From the IMG/VR virus record IMGVR_UViG_3300026118_000019, positions 1 to 64,000 of that record: a DNA stretch of 64,000 nucleotides. One strand, written 5' to 3'. The translations under genes were made by a program, and so were the position numbers. The notes beneath the pieces are model-generated. The model was given only the letters and a program-made list of their open reading frames with translations. It searched no databases and was not told the origin of the DNA. The stretch comes from a virus. Of this stretch, positions 1-64,000 are shown one piece after another (position 1 is the first letter of the stretch; the number at the start of each line of letters is the position of its first letter).

Positions 1-1
1 C

Positions 2-100
2 AGCGAGCCCAGTGCGCATGTGACCCAGGCCGTGAGTGACGCGCATCGGGAACACCTGCGGCAACAGTTCGTTGCGCAGGGATGCACAGAGGTTAAATGA
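2..100 (+). CDS. C-terminal end of an unknown phage protein (partial)
   Basis: An open frame enters from the left edge and ends at TGA 98-100. Only 32 residues are visible. They are hydrophilic and end in the residues CTEVK. The stop overlaps the ATG of the next small gene (ATGA), which suggests translational coupling. No function can be assigned from this fragment, and the true start lies outside the window. Confidence 0.5.
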   Translation, partial: SEPSAHVTQAVSDAHREHLRQQFVAQGCTEVK

Positions 101-216
101 CTCCGCTGATTATCTTCGTGGTCGTCGCGGTGCTGGTGAAGCTGGCGCGGCGCGGACGCGAGGTGGAGGCTCGGAAGAAAGAGATTGCGCGGCCCGTGTC
201 ACCCTCGGCACAATGA
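97..216 (+). CDS. Small single-pass membrane protein, 39 aa
   Basis: The ATG at 97 overlaps the stop of the upstream frame, and the reading frame ends with TGA 214-216. The product starts with MTPLIIFVVVAVLVKLA, one hydrophobic helix. It continues with a highly charged tail rich in Arg, Glu and Lys, so the tail should face the cytoplasm. Tiny one-helix proteins like this are common in phage early and lysis regions, but no family is recognised. The ATGA coupling is the main argument that it is translated. Confidence 0.5.
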   Translation: MTPLIIFVVVAVLVKLARRGREVEARKKEIARPVSPSAQ

Positions 217-249
217 AAGGATGACTGGCGAGGCATTAGACGATCACTT

Positions 250-278
250 TTCAGTCGGGGTGGGCCGCGCAGTATAAT
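250..278 (+). promoter_or_regulatory. Putative sigma70-type promoter for the NAD salvage genes
   Basis: A perfect TATAAT lies at 273-278. A weak -35 (TTCAGT, 250-255, 3 of 6 matches) lies 17 bp upstream. It is followed after 49 bp by the ATG of the NadM-Nudix gene with its GGAGG ribosome site at 316-320. It is the only good promoter-like site in the gap 217-327. Confidence 0.5.
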
Positions 279-327
279 TGACACAGCTGACAACCAAATC
301 CGCAACGCTAAGTCTGGAGGTTTACAG

Positions 328-1332
328 ATGCCGAAGACCAGCGATGTGGGCGTTATCGTGGGCCGGTTCCAGGTCCACCAATTCCACGACGCTCACCTCG
401 AACTAATCAATTCGATTTACACTACCCACAAACACACGGTGTTCGTCCTGGGCTTGAGCCAGGCGCGTGTGTCCACGCGCAACCCCCTCGACTTCGAAGC
501 GCGCAAGCAGTTGGTGCTGGCCACCTTCCCGCTGGCCACCGTGTTCTATCTCAAAGACGAGCCGTCGGACGAAGGCTGGTCGACCAAGCTGGATGCGATG
601 CTGGCCGATTACGTCACACCTGCGCAGACGGTGTGTCTGTATGGCGGGCGCGATTCGTTCGTGAGCCACTACAAGGGGCGCTACCCGGTAGAGATTCTCG
701 AACCGCGCGTCTATGTCAGCGGCACTGAGCTGCGCAGGACGATTGCGAAGAGCGTGAAGGGCAGTGAAGACTTTCGCGCGGGCGTTATTTGGGCTGCGTC
801 GAATGGCTACCCCAAGGTGTTCCCGACAGTTGATATTGGCATCTATCGCAACATTGACGCACCGGACGATGGCTTTTCTGACCCAGCACGGTTACCTGTG
901 GCTCGTCGAGAATGGCTCCTCGTGCGAAAGCCGACCGAGAAGTTGTGGCGATTCTGCGGGGGATTCGTGGCTCCGACCGATGTGTCCCTCGAAGCCGCTG
1001 CAACACGTGAAGCGCTCGAAGAGACGGGCGTGACAATTGGGGTGCCGCAATACCAATGGTCAGGGCTCATCGATGATTGGCGTTATCGAGGTGAGGCCGA
1101 CAAGATCATGACGACGTTGTTCACTGCACCGTATGTCTACGGGCCAGTGCGCCCGGCCGACGATGTGTCAGAAGCGCAGTGGTTCAATGCTGGATTGATT
1201 GAGGCGGCTGTCGACCCAGGCATGCTGGATCGCCTGGTGCCGGAGCACCGCCCGTTATGGAAAGAGCTGGTGCGTGCCAGGCTGGTGAACGCCGTGGTGA
1301 CCGACCGTCTGGTGAAGGAGGTGACCAAGTGA
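328..1332 (+). CDS. nadM: Bifunctional NMN adenylyltransferase / Nudix hydrolase
   Basis: The protein has 334 residues. Its N-terminal half is a nucleotidyltransferase of the NadM type, with the signature GRFQVHQFHDAHL near residue 12 (the GRFQPxHxGH motif of the family). This half should join NMN and ATP to give NAD+. The C-terminal half carries a Nudix box ending in REALEETGV near residues 226-234. The first Glu of the canonical box is not conserved, while the catalytic REUxEExGU part is intact. NadM-Nudix fusions are known in bacteria and phages. A GGAGG site lies 7 nt before the ATG. The gene overlaps nadV by 4 nt, so the two enzymes are probably made together. Confidence 0.92.
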   Translation: MPKTSDVGVIVGRFQVHQFHDAHLELINSIYTTHKHTVFVLGLSQARVSTRNPLDFEARKQLVLATFPLATVFYLKDEPSDEGWSTKLDAMLADYVTPAQTVCLYGGRDSFVSHYKGRYPVEILEPRVYVSGTELRRTIAKSVKGSEDFRAGVIWAASNGYPKVFPTVDIGIYRNIDAPDDGFSDPARLPVARREWLLVRKPTEKLWRFCGGFVAPTDVSLEAAATREALEETGVTIGVPQYQWSGLIDDWRYRGEADKIMTTLFTAPYVYGPVRPADDVSEAQWFNAGLIEAAVDPGMLDRLVPEHRPLWKELVRARLVNAVVTDRLVKEVTK

Positions 1333-2801
1333 GACGCAACTTCATCACCAAAACAGATTCCTACAAGTGGACGCACCACGACATGTTGCCCGTGGGCACA
1401 ACGCGCGTGTATTCGTATCTCGAATCACGCGTGGGGGCTGAGCACGAGCTGACGCTGTGGTTCGGGCTGCAATACTACCTGAAAGAATATCTCGAAGGCG
1501 TGGTCGTCACCGCTGAGGATATCGCCGAGGCCAAGGCATTGCACGCGTGGCACCTGCATGGACCGAAGTTCAACGAGGCGGGGTGGCAGCACATTCTGAA
1601 CAAGCACGGCGGACGTTTACCGCTGCGTATCTTGGCCGCGCCAGAAGGATTGTTGATTCCCAGCGGCAATGTGATTATGACGATTGAGAACACCGACCCG
1701 GCGGTGCCCTGGCTGACTAATGCCGTCGAGTCGTTGCTGCTGAAAGTGTGGTATCCGACCACAGTGGCCACCCGGTCATGGGCCACCAAGCAGGATATCT
1801 TGGCGTCACTCGCCAGGACCGGCGGAGAGCCAGCGATGGCTGACTACATGCTGCACGACTTCGGTTATCGAGGCGTCAGCTCAGAAGAGAGCGCGCAAAT
1901 TGGCGGCGCGGCGCACGTCGTGAATTTCAAAGGCACCGACACCTTGGAAGCGCTGCGATTTCTGCAATACTACTATGGGGCCGGGACTGGATTCGCTGAC
2001 AGTGTCGCGGCTTCAGAGCATTCCGTCATGACGTCGTTGGGCACCACAGGCGAGTTGGGCCATGCCTTACATTTAATCGCGGCGCACCCTAATCAGATTC
2101 TGTCGTTGGTGGCCGACTCGTATGACTATTATCGGTTCGTCGAGAAGATGATTGACTCGAAGGAAATTGTCGACCGTTATCATACACAGCTGGTGCTGCG
2201 CCCAGACTCGACCACCACGAACCATCCGACACCAGAAGGCGTGGTCGCATGGACCTTGCACCGACTCGCCGACCGACTAGGGTCAACACAGACTGTCACT
2301 GGTCATCGCGTGGTGCCGTATAAAACGCTGTGGGGCGATGGGCTCGACCCCGCAGAGATTCGAAAGATTCTCTCGGTCGTCGAGACTGAAGGCTTCGCTA
2401 CGCAGAACCTGGTCTTCGGTATGGGCGGCGGATTGCTTCAGAAGGTGAATCGTGACACCGAACGATTTGCGTTGAAATCGTCAGCGCAAGAGCGTGACAA
2501 TGTGTGGCACGCGATTAACAAGATCCCGATGCAGCATGACAAAGCCTCGAAGTCGGGGCGACTTCAGCTGGTGCGCTCGTGGGTGGGGAATCAGTGGAGT
2601 TTCCGCACGGGGCCGGAAGATACGCGAGCGTGGACCTGGGATGATAAAGTGTTGGTGCCCGTGTTCGAGAATGGCATGGTGCTGCGCCAGGAGTTGTTCA
2701 GCGCCATCAAAGCCAGGCCAGTGTTGAAGGCCAAGTGGATCAACGAGCATGAACCGACAACGGCAATGGCAGCTGGCACGGCGAGCGCTGGGGCTGTGTG
2801 A
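1329..2801 (+). CDS. nadV: Nicotinamide phosphoribosyltransferase (NAMPT/NadV)
   Basis: The frame is open from 1257, but I choose the GTG at 1329. It overlaps the nadM stop (GTGA) and has a strong GAAGGAGGTG site just upstream, giving 490 residues, normal for NAMPT. The sequence starts with RRNFITKTDSYKWTHH, typical of the NadV N-terminus. It contains the family stretches HDFGYRGVSS and GTDT (near residues 175 and 200), LVADSYDYY and VLRPDS. It converts nicotinamide and PRPP to NMN. Together with NadM-Nudix it makes a complete nicotinamide-to-NAD+ route, matching the phage NARP2-type pathway that rebuilds NAD+ after host immune depletion. Confidence 0.93.
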   Translation: MRRNFITKTDSYKWTHHDMLPVGTTRVYSYLESRVGAEHELTLWFGLQYYLKEYLEGVVVTAEDIAEAKALHAWHLHGPKFNEAGWQHILNKHGGRLPLRILAAPEGLLIPSGNVIMTIENTDPAVPWLTNAVESLLLKVWYPTTVATRSWATKQDILASLARTGGEPAMADYMLHDFGYRGVSSEESAQIGGAAHVVNFKGTDTLEALRFLQYYYGAGTGFADSVAASEHSVMTSLGTTGELGHALHLIAAHPNQILSLVADSYDYYRFVEKMIDSKEIVDRYHTQLVLRPDSTTTNHPTPEGVVAWTLHRLADRLGSTQTVTGHRVVPYKTLWGDGLDPAEIRKILSVVETEGFATQNLVFGMGGGLLQKVNRDTERFALKSSAQERDNVWHAINKIPMQHDKASKSGRLQLVRSWVGNQWSFRTGPEDTRAWTWDDKVLVPVFENGMVLRQELFSAIKARPVLKAKWINEHEPTTAMAAGTASAGAV

Positions 2802-2964
2802 ACGGTGCGGCCTGCGGCCGTGTTGGATGTATCAGACCCTGGCCGGGGTGGTGAAGCAATCGCCCCATTGCCAGGAATGCGCGGAGAATCGGCGGAAGCA
2901 GCGGCACAAGAAGTTGGGCTGTCAATTGGCCTACACCCCCAAACATGGGGCTGTTGCATCCTAG
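2749..2964 (+). CDS. Small zinc-ribbon protein, 71 aa
   Basis: The frame starts inside the end of nadV (53-nt overlap) and ends at 2964. Two Cys pairs, CERC near residue 17 and CQEC near residue 42, sit 22 residues apart and probably bind one zinc. The rest is basic (ENRRKQRHKKLG), so it may bind nucleic acid. Similar Cys-pair proteins recur in this genome at 13272, 17302 and 60125. The start has no clear ribosome site, so translation may be coupled to nadV. The function is unknown. Confidence 0.6.
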   Translation: MNRQRQWQLARRALGLCERCGLRPCWMYQTLAGVVKQSPHCQECAENRRKQRHKKLGCQLAYTPKHGAVAS

Positions 2965-2982
2965 ATTCGACTGTCGTATACT
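2954..2982 (+). promoter_or_regulatory. Promoter for the tRNA array
   Basis: TTGCAT (2954-2959), a 17-bp spacer and TATACT (2977-2982) form a good sigma70-type promoter. It starts within the last codons of the preceding zinc-ribbon gene, and its transcripts would begin near 2990, just ahead of the tRNA cluster. Confidence 0.65.
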
Positions 2983-3012
2983 CAGGGCTGGCTATGACCC
3001 AACGACTTCGCC

Positions 3013-3070
3013 GCTTATCGCTATCTAGCTCAGCGCAGTATTTGCGCTCACGCTCGTATAGTCGATAAGC
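3013..3070 (+). other. Structured leader element ahead of the tRNA array
   Basis: GCTTATCGCTAT at 3013-3024 can pair with 3058-3070 with one bulged T, giving a 12-bp closing stem. Inside it AGCGCA (3032-3037) and TGCGCT (3043-3048) form a second perfect 6-bp hairpin. It sits between the promoter and the first tRNA. It may be a processing signal or a degenerate tRNA-like fold; the sequence TAGCTCAG inside resembles a tRNA D-arm. No CCA end is present. Confidence 0.4.
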
Positions 3071-3075
3071 AGTGC

Positions 3076-3165
3076 GGAGGAGTTGGGCACAGTCGGCAAG
3101 CCTGCTGGTCCCGAAAACCGGCGTCCTAACCAGACTTGGGAGTTCGACCCTCCCCTCCTCCGCCA
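3076..3165 (+). tRNA. tRNA-Ser(CGA)
   Basis: Acceptor GGAGGAG (3076-3082) pairs with CTCCTCC (3155-3161), followed by G and an encoded CCA. The anticodon stem CTGGT/ACCGG closes the loop CCCGAAA, giving anticodon CGA; position 33 is C instead of the near-universal T. The variable arm is about 16 nt, as in class II tRNA-Ser. The T-arm is GGGAG-TTCGACC-CTCCC. Confidence 0.85.
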
Positions 3166-3195
3166 AACAATTGAATAGGTAAAGGGTGCACGCCG

Positions 3196-3348
3196 ATGCT
3201 CCTGACCATCCTCGTCATTATCCTGATTCTCTGGCTCCTTGGCGCGGTTGGTGGCGTGGGCGGCAATGCCGTGCACCTGCTGCTAGTCGTGGTGGTGGTT
3301 CTTGTGCTCATCAGCCTGTTGGGTGGTGGGGGCATTCATATTCGGTGA
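3196..3348 (+). CDS. Small two-helix membrane protein, lmo0937-like, 50 aa
   Basis: ATG 3196 to TGA 3346-3348 encodes a 50-residue protein. It has two hydrophobic segments, MLLTILVIILILWLLG and HLLLVVVVVLVLISLL, joined by a Gly-rich turn. This pattern matches the widespread lmo0937/DUF5670 small membrane protein family of unknown function. The gene lies inside the tRNA array and its stop is one base before tRNA-Leu(TAA). The ribosome site is weak (AAAGGGTG, 15 to 8 nt before the ATG). Confidence 0.6.
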   Translation: MLLTILVIILILWLLGAVGGVGGNAVHLLLVVVVVLVLISLLGGGGIHIR

Positions 3349-3349
3349 T

Positions 3350-3437
3350 GGCCTTGTGGCGGAACTTGGCAGACGCGCTGGCCTTAAAACCCGGTGCTGC
3401 AAAAAGCGTGTGGGTTCGACTCCCACCAGGGCCACCA
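3350..3437 (+). tRNA. tRNA-Leu(TAA)
   Basis: Acceptor GGCCTTG pairs with CAGGGCC (one G-T), followed by A and CCA. The loop CTTAAAA gives anticodon TAA. The variable arm is long (class II), and the T-arm is GTGGG-TTCGACT-CCCAC. The last anticodon-stem pair (31-39) is a C-C mismatch. Confidence 0.88.
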
Positions 3438-3443
3438 AGATTT

Positions 3444-3530
3444 GCGCTCGTGGCGGAATGGCAGACGCGATGGCTTCAAACACCGTCGTCCTTTTTGGGC
3501 ATCCCGGTTCAAGTCCGGGCGGGCGCACCA
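3444..3530 (+). tRNA. tRNA-Leu(CAA)
   Basis: Acceptor GCGCTCG pairs with CGGGCGC (one T-G), followed by A and CCA. With stem ATGGC/ACCGT the loop is TTCAAAC and the anticodon CAA. As in the preceding tRNA, pair 31-39 is mismatched (C-A). The long variable arm is class II, and the T-arm is CCCGG-TTCAAGT-CCGGG. It lies six bases after tRNA-Leu(TAA). Confidence 0.85.
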
Positions 3531-3636
3531 ACTTCGCCGTCTCCCGGTGAACATTGACAGATGGCTCTGCCCAGTGTCCACCGTTCACTGGTGAAGCGCT
3601 GTCCCTAACACCAGCGTGTGAGACGGTTCGTTTTGT
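3531..3636 (+). other. Spacer in the tRNA array with short palindromes
   Basis: No gene is visible in these 106 bases. CCGTCTC near 3537 and GAGACGG near 3620 are inverted repeats about 80 bp apart. TTCACTGGTGAA (about 3584-3595) is a near-palindrome. TTGACA at about 3554 has no matching -10. The spacer may fold and aid tRNA processing. Confidence 0.3.
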
Positions 3637-3713
3637 CGGCCTGTAGGAGAACTGGCATATCCACCAGCCCGAGGCGCTGGCTTTTGTGGGTTCGACTCCC
3701 ACCAGGCCGACCA
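3637..3713 (+). tRNA. tRNA with anticodon GAG (nominally Leu), class I body
   Basis: Acceptor CGGCCTG pairs with CAGGCCG, followed by A and CCA. The anticodon stem CCAGC/GCTGG is perfect and closes the loop CCGAGGC, so positions 34-36 read GAG. Position 33 is C rather than T. The variable loop is only CTTTT, so the molecule lacks the long arm of a normal tRNA-Leu. It is clearly tRNA-shaped, but its charging identity is uncertain. Confidence 0.7.
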
Positions 3714-3720
3714 GTTTTTC

Positions 3721-3810
3721 GGTGACGTATACCCGTATGGAGCGGGGGCTGCCTGTAGAGCAGTCGTGGCGATGAGCCTACTGTAGGTTCGATTCCTACC
3801 GGCACCACCA
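3721..3810 (+). tRNA. tRNA-Tyr(GTA)
   Basis: Acceptor GGTGACG pairs with CGGCACC with one A-G mismatch, followed by A and CCA. Anticodon stem GCTGC/GCAGT closes the loop CTGTAGA, giving anticodon GTA. The long variable arm is typical of bacterial tRNA-Tyr. The T-arm is GTAGG-TTCGATT-CCTAC. Confidence 0.85.
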
Positions 3811-3860
3811 GTTAGCGACGCGCGACCGTCCATGATCCGTGCCTCGAAAGGAGGTGGGTC

Positions 3861-3929
3861 ATGGATTTCATGTTGTGGTTGATTTCGCTGTTCGAGCCGA
3901 GTCAGTCGACAGTCGTCATCCTCGACTAG
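3861..3929 (+). CDS. Possible 22-aa peptide with a perfect ribosome site
   Basis: AAAGGAGGTG lies just before ATG 3861, and the frame ends at TAG 3927-3929. The peptide begins MDFMLWLISLFEP, a short hydrophobic stretch. It sits between tRNA genes in a GC-rich gap. The ribosome site is among the best in the window, which argues for translation, but a peptide this short could be chance. No family is known to me. Confidence 0.35.
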   Translation: MDFMLWLISLFEPSQSTVVILD

Positions 3930-3982
3930 GTCGCGTGTGAGACACCGCGCCCGCCCGGTGCGCCGGGGCGGGAGAGTTTCGA

Positions 3983-4058
3983 CCGGGCGTAGCAAAATGG
4001 CAAAGCGCCTCGCTCAGAACGAGGAATTATCGGGGTTCGAGTCCCCGCGCCCGGACCA
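3983..4058 (+). tRNA. tRNA with anticodon CAG (nominally Leu), class I body
   Basis: Acceptor CCGGGCG pairs with CGCCCGG, followed by A and CCA. The perfect anticodon stem CCTCG/CGAGG closes the loop CTCAGAA with anticodon CAG. The variable loop is short (AATTAT), unlike normal tRNA-Leu, and the D-stem is weak. The T-arm is CGGGG-TTCGAGT-CCCCG. This is the second class I molecule with a Leu anticodon in the array. Confidence 0.75.
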
Positions 4059-4061
4059 TAT

Positions 4062-4135
4062 TGTCACGTCGTCCAATGGTAGGACGGCAGGCTTTGACCC
4101 TGCAAATGCTGGTTCGAATCCAGCCGTGGCAGCCA
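4062..4135 (+). tRNA. tRNA-Gln(TTG)
   Basis: Acceptor TGTCACG pairs with CGTGGCA, followed by discriminator G and CCA. Stem GCAGG/CCTGC closes the loop CTTTGAC, giving anticodon TTG. The T-arm is GCTGG-TTCGAAT-CCAGC. Confidence 0.9.
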
Positions 4136-4140
4136 AGCTC

Positions 4141-4225
4141 GGAGAGTTCGGATAACGGTATTCCACCGGTTTGCTAAACCGGCGTCCTCACGGGCATGTG
4201 GGTTCGAATCCCACACTCTCCGCCA
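4141..4225 (+). tRNA. tRNA-Ser(GCT)
   Basis: Acceptor GGAGAGT pairs with ACTCTCC, followed by G and CCA. Stem CCGGT/ACCGG closes the loop TTGCTAA, giving anticodon GCT. The variable arm is long, as expected for tRNA-Ser. It closes the array. Confidence 0.9.
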
Positions 4226-4268
4226 AATTTACTAGCGCACGCGCGGATTCCCTGTCACCGTCATTGGT

Positions 4269-5585
4269 ATGTCCACTAATGACGATATCCGCATCCAGCT
4301 GAATCAAGCCAAAGTCAACATTGACGCGGCCCTGGCCTTGCTGCCGAGCGGCGCTGCGCCCATCACCATCGGTCCCAGCGACAATCTGCAATCCATTCTC
4401 AGCACCGCACCTGCGGGATCGATTGTGAAAATGGACCCGCTGTTCGTGCTCGAATCGGATCTAGTGTTAGTGAAGCCGGTCACACTCATAACCTCGATTG
4501 ACCCAGGGTCAGCACGAGTTTCATCGTCTCTGAAAGGGGCCACACTACGTGGTGCACTCACTAGCACGGCGTCAGACGTCTCGTTGATTGGCCTGCGGCT
4601 CGAAGGCAAAGTGTCTGGTTCAACGATTGTGACCACGAGCCCGCGCATGGTGATTGACCGATGTGTGGTGTTGGGCAGCGCTCAGGGCCAACACCGAGGG
4701 ATTCGTGCGGACAGCGACACCGTGAGCATCACACGCAGTTCGATTAGCAATATCTGGTATTCGGCCGATTCGCAGGCCATTGCCGGGTGGGATGGATGCA
4801 AGCACCTCACGGTTGACGACTGCTATCTCGAAGCGAGCGGGGAGAATGTGCTGTTCGGGGGCGCGGACAGTGTGACCGCCGCAGGCATTCCACAGGACAT
4901 TTCGATCAACAACTGCACGATGTTCAAACCGCTATCGTGGATTGGCAAAGCCGGGCTGACCGCGAAGAATCTCTTTGAGACCAAGAGTGTGCAGCGCTTG
5001 CATGTGACCAATTGTCGGATGGAAAACTCGTGGGTGAATGGCCAAACCGGTTACGCCATGTTGATTAACGTGCGCAACCAAGATGGGAAAGCGCCCTGGT
5101 CGGTGGTAGAAGACGTCACGATTGAAGACTGCACGTTCAACAACACTACGAATGGCATCGAAATCCTCGGGCGTGATTACACCAATCCGTCAGGCGTCAT
5201 GGACCGCGTCACGATTCGCCGTTGCACATTCACGAACATCGGCACGACCTGGTCCGGTGGCGCGGCAGGCGGTCGGCAAATCTTTATTACCGGAGGCCCG
5301 CGCAACCTCACGCTGGACCACATTTCCTTCGCAGGCAAGATTGAGCCCGAAGGCACCGCCATGAGCTTCGACACGCCAGAGTATCCGCTGGTGAATCTGC
5401 GCGTGAGCGATTGCCGCTTCCTCGAAGGCTTCTATGGCATCCACGGCACCGGAGCCCCGTCGTTAGGCAAAGCCGTGCTCGACCTGTATGCGCCTGGCTA
5501 CATCTGGCAAGGCAACACCATTGTCAAGGGCACGAACACCGTGCAGTATCCAATCGCGTATCCGACCGGCACAACTGTCATCTAA
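4269..5585 (+). CDS. Right-handed beta-helix (pectate-lyase-like) phage protein
   Basis: The protein has 438 residues. The first 50 form a short helical or linker part. From about residue 50 the sequence shows repeated short strands with regular Val, Ile, Asp and Asn positions (for example DVSLIGLRLEG, VEDVTIEDCTF, MDRVTIRRCTF), typical of right-handed beta-helix proteins. Such folds occur in tailspikes and polysaccharide-degrading enzymes. No catalytic triad can be assigned by eye. It lies between the tRNA array and the packaging genes, apart from the tail genes. The ATG has no strong ribosome site. Confidence 0.7.
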   Translation: MSTNDDIRIQLNQAKVNIDAALALLPSGAAPITIGPSDNLQSILSTAPAGSIVKMDPLFVLESDLVLVKPVTLITSIDPGSARVSSSLKGATLRGALTSTASDVSLIGLRLEGKVSGSTIVTTSPRMVIDRCVVLGSAQGQHRGIRADSDTVSITRSSISNIWYSADSQAIAGWDGCKHLTVDDCYLEASGENVLFGGADSVTAAGIPQDISINNCTMFKPLSWIGKAGLTAKNLFETKSVQRLHVTNCRMENSWVNGQTGYAMLINVRNQDGKAPWSVVEDVTIEDCTFNNTTNGIEILGRDYTNPSGVMDRVTIRRCTFTNIGTTWSGGAAGGRQIFITGGPRNLTLDHISFAGKIEPEGTAMSFDTPEYPLVNLRVSDCRFLEGFYGIHGTGAPSLGKAVLDLYAPGYIWQGNTIVKGTNTVQYPIAYPTGTTVI

Positions 5586-5658
5586 CGGACAGTTCTAATT
5601 ATTTTCGTCCAACCGAGCGCAGTGCTTTACTACACGCGAATTTCGCGCTAGCGTTGCT

Positions 5659-5671
5659 CCTGACCTGACCC
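5659..5671 (+). repeat. CTGACC intergenic motif, copy 1
   Basis: CCTGACCTGACCC lies in the 124-bp gap before the ParB-like gene. A small palindrome, CGCGAATTTCGCG, lies just upstream near 5635-5650. Apart from these, the gap 5586-5709 shows nothing. Ten related copies occur at other gene boundaries. Confidence 0.55.
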
Positions 5672-5709
5672 ACAACAGGTAGACATGGGACGGCGTTAGG
5701 TCACCTAAC

Positions 5710-6216
5710 ATGCAGTGGCAAAATCGGATTGTCGGTGAAGGTGAGAAGCCTGCGGCGCAGTTTCTCGCCCATCCGTTGAATTGGCGCATCCACCCAACCG
5801 CGCAACAGGCCGTGCTCGAAGCGCTCCTGGCCCGGATTGGCTGGGTTCAGCGGGTGGTCGAGAACCGGCGCACCGGCTACGTGCTCGACGGGCACCTTCG
5901 CGTCCAATTGGCGCTCAAAGCGGGTGACAGCACACCAATTCCCTACCTGCTGGTCGACGTCAGTCCCGAAGAAGAGCAGACGCTGCTGGCCGTCCTGGAC
6001 CCGGTGAGCGCGCTCGCCGAGGCGGACAAAGAACAGCTGGGCACGTTACTCAAAGCCATTCAAGCCGAAGACGCGGCGGTGGCCAACCTGCTCAAAGACC
6101 TGGCGCTGACCGCGATTCCTCCCCAAGACACCGTGAGTTTCACGATAGAAGATCGCCCCACATGTCCGACGTGTGGCCAGAAGCTCAAGAAGGGCACCGC
6201 TGTGTCGCGTGACTGA
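5710..6216 (+). CDS. ParB-like nuclease-fold protein with a C-terminal Cys pair
   Basis: The protein has 168 residues. The segment QFLAHPLNWRIHP followed by GWVQRVVENRRTGYVLDGH matches the ParB/Srx-like N-terminal fold, in which a conserved DGH or GxxR loop binds nucleotide or DNA. The tail ends with CPTCGQ, half of a zinc ribbon. Proteins of this type commonly lie just upstream of terminase genes in phages and are thought to act in DNA packaging or nicking. The next gene starts within its last codons. Confidence 0.75.
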   Translation: MQWQNRIVGEGEKPAAQFLAHPLNWRIHPTAQQAVLEALLARIGWVQRVVENRRTGYVLDGHLRVQLALKAGDSTPIPYLLVDVSPEEEQTLLAVLDPVSALAEADKEQLGTLLKAIQAEDAAVANLLKDLALTAIPPQDTVSFTIEDRPTCPTCGQKLKKGTAVSRD

Positions 6217-6919
6217 CGAGCAGACGCCCAAAGACCCGCCTAACGCGCCGTCAGGTAACGGTGACGTTACCCCCACGATTGCGACCCCTAATTCGTCTAC
6301 GCCCAGCAAAGGGATTCTCGTCGATTTTGCGAGTCGTGAGCGCAGCGATGGGGATGGGAAGTCGTCGCAACCAGTAGCGCACGCACCAGTTCCTACTGAG
6401 ACCTCCACCAAACCGAAGCACACCAATCATGAATTACGTCATCTCCGGGAACAGCGGCGACGCCAAGCGTATACCCTCTGGCTCCAAAATATCCCCCTCC
6501 GCGAAATCGGGCGGCATCTAGGAGTTAGCGCCAAAACCGTCTGGTATGACATTGAAGCCTATCGCCTCAGCGAACACCGCACCCACGCCGTTCCCCTCGA
6601 ACGCCGGAGAGACAAACTCGTCGAGCAACACGCCATTAACCAACGCGGCCTCTTCGAGCTGGCCACCAACGCCCCCAGCGCCACCGCCCGCGTGATGGCC
6701 CGATCCGAGCTGACCAAGTCCTTTGGCGAAGTCGCCAAACTTCTTGGGGCGCACGCCCCAGTAAAGATCACGAGCACCAATGCGGAAGGCACCGCCTGGG
6801 CACCGTTGGTCGTGACGATGCTGAGCGAGCGCTTCAGCGTCGAGGAGCTACGCGTGCTGGAACGTGCCGCCAAGTTGAAGCTGTTGCCCCAGGCGGAAGT
6901 GATTGAGCACAAAGACTAA
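6209..6919 (+). CDS. terS: Terminase small subunit-like HTH protein
   Basis: I place the start at GTG 6209, which overlaps the upstream stop; an in-frame ATG at 6173 would overlap more. The product has 236 residues. A disordered, Thr/Pro-rich N-terminus of about 70 residues precedes a helix-turn-helix with the core IPLREIGRHLGVSAKTVWYDI. A helical C-terminus follows. HTH proteins in this position bind packaging sites and recruit the large terminase. The large subunit follows at 8626 after a short interruption. The functional call rests on HTH and position only. Confidence 0.6.
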   Translation: MTDEQTPKDPPNAPSGNGDVTPTIATPNSSTPSKGILVDFASRERSDGDGKSSQPVAHAPVPTETSTKPKHTNHELRHLREQRRRQAYTLWLQNIPLREIGRHLGVSAKTVWYDIEAYRLSEHRTHAVPLERRRDKLVEQHAINQRGLFELATNAPSATARVMARSELTKSFGEVAKLLGAHAPVKITSTNAEGTAWAPLVVTMLSERFSVEELRVLERAAKLKLLPQAEVIEHKD

Positions 6920-7104
6920 TGCGCACACCTCTTTCTCCCAACGAAGCGCCACGTGAAGACGACGGCCAGGTGCCCGAGGCGAAAGCGATTCAGCGTGCCG
7001 AGGCGCAGGCGGAGAACGCTGCCTCTTACGCGTATGAGCCGGAGCGGCGGGTCGGGGTAAAAGACCGCAGGGTCACTGGTAACAATCGCAAGCAGGGAAC
7101 ATAG
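6919..7104 (+). CDS. Small hydrophilic protein, 61 aa
   Basis: The ATG at 6919 overlaps the preceding stop (TAATG). The protein is rich in Glu, Arg and Ala, with no Cys and no hydrophobic segment, and is likely disordered. It ends with RRVTGNNRKQGT. It is not recognised. The gap 7105-7181 holds no further gene. Confidence 0.5.
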   Translation: MRTPLSPNEAPREDDGQVPEAKAIQRAEAQAENAASYAYEPERRVGVKDRRVTGNNRKQGT

Positions 7105-7181
7105 CCCGCATTATCAGACACAAGATTTCAAGTTAGCTACGTTTTGCACAGCGTAAGTGCTTGACATAGGAAGGCGAAAGT

Positions 7182-7388
7182 GTGGACCAGCATCGGCCCC
7201 ATGAGCAATTCTCGACAGATCGCGCGAGCGTGTGGCGGTCGGTCATGTTGGCGCTCGTGCTGATTGTCCTGGCGCTGTGCGTGACGTGCGTGATCAACAC
7301 GAAGCGCTACGTCGAAGCCGGGTTCTGTGAGCAAGTCGACCCTGTCGATCACGTCGCGCGGTGGCTCAAGTGTCAGGAGGCCAAGTGA
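7182..7388 (+). CDS. Small single-pass membrane protein, 68 aa
   Basis: GTG 7182 is preceded by AGGAAGG at a suitable distance. Residues 20-40 (SVMLALVLIVLALCVTCVI) form one membrane helix, with a polar N-terminus and a C-terminal part with two Cys. The stop overlaps the GTG of the next gene (GTGA). The function is unknown. Confidence 0.6.
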   Translation: MDQHRPHEQFSTDRASVWRSVMLALVLIVLALCVTCVINTKRYVEAGFCEQVDPVDHVARWLKCQEAK

Positions 7389-7609
7389 TTAGCAGCATTC
7401 AAAGCACGAGTGGTGGGTCGTTTGTGATTCAAGGCGACGAGTTTGGTGGGCTCTCTGGGAAGGTCACAGTGGGCGGAAAGCAAGCGAGCGTTGGGTCGTG
7501 GGCACCGAACCAAATCTCAGGGACCTGGCCAGAAACCACACCGAGTGGTGAGGTCGCCGTCTTCACCAGAGACGGGAAAATCTACACGCACCAATACGAG
7601 CAACCCTAG
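7385..7609 (+). CDS. Small IPT/TIG-like beta protein, 74 aa
   Basis: I choose GTG 7385 because AGGAGG stands just upstream and the codon overlaps the previous stop. The sequence SGGSFVIQGDEFGG, then VTVGGKQ and ISGTWPE, follows the pattern of single IPT/TIG Ig-like domains (G-x-x-F-G with later W and P). One domain fills the whole protein. A larger TIG domain occurs in the secreted protein at 17810. It may be a minor virion component. Confidence 0.5.
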   Translation: MISSIQSTSGGSFVIQGDEFGGLSGKVTVGGKQASVGSWAPNQISGTWPETTPSGEVAVFTRDGKIYTHQYEQP

Positions 7610-7622
7610 CATGCAGCGTCAG

Positions 7623-8165
7623 TTAGCCAATGTAGCGTGCGCAGTTACAGAGCGCGAGTTGACACACCAATTGGTCAGGGTGTTTCGCGTGCGCGCGATG
7701 CAATGCCTTCGCGTGCTGGCAGCTGGCGCGGCGACACACATCAACGCTCGTGTTGAGCGGTGGGCCGAAGACCTGCGGGTTCGAGGGGAGGGGGACTCCC
7801 CCCGGCCTTTTCTCGACAGGGGGGGGTGGGGTGCGAGCGCGGCCTCCGCCAGAAAATCCTGTCACGGGCTGGGGGACGTCAAGTCCTTTCGGTGGAAGAG
7901 TGGAATCGTGCTGAGCGAGTTTCTCAAGGGATGTGCGGTGTTTCTGGAGGACGCGGGCAGTGGCCTGGTGGACGTCTGTCTGCGAGGCCACACGCGACGC
8001 CGCGAGCCGCGCGTCGTGGGGAAGGGCCGCAGGCGGGTCCAGCGGGGACGCGGCCAGGAAGCGGCGGAGGGCGGTTTCGACCAGCACCTGGACGGAGGTG
8101 TGGCGGTCGAAGGCCAGACGCTTGAGGTCGGCGTGGAGGGCGTCGGGGATTTTGAGGGTCTTCAC
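7623..8165 (-). CDS. Ribbon-helix-helix (CopG-like) protein, 180 aa
   Basis: The GTG at 8165 has AAAAGGGA upstream. The N-terminus MKTLKIPDALHADLKRLA with a following helix pair (VQVLVETALRRFL) is a ribbon-helix-helix DNA-binding domain. After about residue 90 the sequence becomes low-complexity (Pro, Arg) and ends Cys-rich, so the tail may be degenerate. The same RHH domain is found at the C-terminus of the protein encoded just upstream (8178-8600), so the two are related by duplication. Both lie on the strand opposite to all surrounding genes, between the two terminase genes. Confidence 0.6.
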   Translation of the reverse strand: MKTLKIPDALHADLKRLAFDRHTSVQVLVETALRRFLAASPLDPPAALPHDARLAASRVASQTDVHQATARVLQKHRTSLEKLAQHDSTLPPKGLDVPQPVTGFSGGGRARTPPPPVEKRPGGVPLPSNPQVFGPPLNTSVDVCRRASCQHAKALHRAHAKHPDQLVCQLALCNCARYIG

Positions 8166-8177
8166 GAGTCCCTTTTT

Positions 8178-8600
8178 CTACTTTTCCGTGACGAGTCGAC
8201 GCAAGGCTTGGTCGACGAGGGCCTCAACAGTCGTTTGCCTGTGGGCTGCCAATCGTTTGAGGTCAGCATGAACCATGGGGTCGCACTTCAACGATTTACG
8301 CGGCGCGGGTCCCAACGGGCGGTTGCCCAAAGATCGGCGACGAATTTTGTTCATGAGGGGGTCCAACTTATCAATCAGTTGTTGTTCCAACGCCAGGGCT
8401 TGTTGGTGTGTGTCGACGGGCAACATCAACACCCTATCCCCAACTTCCGGCTTCACGATTTCGTGATTTCGCAGACGGCGGAGCCCGTATTTCGTTCCGC
8501 CCACATACAGCGTCTGTCGTCCACGTTGCCAGATATAAGCCATTGGGCCGGTAGCTTCTGGAAAGGCGTCCGTCAATTCTGGTTCGATGGCCACAGACAT
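8178..8600 (-). CDS. GIY-YIG-like nuclease domain fused to an RHH domain
   Basis: The protein has 140 residues. The N-terminal 95 show a GIY-YIG-like pattern. MAYIWQ and TLYVGGTKYG stand for the GIY and YIG strands. GLRRLRNHE holds the Arg. LEQQLIDKLDPLMNK holds the Glu and the terminal Asn. The C-terminal 35 residues (VHADLKRLAAHRQTTVEALV) are an RHH domain like that of the adjacent gene. GIY-YIG proteins include homing endonucleases, which often sit next to essential phage genes. The GIY triplet itself is altered, so nuclease activity is uncertain. The ATG has no clear ribosome site. Confidence 0.6.
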   Translation of the reverse strand: MSVAIEPELTDAFPEATGPMAYIWQRGRQTLYVGGTKYGLRRLRNHEIVKPEVGDRVLMLPVDTHQQALALEQQLIDKLDPLMNKIRRRSLGNRPLGPAPRKSLKCDPMVHADLKRLAAHRQTTVEALVDQALRRLVTEK

Positions 8601-8625
8601 CTTGAAATGTCTACAAGTCTACACC

Positions 8626-10323
8626 ATGCCGCGTAGGGTCCCCTATCCCCAAGCCCCGGACGATTTCAGCAAGCTGCCGCTGGCGGTGATTCAGGACGCG
8701 TTACGGGCGCGGGGGGCGGAGCCGGAGCGGCTGCCGCTGATTGACTTCATTGCGCAGTCGTGGCCGACGGTGGAGGGGAAGCGGAAGTTTCTCCCGAACT
8801 GGCATATCGAGGCGAAGGCGGAAATGTTGACGGCGGTGGCGGACGGGCAGATAGCGAAGCTGGTGATTAATGAGCCGCCGGGGTTTGCGAAGTCGCTGGT
8901 GACGTCGGTCATGTTTCCGGCGTGGCAGTGGGGGCCGAACCTGAAGCCGCACACACGGTTTCTGTGTTTGAGCTACGGGGGGGACGACGCGAGTCCGGCG
9001 GGGCGCGACGCGGAGCGCTGCCGAGATTTGATTCAGTCGCCGTTCTACCAGTCGCAGTGGGGGACGGTGGTGCAGCTGTCGGATACCCAGAATGCGAAGA
9101 GCTACTTTGCGAACAAGCAGAAGGGCTATCGGGTGTCGACGGGCATGGACGGGACGCCCAGCGGCCAGCGCGCGGACATCGTGGTGATTGACGACCCGAC
9201 GAAGCTGGACGCCGAGACGCTCGCGGAAATCCTGCACGCGTCGGAGGTCTACGAGCGGACGTTGGTCCACCGCGCGCTCGACGAGGGGTCAGCCTTCGTG
9301 CTGATTATGCAGCGGCTGCACCCGGAGGATTTGAGCGGATATTTCCTGAAGCAGGACGGGTGGGTCCACCTGAACTTCCCGCACTTCTACGAGGCGGATC
9401 GGAAGTGCCGCGTGTTCCTGGGGCCGACGCTGCTCTATGAGGACCCGCGCACGATTGAGGGGCAACCGCTGCACCCGTTGATGACGACGGCGATTGAAGC
9501 CGCGCACACGCAGCAGAAAATGCGCCCGGATATTTACGACGGGCAGCAGCAGCAACGGCCGATTGCCAAACACGGCCAGGTGGTGACGCGCATTGATCGG
9601 TATGACGCGCTGCCCAACTGGATTGACGAAATCATCATCGTGGTGGACTGCGCGTTCAAAGCGGAGGAGGACAATTCATTTGTCGTCTTCCAGAAGTGGG
9701 CGCGGCGCGAGGCCAACGCCTATCTGCTCGACCAGGTGCGCGAGCATTTGGAATTACCCGCCACGTGTGAGGCGTTGGTCGCCTTCTGCGCCGTGGAGCC
9801 TCAAGCGACGGCCAAGTATGTCGAGGCGAAGGCGAACGGCATGGGGGTCGTGCAGATGTTGCGCAACCGCGTGGCCGGACTCATGACCACCGATGACGAT
9901 ACCGAAGTGTTGAAGGTGTTCTGCGCGGGGAGCAAAGAGTCGAAGCTGCAAGCGGTGTCGCCCTACTTCCTCGCGGGCAACGTGAAGATTCCCAGCAAGG
10001 CGTATCTCGAAGCCAACGGCCGTTTCGATTGGACGCCGACGTATGTGCAAGAGCTGACCACGTTTCCCAAGAGCCGGTTCAACGACCAGGTGGACGCGAG
10101 TGCGATGGCCGTATGGCGGCTGCTGCACACGTTCGAGGCACACGTGTCGCAGGCGTCGCTCATGAAAGATGACCAAGGGAACGTCGGATTGGTGGCGGGG
10201 ATTTTCGGGGCCGCGTATGCCGACCCCGATATCGCAGGCGAGCGGGTGCGGGTCGGCGGATTGGAGAGCGGTGGCGGCGGCGCGCTGATGGGCTTTTGGG
10301 ATAGCGCCTACGGAAAGGGATAG
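8626..10323 (+). CDS. terL: Terminase large subunit
   Basis: I place the start at ATG 8626 (565 residues); an in-frame ATG at 8587 would overlap the opposite-strand gene. The ATPase part shows a Walker A-like INEPPGFAKSL near residue 75 and the Walker B ADIVVIDDP near residue 185. The nuclease part shows IIIVVDCAFK near residue 335 and FNDQVDASAMAVW near residue 485, with metal-binding Asp residues. It cuts and pumps DNA into the prohead through the portal. No strong ribosome site precedes either start. Confidence 0.92.
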   Translation: MPRRVPYPQAPDDFSKLPLAVIQDALRARGAEPERLPLIDFIAQSWPTVEGKRKFLPNWHIEAKAEMLTAVADGQIAKLVINEPPGFAKSLVTSVMFPAWQWGPNLKPHTRFLCLSYGGDDASPAGRDAERCRDLIQSPFYQSQWGTVVQLSDTQNAKSYFANKQKGYRVSTGMDGTPSGQRADIVVIDDPTKLDAETLAEILHASEVYERTLVHRALDEGSAFVLIMQRLHPEDLSGYFLKQDGWVHLNFPHFYEADRKCRVFLGPTLLYEDPRTIEGQPLHPLMTTAIEAAHTQQKMRPDIYDGQQQQRPIAKHGQVVTRIDRYDALPNWIDEIIIVVDCAFKAEEDNSFVVFQKWARREANAYLLDQVREHLELPATCEALVAFCAVEPQATAKYVEAKANGMGVVQMLRNRVAGLMTTDDDTEVLKVFCAGSKESKLQAVSPYFLAGNVKIPSKAYLEANGRFDWTPTYVQELTTFPKSRFNDQVDASAMAVWRLLHTFEAHVSQASLMKDDQGNVGLVAGIFGAAYADPDIAGERVRVGGLESGGGGALMGFWDSAYGKG

Positions 10324-10327
10324 CGAG

Positions 10328-10810
10328 ATGCCACAAGGGTATATCACGCGCATTGAAAAAGACCTGGGGTGGGTGCGCCCGGCCGGGGGGAGCAAGGAGC
10401 TGGTGTTCAAACACTGGGCCTTGGCCGCTGAACAGGGTGGTCGGTTCCCGGCCGTGGGGAGTTACGTGCAGTGGCGCGAAGTGAAGGACCCCGCGCATGG
10501 CACGTATCTCACCGAAATTCGTCAGCTCACGCCTCCGGCCGAACCAGCGGATGGGAAATTCAAGAACGTCTACGACAACGACCCGAAGGTCCCCACCGGG
10601 ATTCAACGCGTCGTCGGACCCGAGGGTCGCGTGCCGTTAGAGCAGGCCCTGCGGGAAGAAGAGGCAGCGGCAGATGCCCACGAACCCCTTGCGCGCGTGA
10701 CGCGCCCAACGGGACCGTTGCATCAACCGGTAGCGACCGAGTGGCAACTACCGTCGGACACAGAACCGAGCGAGTCGACGACGACCGCACAGGAAGGCAA
10801 AACGACATGA
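10328..10810 (+). CDS. Cold-shock-like domain protein with acidic tail
   Basis: The protein has 160 residues. The first 70 (GYITRIEKDLGWVRPAGG, then LVFKH and VGSYVQW) resemble a cold-shock OB fold with the order of the family but divergent RNP motifs. The rest is disordered and rich in Glu, Pro and Thr. Its last codons overlap the start of a second, clearer cold-shock protein. It probably binds single-stranded nucleic acid. Confidence 0.55.
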   Translation: MPQGYITRIEKDLGWVRPAGGSKELVFKHWALAAEQGGRFPAVGSYVQWREVKDPAHGTYLTEIRQLTPPAEPADGKFKNVYDNDPKVPTGIQRVVGPEGRVPLEQALREEEAAADAHEPLARVTRPTGPLHQPVATEWQLPSDTEPSESTTTAQEGKTT

Positions 10811-11019
10811 CTGGGATGGTGAAGACGACCAATGCGGACAAGCGCTTTGGTTTCGTGCGCGGGGAAGATGGGCAAGACCGGTTCTTTCACGCGAGCGGGT
10901 GTCACCCGCTGTGCAACTTCGATGCGTTGGTGCGTGGCCAGACCGTCGAGTTCGAACATGAAGATGGGGCGAAGGGACCGCGTGCAAAAAACGTGCGGCT
11001 AATCAATGGGCAAAGCTAG
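10807..11019 (+). CDS. Cold-shock domain protein, 70 aa
   Basis: The ATG at 10807 overlaps the previous stop (ATGA). MTGMVKTTNADKRFGFVRG followed by DRFFHAS reproduces the RNP1 (KxFGFI) and RNP2 (VFFH) motifs of CspA-type proteins in a single-domain length. It should bind single-stranded RNA or DNA and act as an RNA chaperone. Together with the previous gene it forms a tandem pair. Confidence 0.75.
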   Translation: MTGMVKTTNADKRFGFVRGEDGQDRFFHASGCHPLCNFDALVRGQTVEFEHEDGAKGPRAKNVRLINGQS

Positions 11020-11218
11020 GCTGCCCGGCTCACGACTCGCGGTGGCGGATGTGCAACGCCTGGTGACCTTACACGGGGAGGGCTATGGCGTCCCGGAGCT
11101 AGCGATTCGATTTGGGAAATGCGAACAGTGGGTGCGCACTCAAGTGGCGTCGGCGGCGGCGGCGAATAGCAGCACGCGTCCGACGACCGTTGCCATGATG
11201 GCTCCGGCGTCATTGTAA
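11006..11218 (+). CDS. Small HTH-like protein, 70 aa
   Basis: The ATG at 11006 lies 14 nt before the end of the cold-shock gene. Residues 12-45 (VADVQRLVTLHGEGYGVPEL, then IRFGKCEQWVRTQV) look like a helix-turn-helix of the resolvase or transposase-HTH type. The C-terminus is Ala/Ser/Thr-rich. It may be a small DNA-binding regulator. Confidence 0.5.
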   Translation: MGKARLPGSRLAVADVQRLVTLHGEGYGVPELAIRFGKCEQWVRTQVASAAAANSSTRPTTVAMMAPASL

Positions 11219-11249
11219 AGATTTTTGACGTGATGACCTGGAGTCTGAC

Positions 11250-11984
11250 ATGTGGAATATCGACAGTCTCGGCGTGCTCGCCATTATTGGCGCAATACAA
11301 ATTCTCACCCTCACCATCGTGCAGGCGGTGATTGGTTATTTCAAAGATCAGCGCGACGCTGAGGCGCGGGCGAAAGAGAAAGCCGAAGACTACAAACGCC
11401 AGGATTTAGTGGCCGACCGGGTGGCCGCTGTCGCGCTGCAAGCGAAGGAGGCGGCACGGCTCGTGGCCGCGCGGGTGGAGACGGTGGCGACAAACAACAT
11501 GACCGCTAATGCAGATTTGATTGCCCGCACGGATCTGGTGGCGCGGCTGGCATCCGAGGCCAATGTTCGCGTCGAGGCCCAGCTGATTGCCATCGATGAA
11601 CAGGGCCGCAAGATTCACATCCTCGTCAACAGCGACATGACCACCGCCCGCACGAACGAGCGCGACCAGACGCGGCTGACGCTCCTGGCACTCCTGCATG
11701 TGAAGGCGCTGAGTCAGAAACTCGGCGTGCCCCTCACCCCCGGAGAGGAGCAGGCCATCGAGGACGCCAAGATCCGCATCGAAGAGCTGAACCAACTCCT
11801 GGCGGACCGCCTGGCGGCGCAACGGCGTGTCGACGACGAGCAGGACTTGCGGCAGAAGATGGCCATTAAGCAAATCAAAGTGCTCACAGGCGACGTCGCG
11901 TCGCCGGACGAACACGACGCAGGAAAGGTCGTGCTGGGCGAGGTCGTCTCAGTCGACGACGAGAAGCCGGAGAAGAAATCGTGA
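11250..11984 (+). CDS. Membrane-anchored coiled-coil protein, 244 aa
   Basis: An N-terminal hydrophobic segment (VLAIIGAIQILTLTIVQAVIG, residues 9-29) is followed by about 200 residues of heptad-rich helix with many Ala, Glu and Arg. This indicates a long coiled coil on one side of the membrane. Its stop overlaps the GTG of the next gene. No family is recognised. A role in the virion or at the host membrane cannot be decided. Confidence 0.6.
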   Translation: MWNIDSLGVLAIIGAIQILTLTIVQAVIGYFKDQRDAEARAKEKAEDYKRQDLVADRVAAVALQAKEAARLVAARVETVATNNMTANADLIARTDLVARLASEANVRVEAQLIAIDEQGRKIHILVNSDMTTARTNERDQTRLTLLALLHVKALSQKLGVPLTPGEEQAIEDAKIRIEELNQLLADRLAAQRRVDDEQDLRQKMAIKQIKVLTGDVASPDEHDAGKVVLGEVVSVDDEKPEKKS

Positions 11985-12226
11985 AGCTCTGGCTCGCCAC
12001 GTTGACGCGCATTGCCGATGCCGTGGAGCGATTAGTCATTGTGCAGGCGGCACTCTATCAGGACCGGCACGCGGAGCGGCAGGCCCTGACGGAGCTGTCG
12101 AGCAATGTGGCCGCGTTGCAGGAAGCGGTTCGGTGTCACGTGGTGGAGTGCACGCACTGGCAGCATTCGTTGACGCAAGAGGTGCGGCGCGTCGCGGGTG
12201 GGTCCGGGAAAGGGGTGACTCATTGA
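11981..12226 (+). CDS. Small helical protein, 81 aa
   Basis: GTG 11981 overlaps the preceding stop (GTGA). The protein is helical and amphipathic, with two Cys and several His (CHVVECTHWQHS). The stop overlaps a TTG that starts the next gene, so four genes here are chained by overlaps. The function is unknown. Confidence 0.55.
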   Translation: MKLWLATLTRIADAVERLVIVQAALYQDRHAERQALTELSSNVAALQEAVRCHVVECTHWQHSLTQEVRRVAGGSGKGVTH

Positions 12227-12474
12227 CTTACGAAGAACGTCAGTCGTCGCGCGGGCAGTTGGCCGCTTGGATGACGATGCAGCGGCGACGCTGCGAAGCC
12301 TCAGCGGCCCGGCACACGGCGGTCTATCGGGCGCGCATGAAAGCGTTGGAGTCGCCCCACGTGACGGTGAAAGTGCAGGGGTCGGGTGGGGGTGGCGCGA
12401 GCAAATACGGGCAGTCCGTCACCGAACGCGGATGGGCCGAGACCACCCAAGACATGGTCGAACGGGGACGATGA
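12223..12474 (+). CDS. Small basic protein, 83 aa, TTG start
   Basis: The TTG at 12223 overlaps the previous stop (TTGA) and has GGGAAAGGGG upstream. The sequence begins LTYEERQSSRGQLAAWMTMQ and is rich in Arg. A Gly run (GSGGGGAS) precedes the C-terminus. The stop overlaps the ATG of the next gene. It is unrecognised. Confidence 0.5.
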   Translation: MTYEERQSSRGQLAAWMTMQRRRCEASAARHTAVYRARMKALESPHVTVKVQGSGGGGASKYGQSVTERGWAETTQDMVERGR

Positions 12475-13181
12475 AACCACCGCTGGCGATTATCGGCTTC
12501 GGTCCGAGTCGGGTGGTGGCTCCCTGGCATGACGCCACCGTGCATATCTGGGGTCTGAACGGCGGGCACATGTTGCCGCAGGCCCACGTGCGACCCGACG
12601 GGTTCCGCGCCGACGCGTGGTTTCAGATTCACCCGCCTGAAGCCTGCAACCTGGCGGAACTGGATTGGATGGCGCAGCTCGAAGCGGGCGTGCTCAACGT
12701 GCCGACCTACGTGCGGGAGGCGGACCGCGCGTATTGGGAGCGCACGTATCCGCAAGCCGGGGCGCGGTTGTTGTTCCGCACCTTCCCCATGGACGTGCTC
12801 CGTCGGAAATTCCCTGGGGCGGTCGGCTACGCCAACACGTTCTGTCTCGAACTGGCGCTGGCGTTGTTGATGGGCTATACCGAAGTCGGGCTTTACGGCG
12901 TCGAGTGCACCGGGTGGGGCCGCGAGGTCGCGGTCGAACGGGTCGGCCTCGCTTATTGGATTGGCGTGCTGCATGCGCACGACGTGAAGCTGAATCTCCC
13001 GACCGACACGACTCTCCTCTACCCGGAAATCTACGGACTTGACTACTGGGCGGAGGCGCGCAAGGCGGCAGACATTACCGAGCGCGTGCTGCCAATGGAC
13101 CTGATGGAAGATCGGGAGAATCTCTCGACCATTGCAGCGGTGAATGCTGCGGAGGAGTCAACTCATGCCGGAAACAATTAG
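12471..13181 (+). CDS. Rossmann-like phage protein, paralogue 1 of 3
   Basis: ATG 12471 overlaps the previous stop. The 236-residue product begins PPLAIIGFGPSRVVAPWHDA, then HIWGLNGG and WFQIHPPE. This is a nucleotide-binding-like Gly loop followed by a conserved APW, WxLN and FxIH pattern. The same pattern occurs in the proteins at 16286 and 26818. A central GYTEVGLYGVEC strand resembles the second conserved block. The family is frequent in phages, but I know no proven function. Glycosyltransferase-like or nucleotide-binding roles are possible. Confidence 0.6.
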   Translation: MKPPLAIIGFGPSRVVAPWHDATVHIWGLNGGHMLPQAHVRPDGFRADAWFQIHPPEACNLAELDWMAQLEAGVLNVPTYVREADRAYWERTYPQAGARLLFRTFPMDVLRRKFPGAVGYANTFCLELALALLMGYTEVGLYGVECTGWGREVAVERVGLAYWIGVLHAHDVKLNLPTDTTLLYPEIYGLDYWAEARKAADITERVLPMDLMEDRENLSTIAAVNAAEESTHAGNN

Positions 13182-13275
13182 CGCCCAGCTGCTGGGCATT
13201 TGGTTCTGCGTCGGGTTCTTTACGAGCCTGGGGTGGACCGTGGCCGCGTGGCTGGTGGGGCGGGTGCTGCGATGA
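13165..13275 (+). CDS. Small membrane protein, 36 aa
   Basis: GGAGGAG lies 7 nt before ATG 13165, and the frame ends at TGA 13273-13275. The peptide has one hydrophobic helix (LLGIWFCVGFFTSLGWTVAAW). It overlaps the previous gene by 17 nt and the next by 4 nt, so it is embedded in a coupled chain. The function is unknown. Confidence 0.55.
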   Translation: MPETISAQLLGIWFCVGFFTSLGWTVAAWLVGRVLR

Positions 13276-13886
13276 GCCGCTATCGTGAACTGATTCGTAA
13301 AGCGCGGCTCGCGTTGGCCCTGGACGATGACGACGGCACGCGCGGCGACGTTGCGCCCCCGGCCGCGCACATGCCGCGCGCCGACGGACACAGTGGCGTG
13401 CCGGGCGGGCTCTCGCCGGAGCCTCCGGAAGGCAAGACCGCGTGGGAAATCGAAGAGATGGAATCGCGCTGTGCGACGTGCGGCCAAGCGTTGAGCACCA
13501 ACGACAAGGATCGTCTGGGGCTCTGCGAAGAATGCGACAAAAACAAGCCGGTCAAGAAAGCCTTCGACAAAGATGAGCATGGCTACGGGTCGTATCCGCG
13601 TGGCGAGTCGTCGGGCATCGTGGAAGCAAAGCGGAACCCCGGCAAAGAGACACCGGTCACCTCACACCGGATCGATGACATCATGGCGAAGAAGGGCGCG
13701 CGGCCAGCGACCGTGACCTATCACCCAGGGAAAAACGCTTCGCCCGACGCGAAGCACAACAAACCCACGAAACCCGTGGAGAGTCACAAGCCGAATGCGC
13801 CGACCGATTATCGTCCGACCTGGCAACAGGATGAGTATCCCTACGGCAAAGGCACGGCGTCTGGGAAACGCGACCCATGGGACTGA
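13272..13886 (+). CDS. Zinc-ribbon protein with basic disordered tail, 204 aa
   Basis: ATG 13272 overlaps the preceding stop. Residues about 67-90 contain CATCGQ and CEECDK, a four-Cys zinc ribbon. The remaining 110 residues are Lys, Pro and Gly-rich with repeated KP and YG, probably disordered. It may bind nucleic acid. The next gene begins ten nt before its end. Confidence 0.6.
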   Translation: MSRYRELIRKARLALALDDDDGTRGDVAPPAAHMPRADGHSGVPGGLSPEPPEGKTAWEIEEMESRCATCGQALSTNDKDRLGLCEECDKNKPVKKAFDKDEHGYGSYPRGESSGIVEAKRNPGKETPVTSHRIDDIMAKKGARPATVTYHPGKNASPDAKHNKPTKPVESHKPNAPTDYRPTWQQDEYPYGKGTASGKRDPWD

Positions 13887-14740
13887 TAGCCAAGTGCACG
13901 TGCGGCAAATGCCTCGCGTTGCGTGAAAAAACGGACGCGGGATCGCGGCGGTTCGATTGGACGCTCTGGAATCAGAAGCACCAGGGCCAACATCAGCCGA
14001 CCCACGCGGCTCCGCCGAAAGCAGCTCCGGCCCCGAAGGTGAAAGCCTTCGTGCCCGCGCCGAAACCGATTGCGCCCAAAGTCATCGCGCCGAAACCGGT
14101 GGTGCCCAAGGTCGCCAAACCACCGAAGGCGCAGATGCCGAAGCCGGTGCCCAAGGTGCCGCCGAAGCCGGTGGTGAAACCTCCGGTGCCGAAACCGGTG
14201 CCGGTCGCAGCGAAGCCGTCGGCGAAGTCGTCGGCCCCGTCAGCTCCGGCCATGAAGCCCGAGGTGAAGCAGGCGAAACAGAATCTCGTGCTGAAGGCGA
14301 TGCCCAAGGCCGAGCGCCAGGCGCTGGACCAGGGATTTGCGTCGGCTCAGAAGGAAGGGTTCCGAGGCACTCTGAACAACTTCCTCGAACAGCAAGTCGA
14401 GTTGTATAAGACGGCGCAGGAAGGGGACCCGCGCATCAAAACCTGGTTCGGCACCGGCACGCATGAACTGTTGAAAGCCAACGGGCTGCCGGACCTGACG
14501 CCTGCGGGGGCTGCACATGCGGAGCGCGCGATGAGCGCGGTGTGCTACTGCCGCAAATGTGCCGAGCTGCGTGCGACGGTGGACAACCGCACGGCGAAGC
14601 GCACCAACCCGTTAGGCGTGAAAGCGCCGAAGGGCAGCGCTCAGGCTCCGTTGAAAAGCATGGGAGCAATCAAGGTGTTGCCGAGTCAAACAGCTTCGGT
14701 CACGGGCGGAAATGTTGCGCCAGCAGCAACGTCAACGTAA
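13877..14740 (+). CDS. Protein with Cys knuckles at both ends and a KP-rich linker
   Basis: The protein has 287 residues. The N-terminus carries CTCGKCLALREKTD and the C-terminal part CYCRKCAELRATVD, two matching C-x-C-x2-C knuckles about 210 residues apart. Between them lies a long repeat of KPV, APK and PKP units (residues 45-135), a stiff extended linker, followed by a helical part. The mirrored ends suggest a bridging or dimerising protein. No family is recognised. Confidence 0.6.
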   Translation: MGLIAKCTCGKCLALREKTDAGSRRFDWTLWNQKHQGQHQPTHAAPPKAAPAPKVKAFVPAPKPIAPKVIAPKPVVPKVAKPPKAQMPKPVPKVPPKPVVKPPVPKPVPVAAKPSAKSSAPSAPAMKPEVKQAKQNLVLKAMPKAERQALDQGFASAQKEGFRGTLNNFLEQQVELYKTAQEGDPRIKTWFGTGTHELLKANGLPDLTPAGAAHAERAMSAVCYCRKCAELRATVDNRTAKRTNPLGVKAPKGSAQAPLKSMGAIKVLPSQTASVTGGNVAPAATST

Positions 14741-14754
14741 AAAGGTGGCGTATA

Positions 14755-14949
14755 ATGAGTCTCACACCTTTAGCCTATCTGGAAATGATGGCATCCGGTG
14801 GGGACAGCGTGATTGTGGTCACCCCGGAAGAAGCCGAAACCATGATACGCATGGATGGTGGCGTCTGCTTGGAAAACTGGATGTTCCTGCGGGGCCTCGA
14901 TATCCAAGGCCATTGGTTGCCGCCGGTCGACGATAGCCGCCAGAACTGA
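14755..14949 (+). CDS. Small acidic protein, 64 aa
   Basis: AAAGGTGG stands 5 nt before ATG 14755, which lies 14 nt after the previous gene. The sequence starts MSLTPLAYLEMMASGG and contains VVTPEEAETMI, a small alpha-beta pattern. It is not recognised. A CTGACC motif follows its stop. Confidence 0.55.
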   Translation: MSLTPLAYLEMMASGGDSVIVVTPEEAETMIRMDGGVCLENWMFLRGLDIQGHWLPPVDDSRQN

Positions 14950-14970
14950 CCCGCCCTGAGACCTGACCCG
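14946..14970 (+). repeat. CTGACC intergenic motif, copy 2
   Basis: CTGACCC and CCTGACCCG occur directly before and after the gene end at 14949, ahead of the hairpin and ribosome site of the next gene. Confidence 0.5.
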
Positions 14971-14986
14971 ACTCCCTTTGTTTTCT

Positions 14987-15002
14987 GCCGCTGTGAAGCG
15001 GC
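14987..15002 (+). other. Hairpin before a ribosome binding site
   Basis: GCCGCT-GTGA-AGCGGC is a perfect 6-bp stem with a tetraloop. CCAAGGAGTTGCG and the ATG follow at once. There is no T-tract, so it is more likely a translation or stability element than a terminator. Confidence 0.45.
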
Positions 15003-15014
15003 CAAGGAGTTGCG

Positions 15015-15476
15015 ATGGCTCGTTATGGTTTCAAGGCAATCCGTGTAGGGTCGTCCACCTTGGACGTGGCGTCGATTACGACCGCAGCGGCGAGCCCCCG
15101 GCGTTTTCAGATTTTCGATTTCACTCTCGGGTCGGATGCCTCCCCCGCTGACAACGCGTTCCTGTGGGAAATCAGCACGCACACCGCGAAAGACTCGTCC
15201 GGCGCGAGCTTCGGGTCAGTGGTGACGGGCGTCGCGCTCGATTCGTCCGACACGATTGCCTCGACGGTCATCTGCCTCCAGAGTGCGGTGACCAACCTGG
15301 GCGCGGGCAGCACCATCTTCGGTGTGCCGCTGAACCAGCGCGCGAGTTTTCGCTGGGTCGCCTCGCCAGGGTCAGAGTTTGTCGCTCCGGCGACGGCGTG
15401 CAATGGGTTCGCCATTGCGACGCCGACGGCCAGCGCGGTGAACATCGAAGCCTATACCCTGGTCAACGAACTGTAA
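15015..15476 (+). CDS. Probable virion protein, 153 aa
   Basis: AAGGAG lies 7 nt before the ATG. The protein is rich in Ser, Thr, Ala and Val, with alternating strands (FQIFDFTLGSDASPADNAFLW). Aromatic residues are few, a composition typical of capsid-decoration or fibre proteins. No motif is identifiable. Its own leader, with motif and hairpin, suggests strong separate expression. Confidence 0.5.
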   Translation: MARYGFKAIRVGSSTLDVASITTAAASPRRFQIFDFTLGSDASPADNAFLWEISTHTAKDSSGASFGSVVTGVALDSSDTIASTVICLQSAVTNLGAGSTIFGVPLNQRASFRWVASPGSEFVAPATACNGFAIATPTASAVNIEAYTLVNEL

Positions 15477-15501
15477 GTGAACGCGCTCGAATGGATCTTT
15501 T

Positions 15502-15526
15502 CCACACTGGCGTTTGGCCAGTGTGG
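15502..15526 (+). other. Strong 10-bp intergenic hairpin
   Basis: CCACACTGGC (15502-15511) and GCCAGTGTGG (15517-15526) pair perfectly around GTTTG. No T-tract follows on either strand, so a simple intrinsic terminator is unlikely. It stands 20 bp before an AAGGAGA ribosome site and may protect or separate mRNA segments. Confidence 0.55.
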
Positions 15527-15546
15527 GCGCGACCGAAGGAGACCTG

Positions 15547-15969
15547 ATGCTGCGACAACTAGGCTCGACCAACGAACGGGGCGACCCGTCCCTCCGGAAG
15601 GCGGACGTCGACCCGTTCGATTCGATTTTTGTGGTCGAAATCTTCGGGCGCGGGCCGACGCAGGCGGCGGATGACGAAGCCTCGATGCCGGTGATTCACT
15701 CGATTTGGTGCAATCTCTCGGAAGCGCGGGTCGCCGCCGAACGGGCGCTCACCCAGGACTGGCCGTTCACCGCGTTGCGGAGCCGGGTCATGGAATATCA
15801 GACCAACGTGTTCCGGCCGCACATGGAACGGCACGGCTCGGACTATCAGCTACCGGTGGTGGTGTCTACCGAAGTGGAGAAGATGGCGCAGCTCACGTTG
15901 GAAATCAATCGGCTGCGGGCACAGCTGGGACAGATGGAAATTGCCGGAGCTGCAAGCGGTGTAGTTTGA
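15547..15969 (+). CDS. Unknown phage protein, 140 aa
   Basis: GAAGGAGA precedes ATG 15547 at normal distance; an upstream in-frame ATG at 15514 lies inside the hairpin region and is less likely. The protein has a mixed alpha-beta core and a C-terminal coiled coil (VEKMAQLTLEINRLRAQLGQM). The next gene begins at a TTG overlapping its stop. It is not recognised. Confidence 0.55.
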   Translation: MLRQLGSTNERGDPSLRKADVDPFDSIFVVEIFGRGPTQAADDEASMPVIHSIWCNLSEARVAAERALTQDWPFTALRSRVMEYQTNVFRPHMERHGSDYQLPVVVSTEVEKMAQLTLEINRLRAQLGQMEIAGAASGVV

Positions 15970-16289
15970 AACGCCAAGAGGGCTACGGCCGGTGGACAGA
16001 TCGCCAAACCGGGAAAACCCAAGGCGAGATGGACACGGTCAAATGCCGTCATTGTCAAACCACCGTGTTCGTGAAGCCCGGCACGGTGTGCACGACTTAT
16101 CTGATTCCCGACCGTCGACAACCTCCCGGCCACTATCTCGAAGAGCCTGGCGCGTGGTGCCCCCAGTGTAACGGACCGATTTGCTTGGTCTGTCACGACC
16201 AAGGCATCTGCACCCCGTTCATGCGGCTGATTGAGTTACAGGAATCCAAGCAAGCCTTAGTCGACCAGATTGCGAGACTGCGCCTATGA
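15966..16289 (+). CDS. Conserved phage zinc-ribbon protein, 107 aa
   Basis: TTG 15966 overlaps the preceding stop; ATG 16030 is an alternative start. Pairs CRHC, then CPQC and CLVC followed by a single Cys (QGIC), make at least one zinc site. The pattern TVFVKPGT...WCPQCNGPICLVC then PF near the end is common to a family of small phage proteins found near structural genes. The function is not known. The stop overlaps the next ATG. Confidence 0.6.
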   Translation: MKRQEGYGRWTDRQTGKTQGEMDTVKCRHCQTTVFVKPGTVCTTYLIPDRRQPPGHYLEEPGAWCPQCNGPICLVCHDQGICTPFMRLIELQESKQALVDQIARLRL

Positions 16290-17305
16290 GCCCCTACGAG
16301 ACTTATACCGACGAGGAAATCGTGGGCCACGCCCATGGCTTTACGGAGCCGGTGCTGCGCAGTCGGCGCATTGCGATTATCGGGCATGGGGCGTCGCATG
16401 TGGACGCCCCGTGGGACGACGCCACCGTTGAAAAGTGGACGCTGAACCATGGGCACGCCCTAAATCCCAAGTGGGATCGTCTCTTCGAATTGCACAACCG
16501 CTTTGTGGTGGCCAACGAAGACGCCCTGGCGACGAGCGACACGGCACCAATACCAGGACAGCCCGTGCGCAGCCTGCGTCACCTGGAGGTCTTGCGCGGA
16601 GAGAGCCACCGCCCGGTGTATGTCCGGGACGAAGGCATGGCGCTGCCGACGGCGGTGCGGTTTCCTATTAACGATCTGATTCAGCTCTACGGCGAACGAT
16701 GCGCCAAGCTCGCCAGACAGCCCTACTTTACGTCTCAGGTCAGCCTCATGGTCGGCTACGCCACGATGCTGTTGCTGAAATCCCGCGCGAATGAATGGCA
16801 ACCGGAGCACGAGGTGATTCTGTGCTACGGCGTGGACGTGCACCCGGACGACGCCTACTGGGACCAGCGGGCGTGCTTCGAGGCCATGTGCTATTTCGCC
16901 ATGGGGCGCGGCATCACGGTAGTCATGCCGGATACCTCCGCCGCGTTCAACGCCACGGCGATTTACGGCTACGAAGCGCCGGGGGAACAAGCCTTTGTCG
17001 CGCAGCTGCACCTGGTGCACGACGTCTACCGCCAGAAAAGCGAGAAATTAAAGCGGCGATTCAGTGAGGCTCGGACTGAAGAGCAGGCGCTCGCCAAGCG
17101 GATCGCCTGGCTCGAAGGGGCCATCCGGTTTGCACTGGACCCTGCGCGACCCAACCTCGACGCCGAGCTGACCCAGTTGCAAGACGAGCACGCGACGGTC
17201 GTGGCCAAGATGCAAACGCTGGCCGGTTGTCTCCAGCAATCCGACGAAGACCGGTCGATTCTCGGCCACGTGCTCAAAGGCGGTCGTTATCCGACGCATG
17301 TATGA
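16286..17305 (+). CDS. Rossmann-like phage protein, paralogue 2 of 3, with coiled coil
   Basis: The protein has 339 residues. After a 25-residue N-terminus it shows RRIAIIGHGASHVDAPWDDA, then KWTLNHGH and LFELHNRF, the same order of blocks as the proteins at 12471 and 26818. The C-terminal 95 residues form a coiled coil (EKLKRRFSEARTEEQALAKR). It is the longest of the three. A GVDVHPDD block matches the GIDMAQD block of paralogue 3. Confidence 0.6.
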   Translation: MSPYETYTDEEIVGHAHGFTEPVLRSRRIAIIGHGASHVDAPWDDATVEKWTLNHGHALNPKWDRLFELHNRFVVANEDALATSDTAPIPGQPVRSLRHLEVLRGESHRPVYVRDEGMALPTAVRFPINDLIQLYGERCAKLARQPYFTSQVSLMVGYATMLLLKSRANEWQPEHEVILCYGVDVHPDDAYWDQRACFEAMCYFAMGRGITVVMPDTSAAFNATAIYGYEAPGEQAFVAQLHLVHDVYRQKSEKLKRRFSEARTEEQALAKRIAWLEGAIRFALDPARPNLDAELTQLQDEHATVVAKMQTLAGCLQQSDEDRSILGHVLKGGRYPTHV

Positions 17306-17799
17306 GAGCTGCGACAGTGCCGAAATCTCGTGCAGGCCACGAGTGTCCAGCCGACCCGCTGCCAGCGTTGGAGACGTTGCTGGACCAGTATCAGTGGGTC
17401 ATCGAGGACTTACAGCGGCAGCTGTCAGCCATGCGCATCGAGCGCGACCTGGCCAGGCGGGACGCTCTCGCTGATGGGAAACCGGTCCAAGCCTGCCGGT
17501 GTGGCAACGTGCGGGTGGGACTCGAACGGATCTGCGCAGCGTGTCGAATCGAACATCAGAGAAAGTGGGCTGCCGACTCGCGCAAGAAGCGCGATGCGGA
17601 GCGCGCCGAAGCGAAGCGACTACCAGAGCGCATCTGTCGAGATTGCCCGACCTCGTTCGTGCCCAACACCAATCACATGGTGCTGTGCGACGCGTGTCGA
17701 CGGAATCATAAGTCGAAGTTGATTAAGGCAGGGAATCTTCGCGCGAGTGTGAAACGACAACAGCTCAAGTTGGCCAGCGGCAATACCGCCGCGCAATAA
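17302..17799 (+). CDS. Protein with two zinc fingers, 165 aa
   Basis: ATG 17302 overlaps the previous stop. After an N-terminal helix (LETLLDQYQWVIEDLQRQL) come CRCG and CAAC, then CRDC and CDAC. These are two four-Cys units separated by a basic helix (EHQRKWAADSRKKRDAERA). The arrangement resembles a duplicated HNH-like or treble-clef knuckle without visible catalytic His pairs. It may bind RNA or DNA. Confidence 0.6.
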   Translation: MRAATVPKSRAGHECPADPLPALETLLDQYQWVIEDLQRQLSAMRIERDLARRDALADGKPVQACRCGNVRVGLERICAACRIEHQRKWAADSRKKRDAERAEAKRLPERICRDCPTSFVPNTNHMVLCDACRRNHKSKLIKAGNLRASVKRQQLKLASGNTAAQ

Positions 17800-17809
17800 G
17801 AAAGACCCA

Positions 17810-19273
17810 ATGATTAAACACTCCGTGACTAGGACGGTTCTAGTCACCGTCATGGCGATGATGCTGACGTCTGTGGCGCTCGCTCAGGTGCCTGCCCCGT
17901 GGACGGCGCAGGATATCGGATCGCCCGCGCTGGCGGGCACGACCTCGCTGACGGCCGGAGCGTGGACGGTCACCGCTGCTGGAACCGATATTTGGGCCGG
18001 GTCGGACCAATTCCGGTTTATCTCCCAGCCGCTGGTCGGCGATGGCGAAATCATTGCGCGGGTGGATGGCCTGGTCAACACCAGCACCTTTGCTAAAGCC
18101 GGGGTCATGGTGAGGGGAAGCACCGCTGTCGGGGCGCAGAACGTGTTGGCGTATCTGAGCGGTGGTCAGGGCTTGATTTCCTCCCGCCGGACGGCTGTCA
18201 ACGGAGCTACCAGCAGCACCAGCAGCACTTTGGTCGCAGGCGTCGCCCCCCAGTGGGTGCGGATCACGCGCGTGGGCAATGTTTTCACGGCGTATTGGTC
18301 GACCAATGGAACGGCTTGGACGGTCCTGGCGGCGGCTCAGACGATTGCGATGCCCGCGAGTGCGTTAGCCGGGATGGCGGTGACGAGCCAAAACGCGAGC
18401 ATGTTGACCACCGCGATGTTCAGCAACGTCAGTGTGACACCCACAGTGGTTGGACCTAATCCGCCGACAGTGACGAGCCTGGCACCGACCAGTGGCGTGG
18501 TCGGGTCGTCGGTGGTGATTACCGGCACCAACTTCGGCACGACCAAGGGCACGAGCAGTGTGACGTTCAACGGGATACTGGCGAGCCCAACGGCCTGGAG
18601 CACGACCAGTATTGCGGTGGCGGTGCCTGTCGGGGCGCTGACGGGCAATGTGGTGGTCACCGTCGGCGGCATCCCAACGACCGGGCGACTGTTCACCGTG
18701 GTCCCCACGGCCCCAACTGGCGTGGTGATCACGGCCAGTTCCCAGTTGTTGTGGGACGAAATGGGTGCTGACATTACGACGTTGGGGAGCTACGTCTACA
18801 CCGCGTATGTCGACAGCATCAAAGGGCCGACGTTGCCTTCGACGTGCGCTGTCGTGAGCCCGACGCAGTTCACCTGCACATCCCCAGTTCCCCTGGCCAG
18901 CCTGGTGGTGGGCACGCACAACATCTGGGTGACCGCCACGAACAACGGCATCGAATCGTCGCCGTCGAACACGGTTGTCGCTACGGTGAACCCCGTAGCA
19001 ACCGTCACCACGGTCGTCATGACGGGCATTACCACGGCCGCCACCTTCACGGCGACGGTGACGAGCGGGATGGGCACTCCGACCGGCAGTGTGGTGTTCC
19101 GGGACAACGGCGCACCCTTATTGGCCATTCCGTTGAGCCCGTCGGGCACGGTGGTGTGGACGGTGATGAACGTCTCCCTCGGACCGCACGATTGGGACGC
19201 GGTGTATAGCGGCACCGGAGCATTTGCGGGCAGCACCGCGCCGGTGTTGCACACGGTTGTGACGATTCAGTAG
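17810..19273 (+). CDS. Secreted multi-domain beta protein (TIG and Ig-like) with signal peptide
   Basis: The protein has 487 residues. It starts with MIKHSVTRTVLVTVMAMMLT and ends the leader with VALAQ, a clear Sec signal peptide with cleavage near residue 26. Residues about 30-205 resemble a concanavalin-like domain (FAKAGVMVRGS). Residues about 215-305 form an IPT/TIG domain (PTVTSLAPTSGVVGSSVVIT). Residues about 395-487 look like a bacterial Ig-like domain (TGSVVFRDNGAP). Signal peptides are unusual on virion proteins, so this may be exported to the host envelope or be host-derived. Confidence 0.65.
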   Translation: MIKHSVTRTVLVTVMAMMLTSVALAQVPAPWTAQDIGSPALAGTTSLTAGAWTVTAAGTDIWAGSDQFRFISQPLVGDGEIIARVDGLVNTSTFAKAGVMVRGSTAVGAQNVLAYLSGGQGLISSRRTAVNGATSSTSSTLVAGVAPQWVRITRVGNVFTAYWSTNGTAWTVLAAAQTIAMPASALAGMAVTSQNASMLTTAMFSNVSVTPTVVGPNPPTVTSLAPTSGVVGSSVVITGTNFGTTKGTSSVTFNGILASPTAWSTTSIAVAVPVGALTGNVVVTVGGIPTTGRLFTVVPTAPTGVVITASSQLLWDEMGADITTLGSYVYTAYVDSIKGPTLPSTCAVVSPTQFTCTSPVPLASLVVGTHNIWVTATNNGIESSPSNTVVATVNPVATVTTVVMTGITTAATFTATVTSGMGTPTGSVVFRDNGAPLLAIPLSPSGTVVWTVMNVSLGPHDWDAVYSGTGAFAGSTAPVLHTVVTIQ

Positions 19274-19281
19274 GAGGCTCA

Positions 19282-19890
19282 ATGGCATTTCGCATTTACG
19301 TCGTGCCGATGATTGTCGATATCAAAGGCGCGCGACGTCCTAAATATTTTCAGGATGGCACCATTCCGAGCCCGCCTAATGGGTTCGGCGTGATTTACTA
19401 CGCGGCCGAGCCGTGGGCGCTTGTCGGCGCAGACCTCCCACCGGCCGATGACGCCACGATTGCTGGGCAAGCTGACGTCGAGGCGCTGCCGGTCGATTTG
19501 TCGCCGCACCTGACGGGCGGACAAGTCACCGGGACGCGCGCATTTCTCGAAGCTGCGAGTATCCCAGCCGGGTGGGTAACGACAGCCGACACGTGGGCGA
19601 GCGTCGTGCGCGGGGTAGCGGGCATGTTCCTATTCCTGCAACGCTACGAAGGCATCTACAGCATTGCGAATAACGGGGCTGCGCCATCCATCTTCTTGGG
19701 TGGCGTGACACTCGATTCCACGTTTGGATCGTTGCCAGCGTTAGTCCAGGCGTCGATGCTCGCCACCGCGACCGACCAAAACATTCCGACGTCTGGTCTC
19801 GCGGCCGGAACCACCTTACGTGTCATTTGGCGCTACGTAGCGGATTTTTACTCGTCGGTGCCGATTGTTATTGCCGGAGTTTCTATCTAA
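19282..19890 (+). CDS. Unknown, probable virion protein, 202 aa
   Basis: GTAGGAGG lies 6 nt before the ATG. The sequence MAFRIYVVPMIVDIKGARRPKYF begins with a strand-rich segment and continues with a globular alpha-beta region. It lies among fibre-like genes and probably forms part of the particle. No family is recognised. Confidence 0.5.
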   Translation: MAFRIYVVPMIVDIKGARRPKYFQDGTIPSPPNGFGVIYYAAEPWALVGADLPPADDATIAGQADVEALPVDLSPHLTGGQVTGTRAFLEAASIPAGWVTTADTWASVVRGVAGMFLFLQRYEGIYSIANNGAAPSIFLGGVTLDSTFGSLPALVQASMLATATDQNIPTSGLAAGTTLRVIWRYVADFYSSVPIVIAGVSI

Positions 19891-20532
19891 ATGAGCGAAA
19901 TCGTTACAGATAATTTCACCCGCGCCGACGCCGCGAACCTTGGTGCAAATTGGACGCTGGTTACGGGACTGACGAATTTCACCATTCTCACAAATAAGGG
20001 TGGCACGTCAGCTACCAACGCAACGTTCGGAGGCCGCTTCACGGGCGCGGGATGGACGGGCGGCAATGACCACTATGTGGAAGTCACGGTCACGGCCAAC
20101 CTCTCCGGTAGTGACGGTGGCCCCGCATGTCGCATTCAATCCGGCGCAGATAGCGGCTACATGTTCGACATCAACTTCGCCGACACTGTGGCACTTGGCT
20201 CGTCGCAGACCATTGAGACTTACAGCGTATCCGGGGGCGTGCCCTCCCTCATTCTGGCAGGCACCAACATGGTCATCGCGGCGAACGACGTGTTGCGCCT
20301 GGAGGCGAATGGCAACCAGATCGGCGCATTGGTCAACGGCGTGCAGAAGGTCACGGCGACCACGAACAGCGCCTTTAGTAGCGGGAGCCCTGGTATCCGG
20401 TGGTTTCAGGGTGCATCTGTCAATCACGGCACCGAGTTCTCGCTATTCGCAGCGGGCGATTTTGCGGCAGCTGTCGTTGTCGTTATCCCACCTCCCGTTG
20501 GCTTCGACCTCGCACCGCAGCAGAGGGTCTAA
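19891..20532 (+). CDS. Concanavalin-like virion protein, 213 aa
   Basis: The ATG follows directly on the previous stop. The sequence TDNFTRADAANLGANWTL, then VTANLSGSDGGPACRIQS and VLRLEANGNQIGALVNG, matches the jelly-roll (LamG/DUF1080-like) pattern. In this fold carbohydrates or surface ligands are bound. A hydrophobic Val run and a Pro stretch end the protein. It is probably a fibre or decoration protein. Confidence 0.55.
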   Translation: MSEIVTDNFTRADAANLGANWTLVTGLTNFTILTNKGGTSATNATFGGRFTGAGWTGGNDHYVEVTVTANLSGSDGGPACRIQSGADSGYMFDINFADTVALGSSQTIETYSVSGGVPSLILAGTNMVIAANDVLRLEANGNQIGALVNGVQKVTATTNSAFSSGSPGIRWFQGASVNHGTEFSLFAAGDFAAAVVVVIPPPVGFDLAPQQRV

Positions 20533-20536
20533 AATC

Positions 20537-21922
20537 ATGCTCAATCTTGAATTGACCACCGATAAACTTCAGCTGACCACCTCATCGTCTGCGAACATCG
20601 ACGTGCATGCGTCGTTTGCAGACGTGAATCAGTCGACGCTCGATACCAGTGGCGTGAAGAAACAGAACACGGCCATCACGACGGCGACGACCACAGATAT
20701 CGTCGCCGTGCCTGGTGCCACCACGACGCGCAACGTCAAATTTCTGTCGATTCGCAATAAGCACGCCAGTCTCACGTGCGACGTTACGCCGATTTTCGAT
20801 GCGAACGGCACGGACTACGAATTAATCAAAGTCTCGCTGCTCGCGGGCGAAGAGCTGACCTTTCGTGAAGGGATTTGGTTTCACTACTCGGCAACCGGTG
20901 GCGTGTATTCCTCGGTGCCGGTGCAGCCAGTCGACGTGCAAGTGTTCACCGCCAGTGGCTCGAACACCTGGACGAAGCCAACCTCGTTTACCCCAAAGGT
21001 CGTCGTCGCCAAGTTGTGGGGCGGTGGGGGCGGTGGCGGAGCCGGAGCCTCATTGGCAACGGCGGTTGTCGCCAAAGGTGGTGGTGGCGGCGGGGGCGGT
21101 TGCTTCGTGCGCGAGAGTTACAACGCTGCTGATTTGGGCGGGACTGTTACTGTGACTATCGGCACGGCTGGCACGGCGGGTGCGGCCGGTGTGGCGGGCG
21201 CGGCAGGTGGTGATGGTGGCGTCGGTGGCACCACGTCATTCGGGGTCCATGCGATTGCCTTCGGCGGTGGTGGTGGGCGCGGTGGCGCAATTTCCGCGCT
21301 GGCGACCGGCGGCGGCGGTGGCGGTGGGAATGGTGCGGCCGGTGCTACGGCTGCTGCGGCCCTCGGCGGGGTGGGTGGTCAGCCGTGGCAGAACAATACC
21401 GCACCAACAGACGGCACGATGGGTGGGGGTGGCGCGATTGGCAGTATCGTGCAGCTCGCTGGAGCCATTGGTCGATTTTGTGGTGAATACGGTGGTGGCG
21501 GTGGTGGCGGTTCAGCCGCGACACCAAGCGCGACCCGAACAGATGGCGGCTCGTCGATTTTCGGCGGCGGTGGCGGCGGCTCAGGCGGCGGTCATACGGC
21601 GACTCCAACTTCGACGGTCGCTGGACAAGGCGGTGCGTCGAATAGCTACACAGGTGGTGGTGGTGGCACTGCTGGGACCGATGGTGGAGCCGGTGCGCCC
21701 GGTGGCCTTGGTGGCACAGGTGCGGCGGGTGATTCGACGAAAGGCGGAGCCGGGGGCGGTGGCGGCGGCGCGACGACGCAAGCAGCAGCGGCTGGTGGCG
21801 CTGGCGGGCCTGGTGGACGCGGCGGCGGCGGCGGTGGCGGCGGTGGTGTGGGACAAAACGCTGGGCTCGGCGGCGCAGGTGGCGTCGGTGGCTTGGGCTA
21901 TGCCGTTGTGATGACCTGGTAA
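20537..21922 (+). CDS. Glycine-rich tail or adhesin protein, 461 aa
   Basis: The frame is open from 20000, but ATG 20537 after the previous stop gives the sensible N-terminus MLNLELTTDKLQLT. Residues 1-140 form a compact beta domain (VKFLSIRNKHASLTCDV). A FTASGSNTWTKP segment then starts a Gly-rich half, residues about 155-461, with many runs of 4 to 8 Gly separated by Ala, Thr or Val. The FTxSGSNTWTKP entry is typical of phage fibre domains, and Gly-run architecture recalls polyglycine-II adhesin tips. Host binding is likely. Confidence 0.6.
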   Translation: MLNLELTTDKLQLTTSSSANIDVHASFADVNQSTLDTSGVKKQNTAITTATTTDIVAVPGATTTRNVKFLSIRNKHASLTCDVTPIFDANGTDYELIKVSLLAGEELTFREGIWFHYSATGGVYSSVPVQPVDVQVFTASGSNTWTKPTSFTPKVVVAKLWGGGGGGGAGASLATAVVAKGGGGGGGGCFVRESYNAADLGGTVTVTIGTAGTAGAAGVAGAAGGDGGVGGTTSFGVHAIAFGGGGGRGGAISALATGGGGGGGNGAAGATAAAALGGVGGQPWQNNTAPTDGTMGGGGAIGSIVQLAGAIGRFCGEYGGGGGGGSAATPSATRTDGGSSIFGGGGGGSGGGHTATPTSTVAGQGGASNSYTGGGGGTAGTDGGAGAPGGLGGTGAAGDSTKGGAGGGGGGATTQAAAAGGAGGPGGRGGGGGGGGGVGQNAGLGGAGGVGGLGYAVVMTW

Positions 21923-21925
21923 TAG

Positions 21926-24900
21926 ATGGCGACTGACGGTCTCTTTGACCCGGAGATAGATAAGCGCGGAGTCTTTGACCCCGAGCACAACCGTGGCGGT
22001 CTGTTCGATCCTGAACTGATCAAAACGAGCAGCGGAGTTGTGCTCACTCCGCTGACGTGGTTGGGCACGTATGCCGACCTGATTCCGACCCCGCGTCGTG
22101 TGGCCTGGTCCCAGGCGTTTGCGATGGGGCAACCATTCGCCGACGTCACCTCAAAGACCTTCTCCTGGAAAGCCGCGTATCCTGACACAGCGCCAGGCGC
22201 GCGGCGACCTCCTGAATTTCCTGCTTACACCTCTGGGTCTCGACTCGACATGCTGACGGCAAAAACGTTGGCCTGGCAAGCGAAGTATCCCGACCAGATG
22301 ATGGTCCCACGCATTCCCGCCTGGTTCAAAGCGCTCGGGTCGTTCGGCGTGCCGTTCAACGAAGTCACGGCGAAGACGTTATCGTGGCAGGCCGAGTATC
22401 CGGACGCGGTGCGTCTCCCCGCATTTCCACATCCGCCGTCTTACACAGCTCCGGTGACCACACCGACCGCTGGATTCGACCCGAGTATCAGCACGTTTCA
22501 ATGGGAATACCAAGACGTGCTCGCGGCCCGCGTGCCGACACAGTCGCCATCGATCTTCAGTCCGGTCACGGTCACGCAAATTCCCACGTGGTTTCAGCCG
22601 CTGTTCGTAGACCTGGCTCCTGGGCCACGTCCAGCGTTGCCCGGATGGTTGACGCAGGCGCTCGCGCCGAGTTATCCGATTCCGTCGCTGCCAGGATGGC
22701 TGGCAAACTATGTGGACACCGCACCAAAAGCGCGGACCCCTCTGGAGTCGTGGCCTGCATTTGTTACGGGCTCCACGTCGTCTAGCTTGCCTGTGGCAGC
22801 GTTGGCGTGGGCAGCGAAATATCCTGATTCGGCACGGGCGGCGCGCACACCAGTGGAGGCATGGCCCGCGTGGGTGACGGGTGCGACGTCGTCCACGTTC
22901 ACCGTGCCTGCGGTGTCGTGGGCTGCCAAATACGCTGACAGTGCTCGCGCGGCGCGCACGCCGATTGAGTCGTGGCCGTCGTTTGCGGCACTCCATCCTC
23001 AGCCGATTTCCATTACGTTGGACCAGTTTGCGTGGCGCGGGAGTTATCCCGACAAGTTCACGTATTTGCGTCCGCCAGATTTGCCCGCGTGGGCGACCGG
23101 TGCCACGTCTTCAACCTTCACCGTGCCGTCACGGTCGTGGGCCGGGGTGTATGCCGACAAGATCGACGCAGCTCCGCGTGTGTGGGTGCCACCGTTTACG
23201 GCGTTGGATGCGTTTCCTCGGACCGAAATGACTCCGCTGTCCTGGCGTGGACAGTATGCGGATTGGGTGGACCGGCTACGCGCGATGCCGTTGAGCGAAG
23301 CACGGGCTCCGTTCGCGCCCACCAACCCGGTGACGGCACTCTCATGGAAAGGGATCTACGCGGACCGCGCGCCAGGTGCGCGACCGTTGGCCGATTGGCA
23401 GACGCTCGCGTTCTATCCGGTGCCATTCGCCCAGCCGCTGAATACCTTCGGGTGGCGCGGCAGTTATCCGGACTGGTTCCAATATCTGCGGCCTGCGGAG
23501 TTCCCGGCATGGACGACCGGGGCGTTGTCTCCGGCGCTGCCGGTGCCACGTCCGTTGGCCTGGCAGCCGCTGTATCCCTCGCGCGTGGACGTGGCCAAGG
23601 GTGTGGTCGCCCCACCGTTCCTGGCGCTGGACGCCTTCCCACGGCCGGGGCTCATCCCGTTGTCCTGGCAGGGGGTCTACGCCGACAAGGTCGACAGACT
23701 GTCTCTGCCGATGTTTGGCTGGACGGCGAGCCCGAGCAGTCTGCTGCTGCCGTCGCCGATGTTGGCTTGGCAGGGGGTCTACCCGGAACGGGTGTGGCCG
23801 AAGGCACGGTTGCTGGACGCCCTTCAGCGCTTCTGGCAGTCGAGCACGTCGGTGGTCAACCCGGTGCCGTCGCGCGCGTGGGCTGGGGTCTATCCAGATC
23901 GCATCGTCTTGTCAAGGGCGCGGTTGCTCGACGGGAGCCAGAAATTCTGGACCTACTCGACGAGCAGCATTTACCCAGTTCCGCTTGTCTCGTGGCGGGG
24001 ATTCTATCCGTCGGGGTTCCCACATCCGGTGCTGGCGTCGATTCCGATGTTGTTCGCCGCACCCTACATATCGGACCCTGGCGCGTCTATCGACTCGTTC
24101 CCGCCGACCGTCTTCTATGGGCCGGAACTGATTCGGTTCATGTCGCAGTTGGCCTTGCAGCCCAGGACGACTCTGGAAACGATTGCGTTCCCGTCGATCA
24201 CGTCGGACACGACCACACAGCCATCGTTTGGCCCGCGCCTGCTATTGACGCTGCCGCCAGACGCCCCGTCCTTCGAGGCTGTCGTGACAAATGGTGCAAG
24301 TTCCTTGTGGCGTCTTGATGAATCGGCCGGGCCAACCATACGGGATAGCATTGACACGCGTCCAGGCGTTGTGGCGGGCAACGTCATCTTTAATCAGCCT
24401 GGGCTGATTGGACCTCTCAGCCGGGCGATTTCCTTGGACGGATTAGATACCAGCGGACCGCCACGTATCCTTGTGTCCAATGGAACCATTGGGGGGCTAA
24501 GCGCACTCTCGCTTGAAGCATGGATTAAACCGTCGACTGTTAGTCCATCAGATTATCCAAACACCAACAAGTTGATTATCGGTTATTGGTCCGATAGCTT
24601 CTTGAAGATCCAAGTGAACAGCGCGACCACCAGATTTTTTGTCGCTCGAATTGCGACAACAGGGGGCGTCTTCGTCGCCGTGTCTGGCTCACCACAAGCG
24701 AACACGATTTATCACCTTGTGATGACATACGATGGCCAGAACCTCGTTCTATATATCGATGGTGTTGAAACGGCTCGCACGCCAGCGACAGGACTCTTAA
24801 TTGCAACGGGCGGACAGAGTTTCTCGCTCGGAGGCATCCCGACGTTTGGTTTTGCCGGTCTGTTGGGTCCGTGCGCGAGATATGAGACAGCACTGACCGC

Positions 24901-25837
24901 TGTTCAAGTGTTGAGCAACTACAACGCGGGGCATGCCGTATCTGTTCCACTGGGCAATATCAAGGAAGACGCCACTGTGTGGCAGATGATGGTCAACCAG
25001 GATATGACCCATCCGTCGTTTGGTTCACGCGCGCACGTGTTGGGCCTCTCGACAACGTCGGTGGCGCATGAGTCAGTTGCTCGAAGTGCGGGGGCCATAC
25101 ACTACTGGCACCTCGACGAGCCGAACATCGTGGATCGGACGATTCTCTCTCGGGAGGTGCTGGATAGTATCGGGACAGCTGACGGCGGAGTCGTCACATC
25201 CGACGACGGCAGCGCTGTCTATCACGGTGGAATCATCGTGTATGGGCAACCCGGACTCATGAACGATGGGAGAACGTCGTATCTAATTACCGGCGGGGAA
25301 ATGCTGAATGGCGCGAATGACAGTTCTGGCACCGCGCACGTGCATGTGGAGGGAGCACTCGCTGAAGTAGACGGGACGGCCTCGGTCACGTGCGAAGTCT
25401 GGATACGACCGCAAGTGCTCGCAGCTGATTCGCTGTTTTTTGCTGGGGGCCTCAGTCTCAAGATTCATAGCGGGCAAGCCAACGTGCAGTTGAATACCTC
25501 AAATGGTTTGGTCGATGTAGTTGGCGGAAGTGTGGTCATTAACCAGACCTATCAGATTGTCGCCACTTACGACGGGGTCACCGCCCGGCTCTACGTGAAT
25601 GGCATCCAGGTTGGGCAACAGAATTTCATTGGCGCAATTAATTGCGCTGGGGATACGCATGTGACTATTGGCGGAACGGAGGGCGGAGGCACGGTGTATG
25701 ACGGGTGGGTCGAGAAGACTGTCATCTATCCGACGGCCTTGACGCCGCAGCAGATAGCTGCTCTCTATGCGGCCAGAATCGTAACGGCCGTGCCGGTGCC
25801 ACCGGCCACGAACAACAAGGAGGAAGCAGATGTCTGA
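21926..25837 (+). CDS. Giant repeat protein with two LamG domains, 1303 aa
   Basis: Residues about 30-720 contain roughly 18 copies of a short motif W-x-G/A-x-Y-P/A-D spaced about 30-50 residues apart (for example LAWQAKYPDQM, FAWRGSYPDKF, LSWQGVYADKV). Copies are often joined by R-x-P and PAW segments. The repeats are Pro- and Trp-rich and not a family I recognise. Residues about 790-1010 and 1055-1290 form two concanavalin/LamG domains (LSLEAWIKPS, VTCEVWIRPQ) with the usual LYIDG and LYVNG strands. It probably forms a fibre shaft or surface filament with binding heads. Confidence 0.65.
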   Translation: MATDGLFDPEIDKRGVFDPEHNRGGLFDPELIKTSSGVVLTPLTWLGTYADLIPTPRRVAWSQAFAMGQPFADVTSKTFSWKAAYPDTAPGARRPPEFPAYTSGSRLDMLTAKTLAWQAKYPDQMMVPRIPAWFKALGSFGVPFNEVTAKTLSWQAEYPDAVRLPAFPHPPSYTAPVTTPTAGFDPSISTFQWEYQDVLAARVPTQSPSIFSPVTVTQIPTWFQPLFVDLAPGPRPALPGWLTQALAPSYPIPSLPGWLANYVDTAPKARTPLESWPAFVTGSTSSSLPVAALAWAAKYPDSARAARTPVEAWPAWVTGATSSTFTVPAVSWAAKYADSARAARTPIESWPSFAALHPQPISITLDQFAWRGSYPDKFTYLRPPDLPAWATGATSSTFTVPSRSWAGVYADKIDAAPRVWVPPFTALDAFPRTEMTPLSWRGQYADWVDRLRAMPLSEARAPFAPTNPVTALSWKGIYADRAPGARPLADWQTLAFYPVPFAQPLNTFGWRGSYPDWFQYLRPAEFPAWTTGALSPALPVPRPLAWQPLYPSRVDVAKGVVAPPFLALDAFPRPGLIPLSWQGVYADKVDRLSLPMFGWTASPSSLLLPSPMLAWQGVYPERVWPKARLLDALQRFWQSSTSVVNPVPSRAWAGVYPDRIVLSRARLLDGSQKFWTYSTSSIYPVPLVSWRGFYPSGFPHPVLASIPMLFAAPYISDPGASIDSFPPTVFYGPELIRFMSQLALQPRTTLETIAFPSITSDTTTQPSFGPRLLLTLPPDAPSFEAVVTNGASSLWRLDESAGPTIRDSIDTRPGVVAGNVIFNQPGLIGPLSRAISLDGLDTSGPPRILVSNGTIGGLSALSLEAWIKPSTVSPSDYPNTNKLIIGYWSDSFLKIQVNSATTRFFVARIATTGGVFVAVSGSPQANTIYHLVMTYDGQNLVLYIDGVETARTPATGLLIATGGQSFSLGGIPTFGFAGLLGPCARYETALTAVQVLSNYNAGHAVSVPLGNIKEDATVWQMMVNQDMTHPSFGSRAHVLGLSTTSVAHESVARSAGAIHYWHLDEPNIVDRTILSREVLDSIGTADGGVVTSDDGSAVYHGGIIVYGQPGLMNDGRTSYLITGGEMLNGANDSSGTAHVHVEGALAEVDGTASVTCEVWIRPQVLAADSLFFAGGLSLKIHSGQANVQLNTSNGLVDVVGGSVVINQTYQIVATYDGVTARLYVNGIQVGQQNFIGAINCAGDTHVTIGGTEGGGTVYDGWVEKTVIYPTALTPQQIAALYAARIVTAVPVPPATNNKEEADV

Positions 25838-26219
25838 CCCGGCGAAGTTTGTCGTGCCCAACGCCGTCGAGCAACAGAGCGGTATCTATCGCGCCACGCT
25901 CCGCGACGAGAATGGGGCAGCGGTCGCCGCACAAGTGCTGACCACATTCACGCTCACGCTCTACAATCTGTCGTCCGGCACCGTCATCAATTCTCGGTCC
26001 GCCCAGAATGTGCTCAACGCGAATCAGGTCACAGTGGACGGGTCCGGCAACGTCGTGTGGAACTGGTTGCCAGCCGACATGACGATTATTAACCCTAATC
26101 TCAACTCGGAAGAGCATGTGGCTTTGTTCGAGGCGAAGTGGCTCGATAGTCAATTACGCAACCGCCAAGGCAATCATGAGGTGCACTTCATCGTCAACCG
26201 CGTGGCACAACTGACATGA
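25830..26219 (+). CDS. Ig-like phage structural protein, 129 aa
   Basis: AAGGAGGAAG precedes the ATG, which overlaps the end of the giant repeat gene. The sequence SGIYRATLRDENGAAVA and VLTTFTLTLYNLSSG is a beta-sandwich pattern common in short phage fibre proteins. The stop overlaps the next ATG. Confidence 0.55.
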   Translation: MSDPAKFVVPNAVEQQSGIYRATLRDENGAAVAAQVLTTFTLTLYNLSSGTVINSRSAQNVLNANQVTVDGSGNVVWNWLPADMTIINPNLNSEEHVALFEAKWLDSQLRNRQGNHEVHFIVNRVAQLT

Positions 26220-26818
26220 GACCAGCTGAAACGTTTTGGCGGAGTCACCACGGCGATTTCTGGTTGGCGCGGTATGCGGAAAGCACGTTCAATCCGTCGC
26301 GGCAACCGCTGGGTGCGGCCTTGCGCGCGGCTGCGCCCTATCACACGGCGTTGGACCTCGGGTGCAATTGTGGGGTGTTGGTGCCGTGGTTAGAGACGCA
26401 CGGCACCGAGGTAGCGATTACGGGGGTCGACGTCAATCACCAGGCGGTGGCCTACGCGAAAAAAATTTGGACCAAACACGAATGGGTCGAAGCCTCGATT
26501 GTCGACTGGCTGCCTCTCCAGCTGGGGCAGTGGGACCTCGTGGTATCGAGTTCGTGTCTGGCCCACCTGGCTCCCAACGATGTCGCCGCCGCGTTGGTGG
26601 GCATTACTACGGTGGCGGCACACACCATCGTCCTTCAGGAAGTGACGGTGTCGCCGGAGTTTGAACGGGAAGGCCCTTCCTCGTCAGGGGTGTCGGAATG
26701 GCGCTACGACTACGTGCAGCGCCTCGCGCGTCTCGGGTGGGAGTGCTTGTCGCACTACCCGCAACAAAGCGAACCGGGCCGTCCGGCGGCGGTCATGACT
26801 TTCAGAAAGGCGAATTGA
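26216..26818 (+). CDS. Class I SAM-dependent methyltransferase
   Basis: The protein has 200 residues. Motif I LDLGCNCGVLVPWL lies near residue 45, the acidic GVDVN of motif II near residue 72, and WDLVVSSSCLAHL of motif IV near residue 103. This is the Rossmann order of class I methyltransferases, closest in layout to small-molecule or glycan enzymes. No DNA-methylase catalytic motif (DPPY or PC) is seen, so DNA is not an obvious substrate. It lies between virion genes and beside paralogue 3 of the Rossmann-like family. Confidence 0.75.
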   Translation: MRPAETFWRSHHGDFWLARYAESTFNPSRQPLGAALRAAAPYHTALDLGCNCGVLVPWLETHGTEVAITGVDVNHQAVAYAKKIWTKHEWVEASIVDWLPLQLGQWDLVVSSSCLAHLAPNDVAAALVGITTVAAHTIVLQEVTVSPEFEREGPSSSGVSEWRYDYVQRLARLGWECLSHYPQQSEPGRPAAVMTFRKAN

Positions 26819-27537
26819 TGGACCCGACGACCACGACCGAACCGACTCGCCAACGCAAGATTGCCTTGATTGGCTATGCGCCCAACGTCCGCTTCGCCCC
26901 CTGGGGCGACACGAGCTACGAAATCTGGGGCTTGAACGACCAGATCGTGACCATGCCCCGGATTGACGTGCTGTTTGAGATTCACAGCCCGGAAGTAATC
27001 AAGGCCGAGGGGCACTGGGACCGGCTGAAGACCCTAACGATTCCGGTCTTTATGCAGCAGCATTACGATGAAATCCCGACCAGCGTCGCTTATCCGCTGG
27101 ACCTTGTGCAAAAACGCTATACAATTCAAGGGTGTGATCGTGCGTTCCTGACCTGCTCCGCGAGCCTGATGTTAGCCGTGGCCCTGGAGTCAACCCCGGT
27201 GCCGAGCCGGATTGACGTGTTCGGCATTGACATGGCCCAGGACAGCGAGTTCAGCCACCAACGACCGAGCTGCGAATTTTTCCTGGGCGTGGCTCACGGG
27301 AAAGGGATTCAGCTGTCGTTGCAGAACAGTAGCGACCTGCTCAAGGCCCCCTTCATCTACGGCTTCGAAGACGAAAAGGCCAGCGTGTTCAAGGCGCAGG
27401 TCGTCGAGCGGCGCAAGTGGCTCACCGACATGATGAACAACGCGATTCAAAAAGAATCGCAAGCGAAAGAAGAACGGCTGCAATATCTCGGAGCCGTCTC
27501 AGATATCGAACACGTCCTTAAACGCTGGACCGCCTAG
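26818..27537 (+). CDS. Rossmann-like phage protein, paralogue 3 of 3
   Basis: ATG 26818 overlaps the previous stop and has AGAAAGG upstream. The 239-residue product shows RKIALIGYAPNVRFAPWGDT, then EIWGLNDQ and LFEIHSPE. Next come a strand block with GIDMAQD and a C-terminal coiled coil. It is clearly related to the proteins at 12471 and 16286. Adjacency to a methyltransferase may point to a role in surface or nucleotide modification, but that is a guess. Confidence 0.6.
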   Translation: MDPTTTTEPTRQRKIALIGYAPNVRFAPWGDTSYEIWGLNDQIVTMPRIDVLFEIHSPEVIKAEGHWDRLKTLTIPVFMQQHYDEIPTSVAYPLDLVQKRYTIQGCDRAFLTCSASLMLAVALESTPVPSRIDVFGIDMAQDSEFSHQRPSCEFFLGVAHGKGIQLSLQNSSDLLKAPFIYGFEDEKASVFKAQVVERRKWLTDMMNNAIQKESQAKEERLQYLGAVSDIEHVLKRWTA

Positions 27538-27548
27538 TTCTTAGCTTA

Positions 27549-27560
27549 CCTGACCTACCC
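27549..27560 (+). repeat. CTGACC intergenic motif, copy 3
   Basis: CCTGACCTACCC follows the stop at 27537. A pyrimidine-rich stretch leads to the GTGGAG ribosome site before 27605. Confidence 0.5.
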
Positions 27561-27604
27561 GCCCCGACTCGACTTGCAAACCCACGACGCAAGTGGAGTA
27601 TCAC

Positions 27605-28081
27605 ATGCCTTTGTTGCCTGCTAGCATCCTTGGGACAGCGGCGGCGAGTTCAGCGAGCCCCGTGTATGTCTCGCCGCTGTCGTCGTCTGCGCCGTCGATT
27701 GGGTCCACCATCACCCTCGCGCAGAATCCCAAGTCGGCGCTCTTTTATCTCAACTTCAATCAGAGCCCGCCTAATTCCTCACAGACGATCAACGTCTATA
27801 TCGAACACTCACCCGATGGTGGGGTGACGTTCGACGACTTTGTGTCGTTCCCTCTCGTAGCGGGCAAAGGCACCCCGGCGGACCAGATTGCTGTGTGGGT
27901 GCGTGACGTTGCGCCATCCAGCAGTGCGATTGTCCGCACGCCCACCACGCGCACGTTGGCGGCAGGCACGGTGCTGCAAGGTCCCGTGGCTCCGGTGTGG
28001 CGCTGTGAAGCGGTCCCGGCGACGAGCTGTTCGTCGAGCCAGGCGTGGCAGATCAACGTTACCGCGCAGATTGGGCAATGA
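27605..28081 (+). CDS. Unknown beta-rich virion protein, 158 aa
   Basis: ATG 27605 is preferred over an upstream in-frame GTG because GTGGAG stands 6-11 nt before it. The protein is Ser/Pro/Thr-rich with strands such as INVYIEHSPDGGVTFDDFV, a pattern seen in head-decoration and fibre proteins. Its stop overlaps the ATG of the portal fusion. Confidence 0.5.
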   Translation: MPLLPASILGTAAASSASPVYVSPLSSSAPSIGSTITLAQNPKSALFYLNFNQSPPNSSQTINVYIEHSPDGGVTFDDFVSFPLVAGKGTPADQIAVWVRDVAPSSSAIVRTPTTRTLAAGTVLQGPVAPVWRCEAVPATSCSSSQAWQINVTAQIGQ

Positions 28082-31000
28082 GCGTCCGGTCCTCAGTCGC
28101 ATTGGCGGTGCGTGCCCTAGCCGACAGGCTGGGGAAACCTTCGTTTGCGGGCACCCCATTCCCAGACGGGGAAGTCAGCAAAGACATCCAACTCACCGGA
28201 GAGCTGGGTGGCACTGGCACATTCAACTTCGGCGGCTTCATTCGGGGAGAAGATTTCAACCCCCAGATGGACGCCCAAACCGCCATCAAGAATCTCGACG
28301 AAATGCGGCGGTCGGATTCACAGGTGCACGCGGCGCTCGAAGTGGTCAAGCAACCTATCCGCACGGCGGATTATGAGTTAGACCCCTCAGACCCAGACGA
28401 CCCCGAAGCCAAAGAAGTCGCCGACTTCGTCAAGTGGTGTCTCTTCGAAGGCATGACCACCACCTGGGATGACGTCATTCGCCAAGCGCTGCTCGAACTA
28501 GACTTCGGCTTCATGCTGTTCGAGAAGGTGTGGACCGTCGCGGAAGACGGTCCTTACGCGGGTCACATCATTCTCTCTAAGCTGGCGGCACGGCCACCAC
28601 GGACAATCTGGCAGTGGTTCACCGACGAAGACGGGGGGCTGATTAGTATCAAGCAGCTGGCTGTCAAAGCGGGCACCTATCAATTTCTCGATGTGCCGGT
28701 CAGCAAGTTGGTGCGCTTCACCTTCCAACAGGAGGGTGACAACTTCACGGGCATCAGCATGCTGCGGTCCGCATATCCGCACTGGCTGATCAAGAAACAG
28801 CTCTATTTGATTGACGCGATTCGCGCGACGCGGTTCGGCGTGGGTATCCCGCGCGCGAAGTTGAAGGCTGGATATAAGCCAACCGAAGACGACCGCAATG
28901 CCATTGCGCTGATGTTGCAGGGGCTGAGCAGTCACCAGCACGCGTATCTGATTGAGCCGGAGCAAATGGAAGTCGACATTCTCATGCCGCAAGGTGTGCA
29001 GGGTGGCGCGCAGTTGCTGCCGTCGATTCAACACCAGAACGAACAGATTACGCGCAACATCCTAGCGCAGTTTCTCGACATGGGCGGGCGGAGCCAGGGC
29101 GGAAGCCGCGCACTCGGCTCGTCAGCCATGGATTTCTTCCTCAACGCCATTGAAAGTATCGCCGACCAAATCTGCGACGTGCTGAACAAGCAGCTCATCA
29201 AAGACCTGGTCGACATGAATTTCGACGTCGCCAAGTATCCGACGTTGCGGCCGGTCGGGATTCACGAGACCGACGTGTCGAGTCTCGCGGCAGCGGCCGG
29301 AGCGCTCGCGGGCGCAGGTCTGCTGACCCCCGACAAGAAGACCGAGAACACCTTCCGGCAAATGCTCAACCTGCCGGAAGTCTCGGAAGAATTGCTGGAG
29401 GGCGTGCAACCAGGAGCCCCAGGCCAGTCGGGCATGCAAATGCCGGTCGGGATACCGGGGATTCCTGGGCAGCCTCCACGACCAGGCCAGACGACAGGCC
29501 AGCCTGGGAAGGCCGCGCCAGCGCCTCCAGCGCCTGCTACAGCGCTGAGGCCCGGCCAGGCCAACACCATGGTCACCGGCCCGACCAAAGCGGTCTCTAC
29601 GGCTACTGGCCCGTCTCTGGCCGTGAAGGCGCAGAACGTCCAGCGGGCGGAATTAGCGGACGGGGAGACGTTCCAGCCGTTGGCTCCGATGACCGTCCCT
29701 GCGGCCACCACCGTGCCGATTGCCGCGTCGACTCTGGCCATGAGCCCGGTCGACGTCGACCAGACACCGAACGCACCGCGTTTCATTGCGCCCCAAAAAC
29801 CGGAATACGTGACTCCAGCCGAAGGTGTCTCCGGACGCCCCATGGTTGTCGAGCCGCCGCAACATCAACCGCCGACGAGCCATGACCCACGCGGGCAGGA
29901 TATGGCGTCGACCAATTGGACCAATGAACTTCCGGCCAGGTCGACGGTGTATCAGACCGAGCCCGCGCGCACGACTATCGCTACCGTGACTCCGGCAGTG
30001 AGCAACGTGCGTGCCCCCATGTCAGCGCGGAGTGCGATTAGTAACATCATCCCAGCGACGGCAACGATTACGACGCAGCCGCACCACCAGGCGCACATGG
30101 CGCGCTCGACGACCGTCTCTTCGGGAGACGGCGGCGAACTGGAGGGTCACTCGTGGAGCGAGGCGGCATTGCCGCCCAACTTCAAGCCGCACGCAGCAGC
30201 GTCGCCAGACCAGAGGATGGGCGGAACGCCGAGCATCAGGGGGACAGCGCCGCACACACACCCGACCGGGCCAGTGGCCTTTACAAGCCGGGCCAAGTCG
30301 AACCTGGACAGCTCGACGTTGTGGAGGGACCCGAGCCCATTGGAACTGCGAGTGCTGGAGCTACGGGAAATCCCGCGCCGTCTCGATACCGAACGCAACG
30401 CCTTGAGAAATACGCTGCTCGCCGTCCGCGAGGAGCAGATTTTGCGTCTCGCGTCGGCAGTCGCTCACGCGCGATCCGGCGACCCGATTAAGCCACCCCT
30501 CGTGGGCAAGATGGCGTCCGATATCGAAAAGGTGATGAAGAGCACCTTCGAATACGGGCATGCCCAAGTGCTCACCGAACTGCGCAAACAAGGGTTCCGG
30601 ACGCGCGGGGCACGCGCCTTCGCGGATTGGAATGAAGACCTGCACCCGCGTGGGTCCGGGGGTCTGTTCACGACAGCGAATGGTGGTGACGGCGGGCACG
30701 TGACGACTGTCACAGCAACGATTGCCAACGAAGCTGGTTCACTAATTCAAAAATCAGAGTCTTCCCATAAAGAGATGGGAATTGTCATTGATCATACTGG
30801 TAACGTCATTGAACGGGCGTCCCAGCGGAGTGCCTACGGCAGCCGAGATATAGGATATCCAAAGAGCTATAGCGCTTTACATACTGCTGATGCCAATTTA
30901 ACGGTGGTGCACACCCACCCGACACAAGTTGGGAACGACGAATACCACGCCACGACGTTCTCAGCCGGTGACTTAAAATTTGCCTTACAACCAGGCGTCG

Positions 31001-34000
31001 GACGCATGGTTGTATTGACTGGAAAAGGTGACCGATTCGAATTTGCCAAGGTGCGACCGAGCGCCATCCCACTAGCTCAAGCAATGGAGAAGACAGCTCG
31101 TAGCATGTTGACTGGTAGTCCAGCACATGATCAAGCTGTGACAAATATGCGTGGGCACGCGATGATGGCTAGGCTTGTTGACGGTGGGCACGTCGATGGC
31201 TATCGCGCGACGTTGACGTCGAAGACAAAAGAAGTGCTCGAACAACAGACTCGGCAATTTGCCAACGACTGGAAGAGGTTAATCCACAATTCTAACGAGA
31301 CGTGGGAAACTCAACTTAGAGGCGAAATCAAATTCGCGGATTTTGACCCAGACCTGCACCCGCGCTCGGATGATGGTAAGTTTACGTCAGGAGGCCCAGA
31401 TGCCGGAGCGCCCGCCGATTCGAAAACCAGTGGAGCTGTCGGAGGAGGAGGAGCTGAGGTATCCGCCCCCGCGTCCAAAGCCGCCCGTCCCAAGCCCAAC
31501 CACGTAACGGCGTCGGTTGCGAACGAATACAACTCGACGCACGGCATGCCGCCGATTGAACACGGCTATGTCGACGTCGACCAGCACAAAGCTGGAACGA
31601 TTGCGGACGCCTACGACAAGCTGCCGGTTGATGACAGCGCCAACCCCGCCGTCCGGATAGCCTACCAAGCGCTGGGCACTGAGATTCAAGCGCAGTGGGA
31701 CTACGCCACCACGAAGGGGATGCACTTCGAGCCCTGGACGAAGGAGGGCCAACCCTATCAGACGTCGGTCGAAATGGCCGACGACGTCCGCGCGAACAAG
31801 CATCTCTACTTCTATACCGGTGGGGAACCGCACCCATTCCTGTCGGAGCCGGACAAGAACGGCCTGTCGCTGAACGATAAGTTCCGCGCGATTCACGACT
31901 ACTTCGGGCATACGGCTGGAGGCTACGGGTTCGGGCCACGCGGGGAAGAGAACGCCTGGCGCGCACACTCGCAGATGTTCTCGCGCGACGCGCGGAAAGC
32001 TATGACGACGGAGACCCGTGGGCAAAATTCCTGGGTCAACTTCGGTCGCCAGAACTACAACCCGGACGGCAGCTACAAAAACATTCCACCGCCGGACCGG
32101 CCCTATGCGGTCCAGAAGGTAGCCATTCTCCCAGACGAGTTCGTCGAGATGCGTGAACGCACTGGTGGCATTGCCTTCGCGTCTCCGAACACCCGTAAGA
32201 CCGCGTTCCCGCACTTGACCGCCAGCGCCAAGCTGTCCGCCCAGTCGGCGGCAGATAAACTCCTCGGCTCCGCGCAGGCTGAAGCGCTCCGCCTCCAGCG
32301 CGCAGGATGGGACGAAGACGAAGTCGAAGACGCCCTGAAAATTCACATGGGCGAGCTGAGCGACGCTGATATCACGCGCATTGCCAACACCGAAGTCAAC
32401 GAGTCGTTTTCGATGGGCCGCGTCGCCGCTGGGAAAGAGTTCCAGGACGAAATCGAGTATGCCGTCTACAGCGCCATCCTCGATAACTCGGTGTGCAAGG
32501 TGTGCGAGGACTTGGACGGTAAGGAGTTCGAAGTCGACAGCGACGACTACGAAGAGAACATGCCGCCGAATCCGAACTGCGAAGGCGGGGACAATTGCCG
32601 GTGCGCGTATATCTACGTGCTGAAGACGCCAGACGAGGATGACGACGTTGAAGCTAGCGACGCAGTGCGCATGGGGGATTGGGACGAAGACCTGCACCCG
32701 CGTGACGATGCAGGGAAGTTCACATTTGTCTCTGGCGGCGGCGCATCCAGCAGCAGTGGCAAAACCGACGCGGAAAAAGAAGCCGACAAGCAACGAGAAG
32801 AAGCGAAACAACAACACTACGCCAAGCAACACGAGGAGTTTGACCGCCTGAAGGGCAACTGGGCACGAATCAACAACGATTTGCTGGACAACATCCATGA
32901 GCCGGACTCGCCAGCGGCCCAAGAGAAGATGAGCCAGCTCCAGGATTTAGTGAAGCAAATGGCGCGTCTCGATGCCGACCCTGGCGGGCTGGAAGGTATC
33001 GGCTTACCTGGTGGCGCGCGGGACGTGGTCATCGTCGGCACTGGGCCTGGGGGAATGGCAGCGGCAATCAACAGCAGCTACGACGGGCTCGATACCTTGG
33101 TGATTGACGCGGATGAACATCCCGGCGGGCAATCGAAGTATTCGAGCCGCGTGGAAAACTACCCTGGGTTCCCGATTGGTGTCACCGGAGCCGACCTCGC
33201 TAAAAACATGCACGAGCAGGCGACGCGTCTCGGAGCCGAAAGCAAACTGGGCGTGAAAGTGGTGAGTCTGACCGTGGACCCGAAGACCCAGCTGAAGACG
33301 CTCACGTTGTCGAACGGCGAAAAGATCGAGGCCCGGTCAGTAGTGATTGCGGGTGGCGTGGAGGCGCGCGCGGTGGCCTTCCCTGGGCATGACGCCAAAG
33401 ACATCTTCTATCTGGACCCCGTGAAGCTGAAGGCCGAAGCGGTCGGTGGCAAACCGACGGTCGTGGTGGGCGGCTCGAACGGCGCGGCGCAGGCCGCGCT
33501 AAGTGTGGCCAAAGAAGACGGCGACGTTTACGTGGTCAGCCGGTCGCCGATTGAAAAGAGCATGAGCGACAACCAAATCACGGCGCTGCGAAGCAATCCG
33601 AAGATTCATATTTTCCAGGACGAAATTCACTCGGTGGAAAAAGATTCGGATGGGAATACCCAGGCCGTCGTGCTGAAGAGCGGTAAACGGCTGGACGCGT
33701 CTGGCGTCGGCATGTTCATCGGCGGGGCTCCGAAAGTGGATTGGCTGCCGAAAGAAATTCAGCTCACCAATGGCAAGGTGCACACGACCAAGGATATGGA
33801 AACCAACATCCCTGGCGTGTTCGCGGTCGGTGACGTTCGTCACGAAGGTGGTGGCCGCATCGGGGTCGCGGTCGGTGACGGTCAGATCGCCGCCCGCAAC
33901 GTGTCGGGATATTTCAGTAAGTTGAAGGCTGAGCAAGGCGGCGGCAAGGGCACCAGTCACATTCAGCAGCACCACATGAAGCCGGGTGACCCTGATGCCA

Positions 34001-34005
34001 AGTAA
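28078..34005 (+). CDS. Portal-MuF fusion with effector modules and a TrxR-like flavoprotein, 1975 aa
   Basis: ATG 28078 overlaps the previous stop. Residues 1-445 are a Mu gp29/DUF935-type portal. Residues 446-770 are a Pro/Thr-rich linker. MuF helices follow at about 775-845 and end at tag 1 (DWNEDLHPR, 850). A JAMM-like module has H945-T-H947-P, S962 and D965. Tag 2 is at 1088. A module with HDYFGH (H1273) comes next. The MuF core resumes at about 1370-1520 with C1473-x2-C1476 and C1507-R-C1509. Tag 3 is at 1534. Residues 1650-1950 are an FAD/NAD(P) reductase with GTGPGG and GVFAVGD that lacks the CxxC of thioredoxin reductase. The protein forms the DNA gate and probably loads enzymes into the head. 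Confidence 0.85.
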   Translation: MSVRSSVALAVRALADRLGKPSFAGTPFPDGEVSKDIQLTGELGGTGTFNFGGFIRGEDFNPQMDAQTAIKNLDEMRRSDSQVHAALEVVKQPIRTADYELDPSDPDDPEAKEVADFVKWCLFEGMTTTWDDVIRQALLELDFGFMLFEKVWTVAEDGPYAGHIILSKLAARPPRTIWQWFTDEDGGLISIKQLAVKAGTYQFLDVPVSKLVRFTFQQEGDNFTGISMLRSAYPHWLIKKQLYLIDAIRATRFGVGIPRAKLKAGYKPTEDDRNAIALMLQGLSSHQHAYLIEPEQMEVDILMPQGVQGGAQLLPSIQHQNEQITRNILAQFLDMGGRSQGGSRALGSSAMDFFLNAIESIADQICDVLNKQLIKDLVDMNFDVAKYPTLRPVGIHETDVSSLAAAAGALAGAGLLTPDKKTENTFRQMLNLPEVSEELLEGVQPGAPGQSGMQMPVGIPGIPGQPPRPGQTTGQPGKAAPAPPAPATALRPGQANTMVTGPTKAVSTATGPSLAVKAQNVQRAELADGETFQPLAPMTVPAATTVPIAASTLAMSPVDVDQTPNAPRFIAPQKPEYVTPAEGVSGRPMVVEPPQHQPPTSHDPRGQDMASTNWTNELPARSTVYQTEPARTTIATVTPAVSNVRAPMSARSAISNIIPATATITTQPHHQAHMARSTTVSSGDGGELEGHSWSEAALPPNFKPHAAASPDQRMGGTPSIRGTAPHTHPTGPVAFTSRAKSNLDSSTLWRDPSPLELRVLELREIPRRLDTERNALRNTLLAVREEQILRLASAVAHARSGDPIKPPLVGKMASDIEKVMKSTFEYGHAQVLTELRKQGFRTRGARAFADWNEDLHPRGSGGLFTTANGGDGGHVTTVTATIANEAGSLIQKSESSHKEMGIVIDHTGNVIERASQRSAYGSRDIGYPKSYSALHTADANLTVVHTHPTQVGNDEYHATTFSAGDLKFALQPGVGRMVVLTGKGDRFEFAKVRPSAIPLAQAMEKTARSMLTGSPAHDQAVTNMRGHAMMARLVDGGHVDGYRATLTSKTKEVLEQQTRQFANDWKRLIHNSNETWETQLRGEIKFADFDPDLHPRSDDGKFTSGGPDAGAPADSKTSGAVGGGGAEVSAPASKAARPKPNHVTASVANEYNSTHGMPPIEHGYVDVDQHKAGTIADAYDKLPVDDSANPAVRIAYQALGTEIQAQWDYATTKGMHFEPWTKEGQPYQTSVEMADDVRANKHLYFYTGGEPHPFLSEPDKNGLSLNDKFRAIHDYFGHTAGGYGFGPRGEENAWRAHSQMFSRDARKAMTTETRGQNSWVNFGRQNYNPDGSYKNIPPPDRPYAVQKVAILPDEFVEMRERTGGIAFASPNTRKTAFPHLTASAKLSAQSAADKLLGSAQAEALRLQRAGWDEDEVEDALKIHMGELSDADITRIANTEVNESFSMGRVAAGKEFQDEIEYAVYSAILDNSVCKVCEDLDGKEFEVDSDDYEENMPPNPNCEGGDNCRCAYIYVLKTPDEDDDVEASDAVRMGDWDEDLHPRDDAGKFTFVSGGGASSSSGKTDAEKEADKQREEAKQQHYAKQHEEFDRLKGNWARINNDLLDNIHEPDSPAAQEKMSQLQDLVKQMARLDADPGGLEGIGLPGGARDVVIVGTGPGGMAAAINSSYDGLDTLVIDADEHPGGQSKYSSRVENYPGFPIGVTGADLAKNMHEQATRLGAESKLGVKVVSLTVDPKTQLKTLTLSNGEKIEARSVVIAGGVEARAVAFPGHDAKDIFYLDPVKLKAEAVGGKPTVVVGGSNGAAQAALSVAKEDGDVYVVSRSPIEKSMSDNQITALRSNPKIHIFQDEIHSVEKDSDGNTQAVVLKSGKRLDASGVGMFIGGAPKVDWLPKEIQLTNGKVHTTKDMETNIPGVFAVGDVRHEGGGRIGVAVGDGQIAARNVSGYFSKLKAEQGGGKGTSHIQQHHMKPGDPDAK

Positions 34006-35413
34006 GAGGCAGCACCTGGCCGAATGGGACGCCCTGGTCGACCGACTCTTTGCACTCGATAGAGAATACCCATACCTCGGCCAAATGATTGACGCCGACG
34101 CCGAGACGGGCGACGAAGAGCGTGAGTTATACGAGGGACAACCACGGGAGGATGATGGGCGCTTCGGCACCGGGAAAGAATCACCGGAACCTACGGGCCA
34201 TGCCAGCGAATTTGCCGGGCTGCTGAAATCCATCAGCAAGCCAGACGCAGGGTTTACCTATCATGCGGTGAGTCACCGCCAGCCGAAGACGGGCTATGCG
34301 CTGTCGATTTACAAGAGCCGTGAACAGCTCCACACGGCCAAGTCGATCACTCCAGCGGACCTGGCCCGCTACGTGCGTAAGAACAGCGACCTGTTGGCGA
34401 AGGGGGATCACTACCTCGGGGCCTGGCACAATCCGAAAGATGATAAAGTCTATTTGGACGTCTCGCGGGTGGTGCGCACCGCGCAGGAGGCTGAACGCCT
34501 CGGGCGCGACCATAACCAAGAAGCCTACTTCGACCTGCACCGTGGGAAGTCCGTAGAAATTTCGAAGCGCAAGCATTCAGACTATGGCCACCAAACCTCG
34601 CCTGTATCTCACCGGCCCAGCGGAGGGCAAACCGACGTTGGAGGATATCCTGGCGCTCTTCCGCAAACTGTCCGGTCGGGAGCCGACGCCGGAGGAAATC
34701 GACGCAGCGAAGGCCGAGCTGGAGAAGTAAGCCTCGGCGACTGGGACGAAAGTCTCCACCCGCGCGAAGACGACGGCAAATTCACCACGGCTGCTGGCGG
34801 TGGTGCCCCCACCGCCGAGCCCCCACCGAAACCTGCGCCCAGCAAGTCCGACGGCACCGACTCCCGGAAGGCCCCCACAGAGAGTGGCGCGTCCGACGAT
34901 GGTCGTGGCACCCAGACTTACGAGTCTCGCCTACACGACGCCGAGCAGTCCATTCGATTCGAGCCCATGGAGCATGCCGTCGTCCTGAAAGCCGACGGGA
35001 CCAAAGTCGCCACGCTCACCAACAATGCCAGGGACTACGTCATCCTGGATAAAGACGAACAGGGGAACACGGTCGACCTGGCCAATGCGGTGCTCACACA
35101 TAATCACCCAGCAGGGTATGGGTTGAGTGTCGACGACGGCATCACAGCGGCCACGCGGAACCTCGCCGAAATGCGCGCGGTGACCAAAGCCCACGGCACC
35201 TTCAGTATCAAACGGCAGGGTGCAACCTGGCCGGAGGATTTCAAAACACGGTTGGAAGTCGCTGACATTCAACAGCGCGCGGAGTTTACCGACGAAATTC
35301 TCAAAGGCACCATCTCGGTCAAAGACGCCAATGACCGCCACCATGACGAAGTCTACAAGAAGGTAGCCAAGCCTGGGGACGTGATTTACACCCACACACC
35401 AAACACACCATGA
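33995..35413 (+). CDS. Two-module effector protein: conserved phage domain and JAMM-like domain
   Basis: ATG 33995 overlaps the end of the portal fusion; an in-frame GTG at 33986 is possible. The product has 472 residues. A degenerate tag (QPREDDGRF) is near residue 50. Residues 70-190 form a conserved phage domain with GYALSIYKSREQ, HYLGAWHN and VYLDVSRVV. Residues about 198-245 are dual-coding with a small ORF and look unlike normal protein. A clear tag, DWDESLHPREDDGKF, is at 249-263. Residues 305-472 are JAMM-like, with H369-N-H371-P, S378 and D380/D381. It is translationally coupled to the next gene. Confidence 0.65.
   Translation: MPSKRQHLAEWDALVDRLFALDREYPYLGQMIDADAETGDEERELYEGQPREDDGRFGTGKESPEPTGHASEFAGLLKSISKPDAGFTYHAVSHRQPKTGYALSIYKSREQLHTAKSITPADLARYVRKNSDLLAKGDHYLGAWHNPKDDKVYLDVSRVVRTAQEAERLGRDHNQEAYFDLHRGKSVEISKRKHSDYGHQTSPVSHRPSGGQTDVGGYPGALPQTVRSGADAGGNRRSEGRAGEVSLGDWDESLHPREDDGKFTTAAGGGAPTAEPPPKPAPSKSDGTDSRKAPTESGASDDGRGTQTYESRLHDAEQSIRFEPMEHAVVLKADGTKVATLTNNARDYVILDKDEQGNTVDLANAVLTHNHPAGYGLSVDDGITAATRNLAEMRAVTKAHGTFSIKRQGATWPEDFKTRLEVADIQQRAEFTDEILKGTISVKDANDRHHDEVYKKVAKPGDVIYTHTPNTP
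34584..34730 (+). CDS. Possible overlapping 48-aa ORF in the +1 frame
   Basis: The ATG at 34584 opens a frame ending at TAA 34728-34730, wholly inside the gene at 33995 but in another frame. The product reads MATKPRLYLTGPAEGKP, then LEDILALFRKLSGREPTPEE, a well-formed amphipathic helix with normal phage composition. The main frame here is Gly, Ser and Arg-rich and poor. Small phage proteins with the ALFxKLTGRxPTPEE pattern are familiar to me. Either both frames are used or the main gene has been disrupted and patched. Confidence 0.5.
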   Translation: MATKPRLYLTGPAEGKPTLEDILALFRKLSGREPTPEEIDAAKAELEK

Positions 35414-37092
35414 AGGACTTGGAACTGCTCATCGACGACCGGGAATTTCGAACACCCATTTACAAGGCGGAAGACTTCGCCATGGGCGACTTTGACCCGG
35501 ACCTGCACCCACGCGACGACGATGGGAAATTCACCACGAGCGGTGGTGGTGGGAGCGCAGCGACACCGAAAGGCGCGAAGAGTGAGCCGAGTCTGCTTGA
35601 TAAATTCGACCGCATCAGGATGCAGCAGAAGATCAAAGACGCATTTGACAGGCTAGAGGCCGAGGCGCAGCGCAATGGTGACGAATCATTCGTCTTTACA
35701 CCAGACGTGGAAAAGGAGCTGCCTGAAATCACCACGGCTCGGGCAACGCGGAAAAGTTATTTGGAACATGTTGCCGAGGAAGTAGCCGCTGTCCATGCGC
35801 AGGCGAAGAAAGACCCATCGTCCCCTGTGTTTTTCCACGGGACGTCGACCGAGGCGCTGTCCCACATCATGAAGGAAGGACTCGTGCCTGCGAAAGGGCA
35901 TGGAGCCGACCAATGGGCTGGGAATGGTTTCAAAGAAGACTACCAAATTGCCGGACGCAACGCGTCGGTCTTCATGACGAAGGACGAGAATTTCGCCAAG
36001 ATGTTCGCACGCGCAGCGGCTGAGGTGACACGGTCAGAACCGGTCGTGCTCAAGGTGACGCTACCACCCAAGGTGGTGAAGTCTCTGGCCCCGGACGAAG
36101 CGTCTCCAGCTGTGGCCTCCTGGCGTTACGAAGGTATCATCCATCCGGACTGGATTAGTAAAGAGCCGATCTACCCTGGCGGCGGTCCAACGCCATCCCG
36201 TTCTGCGGCGCTGGGGTTTGCGGACGCAGGCGACCATTCCTACTATGTCGTGATACTGGTGAAGTCCGCCGCTACGGCCATGGGCGACTGGGACGAAGAC
36301 CTCCACCCACGTGCCGACGACGGGAAGTTCACGTCTGGATTGGGTGGCCCAGACACACATGGGAAATCACCGATTGACAATTCCGACAAGCGCGACCAGA
36401 AGTATGACCCAGATGACGTCGATAAGCGCTACGCTCAAATGCAGAGCGCGAGACAGGAAATTGCGACGGCACTCGGTCATGTTGGGATTGACAATGTGCA
36501 GGTTGCCGATATGCCAACAACCGTTCGCACCGCGCACGTCGCGGCGAATGTCCTCAAAGAGATGAAGGACAAAGGGTATAGGCTGCCAGACTCCGTCAAT
36601 ATTGAAGGTGATTCTGGGGATGATGGAGAGACGGTCCCGAGTGGCGTCACCGTGTCAGACAACCCGAAGTATGGCACCAGCAACCAAGCGCTGACCATCA
36701 AAATTCCAACGGCACTCCCTCCTGACGCTGATTTAGACCGGGCCGTCGCAGTGGCGTATGGTGGGAAAATTCCTGGGACGAAGATTGATAAGTATTCGGC
36801 CCACAACATGCGGGACGTGGTAATACACGAGATGGGCCATGTGCAACATGGCTTTATCTCCTATCCTCAAGCAGTCATTCACGATGCACAGGTCGCCTTT
36901 AAGGCAACGGGCGACACGGAAGATCAAGTAATCGACAAAATCCTGTCGGCTGCCCGCAGCGTCAGCGGCTATGCGGAACATCATCCACAAGAATTTGTGG
37001 CAGAAGCCTTCACCCGCATGTATCGCGGCGAAAAGCTGACCCCTGAAGCTATGAAACTCTACAAAGCAATGAAAGGTCCGGCCATCCAATGA
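35410..37092 (+). CDS. Effector protein: ADP-ribosyltransferase-like and zincin modules
   Basis: The protein has 560 residues. Tag A (DFDPDLHPRDDDGKF) is at 27-41. Residues about 140-290 resemble an ADP-ribosyltransferase fold, with FFHGTSTEAL (H143-G144-T145), a later ASVFMTKDENFAKMFA and a VVLKVTLP strand. The catalytic Glu cannot be fixed by eye. Tag B (DWDEDLHPRADDGKF) is at 293-307. Residues about 330-560 are a zinc metallopeptidase with H473-E-M-G-H477 and a downstream QEFVAEAF (E528/E532) as third ligand candidate. It would modify and cut host proteins if delivered. It is chained by ATGA overlaps to its neighbours. Confidence 0.7.
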   Translation: MKDLELLIDDREFRTPIYKAEDFAMGDFDPDLHPRDDDGKFTTSGGGGSAATPKGAKSEPSLLDKFDRIRMQQKIKDAFDRLEAEAQRNGDESFVFTPDVEKELPEITTARATRKSYLEHVAEEVAAVHAQAKKDPSSPVFFHGTSTEALSHIMKEGLVPAKGHGADQWAGNGFKEDYQIAGRNASVFMTKDENFAKMFARAAAEVTRSEPVVLKVTLPPKVVKSLAPDEASPAVASWRYEGIIHPDWISKEPIYPGGGPTPSRSAALGFADAGDHSYYVVILVKSAATAMGDWDEDLHPRADDGKFTSGLGGPDTHGKSPIDNSDKRDQKYDPDDVDKRYAQMQSARQEIATALGHVGIDNVQVADMPTTVRTAHVAANVLKEMKDKGYRLPDSVNIEGDSGDDGETVPSGVTVSDNPKYGTSNQALTIKIPTALPPDADLDRAVAVAYGGKIPGTKIDKYSAHNMRDVVIHEMGHVQHGFISYPQAVIHDAQVAFKATGDTEDQVIDKILSAARSVSGYAEHHPQEFVAEAFTRMYRGEKLTPEAMKLYKAMKGPAIQ

Positions 37093-38030
37093 GTCTGCCC
37101 TGGCCAAAGTGGTCGACCGAAGAATGGGAGCGCCGCCTTCGGTGGGGCGGTAAAGACGAGGGCTTTCCGTCGCGCGGCGCTGTCGGCCTGGCGGATTGGG
37201 ACGAGAACCTCCACCCCCGCGATGACTTGGGAAAGTTCGCGCCACTCGCTGGCGGAGGCGTGGGTGAAGGCAGTCACGGCGGTGACAAGGTCGGCGAAAC
37301 GACTGCGTATAAACGTCCACCGGTTATCAAAGTCAAGACCGTTGAGGAAGCGGTAGAGCGCATTCTCAAAGGCGAGACCATTGAAATGGAAGACGTGCGG
37401 TCGGTGCACACGGTCCTCAGCAAGCTGGCGGGGATTGCCCAGGAAGCCAAGGCCCTTGGGAAGGATGCGCCGAAATACGATTTGTGCCAGGTCTCCGTGC
37501 CAGGCACCAACCTGTTTTGCGGGTCGGCCCTGCACACGACGGCCTACCCCGAAGGTATCCCGCGCATTGCGATGCCCCAACTGGGTGGCAATCCGGTGCC
37601 TGGGTCGAAAGCCGATAAGCTGCCGCGCACGCCCTGGGACCCGAACGAAGTCAATGCGGCCGACGCCTTCAAGCAGCATCTGAAAGATATCGGGCTCAAG
37701 TTCACCGACGAACAGGCTCCCGCTGCGGCCTTGAAAGCGAGCCAGCACGAGCTAGACGGGCCGAAGGTCGCGGCCATGATGCTCGACAAGCGGTTCGACC
37801 TCGTTAGGAATCCGCTGTTTATTTCCCGTGACAACTATGTCGTTGACGGGCACCATCGATGGGCAGCAGCGGTCGGACGTGACGCGGGCGAGGGACCCTT
37901 CGGCGATTTGAACATGGCAGTCACCCGTATCGACGCGCCGATTTCCGAAGTGCTCCACCTCGCCGAACAGTGGAGCATTGAATTTGGTATCCAGCAGAAA
38001 TCCGTGCCGACGGCGAAAGCAACCAAATGA
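37089..38030 (+). CDS. Effector protein with a ParB-like module, 313 aa
   Basis: A tag, DWDENLHPRDDLGKF, stands at residues 36-50 after a short N-terminus. After a Gly linker comes a helical part. From about residue 130 an alpha-beta module contains CQVSVPGTNLFCG and later NYVVDGHHRWAA (D253-G-H-H-R257). The latter is the nucleotide-binding loop of the ParB/Srx-like superfamily. Such modules are known in phage polyvalent proteins. It overlaps both neighbours by 4 nt. Confidence 0.65.
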   Translation: MSLPWPKWSTEEWERRLRWGGKDEGFPSRGAVGLADWDENLHPRDDLGKFAPLAGGGVGEGSHGGDKVGETTAYKRPPVIKVKTVEEAVERILKGETIEMEDVRSVHTVLSKLAGIAQEAKALGKDAPKYDLCQVSVPGTNLFCGSALHTTAYPEGIPRIAMPQLGGNPVPGSKADKLPRTPWDPNEVNAADAFKQHLKDIGLKFTDEQAPAAALKASQHELDGPKVAAMMLDKRFDLVRNPLFISRDNYVVDGHHRWAAAVGRDAGEGPFGDLNMAVTRIDAPISEVLHLAEQWSIEFGIQQKSVPTAKATK

Positions 38031-38332
38031 GTCTGACCACCGACCCAAACGACCCTCGCCTCATTCACGGCGCTGATCTGGAACCAAAGGGGATGAACAG
38101 CGTCTACCTAGTCCTGCCAGAGGAAGAGCGCGGGAAAGGGTTCGTGCGGCCGGTGCGTCGGACCTATGTGCACACGGCCTGTAAGTCGGCGACGACGATG
38201 GGCCAAGCATTGGCCGAGACCTACGCCCGCGACCCCACATTCTACGGCGCGACGTTCTGCTACACCTGCCAGATGCACCGCCCAGTTGGGGAGTTTGTTT
38301 GGGAGGGGACGACGGAAACGGTTGGGTCATAA
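38027..38332 (+). CDS. Conserved phage protein, 101 aa
   Basis: ATG 38027 overlaps the previous stop. The sequence GFVRPVRRTYVHTACKSATT, then TYARDPTFYGATFCYTCQMH, is a pattern I recognise from many phage genomes. A Cys-x2-Cys and a downstream His (CYTCQMHRP) suggest a metal site. The function is unknown. The stop overlaps the start of the protease gene. Confidence 0.65.
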   Translation: MSLTTDPNDPRLIHGADLEPKGMNSVYLVLPEEERGKGFVRPVRRTYVHTACKSATTMGQALAETYARDPTFYGATFCYTCQMHRPVGEFVWEGTTETVGS

Positions 38333-39114
38333 TGAAGATTCAGAACGACCTGCTCCAAGGCTTCGGGTTTTTCTGCGAGATGGGGATTCGTCGCATGGCG
38401 AACCCACCCGTGGCCGCGCCCAACGACCCCTTTGTGCCTGGTGACTGGTTTCAGCTGGCGAAGACCGGAACCTTCCACTCTCCCGTCTACGGAGAGATTT
38501 CGATTTCGCCAGACGACCTGGTGACCATGTATCGCAACTTCAAAACCAAAACCCCATTGGCTCCGACGCAGCTACCGATTGACTATGACCATCTGAGCGA
38601 CGAGCCGCAAAAGCCCGAAGACGGCAAAGCGGCCGGGTGGGTGCAAGACCTCCAGCTGCGCAACCAGGGGAACACGTTGTGGTGCCTGCCGAAGTGGACG
38701 CGACGAGCGGCCACCATGATTTTCAACGGTGAATATCGGTTCGTAAGTCCTTATTTCCTGGTCGATTATCTGGACAAGGTCTCCGGCCAGAAGATTGGGC
38801 CGACGCTCAAAGCGGTCGCAGTGACCAACCGTCCCTTCCTCGAAGGGATGCAACCAATACCCGCGCCGTCGATTGCCGCCAGCGAGCCGCGCCCCGCCGG
38901 GTGGGGTAGCCCCAGGCTCTTCGTTCCTAACACGGAACAAAAGGGCTTACGTTCGCGCGAGAAACGCGCTAGCGTAGTTGGAGTCGCTCGTGATGTGGCG
39001 TGTTCGTCGTGCGGGGCACCAGCGGCTGTCGTTGGTATCCATCGGAAATTCAGCGAAGGAAGCCGCCGCCTCGACTGCCCGCGTTGCGGGTCCCCAGTCC
39101 GCTTCTCGGCCTGA
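38332..39114 (+). CDS. Mu gpI-like prohead protease with C-terminal zinc ribbon
   Basis: ATG 38332 overlaps the previous stop (TAATG). The product has 260 residues. The core with LPIDYDHLSD, then AAGWVQDLQLR and FVSPYFLVDY, matches the Mu protein I capsid maturation protease. Residues about 220-260 carry CSSCGAP and CPRCG, a zinc ribbon not typical of Mu. The enzyme should cut the scaffold and other head proteins. It is the obvious candidate to process the tagged proteins encoded upstream. Confidence 0.8.
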   Translation: MKIQNDLLQGFGFFCEMGIRRMANPPVAAPNDPFVPGDWFQLAKTGTFHSPVYGEISISPDDLVTMYRNFKTKTPLAPTQLPIDYDHLSDEPQKPEDGKAAGWVQDLQLRNQGNTLWCLPKWTRRAATMIFNGEYRFVSPYFLVDYLDKVSGQKIGPTLKAVAVTNRPFLEGMQPIPAPSIAASEPRPAGWGSPRLFVPNTEQKGLRSREKRASVVGVARDVACSSCGAPAAVVGIHRKFSEGSRRLDCPRCGSPVRFSA

Positions 39115-39132
39115 CCTACCTGACTTCGACCC
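39110..39132 (+). repeat. CTGACC intergenic motif, copy 4
   Basis: CCTGACCTACCTGACTTCG overlaps the protease stop and precedes the scaffold leader, which has an AT-rich stretch and a GAGGAGGAG ribosome site. Confidence 0.5.
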
Positions 39133-39168
39133 GAAGACCGATTTTAATTTTTCTTGAGGAGGAGTCAC

Positions 39169-40158
39169 ATGGCCGAGCACACGGCTCTTGCGCTGGATGA
39201 TCCGCAAGCACCGCCGCCACCACAGCAACAACAGGCAGGTCCAGCCATCACGTGTCCGCATTGCGGGGCACCCGTGAAATACGCAGCGGTGGACGTTATT
39301 CCGCCACACAACGACACCGACGCCACCTTGAACAAGCCTCCGATGCCCGATCCGAACCTGGACGAAGGCGGCGCACCGGACGCGGTGGAGGCTTGCGGCG
39401 ACAAGATGAACGAAGAAGCGGCATTGGACGACGATGCCTCGCTCTTCGAAAAGTCAACCGGCGAAAGCGACCCGAGTATCGAGCATGTGATCGATAAGAC
39501 TCAGGGCGTTGAAGCGTCGGACGACGCAGCGCTGGAAGACAGCGTGGAGGCCGACGAAGCGGCGTTGGGCGATGCCCCGACGGTCGACATGGCTCCCCAG
39601 GGCAAGGCCAAATCGCTGTCGGCCACCCCCAGGGCCGGGTCGTCACCGACGTCGGCACAGAAAATGTCCGACGCCACCATGAAAGAATTGCGCGAACTGC
39701 GCGAAGCGACCGCCCGGCTCGAAAAGCGCAACGCGCTGAACGAGCGCAACGAGCAGATTCGCAAGGGCCGCGCACTTCTCCAGCGTGGGCTGCACGAAGG
39801 CAAGCTGACGCCGAAGATGTTGGGCACGCCCCAGAAGCCGACCCACACCCGTCGTTTCGCTATGCGCGACCCTGCGGGGTTTGCGTCGTGGCTGGCGAAG
39901 GAAGCCCCGATTGTCGTGGAGTTCCGCGAGCGCGGCACGGCCAAGGAAGTCGAGAACGCGGGCGCGTTCCAGCTCTCGGAGAATATCGACAAACTCGCAC
40001 GCGAGAAGATGAAGGCCGACGACAGTCTCGATTACAAGTCGGCCACCATGCGCGTCCTCAGCGAGAACCCTCGCCTCCAGAACGACTACGACCATGAGAT
40101 GAGTCAAAACGGGCCGCGCGAAATCAAGGCCACCTCGCTCCGGACCGGCGTTCGCTAA
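39169..40158 (+). CDS. Scaffold protein, Mu gpI C-terminus-like
   Basis: ATG 39169 follows GAGGAGGAG. The product has 329 residues. CPHCGAPVKY near residue 24 resembles the CSSCGAP of the protease tail, so the two genes may derive from one. The middle is acidic and disordered. Residues about 165-329 are helical (ELRELREATARLEKRNALNE) with LSENPRLQNDYD near the end. This is the usual composition of a head scaffold that is removed during maturation. Confidence 0.65.
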   Translation: MAEHTALALDDPQAPPPPQQQQAGPAITCPHCGAPVKYAAVDVIPPHNDTDATLNKPPMPDPNLDEGGAPDAVEACGDKMNEEAALDDDASLFEKSTGESDPSIEHVIDKTQGVEASDDAALEDSVEADEAALGDAPTVDMAPQGKAKSLSATPRAGSSPTSAQKMSDATMKELRELREATARLEKRNALNERNEQIRKGRALLQRGLHEGKLTPKMLGTPQKPTHTRRFAMRDPAGFASWLAKEAPIVVEFRERGTAKEVENAGAFQLSENIDKLAREKMKADDSLDYKSATMRVLSENPRLQNDYDHEMSQNGPREIKATSLRTGVR

Positions 40159-40164
40159 CGCCTT

Positions 40165-40180
40165 CGACCCGACCTGACAA
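40165..40180 (+). repeat. CTGACC intergenic motif, copy 5
   Basis: CGACCCGACCTGACAA follows the scaffold stop, just before a strong hairpin. Confidence 0.5.
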
Positions 40181-40188
40181 ACCATCTT

Positions 40189-40232
40189 AGCGGTCTGGCG
40201 TCGGCAGGTCCCGACGCTGGCCGCTGTTTGTT
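40189..40232 (+). terminator. Hairpin with T-rich tail between scaffold and decoration genes
   Basis: GCGTCGG (40198-40204) pairs with CCGACGC (40211-40217), and outer AGCGG (40189-40193) pairs with CCGCT (40221-40225) across a small internal loop. GTTTGTT follows. This fits a leaky intrinsic terminator or a processing stem upstream of an abundant capsid gene. Confidence 0.5.
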
Positions 40233-40250
40233 AAACGGAGGCGTAAGCAA

Positions 40251-40697
40251 ATGGCTGCTGCTCAGGCTCCTGCACATCCAGTTCTCGATTTCTCGTTCAA
40301 CTACGGCGCAGCGGCGTCGTCCAGCGCGTTCGGTCCGCAGGGCACCTTCCAGTATTGCGCCGTGAAAGCGACGCCGAATGACTTGGAAGTGGCTCCCTCG
40401 TCGAGCTTCGGCGTCACGATTGCCGTCAACACGGCGTGCATCGGTATCCTTCAGAACCAGCCGACGCTCAACGGCGCGGCCGTGGTCCGCATGCTGGGCA
40501 TCAGCAAGTTGGTGGTGGACGGCAGCGGCACGGCGATTACTCCTGGGATGTGGCTCCGGTGCGACAACCAAGGACGTGGCGTGGCTATCGGCGCGGCGTC
40601 GTCGAGTTCAGCGGCGTTCGCTCTGGCGCTCCAGGGCAGCGCAGCGGCGAGCGACATTATCTCGGCGTTCGTATTGCCCCTTTCGTTCGGTTTCTGA
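40251..40697 (+). CDS. Capsid decoration protein (DUF2190-like)
   Basis: The protein has 148 residues with an ACGGAGGCG ribosome site. It is small, Ala/Ser/Gly-rich and beta. The block LVVDGSGTAITPGMWLRC with later GRGVAIGAASSSSA matches the recombinase-like or decoration proteins (DUF2190 type) found just before the major capsid protein. It probably sits on the outside of the capsid. Confidence 0.65.
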   Translation: MAAAQAPAHPVLDFSFNYGAAASSSAFGPQGTFQYCAVKATPNDLEVAPSSSFGVTIAVNTACIGILQNQPTLNGAAVVRMLGISKLVVDGSGTAITPGMWLRCDNQGRGVAIGAASSSSAAFALALQGSAAASDIISAFVLPLSFGF

Positions 40698-40722
40698 CCT
40701 GCCGGACCTGACCCGACCTCAG
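40693..40722 (+). repeat. CTGACC intergenic motif, copy 6
   Basis: Two or three units (CTGACCTG, then GACCTGACCCGACC) overlap the stop at 40695-40697 at the start of the 145-bp leader of the capsid gene. Confidence 0.55.
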
Positions 40723-40744
40723 ACCGTCCCGCACCTCAGCTAAC

Positions 40745-40793
40745 AGCGTCCTAGCGACGCTGCGATGAGTGGCCTGGCCTAGTGCTGGCCACT
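40745..40793 (+). other. Two hairpins in the capsid gene leader
   Basis: AGCGTC-CTAGC-GACGCT (40745-40761) and AGTGGCC...GGCCACT (40768-40793, 7 bp) form successive stems. No T-tract follows. The rest of the gap 40698-40842 holds the CTGACC motif and the ribosome site TTGGAG. Confidence 0.5.
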
Positions 40794-40842
40794 GTCTGTC
40801 GGTGGAACTGCGGATGGTGGCGCTGATTTTGGAGTCAGTAAA

Positions 40843-41781
40843 TTGCCTCTTATTTCACAAGTCAAAATTGACCTAATGCTGACCAACATCAGCATTCAGT
40901 TCAAGAACCCCGGCTACATTGCCGAGGATGTGATGCCGATAATTCCGGTGAAGCTGGAAACCTCGAAATACTTCACCTACGACAAGTCGCGGTTCGACGC
41001 GCCTCCGGCGCTGCGTGCAGAGCGGGCGCAGTATGCCCGTGTCGACTGGGCGGTGACCACCAACACGTATTCGGCGCAGGAATACGGCTTGGAGTTACTG
41101 ATCGATGACCGTGAACGCCAGAACGCGATTGAGCCGTTGAGCCTCGATATCGACACGACCGAAATCCTCACGGACATGGTCCTGAACGACCGTGAAGTGC
41201 GGGTCAAGAACGTGGTGATGGCGGCGGCAAACTACACGCACAGCAACACGACCGCGCTGACTGGGTTGGCCACCGCGTGGGACCAGTTCGCTACGTCGGA
41301 CCCGATTACGGCGATTGCCGTGACCGGGCGTGAAGTCATTCGTGCCAACACAGGCGTGTATCCAAACACGCTGATCCTCGGCGCGAAGGTCTTCAGCGTG
41401 CTGAAGCAGCACCCGCTGATTATCGACCGTCTGAAATACAACCCTCCGGGCGGCACCGCGCGCGGCTCGCTGGGGGCGTTGGCCGACCTGTTCGAGGTGG
41501 ACCGGGTCCTGGTGGGCCTGCCCCTCTATCGGTCGTCGAACGAAAACCAGACGGACGTGCTGACCGACATTTGGGGCAACAACGCGTTGCTGGCGTGGAT
41601 CAACCCGCGTCCGGCAATCAAGCAGCCGACGCTGTCCTACATGTTCCAGAGCCGTCCGCGCCAGGTCTACAAGTATCGTGACGATTTCCGGGCCAGCGAC
41701 GTTGTCCGCTGTTCGGAAGTCACCGCCGAAGCGATGATTGCGGACCAGTGCGGCTACCTGTGGACCGGCGCAGTCACGTAA
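40843..41781 (+). CDS. Major capsid protein
   Basis: The protein has 312 residues, starting at TTG 40843 with TTTGGAG 8 nt upstream. Features include PGYIAEDVMPIIPVKLETSKYF, EYGLELLIDDRERQ and the late YKYRDDFRASDVVRCSEVTA, a pattern of HK97-fold capsid proteins of this Mu-like head type. Position after scaffold and decoration genes, its long structured leader and the LL...W pattern all agree. A TTG start for the most abundant virion protein is notable. Confidence 0.85.
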   Translation: MPLISQVKIDLMLTNISIQFKNPGYIAEDVMPIIPVKLETSKYFTYDKSRFDAPPALRAERAQYARVDWAVTTNTYSAQEYGLELLIDDRERQNAIEPLSLDIDTTEILTDMVLNDREVRVKNVVMAAANYTHSNTTALTGLATAWDQFATSDPITAIAVTGREVIRANTGVYPNTLILGAKVFSVLKQHPLIIDRLKYNPPGGTARGSLGALADLFEVDRVLVGLPLYRSSNENQTDVLTDIWGNNALLAWINPRPAIKQPTLSYMFQSRPRQVYKYRDDFRASDVVRCSEVTAEAMIADQCGYLWTGAVT

Positions 41782-41783
41782 TT

Positions 41784-41837
41784 CTGACCTGACGCACTTG
41801 AACTGACGGCCGCACCTCCTGACCGCCATGGTGGCGG
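41784..41837 (+). repeat. CTGACC motif copy 7 and a 6-bp hairpin
   Basis: CTGACCTGACGC (41784-41795) follows the capsid stop. CCGCCA-TGG-TGGCGG (41823-41837) forms a short stem. The rest of the gap 41782-41892 shows only the ribosome site CAGGAG before ATG 41893. Confidence 0.5.
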
Positions 41838-41892
41838 GACGGGATGACTGGTTCTACGCGGCCTTCACTTTCATCAGTCCAGGAGTAGACAC

Positions 41893-42612
41893 ATGGCCGG
41901 ATATGACAGGCTCCTACCGGGCCGCAAGGTCGTCAGCGAAATCATTTCGGACGGTGGCTCGTTTGTCACCGGCACGACCGGGTGGACGTCGCGCTTCATG
42001 GTGCCTCGCTACAACAGCTGGGCCACCCCGCTACCGCCGTCGTCGAGCGTGCGCGTCATGCTGCCGACGCCGAGCACGTCGAGCGGGGCGATTACGATCA
42101 CAGCATCGTCGCAGTTGGTCGCCCAGCCGGATTACCCTCGGGCGGTCAAGATTGCGGCCACTACCTCACAGGTCGGGACGGGCAACGTCATCGTCACCGG
42201 CACCAACCAATTCGGCGAGACCGTGTCGGACACCATTAGCCTGGGGTCGGGCAGTTCGGTGATTGACGGCGTGGTGGCCTTCAAGACCATTACGTCGGTG
42301 GTCTTGCCTGCGTCGACCAGCATGAGCACGGCGACCGCCGTCGGTGGCCCCGTCATTACGATTGGGTTGTCGAACATCTTCGGGCTGGACCGGTCCAACG
42401 TGTCGGCCACCGCCATTATTCGTGGCGTGAAGAACGGCACAGTCGAATCCACGGCTCCGATTCTGGGAGCGGGTAGTTCCTCGTCCTTCCTGGCAGTCGC
42501 CGGAGCCACGTCGGTGACCCGCGCGACGGCACAGTTCGCCAGTGCGGCGACGAGTTCGGCGGGCGCACTCATGGAGATTTACTACTTCGCGGCCGACCCG
42601 ACCCACGCATAA
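41893..42612 (+). CDS. Unknown beta-rich virion protein, 239 aa
   Basis: CCAGGAGTAGACAC precedes the ATG. The sequence is rich in Ser, Thr, Val and Ile, with regular strands (AITITASSQLV, NVIVTGTNQFGETVSDTISL). It follows the capsid gene and has its own leader. A head-fibre or decoration role is likely. No family is recognised. Confidence 0.5.
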   Translation: MAGYDRLLPGRKVVSEIISDGGSFVTGTTGWTSRFMVPRYNSWATPLPPSSSVRVMLPTPSTSSGAITITASSQLVAQPDYPRAVKIAATTSQVGTGNVIVTGTNQFGETVSDTISLGSGSSVIDGVVAFKTITSVVLPASTSMSTATAVGGPVITIGLSNIFGLDRSNVSATAIIRGVKNGTVESTAPILGAGSSSSFLAVAGATSVTRATAQFASAATSSAGALMEIYYFAADPTHA

Positions 42613-42625
42613 CACGGGGGTCTGA

Positions 42626-43123
42626 ATGTCTGACCATTACTGCACGATTTCGGACGTCAATAGCTACGTTCCCCAATCGGCATTCACGTCGACAACCGTG
42701 CCGACGCAGGCGATGGTGCAGAGCTTCATTTCTCAGGTGGCGAACCAGATTGACCTGACGCTCAAGAATCTGGGGTATACGACCCCGGTTGTGCAAGGGC
42801 CAATGTCGCTAATCGAGTTGCGCAAGGCCAACGCCTGGGGGGCGTTGGGCTTGGCGCAGCAGTCGCGTATCACGGCTATCGCGCCAGACCAGGCTATCGG
42901 CCTGAGTGTCTGGACGAAGATGTTCAACACCTGGTTCGACGCGTTGGGGGACCCCAGGAATCCCTTCGAGTTGGCCGATGCCCCACGCACGGGCCAGGCG
43001 GTGATCAAGCCGGTCGGGGAAGTGATGGCCGACCCGACGACCATGAGCGTCGACATTGGGCTGTCGTCTGATCCGTCGGATTATCTGACCGCGCCGATTT
43101 TCTACATGGGTCAGAAGTTCTGA
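42626..43123 (+). CDS. Head-tail connector (gp6/DUF1320-like)
   Basis: The protein has 165 residues. The N-terminus YCTISDVNSYVPQSAF followed by MVQSFISQVANQIDLTL is a helical pattern of head completion proteins that dock under the portal. Position after the capsid genes agrees. The stop overlaps the next ATG by one base. Confidence 0.65.
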   Translation: MSDHYCTISDVNSYVPQSAFTSTTVPTQAMVQSFISQVANQIDLTLKNLGYTTPVVQGPMSLIELRKANAWGALGLAQQSRITAIAPDQAIGLSVWTKMFNTWFDALGDPRNPFELADAPRTGQAVIKPVGEVMADPTTMSVDIGLSSDPSDYLTAPIFYMGQKF

Positions 43124-43674
43124 TGGCGCAGAAAGTGGCATTCCAGTATTCGGTGGCCCTGCCGGGGCAAGCCGAATATATCCGGGCCATTTCGCGGTTC
43201 GCGGACGAAATCGAAGACTGGAAGCCGTTCTGGGACGATTGGTTTCGAGATGCCTGGGTGCGGCACGTTCAGGTGCACTACGAGACCCAAGGCCGGTCGA
43301 CGGGCGACACCTGGAAGCCGTTGTCGGAAGCCTACGGGACCTGGAAGCAAAAGCATTGGCCGGGCCTGCCGGTCGGCGTGTTGTCGGGCGCGTTACGCGA
43401 GTCGTTGACGTTCCCTGATGACACGAATGCGATCTGGGAATCGAAGAAGGACAGCCTGGAAGTCGGCACGGCGGTGCCGTATGCCATGTATCAGCAGTTG
43501 GGCACGGCGCGGTCTGGTGCGGCCAGCGGGCTGAAAGAGTATCGCGGTTATCGCTACGGCGCGGGCTTCGGAACGCCTGCGCGACCCCCGCTGCGAATCA
43601 ACAACGAATTTTCCATGTTGATGGGGCGGATGCTTCAGGAATACGCGGTGAAGTTCATTCGCGGGCAGCTGTGA
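43123..43674 (+). CDS. Mu gpG-like virion morphogenesis / tail completion protein
   Basis: The protein has 183 residues. WVRHVQVHYETQGRSTGDTW with KPLSEAYGTWKQKHWPG, then LSGALRESLTFPDDTNAIWE and AMYQQLGTA, gives the usual order of phage virion morphogenesis proteins (Mu gpG / HK97 gp10 type). It likely completes the head-tail joint. Confidence 0.75.
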   Translation: MAQKVAFQYSVALPGQAEYIRAISRFADEIEDWKPFWDDWFRDAWVRHVQVHYETQGRSTGDTWKPLSEAYGTWKQKHWPGLPVGVLSGALRESLTFPDDTNAIWESKKDSLEVGTAVPYAMYQQLGTARSGAASGLKEYRGYRYGAGFGTPARPPLRINNEFSMLMGRMLQEYAVKFIRGQL

Positions 43675-43680
43675 CGTGCT

Positions 43681-44157
43681 ATGCCAGTGATTCTCGGCGA
43701 CATGGACGACGTCAAGCGGGACCTCTCGGGGTTGCTGCGCAGTCCGGCGTTTCGACAACAGATGACCCGCGTGGTGAACAAGCAGCAGGACGGGTTTCTA
43801 CCGTTACTGCCAGCGGCAATCTACCAGGAGGAGCGGTTGTCCCACCTGGTGTTCCCGATGGCGGAACTGATTGGGTATCACAGCACGTTTGTCGAGCAGG
43901 ACATTGTGAAATACACCCAGCACGACGTCGGTGTGCGGTGGACGGCGGTCGCCAAAGACGAGCACACGGTTACACGGTTAATCGAGGTGCTGACCCGGAC
44001 CACGGTGGATTTGCTCTGGGGCGCGATTCTGCCGCGCGTGCACTCGGGACCCATTCTGGTGAAGGAAGTGGACTATTCGCCGTTAGTCCCAGCGGTGGAA
44101 CACCCGTATTTGAAGTCGTCGCTGGTGATGGTCACCGTGCAGACCTGGAGAGACTAG
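43681..44157 (+). CDS. Probable tail completion or terminator-like protein, 158 aa
   Basis: The protein is an alpha-beta protein starting MPVILGDMDDVKRDL, with helix-rich middle and strand ending VMVTVQTW. Position between connector and tail-tube genes is that of a tail terminator. No motif proves it. The next gene starts 1 nt after its stop. Confidence 0.45.
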   Translation: MPVILGDMDDVKRDLSGLLRSPAFRQQMTRVVNKQQDGFLPLLPAAIYQEERLSHLVFPMAELIGYHSTFVEQDIVKYTQHDVGVRWTAVAKDEHTVTRLIEVLTRTTVDLLWGAILPRVHSGPILVKEVDYSPLVPAVEHPYLKSSLVMVTVQTWRD

Positions 44158-44158
44158 C

Positions 44159-44926
44159 GTGGGGACGATACCAACCAACACGCTAATCACGATTCTCGAC
44201 AGCCTGGCGTCGGGGAAGTTGATTTTCGACAACGCGGTTGGCGTGCTGGGCACCGAATCGAACACCGTGTCGAAAGCGGCGTTGAATGACACCGTGACCT
44301 TGGCGGCGATTGCGGATGCCGAAGTGCTCTCCGACCTGATGCCGTCGTTCAAAATGCGCGACGACACGTTGTTGGCCTCGGGCCTCTATGCGGCGCTGGG
44401 GGCGGCAGATATCTGGTGGGCGCTCGATAAACACGTCGCTAATTCGAGTCAGGTCGGCGTCATCAATCTCGACACTTACATGCAAGTGAACAATATCCGG
44501 GCGAGCACGCACGTGCAGCAAATGGGGTTTCCCCTGGCTCCGGAACAAGTCATGTCTCCGGCGGTCGACCCGATGGCGACCTACACGGTGACGGGCAGCG
44601 GGTCGGGCACCTACGCGCACGTGGCGGACATTGACACGACGCAGTATGGGCGGGCCTGGTTGCAAGCCGTGGTGACCGCCACGATTGGCACGATTCCGAT
44701 TACCGCGACGATCAACGGGCTGCAATTCGACGCGACGTCGCCGACGATTAAGCAAATCACGATTTCGGCGAACAGCTCAGTGGGCACCACGGTGAACATT
44801 GGCGTGATGGGCGTGCAAGGGGATAGCTACGGGCAAGTGACCAGTATCCAAATCTCCGGCGGCACGAGTGGCGACGCGTTCAAAGTGCGCAGCCGCGTGG
44901 AGCGCACGATTTCCGCAGTTTCTTAA
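44159..44926 (+). CDS. Probable structural protein, 255 aa, GTG start
   Basis: GTG 44159 follows directly on the previous stop. The N-terminal half is helical (NTVSKAALNDTVTLAAI). The C-terminal half is beta, with ITATINGLQFDATSPTI and a Gly/Thr-rich strand series. It may be a minor tail or collar protein. It is unrecognised. Confidence 0.45.
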   Translation: MGTIPTNTLITILDSLASGKLIFDNAVGVLGTESNTVSKAALNDTVTLAAIADAEVLSDLMPSFKMRDDTLLASGLYAALGAADIWWALDKHVANSSQVGVINLDTYMQVNNIRASTHVQQMGFPLAPEQVMSPAVDPMATYTVTGSGSGTYAHVADIDTTQYGRAWLQAVVTATIGTIPITATINGLQFDATSPTIKQITISANSSVGTTVNIGVMGVQGDSYGQVTSIQISGGTSGDAFKVRSRVERTISAVS

Positions 44927-44939
44927 CAGAGGAGTAGAC

Positions 44940-45347
44940 ATGGCAACCCTGACCGTAACCCCAATCACGATGGCTCCAGCCTCAGTGGCAGGCTTCACGT
45001 TGACCACCGCCCCGTCGTCGAGCACGGGCGACAAGTGGCAGAACACGGGCCGTGAAATTCTCGTGATTCAGGCATCGACCAGCCAGACCGGCGTGGCCGT
45101 GAACACTCTCGTGACGGTCGTGGCCCAGGTCGTGGACAACTTCGGCGGCTTGGCGAGTATCCACAACCTGTCGCTCATGATTCCGAGCAGCAGCTTCGGC
45201 CTGACGGCGGTCGGCCCGTTTCCGCCGAGCCTGTTCAACGACGCCAACGGGTTCTGCAACGTGACCTACAGCAGCAGCAACGGCGGCACCCTGACCACGG
45301 GAGCCAACGTCAACGTCGGCGTCTTCAGCGTCTCGGCCCGGTCGTAA
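44940..45347 (+). CDS. Small beta-rich virion protein, 135 aa
   Basis: GAGGAGTAGAC precedes ATG 44940. Sequence TLTVTPITMAPASVAGFTL and ILVIQASTSQTGVAVNTLV are strand-rich, like a small decoration or tail protein. It is not recognised. Confidence 0.5.
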   Translation: MATLTVTPITMAPASVAGFTLTTAPSSSTGDKWQNTGREILVIQASTSQTGVAVNTLVTVVAQVVDNFGGLASIHNLSLMIPSSSFGLTAVGPFPPSLFNDANGFCNVTYSSSNGGTLTTGANVNVGVFSVSARS

Positions 45348-45375
45348 CACGTTTTCGTTCGGAGGAGATTTTCAG

Positions 45376-45630
45376 ATGGCAAAAACGCAACCCAAAGCAG
45401 CGCCAGCGGCGGCGAAGACGATCACCGTGCGCGTGCGCGAAGGCCAGGTGCTCGCGCGCCACGGCGTAATTTACGCGAGCGGCACCACCGTCGAACTGGA
45501 ACCTGCGATTGCCGACGAGCCTGCCGTGAAGGCGCTCGTGGAAGTCGTCGGTGGGGACGACGCAGTGGAAGAACCGCAGACCCCGAAGGCGGATTCTTAC
45601 TCCGACAACACCGTCGACCCGATCAAGTAA
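45376..45630 (+). CDS. Small phage protein, 84 aa
   Basis: CGGAGGAG precedes the ATG. A basic Ala/Lys N-terminus is followed by ITVRVREGQVLARHGVIYAS and an acidic tail. Small proteins with this VLARHG..Y.SG pattern commonly sit before the tail-tube gene. The function is unknown. Confidence 0.55.
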   Translation: MAKTQPKAAPAAAKTITVRVREGQVLARHGVIYASGTTVELEPAIADEPAVKALVEVVGGDDAVEEPQTPKADSYSDNTVDPIK

Positions 45631-45640
45631 CTGACCTGAG
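45631..45640 (+). repeat. CTGACC intergenic motif, copy 8
   Basis: CTGACCTGAG follows directly on the stop codon, in the leader of the tail-tube gene. Confidence 0.5.
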
Positions 45641-45673
45641 CGCCCAAACACTGGATTACAGGAGTAACGCATC

Positions 45674-46276
45674 ATGGCACAGGTCGCGTCCAACATTCTT
45701 GCCGGGCCAGCGCGCGTGTTCGTCGGCGCGTTCGGCACGGCCGTGGCACCGGTAAGCGGGGCACCTCCGGTGCTGTTCCAACACACGGCGGGAGTGCCGT
45801 CTGGTCTCCAGACCGGCTTCACCGAAGTCGGCTTCACCACCGGGCCGTCCACCTTCGACTACAAAGCGACGAAGGAAGAGCTGATGCCCGAACAGTCGCT
45901 GATCGGGGTCGACGTCTTCACGACGGAAGAGATGGCCCAGATTGTCTTCACGGCGTATGAGCGCACGTTTATTGTGCTCAAGACGGCCTTCGACAACGTC
46001 GGCTCCCAGTCGGACGCCACCGGGGACCTCTACTACGGCGGCAACGGCACCAGCATTCTGGCTCCGTCATTCAAGCTGGTCTTCATGAGCAGCATTCACC
46101 GGGACAACACCGCGAAGTTCTCGTGGGTGTGCATCTACAAAGCCTACAGCATGGACGGCATCAAGCTGCCGTTCGAGAAGACAAAGCCCACGACCTACCA
46201 GGTGACGATGAAGGCGTTGGCCGACACGTCACGCACCGTCGGCGACCAAGTATTCCAGGCCAAGAACGAAATCTAA
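45674..46276 (+). CDS. Major tail tube protein
   Basis: The protein has 200 residues with an ACAGGAG ribosome site. The pattern VASNILAGPARVFVGAFG, then FTEVGFTTGPSTFDYKATK and TKPTTYQVTMKALAD, follows siphophage tail-tube proteins (lambda gpV-like beta barrel). Position just before the tail assembly chaperones agrees. A CTGACC motif precedes and follows it. Confidence 0.75.
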   Translation: MAQVASNILAGPARVFVGAFGTAVAPVSGAPPVLFQHTAGVPSGLQTGFTEVGFTTGPSTFDYKATKEELMPEQSLIGVDVFTTEEMAQIVFTAYERTFIVLKTAFDNVGSQSDATGDLYYGGNGTSILAPSFKLVFMSSIHRDNTAKFSWVCIYKAYSMDGIKLPFEKTKPTTYQVTMKALADTSRTVGDQVFQAKNEI

Positions 46277-46286
46277 CTGACCTGAG
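46277..46286 (+). repeat. CTGACC intergenic motif, copy 9
   Basis: CTGACCTGAG directly follows the TAA of the tail-tube gene and is identical to copy 8. The next gene's AGGTGAG ribosome site follows at once. Confidence 0.5.
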
Positions 46287-46298
46287 CGAGGTGAGAAT

Positions 46299-46787
46299 GT
46301 GGCGTTGATTACTGCCAAAGCGCTCAAAGCGCGCGAGCAACCGGAATTTACGATTGACCTCGGGGATGGGATTGAAGTCCGCGCACGACGGCCCGATATG
46401 CAGCTCATGTTGTTGCGTGGGCTCATCCCAACCCCACTCTTCAACGGCGTCATGAAAATGGTGGGGCAGTGGGCGGGCAAAGGCACCGAGGCGCTGACGG
46501 AAGAAGTGCTTCAGTCCAGTCTCGAACTGCTGTCCTTCGTCAACATCTTCGTCTGTGAAGCCATGGTCGAACCCCGTGTCGTCCCCGACGACGTGCCCAT
46601 TGACGCCAACGAGAACTGCTTGCATGTGAGCGACCTGACCCTCGCCACCCGCAAGAATATTCTCGTGACCGTGACGATGCGGTCAGCGGCCCCAGAGGTG
46701 GCCGCAGCGGCTGAGACCTTTCCTGAAGAGCGACCTGGCGAGGGAAGTAGATCGGATGTGCCGGAGGTATCGCCAGCGGCCGTCTGA
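46299..46787 (+). CDS. Tail assembly chaperone (gpG-like)
   Basis: The protein has 162 residues with a GTG start after AGGTGAG. FTIDLGDGIEVRARRPDMQL and the helical middle are typical of G-type tail chaperones. The last 60 residues overlap a second frame that carries the T-like part, so a fraction of ribosomes should shift near 46719-46724. The chaperones coat and fold the tape measure protein encoded next. Confidence 0.7.
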   Translation: MALITAKALKAREQPEFTIDLGDGIEVRARRPDMQLMLLRGLIPTPLFNGVMKMVGQWAGKGTEALTEEVLQSSLELLSFVNIFVCEAMVEPRVVPDDVPIDANENCLHVSDLTLATRKNILVTVTMRSAAPEVAAAAETFPEERPGEGSRSDVPEVSPAAV

Positions 46788-46932
46788 AGTCTGTCACATC
46801 GTCGACCCAGAAATCGCCTTCGACTTCGACCTCGCCATGGCCACCGTGCACCACTTCGAAGAGCAGACGCGCGCCCAGGCCGTCGCCGAGTCAAATCCCA
46901 TGCTCGGCCTCTTACTCCTGGCCATGGGCTAA
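46723..46932 (+). CDS. Tail assembly chaperone frameshift extension (gpT-like)
   Basis: A frame lying +1 (or -2) to the gpG-like gene reads LKSDLAREVDRMCRRYRQRP, then IVDPEIAFDFDLAMATVHHF. This is the pattern of T-like extensions (RRYxxRPSE...DFDLA). Its only internal ATG, 46756, comes after coding-like sequence has begun, so it should be reached by frameshift from the upstream gene. GAG ACC TTT CCT at 46713-46724 allows a +1 slip of tRNA-Phe from TTT to TTC. Confidence 0.65.
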   Translation: MKSDLAREVDRMCRRYRQRPSEVCHIVDPEIAFDFDLAMATVHHFEEQTRAQAVAESNPMLGLLLLAMG

Positions 46933-46952
46933 CTCACATTTCCAGGTCGTAG

Positions 46953-49900
46953 ATGGCTTCCACCAATCTCACACAATCACTATTACTCCAAATCATCGGT
47001 GATTCGAGTGGGGGCGTGGAGTCTCTGAATGAATTTTCAGATGCACTGCAAACCCTCTACACCGAAACCCAGGACAAAGGCGGTCAGCTCTCGCTGCCCT
47101 TCGAGCAGGTGCCCGAAGCCGTCAAGAAGGCAGGGGAAACTACCGGGCTGAACTGGCGCACGGCGTGGGACGACGTCACCGCCAAAACTCACAACGCGGT
47201 GGCCGACCTGGGACTCACCGTCAAGACCTTCGGCGAGAAGGTGGGCGCGGATATCGTCTCGGGGATAGCCAACCCTGCCCAGTTCGGTCGTGAAGCGCTC
47301 AAGGGCGTCCTGGACCTCATGGGACCCATGGGCGTGGGGCTCAGCGTCATTGGCGGCGGTATCTCGGCGGCAGGCGGGGCACTCGGGAAGCTCGCCATAG
47401 ACGCGGCTGAGGCAGGCGAAGAAATCGAGACCTTCTCCCACATGACCGGCATGGCGGTGGAGAAGATTGGCGCGATCAAAGCGGCGGCGGAAATCGGCGG
47501 GTCCAGTCTCGGCGAAATGCAGAGCATTCTGCAACAGCTGACGCGCCGAATGGACGCCACCGGGCCAGCGGCGGACAAATTCGACGCAGCCCTGCGCGAC
47601 CTCAATATCAACGTCAACGACTTCCGCGCGGCCGACCCCACCGAACGAATCGCCATGATGAGTCGCGGCATGCACGATGCCGCCGGGTCGACCACCCTCA
47701 TGTCCGACGCGATTGCCCTGATGGGCCGGTCGGGTGCGCAGAACCTGAAGTTCCTGACCAAAGATTTCGACGACTTGATGCAGAAGGGCAAAGACCTCGC
47801 GGTGGTCTGGACCGAGGAAGACCTGGCCGCAGGCGAAGAGCTTCAGCAATCCATGGCCACGACCAAGGTCATGTTCGCCAACCTGGCTACGACCATCGGG
47901 AAAGAGTTGATTCCGGCGACGACGCTGGCCATCCAAACCTTCAACCGCTTCGTCCAAGCCGTCGTCAATACCGCCCCCGTTCTGGCCCTGGCCATTTCCA
48001 CGATGTTCGGCCCGTTTGGAATTGCGCTCACGGTGCTCGGGGAGCTGACCATTGCCTTCAGCAAGTGGCGGCAATCGGTCAACAACGCCAAGCTCGAAGC
48101 CGAAACCGCCGGAGCCGTCCAGGAATCGTATAACCGCATTCTGGCCGACGCCAAGAAACACCACACCGACCTCGGCGACGCGGTAAAAGAAGCCGCCGAG
48201 AAGATGCTGAACATGCGCTACAGCGAGGAGACTGTAGCGAAGCAGACGGGGCTCACCAAAGCCCAGGTCAACCAGCTCAAATCCGCCCTGGACGCGGCCA
48301 AAGATTCCGCCCAAGCCTTCGCCGACGTGTGGGATGACATTGTCGCGGCCGAAGCCGACTTCGGAAAGACCGCCAAAGACGTCGACAAATCGGTCAAGGG
48401 TCAGGTCGTCCACTATGACGAGCTGGGCATCTCGGTCGAGAAAATTGCCAAGGCCCTGGACCTGACGACCTCCCAAGTCACCGAAATTATCGCCAACGAT
48501 AAGAAAGCCTCGGACGCAGCCAAGCAGCACAAATCGGCGATTGACGGGCTCGTCGCCAGCTACGACCAACAGAACAAGAAATCCAAGGACACGATTGAAG
48601 CCCTGCGAATCGTCATCCAGTCGCAAGACCTCAGCACCGACGAAATCATCAAAGTCAGAGACGAAATCAACAAGCTGGTCAAGCAGCACATTCTGCCGAT
48701 GAACGACGCGCTGGCCAAGTGGGCAGCGGCGAATCGCAACGTCTTTACGACCCTCCAGCCGATATCGAACAACCTGCCCCAGCTCTCGGTGGCGATTGAA
48801 GACCTCCACTGGAACGCCGAAGGACTCACGACCCCCTTCGATGACGCGCGGGAAGCCTTAAAGAACCTGGCCTCGGAGAACCTCTACTTCAACGTCGTCG
48901 AGACGGAGACGGGCGCAATTATCGGCGGCACGGTGGTGCCAGTCATCGGCGAATTGGTCAAAGGTGTCGAGGACGCGCACGTGGCGATTAACGAGGCCGC
49001 GCGATCCGCGAAGACCTTCGGCGAAGAAATGGAGGCCAACTTCACGAGCGTGATCAAGGAAATCCCGTCCCTGCTGAAGAATGCCTTCACGGGTGGTGGC
49101 GGGCTCTCGGGCGCGGGGAAAGCGATTGGCATCAGCGTCGGCACCGCGATTGGGGATTCGATTAGCAGTAAGTTCGGCGAGGCGATTACCGACACCGTCA
49201 GCAACGCCATGGGTAAGACGGTAGGCAACATTATCGGCAAGGTCGTGCCCATCATCGGTCCACTGATTGGACTCGGCGTCCAGGCGCTGATGGGTATTGG
49301 TAAAGCCAGTAAAGAGGAATTGGCCGGACGCAAAACAGAAGCCGACTTCGAAAAGAAATTCGGCGGCTTCGACAACATGCTCGGGGAAATTTCCAAAGCC
49401 TATGCGGACATGGGGCTCTCCGGGAAGAAGGCCGAAGCTGACATTCTGGCGATGTTCGCCGCCGAGAAAGAAGGCGCAGAGGCGACCGAGAAGGCCATCA
49501 AGAATATCACTGACGTCATGGATGCCGCCGCTGCCAAAGCCGCCGCTGTGGCAGACGCCCAGTCGCACCTGGCGGACGACGTCAACGCGCGCGTGGCCGC
49601 TGGAATTTCAACCCAAGAATCCTACAACATTGCCGCGCAGGGCACCCTCGCTACGTTTGGCATGCTCGTCGAAAAGAACGGCGACGTCATCGGAGCCATC
49701 AAGGCGCTCGGCGGTTCGATTGACGTGCTGAAGGAGCAGGAAGACCAGTTCGGTGGAGCCGCAAAAGCCGCCATTGACCAACTCGCTGACGTGAAGGACG
49801 CGGTGGTGGCCAACGAGGACATTTACAACGCGGCCTCGGCGAACGTGCAGATGATGAAACACCTGGAGACGGCTGGCCTCGAAACGGCGGAAATGTTCAA

Positions 49901-50501
49901 CGCCTTTGGTGAAGACACGAGCAATCAATTTAACACGCTCGTCCAGCGTGGTGTGAGCGTGAAGACGGCGATGACGACCATGCAACCATCGTTGCAAAGG
50001 CTGTGGGAAGAACAACAGAAGTTTGGCGACTTCACGGATGAAGCCACGAATAATCTACTCAAGCAGGCGGAGGAGCAAGGTATCGTCGGCCCGCAAATGG
50101 AAGACATTAACAAGCAACTGTTGGATGTGCTCGAAGATATCCGCGACATGTTTGCGAACATTACCGCGAACACGAAGGACTTCTCAGCCGCCATCAACAA
50201 CATTCCGACCGAGAAACACGTGCGCATTAAGGTGGACACCGAAGGTGGCGTCCCGAGTTTTGCCAATCGTCCGCTGGAACGAGTCACGTCAGCAGGTTTT
50301 GCCATGTTACATCCTGGCGACGTGGTTGGTGTGCCAGGGCGCGGGCAACTAAGTGGTGTGGGGGGCGGCGGGAATGTCTACGTGACGGTGCAGGGCAACG
50401 TGTGGGCTGCGGACGAACTGGCCGACGTCATCTCACAGCAGATCGCCGACGATTGGATGCAAAGAGGTGGCAGCATGCCACTGGCTAGGACTGGGAACTA
50501 A
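46953..50501 (+). CDS. Tail tape measure protein
   Basis: The protein has 1182 residues, the longest tail gene, placed after the chaperones. It has a helical N-terminal half with long coiled coils, a hydrophobic Gly-rich middle (near residues 105-145 and 700-790, for example VGNIIGKVVPIIGPLIGLG) that can insert in membranes, and a helical C-terminal part. It sets tail length and probably helps DNA cross the envelope. About 0.15 nm per residue would give a tail near 175 nm. Confidence 0.85.
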   Translation: MASTNLTQSLLLQIIGDSSGGVESLNEFSDALQTLYTETQDKGGQLSLPFEQVPEAVKKAGETTGLNWRTAWDDVTAKTHNAVADLGLTVKTFGEKVGADIVSGIANPAQFGREALKGVLDLMGPMGVGLSVIGGGISAAGGALGKLAIDAAEAGEEIETFSHMTGMAVEKIGAIKAAAEIGGSSLGEMQSILQQLTRRMDATGPAADKFDAALRDLNINVNDFRAADPTERIAMMSRGMHDAAGSTTLMSDAIALMGRSGAQNLKFLTKDFDDLMQKGKDLAVVWTEEDLAAGEELQQSMATTKVMFANLATTIGKELIPATTLAIQTFNRFVQAVVNTAPVLALAISTMFGPFGIALTVLGELTIAFSKWRQSVNNAKLEAETAGAVQESYNRILADAKKHHTDLGDAVKEAAEKMLNMRYSEETVAKQTGLTKAQVNQLKSALDAAKDSAQAFADVWDDIVAAEADFGKTAKDVDKSVKGQVVHYDELGISVEKIAKALDLTTSQVTEIIANDKKASDAAKQHKSAIDGLVASYDQQNKKSKDTIEALRIVIQSQDLSTDEIIKVRDEINKLVKQHILPMNDALAKWAAANRNVFTTLQPISNNLPQLSVAIEDLHWNAEGLTTPFDDAREALKNLASENLYFNVVETETGAIIGGTVVPVIGELVKGVEDAHVAINEAARSAKTFGEEMEANFTSVIKEIPSLLKNAFTGGGGLSGAGKAIGISVGTAIGDSISSKFGEAITDTVSNAMGKTVGNIIGKVVPIIGPLIGLGVQALMGIGKASKEELAGRKTEADFEKKFGGFDNMLGEISKAYADMGLSGKKAEADILAMFAAEKEGAEATEKAIKNITDVMDAAAAKAAAVADAQSHLADDVNARVAAGISTQESYNIAAQGTLATFGMLVEKNGDVIGAIKALGGSIDVLKEQEDQFGGAAKAAIDQLADVKDAVVANEDIYNAASANVQMMKHLETAGLETAEMFNAFGEDTSNQFNTLVQRGVSVKTAMTTMQPSLQRLWEEQQKFGDFTDEATNNLLKQAEEQGIVGPQMEDINKQLLDVLEDIRDMFANITANTKDFSAAINNIPTEKHVRIKVDTEGGVPSFANRPLERVTSAGFAMLHPGDVVGVPGRGQLSGVGGGGNVYVTVQGNVWAADELADVISQQIADDWMQRGGSMPLARTGN

Positions 50502-50503
50502 AT

Positions 50504-50598
50504 GTCGGGACGCGTTGCCTGCTTCGCCTCGCCGAGCCACACCGCGCTAAACCCAGCTTTGCCAAGCCACGCCTGCTTTGCTTTGATGGCGTCCCGAC
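50504..50598 (+). repeat. Inverted-repeat element between tape measure and hub genes
   Basis: GTCGGGACGC (50504-50513) and GCGTCCCGAC (50589-50598) are perfect 10-bp inverted repeats enclosing 75 bp. The inside holds near-duplicate units (GCCTGCTTCGC/GCCTGCTTTGC and GAGCCACACC/AAGCCACGCC). The sequence differs from nearby coding DNA. Start 50502 to TAG 50606 is an open frame of 34 codons, but I see no gene-like features. Confidence 0.55.
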
Positions 50599-50607
50599 TT
50601 CAATAGT

Positions 50608-53600
50608 ATGCCTTACGTTCAGAGTAGAAATCAACGCGTTGCAGCCGGGGCCAATGCCTTAGCCTACAGTTCTGCCAACATCGCTACGCATCTCCTTGTA
50701 GCGGCGGTCATGCTTGAAAGTGACACGGCGACAGTGACGACGTTGGTTGACAGCCAAGCCAACACCTGGGTCGCCGTCGCGTCGATTCGTCACAGCGCAG
50801 GGCAGGCGTTCAGCGTGCAAATGTATTACGCCAAAAATTGCAACGCTGGAGCGAACACTGTCACGATGACCCCGTCGGCGGGCGCGTCGACCTTGGTCAT
50901 CATGGAATACAGTGGGTATTCCACCACCGCGCCGCTGGCGCAACACAACGAGACGTATCAAACCGGCGGCACGACGGCGACGTCTGCGAACGCCATCACC
51001 ACAACGGATTCGGAATTACTCGTGGCGGTGGTGGTAGCGAACCGGGTCATTACACCGGGCGTGGGATATACCACCCGCGAAACCACCTTCTTCACCGACT
51101 GGGTGTTCGTCGAAGACCGGGTGCTGGGTGCGGCATCAGCTTACAACGCGACGGCCGGGCTCGGGTCGCCGAATCCCAGCTCGATTATCTGCATTGCGAC
51201 GTTCAAGCTGCCGACCGGCTACACGGCGCTCACTAATCGGTGGCGCATGGCAGCCATGGTCCAGGAAACCCCAGACGCGTTCTGGCGACTTGGGGACCAG
51301 ACGGGACTGGTGGCGACTGACGACACTCTGAACGGTTACGACGGGACGATCAACGGTGGGGTGACGCTGAAGGTCGACGGGTGGCCGTCGGACGGCGACG
51401 ACGCCATGACGTTCAACGGGACCACGGGGTATATCGAGGTGCCGGACAACGCGGCGCTGAGCTACATCTCGCGGTTCACGATTATGGCGTCGTTCAAGAC
51501 GACCTACAACGTGTTCCAGGTCATTGTGAACAAGACGGTGTCGACGTCTGGGTCCGGGTGGTCTCTGGGGCTCAATGCGGACGGCAGCATTCGCACCTGG
51601 ATTTACAACGGCAACGTGCCGGTGGTGGATACCAATAGTGGGGCGTTCACTTACCGCGATGGCGCGTGGCATCAGGTGATTGTGACCTGGGACGGCACCA
51701 CCACGGCTAATGGGTTCAACATTTATGTGGACGGCGGGCTCGTAAAGCAGGCCACGGCCGCGAACCTCGTGCCGGGGCAGCCCGCCGTGCCGGTGCGCAT
51801 CGGCCAATACAGCGACAACACGACGGCACCGTTCAACGGCACCTTAGACGAAATCGCGTTGTATTCCTACACGTTCACCGCTGCGCAGGTGACGCGTATG
51901 TATACGGCGCGCACCGCGACCACGAGTCGGCAAGGGCTTATGCAGTCAAAGGCCAGCGTGCTGCGGGCCGATGCGGGGCGGTCGTTCTTTTTCAGTTTTC
52001 GGCCCATCGTGATGCTCAACGGGATCGATATCATGGACAACATCCTGAAGCACACGTTGAGCGCCACCGATATTTTGAGTGACCAGCCAGACACCGTGCA
52101 GTGCACCGTATTTGTGACGTCCCCGTCGTGCCGGAACGGCTATGCCGACACGGTGTTGGCGGATGGATGTGTGGGGTATTGGCGCTTAGGCGAATTAGTG
52201 GGCGTGACCGCGAACGACTCGTGTGAGTTACAACACCCCGGCACCTACGTCGGCGGAGTCCAGCTCGCGCAGGTGAGTCCGTTGAGTGATAACAGCACGG
52301 GTGTGATCTTTGACGGCAGCACCGGCTATGTGACGATACCCAATACCACCGTGCTCAATCCGGTGACGGCCATCACGGTTGAAGTCTGGGTGAAATATAC
52401 GCTGACCGGTTACATGTTTTTTCTATCGAAGACCGATAGCTTTGGTTACAACGGTTACGAGCTGTATGTCAACACGGGGACGGGTCAACTCCGGTGGTCG
52501 ACCTACAGCTTCGTAGGGTCGCTCGGGTTCGACGTCGCCACCACGGCGAGCTACAACGATGGGAACTGGCATCATGCGGTCGGCACCTTTGACGGAGTGA
52601 CCCCCAAAATTTATGTGGACGGGGCCTTCGTGGCTCAGACCATCACCAAGAACGACGGCCCGTTGGTGGCCAGCACGTCGGCGCTCTCGTTGGGTGCACG
52701 GCTCACGGCCCTACTCCCGTTCGCGGGAAGCCTCGACGAAGTGGCGGTCTACCCGACGGCACTCACGCTGACCCAAATCGCACGTCATTATGCGCTGCGC
52801 TTGTCCACCGACGCGCTGAGTGGCTGGATGCCGCAATACGGCAACACGCTGATTCTCGCCGACGGGGCGTCGAACAATCGCTTCTTCGGCGGCACGATTG
52901 TCAAAACGCGGAAGCAACCGATCAAAACGCCGGGTGGCGTGCAAGCCAACGTCTTCAAATATGACGTGTGGGCCACCGACTGGACGTGGTTGTTGAACCG
53001 GCGCACGGTCAGCAAAACCTACGAAGCGGGGCAGAGCAGCACTCTCGTTGTGCTAGACCTCGTGGCCTCGTATACCACCGGGTTCACGTCGCACGGTGTT
53101 CAACCGGGCGGGCCAGTGCTCGACGCGCCCCTCACCTTTCGTGGAGCGAAGGTGGGCACGGCGATTCAGAGCGTGGCGACGGCCACTGCGCCCAATTGGA
53201 ACTGGTATGTGGACGTCGACATGGACGTGCACTACTTCCTCACCGAAACGTCGCAGCGGCCCGTGGCGCTGGCTCCTGGCGTCTACAACTACAACACCCT
53301 GGACTACACGCTGGACCTGACGCAGGTGCGGACCCGCATGATTGTCCTGGGAGGCGGCGGGCGATGCAGCTCACCGACGGCAGCGGGATCGTCGTCTATT
53401 CCTGTCGATGAAACCAGTTGGTATTCGGCAACCGGTGGCGAGCTGTTCTCGCCCAGTGAAGGCCAAGTTATCACCTATACGGGCCGGTCAGCCTCGTCTG
53501 GCCCTGGCAACATCACGGGCGTGCCGACCTCTGGCGTCGGGTCCATTCTCGATACCTGCCAACAAGGAGAACAACTCAACGTGCGGGTGGTAGTCGACGA

Positions 53601-53970
53601 CGCTGCGGCGCAAGCGGCGTTGGGGTTGTTGGAGCTGGACCAGAACTTCGCGGCCACTGACGGCATTCACGAACAATTTATCAATATCAACAACGGCACG
53701 ATTGCGCAATGCACGCAGGCGGCGCTCGCGGAATTGTCGGCCTTCAAGACGGCGGTGGTGACGGGTAGCTTGTGGTCGTTGGACCGGCAAATGCGGTCCG
53801 GCAAGATTCTCAGTATCAAGCTGCCGGTGCGGGGCATCGTCCTGGACGTCACGATTCAGCAGGTCACGCGCACGTTCTATACCGCCAGCACTTGGCAATT
53901 CCAAGTGCAGTTCGGCGCGTTGTGGCGGAACCTCATCCACGTGTTACGACGGTTGCAGCCGACGCAATAG
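50608..53970 (+). CDS. Tail hub-like protein with two inserted LamG domains, 1120 aa
   Basis: Residues 1-205 form a beta domain. Residues about 225-440 and 515-735 are two concanavalin/LamG domains (DAFWRLGDQTG, FTIMASFKTT, FNIYVDGGL; and GCVGYWRLGE, ITVEVWVKYT, PKIYVDGAF). Between and after them are baseplate-like segments (FFFSFRPIVMLNGIDIMDN; ATDWTWLLNRRTVSKTY). The C-terminal 380 residues read as one tail-hub or distal-tail-like part. The LamG domains seem to have been inserted into a tail hub and probably bind host glycans. Confidence 0.65.
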   Translation: MPYVQSRNQRVAAGANALAYSSANIATHLLVAAVMLESDTATVTTLVDSQANTWVAVASIRHSAGQAFSVQMYYAKNCNAGANTVTMTPSAGASTLVIMEYSGYSTTAPLAQHNETYQTGGTTATSANAITTTDSELLVAVVVANRVITPGVGYTTRETTFFTDWVFVEDRVLGAASAYNATAGLGSPNPSSIICIATFKLPTGYTALTNRWRMAAMVQETPDAFWRLGDQTGLVATDDTLNGYDGTINGGVTLKVDGWPSDGDDAMTFNGTTGYIEVPDNAALSYISRFTIMASFKTTYNVFQVIVNKTVSTSGSGWSLGLNADGSIRTWIYNGNVPVVDTNSGAFTYRDGAWHQVIVTWDGTTTANGFNIYVDGGLVKQATAANLVPGQPAVPVRIGQYSDNTTAPFNGTLDEIALYSYTFTAAQVTRMYTARTATTSRQGLMQSKASVLRADAGRSFFFSFRPIVMLNGIDIMDNILKHTLSATDILSDQPDTVQCTVFVTSPSCRNGYADTVLADGCVGYWRLGELVGVTANDSCELQHPGTYVGGVQLAQVSPLSDNSTGVIFDGSTGYVTIPNTTVLNPVTAITVEVWVKYTLTGYMFFLSKTDSFGYNGYELYVNTGTGQLRWSTYSFVGSLGFDVATTASYNDGNWHHAVGTFDGVTPKIYVDGAFVAQTITKNDGPLVASTSALSLGARLTALLPFAGSLDEVAVYPTALTLTQIARHYALRLSTDALSGWMPQYGNTLILADGASNNRFFGGTIVKTRKQPIKTPGGVQANVFKYDVWATDWTWLLNRRTVSKTYEAGQSSTLVVLDLVASYTTGFTSHGVQPGGPVLDAPLTFRGAKVGTAIQSVATATAPNWNWYVDVDMDVHYFLTETSQRPVALAPGVYNYNTLDYTLDLTQVRTRMIVLGGGGRCSSPTAAGSSSIPVDETSWYSATGGELFSPSEGQVITYTGRSASSGPGNITGVPTSGVGSILDTCQQGEQLNVRVVVDDAAAQAALGLLELDQNFAATDGIHEQFININNGTIAQCTQAALAELSAFKTAVVTGSLWSLDRQMRSGKILSIKLPVRGIVLDVTIQQVTRTFYTASTWQFQVQFGALWRNLIHVLRRLQPTQ

Positions 53971-53979
53971 GAGAGAGCC

Positions 53980-54258
53980 ATGGGCACACTCGCACGATCA
54001 CATTGGACCGACGACGATGGCAGCGGCACCACCGGGTCACTGATTGACGAAGCGGAGCTGCAAAAGATTTACGACAACGTGGACGCGGAAGTGAAGTCGG
54101 CGACCTACCCGTTGGTGCAGACCAAGACCGTGATTGACATGGTCATGGCTGCACAAGTGGGCGGGAGCGCAACAACCGGCATTGGCGGCGCGATTACGTC
54201 AGCCGGATTTAACAGCCCAGTGGTGATTTCCCGCTGGCGCGATGTAGTGAGGGTCTGA
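53980..54258 (+). CDS. Small tail protein, 92 aa
   Basis: The ATG follows AGGAGAGAGCC. The sequence WTDDDGSGTTGSLIDEAELQ and IYDNVDAE is an N-terminal segment commonly seen in short phage tail proteins that trim to a fibre. It ends at 54258, directly before the next ATG. The function is unknown. Confidence 0.5.
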   Translation: MGTLARSHWTDDDGSGTTGSLIDEAELQKIYDNVDAEVKSATYPLVQTKTVIDMVMAAQVGGSATTGIGGAITSAGFNSPVVISRWRDVVRV

Positions 54259-54669
54259 ATGGGTGCTCCAACAAGTCTGGTCAATCTCTTCGTGGCGGCT
54301 CCCGCGTCCAGTGGTGGAGGAATTACCACTATCTTCACGCACAGCACTAGCCTCAAGAATCCGGATGGATCGTCTGGCTACGGTGGCGTTCTCGACCGAT
54401 TCGTCATCAGTAACAACGATTCGGCCGCGCACACCATCAAGGTGTATCGCGTTCCGAGTAGTAGTTCCTTTAGCCAACAAAATCTGATTGAGTCGATTCA
54501 GTTGGCTGGGGCGTCCACGTCCACGTCGACGTTGGGGTCGACCATTACGACCTATATTTTTGAAGGGCCGCTGTATAGCAAGAGCAGCGACCTCTACCAG
54601 TTTCAAATGGTGGAAGCGGCGTCCAGTTCGGTGTGCTGGATTCAAGCCTATTACCACGAGATGAGCTAA
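54259..54669 (+). CDS. Small beta-rich tail protein, 136 aa
   Basis: The ATG follows directly on the preceding stop. Ser- and Thr-rich, it contains strands such as FVISNNDSAAHTIKVYRVP, a pattern seen in neck or fibre proteins. Its stop overlaps the next ATG (TAATG). Confidence 0.5.
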   Translation: MGAPTSLVNLFVAAPASSGGGITTIFTHSTSLKNPDGSSGYGGVLDRFVISNNDSAAHTIKVYRVPSSSSFSQQNLIESIQLAGASTSTSTLGSTITTYIFEGPLYSKSSDLYQFQMVEAASSSVCWIQAYYHEMS

Positions 54670-55265
54670 TGAAATTCCCTCGGGTCTTTTCGGGGCGGCG
54701 CGTCAGCAACTTCATTAAATCGGTGCAGAATGGCACGATAACGATGCCGCAATCGGTCACTTCGACGACCGTGACTATCGCTGCGGTGGACATGAATAAT
54801 ACGCTGCTGTTTCAAACGGGGCGACGTTATTCGGACAATGCCGGAGTGCCGTATTTTGCGGATGCCGGTCATTCTGAATTGTATCTGGTGCTAACAAACA
54901 GCGTGACGGTGACGCTCAAAACTGGCGGGGGGACGTTTGTCGGGGCCAACGCCTGGATTTACGACTATTCCGTCATCGAGTTTTGGCCCGGCGTCTGGAG
55001 CAGTATTCAGCGGGGGGAGAGTGCCATTACAGGGAACGTCAATTCGGTGACGGTGACGCTTGACCATCCTGTCAATCCCAAGCGTGCCATCCTAATGTCG
55101 CTGGGAATGACGTCGGCACAGGTGTCTACGGAAGAAATCCGACGGACGATTATTGACGTGACCCTAACGGACCAGAAGACGCTCACCGTTGCGCGCACAA
55201 TGAACAACGACGGCAACGCGCCGACCTACGTCTCGACGATTAGTTGGCAGTTGGCGGACCCCTAA
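54669..55265 (+). CDS. Beta-rich tail protein, 198 aa
   Basis: ATG 54669 overlaps the preceding stop. The strand-rich middle (SVTVTLKTGGGTFVGANAWI) ends in two more strands (TVARTMNNDGNAPTYVS). It is probably a minor tail or fibre protein. No family is recognised. Confidence 0.5.
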   Translation: MKFPRVFSGRRVSNFIKSVQNGTITMPQSVTSTTVTIAAVDMNNTLLFQTGRRYSDNAGVPYFADAGHSELYLVLTNSVTVTLKTGGGTFVGANAWIYDYSVIEFWPGVWSSIQRGESAITGNVNSVTVTLDHPVNPKRAILMSLGMTSAQVSTEEIRRTIIDVTLTDQKTLTVARTMNNDGNAPTYVSTISWQLADP

Positions 55266-55278
55266 TGGAAGTCTGGGA

Positions 55279-55839
55279 GTGGATGTGACCGAAGACGAAC
55301 TGGTCGACGCGACGTTCACCCGCGAAGGGTGGAGCTACGAAGAGCCACCGAAGATTGACCAACCCACAGGGCCGGGGGGCATCACGCTGCCGGTGCTCCA
55401 GGGCTATCGCCAGGGCAAGAGCGTGACCCTGGCCGACCTCAAGAAGCTGACGATTGTCGAAGCGCGGGCGGCGGTGAAATGGAAACTCGCGCAGATTTCC
55501 GTGCAGCACGGACTCGACCAGATTCTGTTCGCCCCGGTGCGCGTGCAAATGGTCGACTTCTGCTACAACAGTGGAGAGGGCCTGGCAATCCGGTGGCTCC
55601 AGCGTGTGCTGAACGTGCCCCGCACGAGCGTCATGGACGCGGCGACCGTCGAAGCGGTGAACGACCCGGCGACCGGCCGGTTTCAAATCATGCTGAACCA
55701 AGCCTTGATTGCGGCGCGGCTCCAGATGATTGACCTGGCGACCGACGCGGCAAAGGCCGGGCGCAAAGGTATCGATGCGAAGTTCGAAGAAGGTTTGGAA
55801 AATCGCGCACTGACGTTCTCTCTACTTGTTGTGCCGTAA
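55279..55839 (+). CDS. Endolysin, GH108-type N-acetylmuramidase
   Basis: The protein has 186 residues from GTG 55279; GTG 55285 is an equally good start given GGGAG 6 nt upstream. FTREGWSYEE with E near residue 17 is the catalytic Glu region, followed by GPGGITLPVLQGYRQGK. The C-terminal block MVDFCYNSGEGLAIRWLQRV and FQIMLNQALIAARLQMIDLA matches the peptidoglycan-binding part of GH108. It should cut the glycan chain. No signal peptide is present, so a holin or spanin-type partner is needed. Confidence 0.75.
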   Translation: MDVTEDELVDATFTREGWSYEEPPKIDQPTGPGGITLPVLQGYRQGKSVTLADLKKLTIVEARAAVKWKLAQISVQHGLDQILFAPVRVQMVDFCYNSGEGLAIRWLQRVLNVPRTSVMDAATVEAVNDPATGRFQIMLNQALIAARLQMIDLATDAAKAGRKGIDAKFEEGLENRALTFSLLVVP

Positions 55840-55851
55840 AGGAGATGACAC

Positions 55852-56055
55852 ATGGGTCTTATGGATTGGTGGCAGCGACTGTTCTCGGCAACCGGCTATC
55901 GCACCTACACGGTGAAGCCCGGCGATACGCTCAGCAGCATTGCGACCAGCTACTACGGGTCGGCCACGGCCTACCCGAAAATCTTCGACGCGAATCGGGA
56001 CCAGCTGAATGACCCGAACAAAATTCTGCCAGGCCAGGTGCTGAAAATTCCATGA
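55852..56055 (+). CDS. LysM domain protein, 67 aa
   Basis: AAGGAGATG precedes the ATG. Residues about 18-67 are one LysM domain (YTVKPGDTLSSIATSYYGSA, with ILPGQVLKIP at the end), which binds peptidoglycan. It lies directly after the endolysin and may aid lysis or tail-associated wall binding. The stop overlaps the next ATG. Confidence 0.8.
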   Translation: MGLMDWWQRLFSATGYRTYTVKPGDTLSSIATSYYGSATAYPKIFDANRDQLNDPNKILPGQVLKIP

Positions 56056-56408
56056 AGTGGGCAGCGCTCCTGGCGCTGACGACGGCGTGTTCGTTCGAAT
56101 CGACGAGCACGCCGACTCCCCTTGGCCGGGCCATGTTTGGTTTACTCACGTGTAAGACCGTTGATAGCACCTTCAAATGCGAGGACGCGTCCATGGCGGC
56201 GGCGATGACGGTGGCCATTCCGATTGTCAAAGGCTCGGAAGTCTGGTTCTGGTCACGGCGGCGGCGCGACGTTGGGAAATCGACGCGGATTTGGGCGAAG
56301 GTCACCTTCGTCTCCGCTGACCGGCGCACGGCACGAGTGCGACTTCACCACCCGCGTTGTGTGCACATTCAAACTATCGACATGGAAAGGCTAGAGGCTG
56401 TGCAATGA
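56052..56408 (+). CDS. Possible lipoprotein, 118 aa
   Basis: The N-terminus MKWAALLALTTACSFE has a short hydrophobic stretch with a Cys at 13 that could serve as a weak lipobox. The rest is basic, with two further Cys (LLTCKTVDSTFKCE). It overlaps both neighbours. A spanin-like or envelope role in lysis is possible but not shown. Confidence 0.45.
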   Translation: MKWAALLALTTACSFESTSTPTPLGRAMFGLLTCKTVDSTFKCEDASMAAAMTVAIPIVKGSEVWFWSRRRRDVGKSTRIWAKVTFVSADRRTARVRLHHPRCVHIQTIDMERLEAVQ

Positions 56409-57652
56409 GTCTGATTCCCCGAGCCGACCTCATCCAGGCAGGCGAGTGGCTAGACCAGTTTTACAGAGCTGACGATGGGCTGCAACGACCGGACGGTTTG
56501 TGGATTGACGGGCACCCCGACTGGGAAGGCATCGGCGCGTGGCTGCTCGACGTCTACGTGACGCTGCGCGCGAAAGGCGCATCGGACACTGAAGCGAAGC
56601 AGGCGATTCGCACTAGCATTCAGAACAGCGACGAATGGCGGACTAAGCACCCTTTTGAGCCCGGCCCGCTGGAACCACGCGGGCCGCTGCCGCCGTTCGA
56701 CCGCGATACCGCCGACCCGGACACGGGCGCGTCACTCCCGGTGCACACGACGTTCAATGGGACCGCCCCGGCGCGCGAGGATGACGGCTACCACCGCGCG
56801 AACCTCTGGGCGGTGACAATTCCTGGCGCACCGTTCGTGGCCGGAGGCGCACGCGGTGACGCGCAGAACCGGCTACTGACTTACCTGGTGGACCGCTATC
56901 CGCGCGACTGGCAGGACCGGTGGTTCGAAGCGTATGCGGCGCGTGGCTATCGGCACTTCTGGTTGTCGATTCCCGACTCGCGGGACGGCACGCGGTTGAC
57001 GCTGTCGGACTACCTGGACCTCACGACGCGCGTGAAAGCCGCTGGCCTCATTCCCTGCCACTTCCTACGCTCGAAGGACTACGACGGCCGCAACCCAGAC
57101 CCGGAGCACGTGGCTCCGTGGGTCGACGCGCTGCTCAGTATCGATGGGATCACGATGGCCTCACACGCGTGGGAAGCCAGCTTGTGGTATGACCCAGCAG
57201 TGCTGCGCTCCACGATTGACCACGACGCGTTGCGATGGCCGTCGGTGCGGTGGGCGGTGCACTTGCAACAGGGCTACGCCGACTTCGGCCCTGGTGGCGA
57301 CGGGCACGGGCCGACGTTCTGGAAAGCCAATATCAAGGTCGGCGTGAAGACGCTGCTCTACCAATACAAGACCGACCCGGCGTGGAGTGCAGGCATGATG
57401 CAGGCGCGCGGGAACGACGTCTCGGTGCGGCTACGTGCGGGTGGGCTCTGGGGCCTGCCGCAAACGGTCGACTGGATTGCGTTTGAAATCATCGCGCAGT
57501 GTCAGTTCAACAACCAGCTCGATGGTGACGGCCGATTTGCCAACGAAGATATCGGGGACCTCAAAGGTTACGAGTGTTTATGCACGCCCGGCCCGTTGGC
57601 TCCACGGGGCTTTGGCAACGGTGCAAGATATCCCAACGGGGACCCGATATAA
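56405..57652 (+). CDS. Phage protein with a TIM-barrel-like domain, 415 aa
   Basis: ATG 56405 overlaps the previous stop. A short N-terminal helical part (LWIDGHPDWEGIGAWLLDVY) precedes a proline linker. Residues about 140-400 show alternating strands and helices (RGYRHFWLSIPD, AAGLIPCHFLRS, SIDGITMASHAW) that look like a TIM barrel of glycoside hydrolase type. Located in the lysis region, it may be a host-surface depolymerase or tail tip protein. Catalytic residues are not assigned. Confidence 0.5.
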   Translation: MSLIPRADLIQAGEWLDQFYRADDGLQRPDGLWIDGHPDWEGIGAWLLDVYVTLRAKGASDTEAKQAIRTSIQNSDEWRTKHPFEPGPLEPRGPLPPFDRDTADPDTGASLPVHTTFNGTAPAREDDGYHRANLWAVTIPGAPFVAGGARGDAQNRLLTYLVDRYPRDWQDRWFEAYAARGYRHFWLSIPDSRDGTRLTLSDYLDLTTRVKAAGLIPCHFLRSKDYDGRNPDPEHVAPWVDALLSIDGITMASHAWEASLWYDPAVLRSTIDHDALRWPSVRWAVHLQQGYADFGPGGDGHGPTFWKANIKVGVKTLLYQYKTDPAWSAGMMQARGNDVSVRLRAGGLWGLPQTVDWIAFEIIAQCQFNNQLDGDGRFANEDIGDLKGYECLCTPGPLAPRGFGNGARYPNGDPI

Positions 57653-57696
57653 GGCGTATACTGAAGGCGGGTTCGAATCCTTCCAGGAGAGACACC

Positions 57697-57951
57697 GTGG
57701 TCATAACCGTTGCTCCTGATGGAGCTACCGCGATTCTGCGCGATGACTCGGTCGTCTCTCTCGGTCCCGCGTTTGCGTGGAGTCCCTCGGTGCAGGCCCG
57801 GACGCTCAGCTTAATCAACGGGCAAACGCTTCTCGTGCTCGACACAGCGGCTAACTATCGGGCGGTCAACCAAGCGCTCAATCCAGACGGGGCGTCGGTG
57901 CAGCCGGGTGAGATGATTACGCCCGAGGCCGGAGAAGCTAATGGCGAATGA
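57697..57951 (+). CDS. Small unknown protein, 84 aa
   Basis: CCAGGAGAGACACC precedes GTG 57697. The sequence VITVAPDGATAILRDDSVV suggests a small beta protein. It ends with an acidic tail. The next gene overlaps it by 11 nt. The function is unknown. Confidence 0.5.
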   Translation: MVITVAPDGATAILRDDSVVSLGPAFAWSPSVQARTLSLINGQTLLVLDTAANYRAVNQALNPDGASVQPGEMITPEAGEANGE

Positions 57952-58273
57952 CGCTTTCACGCAGCAAGCCCTGGCGAATGACCCGCGTTTCCGCCTACGG
58001 ATTCTCAATGCGTTGGTGACGGTGGCCTGGCAGGTGCTCAGCGAAGACGGCGGCACCGTGGGACATGCGCAGCGTGCGACCTACGCTCGACAAGTCCTGG
58101 GCATGCCGACGACCTTCGCCGCCCAGCTGGCGCTGTCGATTGTCATGCGCCCCAACGTCAACAATTTCACGACCTCTTACGACTTCCACGAAGGGGCCGT
58201 CATTTCGTCCACCACCGACGCCGATATCCAGTCGCAGATTTCGACAGACTGGTCCCAGCTCGCAGGCGTCTGA
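57941..58273 (+). CDS. Unknown phage protein, 110 aa
   Basis: ATG 57941 overlaps the previous gene's end. The protein has the order FRLRILNALVTVAWQVLSED, then ARQVLGMPTTFAAQLALS, and is mostly helical. Similar short proteins occur among phage lysis or tail-end genes. No function is recognised. Confidence 0.5.
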   Translation: MANDAFTQQALANDPRFRLRILNALVTVAWQVLSEDGGTVGHAQRATYARQVLGMPTTFAAQLALSIVMRPNVNNFTTSYDFHEGAVISSTTDADIQSQISTDWSQLAGV

Positions 58274-58284
58274 CCCGACCCGCC
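58270..58284 (+). repeat. CTGACC intergenic motif, copy 10
   Basis: CTGACCCGACCCGCC overlaps the stop at 58271-58273 and precedes the AAAGGAGTG ribosome site of the lipoprotein gene. Confidence 0.5.
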
Positions 58285-58322
58285 TAACCACCACTCGCGC
58301 TTCACCCTAAAGGAGTGAACAC

Positions 58323-58709
58323 ATGCTGCATCGACTTCGGTCGTTGTGCGTGCTGGGCGTGTTGGTCGTGGGCCTTTCGGCTTGCGCCAATCACGCGCCC
58401 CCAACGTTGTCGCCTCAAGCGGCAGCGGCCTGGTATGGCACGCGCATCATTCAGAACCTCGACCTCCTCCGGGACGTGGTCCAGGATGCCAACAAACAGG
58501 TGCCACCGCTGGTCAGCGTCGAGACGGCCCGCAAGGTGACCCTCTACCACCAGTCGGCGATCACTATCGTCCACGACGCCCCCAACGGCTGGAAAGCGGG
58601 CGTGCAATCGGGCCTCTCCGAGCTTCAGCACAACCTCCCGTCTAACGAATCGCGGCTGATTGGGCCTTACGTCGCGTTGCTGCAAACCGTTCTCCAGGAG
58701 GTGCACTAA
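58323..58709 (+). CDS. Phage lipoprotein, 128 aa
   Basis: AAAGGAGTGAACAC precedes the ATG. MLHRLRSLCVLGVLVVGLSAC is a signal with a classical lipobox (LSAC), so the mature protein should be lipid-anchored with Cys as residue 1. The rest is helical (IIQNLDLLRDVVQDANKQ). Phage lipoproteins can block superinfection or, as an outer-membrane spanin subunit, help lysis. Length and helices fit either. Confidence 0.65.
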   Translation: MLHRLRSLCVLGVLVVGLSACANHAPPTLSPQAAAAWYGTRIIQNLDLLRDVVQDANKQVPPLVSVETARKVTLYHQSAITIVHDAPNGWKAGVQSGLSELQHNLPSNESRLIGPYVALLQTVLQEVH

Positions 58710-58909
58710 TGAATCCAGCCATTCTCATGCTTGCGATTCAGGAGACACCGGCCCTGATTGCGGCGTTTCGAAAGTTGTTCGTGAAGGCGAACCCGACGTT
58801 GCCCGCGCCCACTGACGAAGAGGTGATTGCGGCGTTCCACTCGGCGTTCCTGTCGAGCCTGGCGAAGGACGCAGCCTGGCTGGCCGCGCACCCCGTCCCT
58901 TTGGGCTAA
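58709..58909 (+). CDS. Small helical protein, 66 aa
   Basis: ATG 58709 follows directly on the lipoprotein stop, with CCAGGAGG 15 to 8 nt upstream. MNPAILMLAIQETPALIAAF is weakly hydrophobic. The rest is helical. It is the last rightward gene before the terminator. A holin-like role is not supported. Confidence 0.5.
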   Translation: MNPAILMLAIQETPALIAAFRKLFVKANPTLPAPTDEEVIAAFHSAFLSSLAKDAAWLAAHPVPLG

Positions 58910-58968
58910 GTCCCAGCAGCGTCGACTACCTGGGCTATTTCTATCCGTCGTTTTGGCCGTAAGTGATT

Positions 58969-59008
58969 GAGCCCGGTCTGTTAGGTCGACTAACAGCCGG
59001 GCTCTTTG
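58969..59008 (+). terminator. Intrinsic terminator at the end of the late operon
   Basis: GAGCCCGG pairs with CCGGGCTC (58969-58976 and 58997-59004), with TGTTAG/CTAACA continuing the stem inside. CTTTGACTTT follows. It stands 60 bp after the last rightward structural gene. Confidence 0.8.
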
Positions 59009-59044
59009 ACTTTGTCGGACCGCAGCGTTATGCTACGCCGTTCC

Positions 59045-59084
59045 AAAAAAAAAGCGCGTGACCTCGGGCGAGGAAGTCACGCGC
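59045..59084 (-). terminator. Leftward intrinsic terminator
   Basis: GCGCGTGAC (59054-59062) pairs with GTCACGCGC (59076-59084). The plus strand has nine A at 59045-59053, which makes a U-tract on the leftward transcript. It faces the rightward terminator at 58969. Confidence 0.75.
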
Positions 59085-59140
59085 GGCTGAACAGGAGTTG
59101 GCGCGGCGGAACTTGGGGAACCCCGCAACCAATCCGGTGA
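59045..59140 (-). ncRNA. Candidate small leftward RNA of about 95 nt
   Basis: A leftward promoter at 59147-59176 and the leftward terminator at 59045-59084 enclose about 95 nt with no ORF. The transcript would include a GGGG/CCCC hairpin near 59115 before the terminator stem. The architecture is that of a small regulatory RNA, but nothing shows its target. Confidence 0.45.
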
Positions 59141-59146
59141 CGGCGC

Positions 59147-59176
59147 AGTATAGCCTACCCCGGAAATCCTTTTCAA
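59147..59176 (-). promoter_or_regulatory. Leftward promoter before the candidate sRNA
   Basis: On the minus strand TTGAAA (59171-59176), an 18-bp spacer and TATACT (59147-59152) each match the consensus at five of six positions. Confidence 0.55.
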
Positions 59177-59480
59177 GTCCCCCCCCTAACACCTCGCCCC
59201 AGGCGCGCGAGCGCGTCGAGGCGCTGAGCCGTCCAGCGCAGGAAATGTCGAGGTCGGCGGAAGCGTCACGCAGCTGGTGCGGCGCGGAGTGTGAGACGAC
59301 AACCTCACGACACCGTGCTTGCCGACTTGGCCGCGTCGCTTTTGAGACTGCGTGAGGAGCCGACTCGCAGACGGATGTGTCGTGTTGGTGGCCGTGGCCA
59401 CCGAACTGTGTTGCGTTCAAAGGAGACGACGCCAGCTTTATATTCCAGCATCGAGGGAAGGCTGACGAAGACCAATCCAA
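59177..59480. other. Region without a supported gene
   Basis: Open frames exist on both strands, but none has a ribosome site or recognisable protein. A minus-strand frame (59028-59480) runs through the terminator U-tract. Composition is less GC-biased than in coding parts. I see no further element here. Confidence 0.5.
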
Positions 59481-59492
59481 CCTGACCTGTCC
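59481..59492 (+). repeat. CTGACC intergenic motif, copy 11
   Basis: CCTGACCTGTCC stands next to the first arm of the inverted repeat at 59490. It is the only copy outside the late operon. Confidence 0.45.
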
Positions 59493-59556
59493 TACTTGAT
59501 TTCCCCCGGCCGCTTATCAGCGATTTTATGAGCGGGCAAAAAGTTGTCAAGTAGGA
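59490..59556. promoter_or_regulatory. Inverted repeat overlapping a leftward promoter
   Basis: TCCTACTTGA (59490-59499) and TCAAGTAGGA (59547-59556) are perfect 10-bp inverted repeats. On the minus strand TTGACA (59545-59550), a 16-bp spacer and TAAAAT (59523-59528) form a good promoter. The right arm covers the -35, so a repressor or activator could bind there. Alternatively the arms pair in RNA. Confidence 0.5.
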
Positions 59557-59585
59557 GCGCAACGGCGTCGTTGAAACGCGAGACG

Positions 59586-59605
59586 TGTCGGCTGGCCGAC
59601 ATTTT
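59586..59605 (+). terminator. Possible short terminator
   Basis: TGTCGG-CTGG-CCGACA (59586-59601) is followed by TTTT. The stem is short but perfect. It would end rightward read-through before the small-gene pair. Confidence 0.4.
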
Positions 59606-59640
59606 GGCGAGCGCCCGAAAAAAATTGATAATTGTCGGCG

Positions 59641-59669
59641 TTGCTTTTTTCGGCGGAGGGGTCTAGCAT
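59641..59669 (+). promoter_or_regulatory. Weak rightward promoter candidate
   Basis: TTGCTT (59641-59646), a 17-bp spacer and TAGCAT (59664-59669) lie 49 bp before ATG 59718. Both boxes are imperfect (3 and 4 of 6). Confidence 0.35.
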
Positions 59670-59717
59670 ACGCGGCTGGTTGACACGTCGTTGACCCGAG
59701 CGAAGGAGGTGGTTCGT

Positions 59718-60053
59718 ATGAGTCTTCAAGATCGAGCCCAACGTCAGTTCAGTGGAAGCGGCCACTACATTCAAGGCGGGAGTGCGCAGAGCGCACAGCT
59801 CGACCCACAGAAGTCTCCGTCCCCGATTAGTCTGTCGCCGCGCGATCTATTCGCCATTGTCGATGGCGAGTTGGTAAACGTGCTGGGCACGACCGACATT
59901 CCGGGCATGTCCCCGGCCTATTGGTGCAGTGACAACAACACGGGCGCGAGCGCAGCGGTGTCAGCGCGCGAAGCGGCCGTCTTCACGACGGCGCAGCAGG
60001 CGTTGCAGTTCCTGGAGCAGCAGCGACGGCAGCCCGGTCAGTCGATTCGGTAG
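59718..60053 (+). CDS. Unknown small protein, 111 aa
   Basis: ATG 59718 is chosen over an upstream in-frame start because GAAGGAGGT stands 7 nt upstream. The protein is hydrophilic, Gln- and Ser-rich, beginning MSLQDRAQRQFSGSGHYI, with LFAIVDGELVNVLGT in the middle. It is not recognised. It lies between regulatory sites, separate from the late operon. Confidence 0.55.
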   Translation: MSLQDRAQRQFSGSGHYIQGGSAQSAQLDPQKSPSPISLSPRDLFAIVDGELVNVLGTTDIPGMSPAYWCSDNNTGASAAVSAREAAVFTTAQQALQFLEQQRRQPGQSIR

Positions 60054-60069
60054 TATGATGCGATGCGTG

Positions 60070-60105
60070 GCGTCTGCTCACGGGGTGACAGCCGTGAGCA
60101 GACGC
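60070..60105 (+). other. Very strong 14-bp hairpin before a small zinc-finger gene
   Basis: GCGTCTGCTCACGG (60070-60083) pairs perfectly with 60092-60105 around the 8-nt loop GGTGACAG. No T-tract follows; the ribosome site GGGAGGAG begins at about 60107. A perfect 14-bp stem directly ahead of a ribosome site suggests an RNA-level control or stability element. Confidence 0.6.
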
Positions 60106-60124
60106 GGCGGGAGGAGTTGACCTG

Positions 60125-60274
60125 ATGTTTGAACGGACCACGAGTAAGGTGCAAGAAGACCACTGTTTCGAATGCGGCAAGCCGTGGATGGCGATTACGT
60201 TCACCAGCTACGGGGCCGCGATCCGGCGGTGCTATCACTGCTGGCTGAAGGTCTACAAGCGACGCACGGCCTAA
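60125..60274 (+). CDS. Small zinc-finger protein, 49 aa
   Basis: GGGAGGAG lies about 10 nt before ATG 60125. CFECG near residue 14 and CYHCW near residue 36 form a four-Cys zinc site. The ends are basic (LKVYKRRTA). It may bind RNA or DNA. It follows a very strong hairpin. The gap 60275-60431 shows nothing that I can support. Confidence 0.6.
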   Translation: MFERTTSKVQEDHCFECGKPWMAITFTSYGAAIRRCYHCWLKVYKRRTA

Positions 60275-60431
60275 CGTCGGAGGCGCTCCGTGATCGCCGA
60301 CGCCGGTGAAGCAAGGACCAGACGCTGAAGAGGCATGGCGCGATGTTGGCCGAAGCTGCTTTGGACTTACCTACCCTTCGTGACGGTCAACGTGACGGTT
60401 TGCGTCATCGGCGTCTCTTCTCCCATAATTT

Positions 60432-60896
60432 CTATGCAGCCCAGTCGACGACGCGTGGGTCTCGGGCCATGGCCCGTTCCAGGCCCCGCTGATACGAGTC
60501 GAGCGCCGTGCGCTTCGCCTCGTCCATGGCGGGCGTCCATTCCAGGGCCTGATACCTGGCCCATGCCCACGCAGCCTCTTCCTCGATAATCGTGAGCCGC
60601 ATCCACTGCGCCTCGCTGGTGGCGCGGTCCTTCTCTTGATACAGGTGGCCGTTCGGCGCGACGATATGCCCCATTTCGTGCAGTGTGATGGCATAGGTCG
60701 CGTCGTCGGTCACCGGTTCGGTGAAGATCGTTCGCAACTTCGGGAGCGACGTGCCTCGTGAATGTTTCGACGCCTGCCACAGTTCATCGTGGCCGAAGGC
60801 GAGGGCCAGCAAGCGGAGCTGCGCCCTGGTGGCGAGGTGAATCTTGAATCCCTTCGCCAGGTCGTTGACGTGGGCGATCTTGTCTTGGATCGTCAT
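60432..60896 (-). CDS. Zincin-like metallopeptidase, 154 aa
   Basis: On the minus strand ATG 60896 overlaps the previous stop (TAATG). TYAITLHEMGHIVAP near residue 70 holds the HExxH motif, and EEEAAWAWA further on offers the third ligand Glu. The size and layout resemble ImmA/IrrE or ArdC-type phage metallopeptidases that cleave host regulators or antirestriction targets. It is the last gene of the leftward operon. A second HEMGH protein is encoded in the virion effector block. Confidence 0.65.
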   Translation of the reverse strand: MTIQDKIAHVNDLAKGFKIHLATRAQLRLLALAFGHDELWQASKHSRGTSLPKLRTIFTEPVTDDATYAITLHEMGHIVAPNGHLYQEKDRATSEAQWMRLTIIEEEAAWAWARYQALEWTPAMDEAKRTALDSYQRGLERAMARDPRVVDWAA

Positions 60897-62710
60897 TACA
60901 GCTCCTTCGACAGCTGATATTCTGCTGCGCGCAGGATGACGCCGAACAGCAGGTCGCCAATGCGGTGCAGCATGCCGGGAATCACCACGGCGTTGGGATT
61001 CCATTCGGACTCCAGCACCGCGCCGAGCCCGAAGTAGCCCTTCAGAATTTTTCGGTTCTCGCCGGAGCCGTGGAAAAATTCTCCGTCGTAGTCGTATTTC
61101 GGTCCGCCCTGCGCGTCCAGGTCGATCCCGAAAGATTTGAGCACGTCGGCGGAGTGCTCGTAGCCAATCAGCGTGTAGAGCTGCGCAATGTCAGCGACCT
61201 CGTGCGTCAGATTCCGGCGCGGCACCACCGACGTCGCCGCCAACACGCCTTTCTGATCGTGGTGTCCCCCGTTGATGACTTTCCACCCGTTGACCCCGCT
61301 AATGAGACGGCCACTGTGCAACGCGCGGAAGTAGTCCGCACGCGACGCAGCCAGGTCGCCCTGGTAGTCGACCAGGTTGGTGGTTGGGTCCCGGAACACG
61401 CGGTAGTCCTTCCCGTTGTTGAGCACCGTGGACGCCGGATTGCGCACGGCGTCTTCCGGGTAGTGCGTGAGCACGCGGTAGTCGGTGTCCACCCCTTGGT
61501 CGATGAACTTGTGCATTTGCGCCAGCATTTCCGCCGTCGAGTTGCCGAGCCCGACGAAGAGCAGTCGCTTCCGGCGCAGCTGCTCCGCCGTCAGAATCTG
61601 CTGCCAACGCACGCCCAGCTTGCTGCCGTTCGTGGTCTTCATACGTCGCGGGTCAACGTCCGCCGGTTTCCCCACGCCCATGCAGTTAATGACGATGGGG
61701 TAGGTGGACGGCGTTGCCCCTCCGGTGAACAAGATTTGATGGGCGAACGGTTTCGGCGTGACCCCGTTGAGCGCCGCTTTGCTGGGAGTCTGGGCCATGC
61801 TGTCGACAAATGTGCGCACCGACGCGCCGTCCCCCGGCGCGGCCTTCAGCGTGGCCACGTTGAGAAAGGTCAGCTCGCGCGGGTTATTGCGGCTGCCTTT
61901 GTAGACGTTCTCTTGCGTCCAGATGCCCTTCGATGTGCCCTGCCGGTCGTAGAGGGTCAGGTTGTTGAAGCCCAGGACCCGCAAGCCGTAATGCACCATA
62001 GCCCCGGCCGGACCGTTGCCGATCACGCAAATCGGGGTCGAATGAATGTTGGGGATTCCCAACAACGGCGTGCCAGCGCCGACCAGGTTGGTGAGCGGCT
62101 TGAGCGTATCGCGTAGCCCGACGCCACTGAAGCGCGTCAGGTCCCCGCGTTGATACGTGGCTGCGTCAATCGCCAGGTTCTCGTCCGGTGTGCCACGATA
62201 CGGGCGGCAGGTAGCCGTATGCGTCGTGCCGTTCGACGACGCGAGCAGGTAGCGCAACGCGTCGGTAATCGGCTCGTCGGAATGCAGCACCCATTGGTGC
62301 ATGATGTTCCCCAGGTTGTGTGGGCCGAGTGCCCGCACCCCCGGTCGGAACCACTGCTTGTCGCGCAGCCATTGGTCAATGGTTTCGCGTGCGCTGGGCT
62401 GAGCAACGAGCGGTCGTCCCTTCAGTTGGGCCACGGCCGTGGTCGGCGCAGCGGTCGGCGGCACGAAAATCGATGAGAAGTCAGGGACTACCGTCAGGTC
62501 GTCCTTGTGTCGAATGATTGCGGTGTCATCGGCCACATTGACGTCCGAGAAGATGACGGTGTCACCAACCTTGAAGGCCAGACCTGGGTCACTGACGTAG
62601 CCACCTGTGGTGAAATATATACGTGACGGCCGTTCAATTCGGCGCTCGATCACTTCCTCCGCGCCATTCTTTTGCCGGAGGCCGTGGAGTATTACCCGTT
62701 CGGTTGCCAT
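60896..62710 (-). CDS. FAD/NAD(P)-binding oxidoreductase, FMO-like, 604 aa
   Basis: AAAGGAGCG precedes ATG 62710. Residues 1-215 have no clear fold (a beta-rich N-terminus and helices). Near residue 225, CVIGNGPAGAMVHYGLRVLG is an FAD-binding Rossmann motif. GIWTQENVY follows. A second nucleotide site, LLFVGLGNSTAEMLAQ, lies near residue 385, giving the two-dinucleotide layout of flavin monooxygenases and reductases. The 200-residue N-terminal extension is not typical of the family. Substrate unknown. It is unusual cargo for a phage. Confidence 0.7.
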   Translation of the reverse strand: MATERVILHGLRQKNGAEEVIERRIERPSRIYFTTGGYVSDPGLAFKVGDTVIFSDVNVADDTAIIRHKDDLTVVPDFSSIFVPPTAAPTTAVAQLKGRPLVAQPSARETIDQWLRDKQWFRPGVRALGPHNLGNIMHQWVLHSDEPITDALRYLLASSNGTTHTATCRPYRGTPDENLAIDAATYQRGDLTRFSGVGLRDTLKPLTNLVGAGTPLLGIPNIHSTPICVIGNGPAGAMVHYGLRVLGFNNLTLYDRQGTSKGIWTQENVYKGSRNNPRELTFLNVATLKAAPGDGASVRTFVDSMAQTPSKAALNGVTPKPFAHQILFTGGATPSTYPIVINCMGVGKPADVDPRRMKTTNGSKLGVRWQQILTAEQLRRKRLLFVGLGNSTAEMLAQMHKFIDQGVDTDYRVLTHYPEDAVRNPASTVLNNGKDYRVFRDPTTNLVDYQGDLAASRADYFRALHSGRLISGVNGWKVINGGHHDQKGVLAATSVVPRRNLTHEVADIAQLYTLIGYEHSADVLKSFGIDLDAQGGPKYDYDGEFFHGSGENRKILKGYFGLGAVLESEWNPNAVVIPGMLHRIGDLLFGVILRAAEYQLSKEL

Positions 62711-63165
62711 TGAAACTCGCTCCTTTCAGTGTGCCGTGTGTGGTGCTCAATCCAGAGCGCCCACAGCATGGGCACGGTGACGACGGTGTTGTAGAACAAG
62801 TGCAGTTCGATTCGCGGCCACCACAGTTGAATGATGCTCACCGGCACGGCGACGCCGAGCTGCGCTTGGACGAGCAGCAGCGAGTGTTCGAACAGGTGCC
62901 AGGTCTGCAACCAGCAGGCGAGCCGCCACCAGCCACTCGCGCGGCCGGTGATACCGTCCTGGTCGATCAGCGCCCACATGCCGAGATACATGGCGACGGC
63001 GAAGCCGTAGTGCAACCACTCCGAGTGCATGAGCCACGGAATCAGGAGCCCCACAAAGCCCATGGCGTGTGGGCGAGGCCAGCCCAGGACCCACACTTGA
63101 TAGGCTTGCGTGAGGTGCTCCACCCAGTGGAAGACGACGATGGTCATGCACACGCGTCGAGTCAT
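62692..63165 (-). CDS. Histidine-rich multi-span membrane protein, 157 aa
   Basis: ATG 63165 is chosen over the longer frame because AAAGGACAG lies upstream. There are four hydrophobic helices (AMGFVGLLIPWLM, YGFAVAMYLGMWALI, LACWLQTWHLFEHS, VTVPMLWALWI). Paired His and Glu residues lie at their ends (FHWVEHL, WHLFEHS, ELHLFYN), which could bind haem or metal. I recall a bacterial family with the HWVEH...ELHLFYN order but no function. It overlaps the flavoprotein gene by 19 nt, so the two may act together in redox chemistry. Confidence 0.65.
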   Translation of the reverse strand: MTRRVCMTIVVFHWVEHLTQAYQVWVLGWPRPHAMGFVGLLIPWLMHSEWLHYGFAVAMYLGMWALIDQDGITGRASGWWRLACWLQTWHLFEHSLLLVQAQLGVAVPVSIIQLWWPRIELHLFYNTVVTVPMLWALWIEHHTRHTERSEFQWQPNG

Positions 63166-63167
63166 GG

Positions 63168-63353
63168 TCAGTCGCTGTCCTTTCGCAGCGGGATATCCTT
63201 GAAATGCTCTGGGCGGTAGCCCCAGTGCCGGATCATGCGGTCCCGTTCCTTCTGGTCGTCGCACTTGCACGTGCCGTCAGGCCGGTAGTGCGTTGCCGCG
63301 AAGATGGTGAACGGGCAGTTTTTTATGTTGCTAAACAGCGCCAGACGCGGCAT
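63168..63353 (-). CDS. Small Cys-containing protein, 61 aa
   Basis: AAAGGAGCG precedes ATG 63353, the same ribosome site as the flavoprotein. The sequence has NCPFTIFAATHYRPDGTCKC and ends with KDSD. The three Cys could bind metal. It is not recognised. Confidence 0.55.
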   Translation of the reverse strand: MPRLALFSNIKNCPFTIFAATHYRPDGTCKCDDQKERDRMIRHWGYRPEHFKDIPLRKDSD

Positions 63354-63367
63354 TTTTTCGCTCCTTT

Positions 63368-63574
63368 CTACTTGTGTCGAACACTCACGGTGTTGGTGTC
63401 GTCGGCGATACCGGGCGTGCCGTATTTGCCGCCCATGTTCAGGACCCAGCCTCCGGCGCTGCATGGCATCACGGCCCGGCCGGAATGCTGCTTCCCGAAG
63501 CGGTCCACAATCGTGACGCGGTCGCCCGCGCGCACGGTGTCGATCAATGTTTTGGCTGGGAACGGCTTCATCAT
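63368..63574 (-). CDS. Small SH3-like protein, 68 aa
   Basis: ATG 63574 overlaps the previous stop (TAATG). Sequence TVRAGDRVTIVDRFGKQHSG with VMPCSAGGWVLNMG gives the strand order of a small beta barrel. The function is unknown. Confidence 0.55.
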   Translation of the reverse strand: MMKPFPAKTLIDTVRAGDRVTIVDRFGKQHSGRAVMPCSAGGWVLNMGGKYGTPGIADDTNTVSVRHK

Positions 63575-63783
63575 TAGCGGCCCCCTTCCTGGTAATACGC
63601 GTTCTGCTCGTCGCGCGTCAGTTCGTAGATAAACTCGCACTCGTTGCACGCGGCCACCACGGTGTCGACCATTTTGGTCGGCAGCGGCAGGTCCGCGTTG
63701 TGATAGCCAGGGTGATACGGCCGTTCGGTCAGTGCCGACGTGACGGTCATCGTCCCTTGGCATTCCGGGCAAGTCAGGTTCAT
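63574..63783 (-). CDS. YgiT-like zinc-finger protein, 69 aa
   Basis: The sequence CPECQGTMTVT near the start and CNECEF near residue 46 form a four-Cys zinc site, similar to the zinc domain of YgiT/MqsA antitoxins, but no DNA-binding HTH follows. It is first in the leftward operon. The ribosome site, GGGAGG, is good. Confidence 0.6.
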   Translation of the reverse strand: MNLTCPECQGTMTVTSALTERPYHPGYHNADLPLPTKMVDTVVAACNECEFIYELTRDEQNAYYQEGGR

Positions 63784-63842
63784 TTGGTGCCTCCCGTGTT
63801 GCGCTTGCGCGCTGTTCGAGTCTGTGTCTGAAGTGCGAAGAC

Positions 63843-63871
63843 AGTGTAGCCGAAACTATTAGTTATTGCAA
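63843..63871 (-). promoter_or_regulatory. Leftward promoter for the six-gene operon
   Basis: On the minus strand TTGCAA (63866-63871), a 17-bp spacer and TACACT (63843-63848) precede the first operon gene by 60 bp. Both boxes fit the sigma70 consensus at four to five positions. Confidence 0.65.
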
Positions 63872-63886
63872 CCGCTAGTTTCGGCT
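63848..63886. promoter_or_regulatory. 11-bp inverted repeat overlapping the leftward promoter (operator)
   Basis: AGCCGAAACTA (63848-63858) and TAGTTTCGGCT (63876-63886) are perfect inverted repeats with 17 bp between them. The arms flank the -35 and cover part of the spacer and -10. A dimeric regulator binding here would control the operon. Confidence 0.6.
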
Positions 63887-63892
63887 CACCGC

Positions 63893-64000
63893 TTATTTCA
63901 TCAAGTCCTTGAGCGCCGTGGGCTTGAAGTGCATGTCGCGTTCAACGCCCAGGCCGAAGCGACCCTTGAGCGCTTGCAGTTCCCCCAGGCTGAAGTAGCC
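63893..64000 (-). CDS. C-terminal end of a phage protein (partial)
   Basis: The minus-strand frame from the right edge ends at TAA 63895-63893. It gives 35 residues with GYFSLGELQALKGRFGLGVE, then RDMHFKPTALKDLMK. Small proteins with the pattern ERDxHFxP near the C-terminus are frequent in phages. The start lies outside. The stop is 7 bp from the inverted repeat, so this gene belongs to another leftward unit. Confidence 0.6.
   Translation of the reverse strand, partial: GYFSLGELQALKGRFGLGVERDMHFKPTALKDLMK

What the first reader, a model, noticed from the sequence alone, without database searches (positions are those of the whole stretch)
328..2801. Complete two-step NAD+ salvage pathway
NadV and NadM-Nudix together convert nicotinamide to NAD+ via NMN. 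Phages with this pair (NARP2-type) can rebuild NAD+ destroyed by immune systems such as Thoeris or DSR. The Nudix half might also hydrolyse NAD-derived signals or caps. In this genome the pathway coexists with an ART-like module and two flavoproteins, so NAD(P) may serve attack as well as counter-defence.
Basis: partly seen in the sequence, partly recalled or inferred. Interest (0 to 1): 0.7.

Follow-up and report, generated by a model that had tools for sequence, protein, structure and literature searches.

The report
Phage NAD+ salvage gene pair
A tailed phage carries two overlapping genes whose enzymes should rebuild the coenzyme NAD+ from nicotinamide, a known way for phages to survive bacterial defences that destroy NAD+; one of the two enzymes is a divergent, shortened version that curated enzyme models do not recognise.

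Summary
Window 328-1332 encodes a fused NMN adenylyltransferase-Nudix protein and 1329-2801 a nicotinamide phosphoribosyltransferase (NadV/Nampt). The genes overlap by four bases, each behind a Shine-Dalgarno site, in a tailed-phage record. NadV keeps every NAMPT active-site residue checked and lacks the aromatic clamp of Namat, so it should make NMN: Nampt-like (NARP2-type), not NARP1. The fusion protein has the NadM domain order (its only full-length structural matches are NadM), but belongs to a divergent compact subfamily: a two-residue insertion in the catalytic GRFQ...HxxH loop, a linker about 30 residues shorter, scores far below curated NadM cut-offs. The subfamily is widespread and next to NadV in 75 of 80 viral and 74 of 80 bacterial loci, with correlated divergence. 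Bacterial pairs sit beside an NrtR regulator in 67 of 80 loci, viral pairs in none. NAD+ synthesis from nicotinamide is well supported; the counter-defence role is inferred from published work and untested. Verdict: known pathway, variant enzyme, modest interest.

The parts
316..320 (+). Shine-Dalgarno site GGAGG of the first gene
   Evidence: Read in the sequence, seven bases before ATG 328
328..1332 (+). nadM-like gene: compact NMN adenylyltransferase-Nudix fusion, 334 aa
   Evidence: Profile match to NadM 2qjt/2r5w E 7e-27 and 2qjo 1.9e-20; AlphaFold model pLDDT 90.5; the only full-length Foldseek hits at the top are NadM structures
328..807 (+). Adenylyltransferase half, about aa 1-160: GRFQ 12-15, H20, H23 (HxxH), S131-T133-R136
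   Evidence: Conserved in 60 viral and 42 bacterial nonredundant relatives; boundary approximate from the model
808..1293 (+). Nudix half, about aa 161-322: GG 211-212, R227 E228 E231 E232
   Evidence: Pfam NUDIX 4.1e-11 at aa 196-291; REx2EE conserved; Nudix structures align over 161-322
1315..1324 (+). Shine-Dalgarno site AAGGAGGTGA of nadV
   Evidence: Read in the sequence, before GTG 1329
1329..2801 (+). nadV: nicotinamide phosphoribosyltransferase (Nampt), 490 aa, GTG start, overlaps the first gene by four bases
   Evidence: NCBIfam PRK09198 463 bits; NAMPT structures E to 4.5e-98; D10, Y12, F178, R181, D204, H231, R291, D293, G336, D337, R375 equal to Xcc NAMPT active-site residues

Best explanation
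The two genes are a translationally coupled NAD+ salvage operon of a tailed phage. NadV joins nicotinamide and PRPP to NMN; the adenylyltransferase half of the fusion protein joins NMN and ATP to NAD+. The most likely purpose is to keep NAD+ available during infection, above all when a host NADase defence cleaves NAD+ into nicotinamide and ADP-ribose (a NARP2-type counter-defence). The Nudix half most likely hydrolyses ADP-ribose to AMP and ribose-5-phosphate, as in characterised NadM. Shown here: gene presence and intactness, conserved catalytic residues, fold, conserved pairing and co-divergence. Inferred: the enzyme activities, the Nudix substrate and the counter-defence role.
For: NadV keeps all checked NAMPT active-site residues, including the phosphorylated histidine (H231 = Xcc H229) and D204 (= D203, proposed to favour nicotinamide). 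It lacks the Namat clamp aromatics (G368, K372). The fusion protein's profile and model match only NadM over the full length, with GRFQ, HxxH, SxTxxR and Nudix REx2EE kept. NadV lies near the fusion gene in 75/80 viral and 74/80 bacterial loci (66 and 74 at over 150 bits), and the two proteins co-diverge (Mantel r 0.68, permutation maximum 0.12). Bacterial copies sit with NrtR, a known regulator of NAD metabolism, in 67/80 loci. Phage NadV with NadM was already proposed to counter NAD+ depletion (PMC9503650).
Against: No activity was measured. The adenylyltransferase motif is atypical (two extra residues, A for G in HxGH; window F19 where relatives have Leu), and curated NadM models score 18-37 bits against cut-offs near 350-450. 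Nothing in the window identifies the host or its defences. The same pair in bacterial chromosomes with NrtR serves metabolism, so its presence does not by itself show counter-defence.
Confidence: 0.7

Rival explanations
1. The pair is an auxiliary metabolic operon that raises NAD+ for phage replication in general, with no specific tie to host NADase defences.
For: Close bacterial relatives are NrtR-linked salvage operons, ten of them with a PRPP-synthase-like gene. NadV is very common in large phages of many hosts (1902 of 50,697 phage records).
Against: Published tests of NARP1 and the cited work on NARP2 tie phage NAD+ synthesis to defence escape. Viral copies lack the NrtR regulator (0 of 80), as expected of genes wanted on throughout infection, though this does not discriminate strongly.
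Confidence: 0.25
2. NadV is a Namat-like enzyme that makes NAD+ directly from ADPR-PP (NARP1-like), and the fusion protein does something else.
For: Namat and Nampt are homologous with a shared catalytic core (PMC12774641).
Against: The clamp motif GSX-Phi-X-Phi-X-Phi-TRD is absent: the window reads GGGLLQKVNRD, with G and K at the two adenine-stacking positions, as in Nampt. The neighbour is an adenylyltransferase, which NARP1 does not need.
Confidence: 0.03
3. The adenylyltransferase half is inactive or uses another substrate because of its altered catalytic loop, and only NMN production by NadV matters, the host supplying the second step.
For: Two-residue insertion and HxAH in place of HxGH; relative L008 has lost the start of this half while keeping the Nudix half and NadV.
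Against: The loop is the same in about 100 divergent relatives with both histidines and the SxTxxR arginine nearly invariant, which argues for retained catalysis. The conserved partner makes NMN.
Confidence: 0.07
4. The Nudix half acts on NAD-derived immune signals or NAD-capped RNA.
For: Nudix metal-binding residues are intact; structural neighbours include NudC and the ADP-ribose-binding NrtR domain.
Against: The characterised fusion relatives are ADP-ribose pyrophosphatases (titles of 2qjt, 2r5w, 2qjo). No enzyme was known to cleave Thoeris 2'/3'cADPR before RyDEP, which is not a Nudix enzyme. No substrate-specific evidence here.
Confidence: 0.08

Closest known systems
Phage NadV + NadM salvage / NARP2 (KVP40, Lee et al. 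2017; Osterman et al. 2024; survey PMC9503650)
   Same: A Nampt and an NMN adenylyltransferase-Nudix fusion in one phage genome; same predicted two-step pathway.
   Different: The fusion protein is a compact divergent subfamily, not the canonical NadM type found in 453 phage records. Here the genes overlap by four bases. The KVP40 and NARP2 papers were not held, so details rest on citing papers and my own knowledge.
Bifunctional NadM of Francisella and Synechocystis (2r5w, 2qjt, 2qjo)
   Same: Adenylyltransferase then Nudix domain; GRFQ, HxxH, SxTxxR and Nudix residues align.
   Different: About 17-22 % identity; two extra residues in the catalytic loop; about 16 against 48 residues between the halves; model superposes overall at rmsd near 15 A, so relative domain placement may differ.
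Compact fusion + NadV pair of Bacteroidota, Kapaibacterium and Ignavibacteria chromosomes or bins
   Same: Same compact fusion protein and NadV, adjacent, same order.
   Different: Bacterial loci carry NrtR (67/80) and in ten cases a PRPP-synthase-like gene; no viral locus has NrtR. The window sits in a supported clade of 41 rows, 38 viral.
NARP1 (Adps + Namat)
   Same: Phage pathway for NAD+ from breakdown products; Namat is homologous to NadV.
   Different: No Namat clamp in the window NadV; the partner is an adenylyltransferase, not Adps.

Membership tests
NARP2-type phage NAD+ reconstitution | Nampt with intact active site | tested here: met
   All checked Xcc NAMPT residues conserved
NARP2-type phage NAD+ reconstitution | NMN adenylyltransferase encoded by the same phage | tested here: met
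   By sequence profile and fold only; activity not tested
NARP2-type phage NAD+ reconstitution | Genes lie in a phage genome | tested here: met
   Terminase, portal-MuF and tape measure in the same 68,260-base record
NARP2-type phage NAD+ reconstitution | Restores NAD+ and overcomes an NADase defence | not testable with these tools
   Needs expression and phage challenge
Canonical bifunctional NadM (NCBIfam PRK05379 models) | Score above the curated cut-off | tested here: not met
   18-37 bits against cut-offs of about 350-450; therefore called NadM-like, not filed under those models
Canonical bifunctional NadM | GRFQPFHxGH spacing of the catalytic loop | tested here: not met
   GRFQVHQFHDAH: two extra residues and A for G, shared by the whole compact subfamily apart from the A/G choice
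Canonical bifunctional NadM | Adenylyltransferase fold followed by Nudix fold | tested here: met
   Six best Foldseek hits are NadM, full length
Nudix hydrolase | REx2EE metal-binding core | tested here: met
   R227 E228 E231 E232; the upstream Glu of the box is V219, a position that varies in the subfamily
NARP1 Namat | Aromatic adenine clamp GSX-Phi-X-Phi-X-Phi-TRD | tested here: not met
   GGGLLQKVNRD

The most novel reading that the evidence does not exclude
The compact fusion protein and NadV together recycle both halves of NAD+ destroyed by a host NADase: NadV and the adenylyltransferase rebuild NAD+ from nicotinamide, while the Nudix half turns the other product, ADP-ribose, into AMP and ribose-5-phosphate, which refill ATP and PRPP, the two co-substrates of the pathway.
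Probability: 0.15. Interest if true: 0.5.

Novelty: new variant of a known kind. Interest (0 to 1): 0.33.

Why it matters
The pathway is known, but this compact adenylyltransferase-Nudix subfamily is missed by curated NadM models and was labelled only 'cytidyltransferase' in the one annotated isolate phage that has it (Tunturi_5). It is common in environmental phages (200 stretches confirmed in one scan), so surveys relying on canonical NadM models may undercount phages able to make NAD+ from nicotinamide. NrtR-linked bacterial loci and NrtR-free phage pairs also allow metabolic and viral use of one gene pair to be compared.

Tried and rejected
A viral-contig scan with the NadV sequence alone found nothing (peptide patterns too specific); relatives were reached through the fusion protein. 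A first structure model from 7 sequences was poor (pLDDT 72) and was replaced by one from 94 sequences. Namat/NARP1 membership was rejected on clamp residues. I asked whether the pair generally lies in tRNA clusters: 19 of 80 viral loci have a tRNA within about 4 kb; in 20 records 102 were seen near the pair against about 33 expected from whole-record counts, but two different programs were compared and a few close relatives drive the excess, so no general claim is made. The window's terminase was not found in eight relatives' records, but many are fragments and the tool warns that the empty answer shows nothing. No sigma-70-like promoter beyond chance was found near the pair. ART-like module and second flavoprotein: no confident match in the ORFs scanned, which does not exclude a diverged domain.

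Full report
OBSERVATION. The window is the first 64,000 bases of a 68,260-base virus record with a terminase large subunit (PHROG 3.7e-73), a tape measure protein and a portal-MuF protein, so it belongs to a tailed phage. At 328-1332 lies a 334-residue ORF and at 1329-2801 a 490-residue ORF. The second gene's start is best placed at GTG 1329: it follows a perfect AAGGAGGTGA and overlaps the first gene's stop by four bases.

NADV. The second protein scores 463 bits with NCBIfam PRK09198 (cut-off 405), hits Pfam NAMPT_N and NAPRTase and matches Xanthomonas (Xcc) and vertebrate NAMPT structures at E about 1e-94 to 1e-98. In an alignment of 142 sequences, all residues of the Xcc active site that I checked (D12, Y14, F177, R180, D203, H229, R293, D295, G334, D335, R373) are kept. 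H229 is the phosphorylated, activity-essential histidine of Xcc NAMPT, and D203 is proposed to favour nicotinamide over nicotinate (PMC10907753). Namat of NARP1 differs from Nampt by an adenine clamp with the motif GSX-Phi-X-Phi-X-Phi-TRD, aromatic at positions 3 and 7 (PMC12774641). The window reads GGGLLQKVNRD, with G368 and K372 at those positions, the same residues the authors used to break the clamp (F392G, Y396K). By sequence it is a Nampt. A five-residue insertion after the RPDS motif is shared with a subset of relatives; its meaning is open.

THE FUSION PROTEIN. Single-sequence searches see a Nudix domain (4e-11) and weak NadM similarity (18-37 bits against cut-offs of about 350-450; PDB NadM 1.7e-6). 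A profile of 94 relatives reaches Francisella NadM at 7e-27 over both domains. An AlphaFold model from that alignment has mean pLDDT 90.5 and pTM 0.81, and its six best Foldseek hits are all bifunctional NMN adenylyltransferase/ADP-ribose pyrophosphatases, aligned full length. The overall rmsd is large (about 15 A over 271-280 residues), which fits two conserved folds in a different relative placement, though domain placement in a model is uncertain. Against the characterised enzymes the family has two extra residues in the catalytic loop (GRFQVxxLHx[AG]H instead of GRFQPFHxGH) and about 16 instead of 48 positions between the halves. In 60 viral and 42 bacterial nonredundant members RFQ, both histidines of HxxH, the Arg of SxTxxR and the REx2EE Nudix residues are invariant or nearly so, and the window has all of them. 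Its own deviations are F19, where nearly all relatives have Leu, and V219 at the upstream Nudix Glu, a position that varies in the family.

PAIRING. In the 80 best viral and 80 best bacterial loci NadV is present near the fusion gene in 75 and 74; two of the five viral exceptions end at the contig edge. With a stricter cut of 150 bits the counts are 66 and 74. Over 104 nonredundant pairs the divergences of the two proteins correlate (Mantel r 0.68, permutation maximum 0.12). The loci are related, not independent, samples. The tree puts the window in a supported clade of 41 rows, 38 of them viral, while Bacteroidota-type copies form their own supported groups; the three non-viral rows come from metagenome bins and may themselves be phage. 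Bacterial pairs are accompanied by an NrtR-like regulator in 67 of 80 loci (NrtR confirmed by Pfam in four), ten by a PRPP-synthase-like gene; no viral locus has NrtR.

MECHANISM. The parsimonious reading is nicotinamide + PRPP to NMN (NadV), then NMN + ATP to NAD+ (fusion protein). For the Nudix half, ADP-ribose hydrolysis is the default from the characterised relatives. What the phage gains is not shown by sequence. A published survey proposed that phage NadV with NadM counters NAD+ depletion and found NadV in every NadM-bearing phage (PMC9503650). NARP1 and NARP2 are reported to overcome NADase defences (cited in PMC11984713; PMC12300627). The original KVP40 and NARP2 papers were not held, so statements about them rest on citing papers and my own knowledge. 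General NAD+ supply cannot be excluded.

CONTEXT CLAIMS. No ART domain was recognised in the neighbouring ORFs.

VERDICT. A real, intact NAD+ salvage pair of a known kind with a variant adenylyltransferase-Nudix enzyme. Interest is modest: the function is predictable and the counter-defence role untested; the fresh element is an under-recognised subfamily that is common in environmental phages and in NrtR-linked bacterial loci. I found no paper on this subfamily in the searches made, which is weak evidence of novelty.

Noticed in passing
window 28045-34005 (+): A single 1986-residue ORF joins a Mu-type portal (aa 84-437), a MuF domain (1421-1522) and a C-terminal thioredoxin-reductase-like FAD/NAD(P) domain (1660-1946). 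A portal-MuF protein carrying a redox flavoenzyme looks unusual.
   Followed up: partly
window 33986-38030 (+): Three large ORFs right after the portal-MuF protein (475, 560 and 313 aa) have no confident Pfam match; the middle one has only sub-threshold hints, among them the NAD-using Tpt1/KptA family (E 0.19).
   Followed up: partly
window 3076-4225 (+): Eight tRNA genes (ARAGORN) lie directly downstream of nadV. Several of the nearest viral relatives also have the pair inside a tRNA cluster (L018, L022, L025, L028, L042), but most viral loci do not.
   Followed up: partly
L008 6096-6890: In this relative the start of the adenylyltransferase half is missing and the SxTxxR motif is degenerate, while the Nudix half and the downstream NadV remain: a possible natural loss of one activity.
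   Followed up: no
window 2211-2225 (+): NadV aa 295-299: five-residue insertion after the RPDS active-site motif, shared with L018, L022, L024, L025, L042 and others, absent from Xcc, LucasX and KVP40 NadV.
   Followed up: no
window 273-278 (+): A perfect TATAAT hexamer 50 bases before the first gene, without a recognisable -35 box; the promoter scan did not list it.
   Followed up: no
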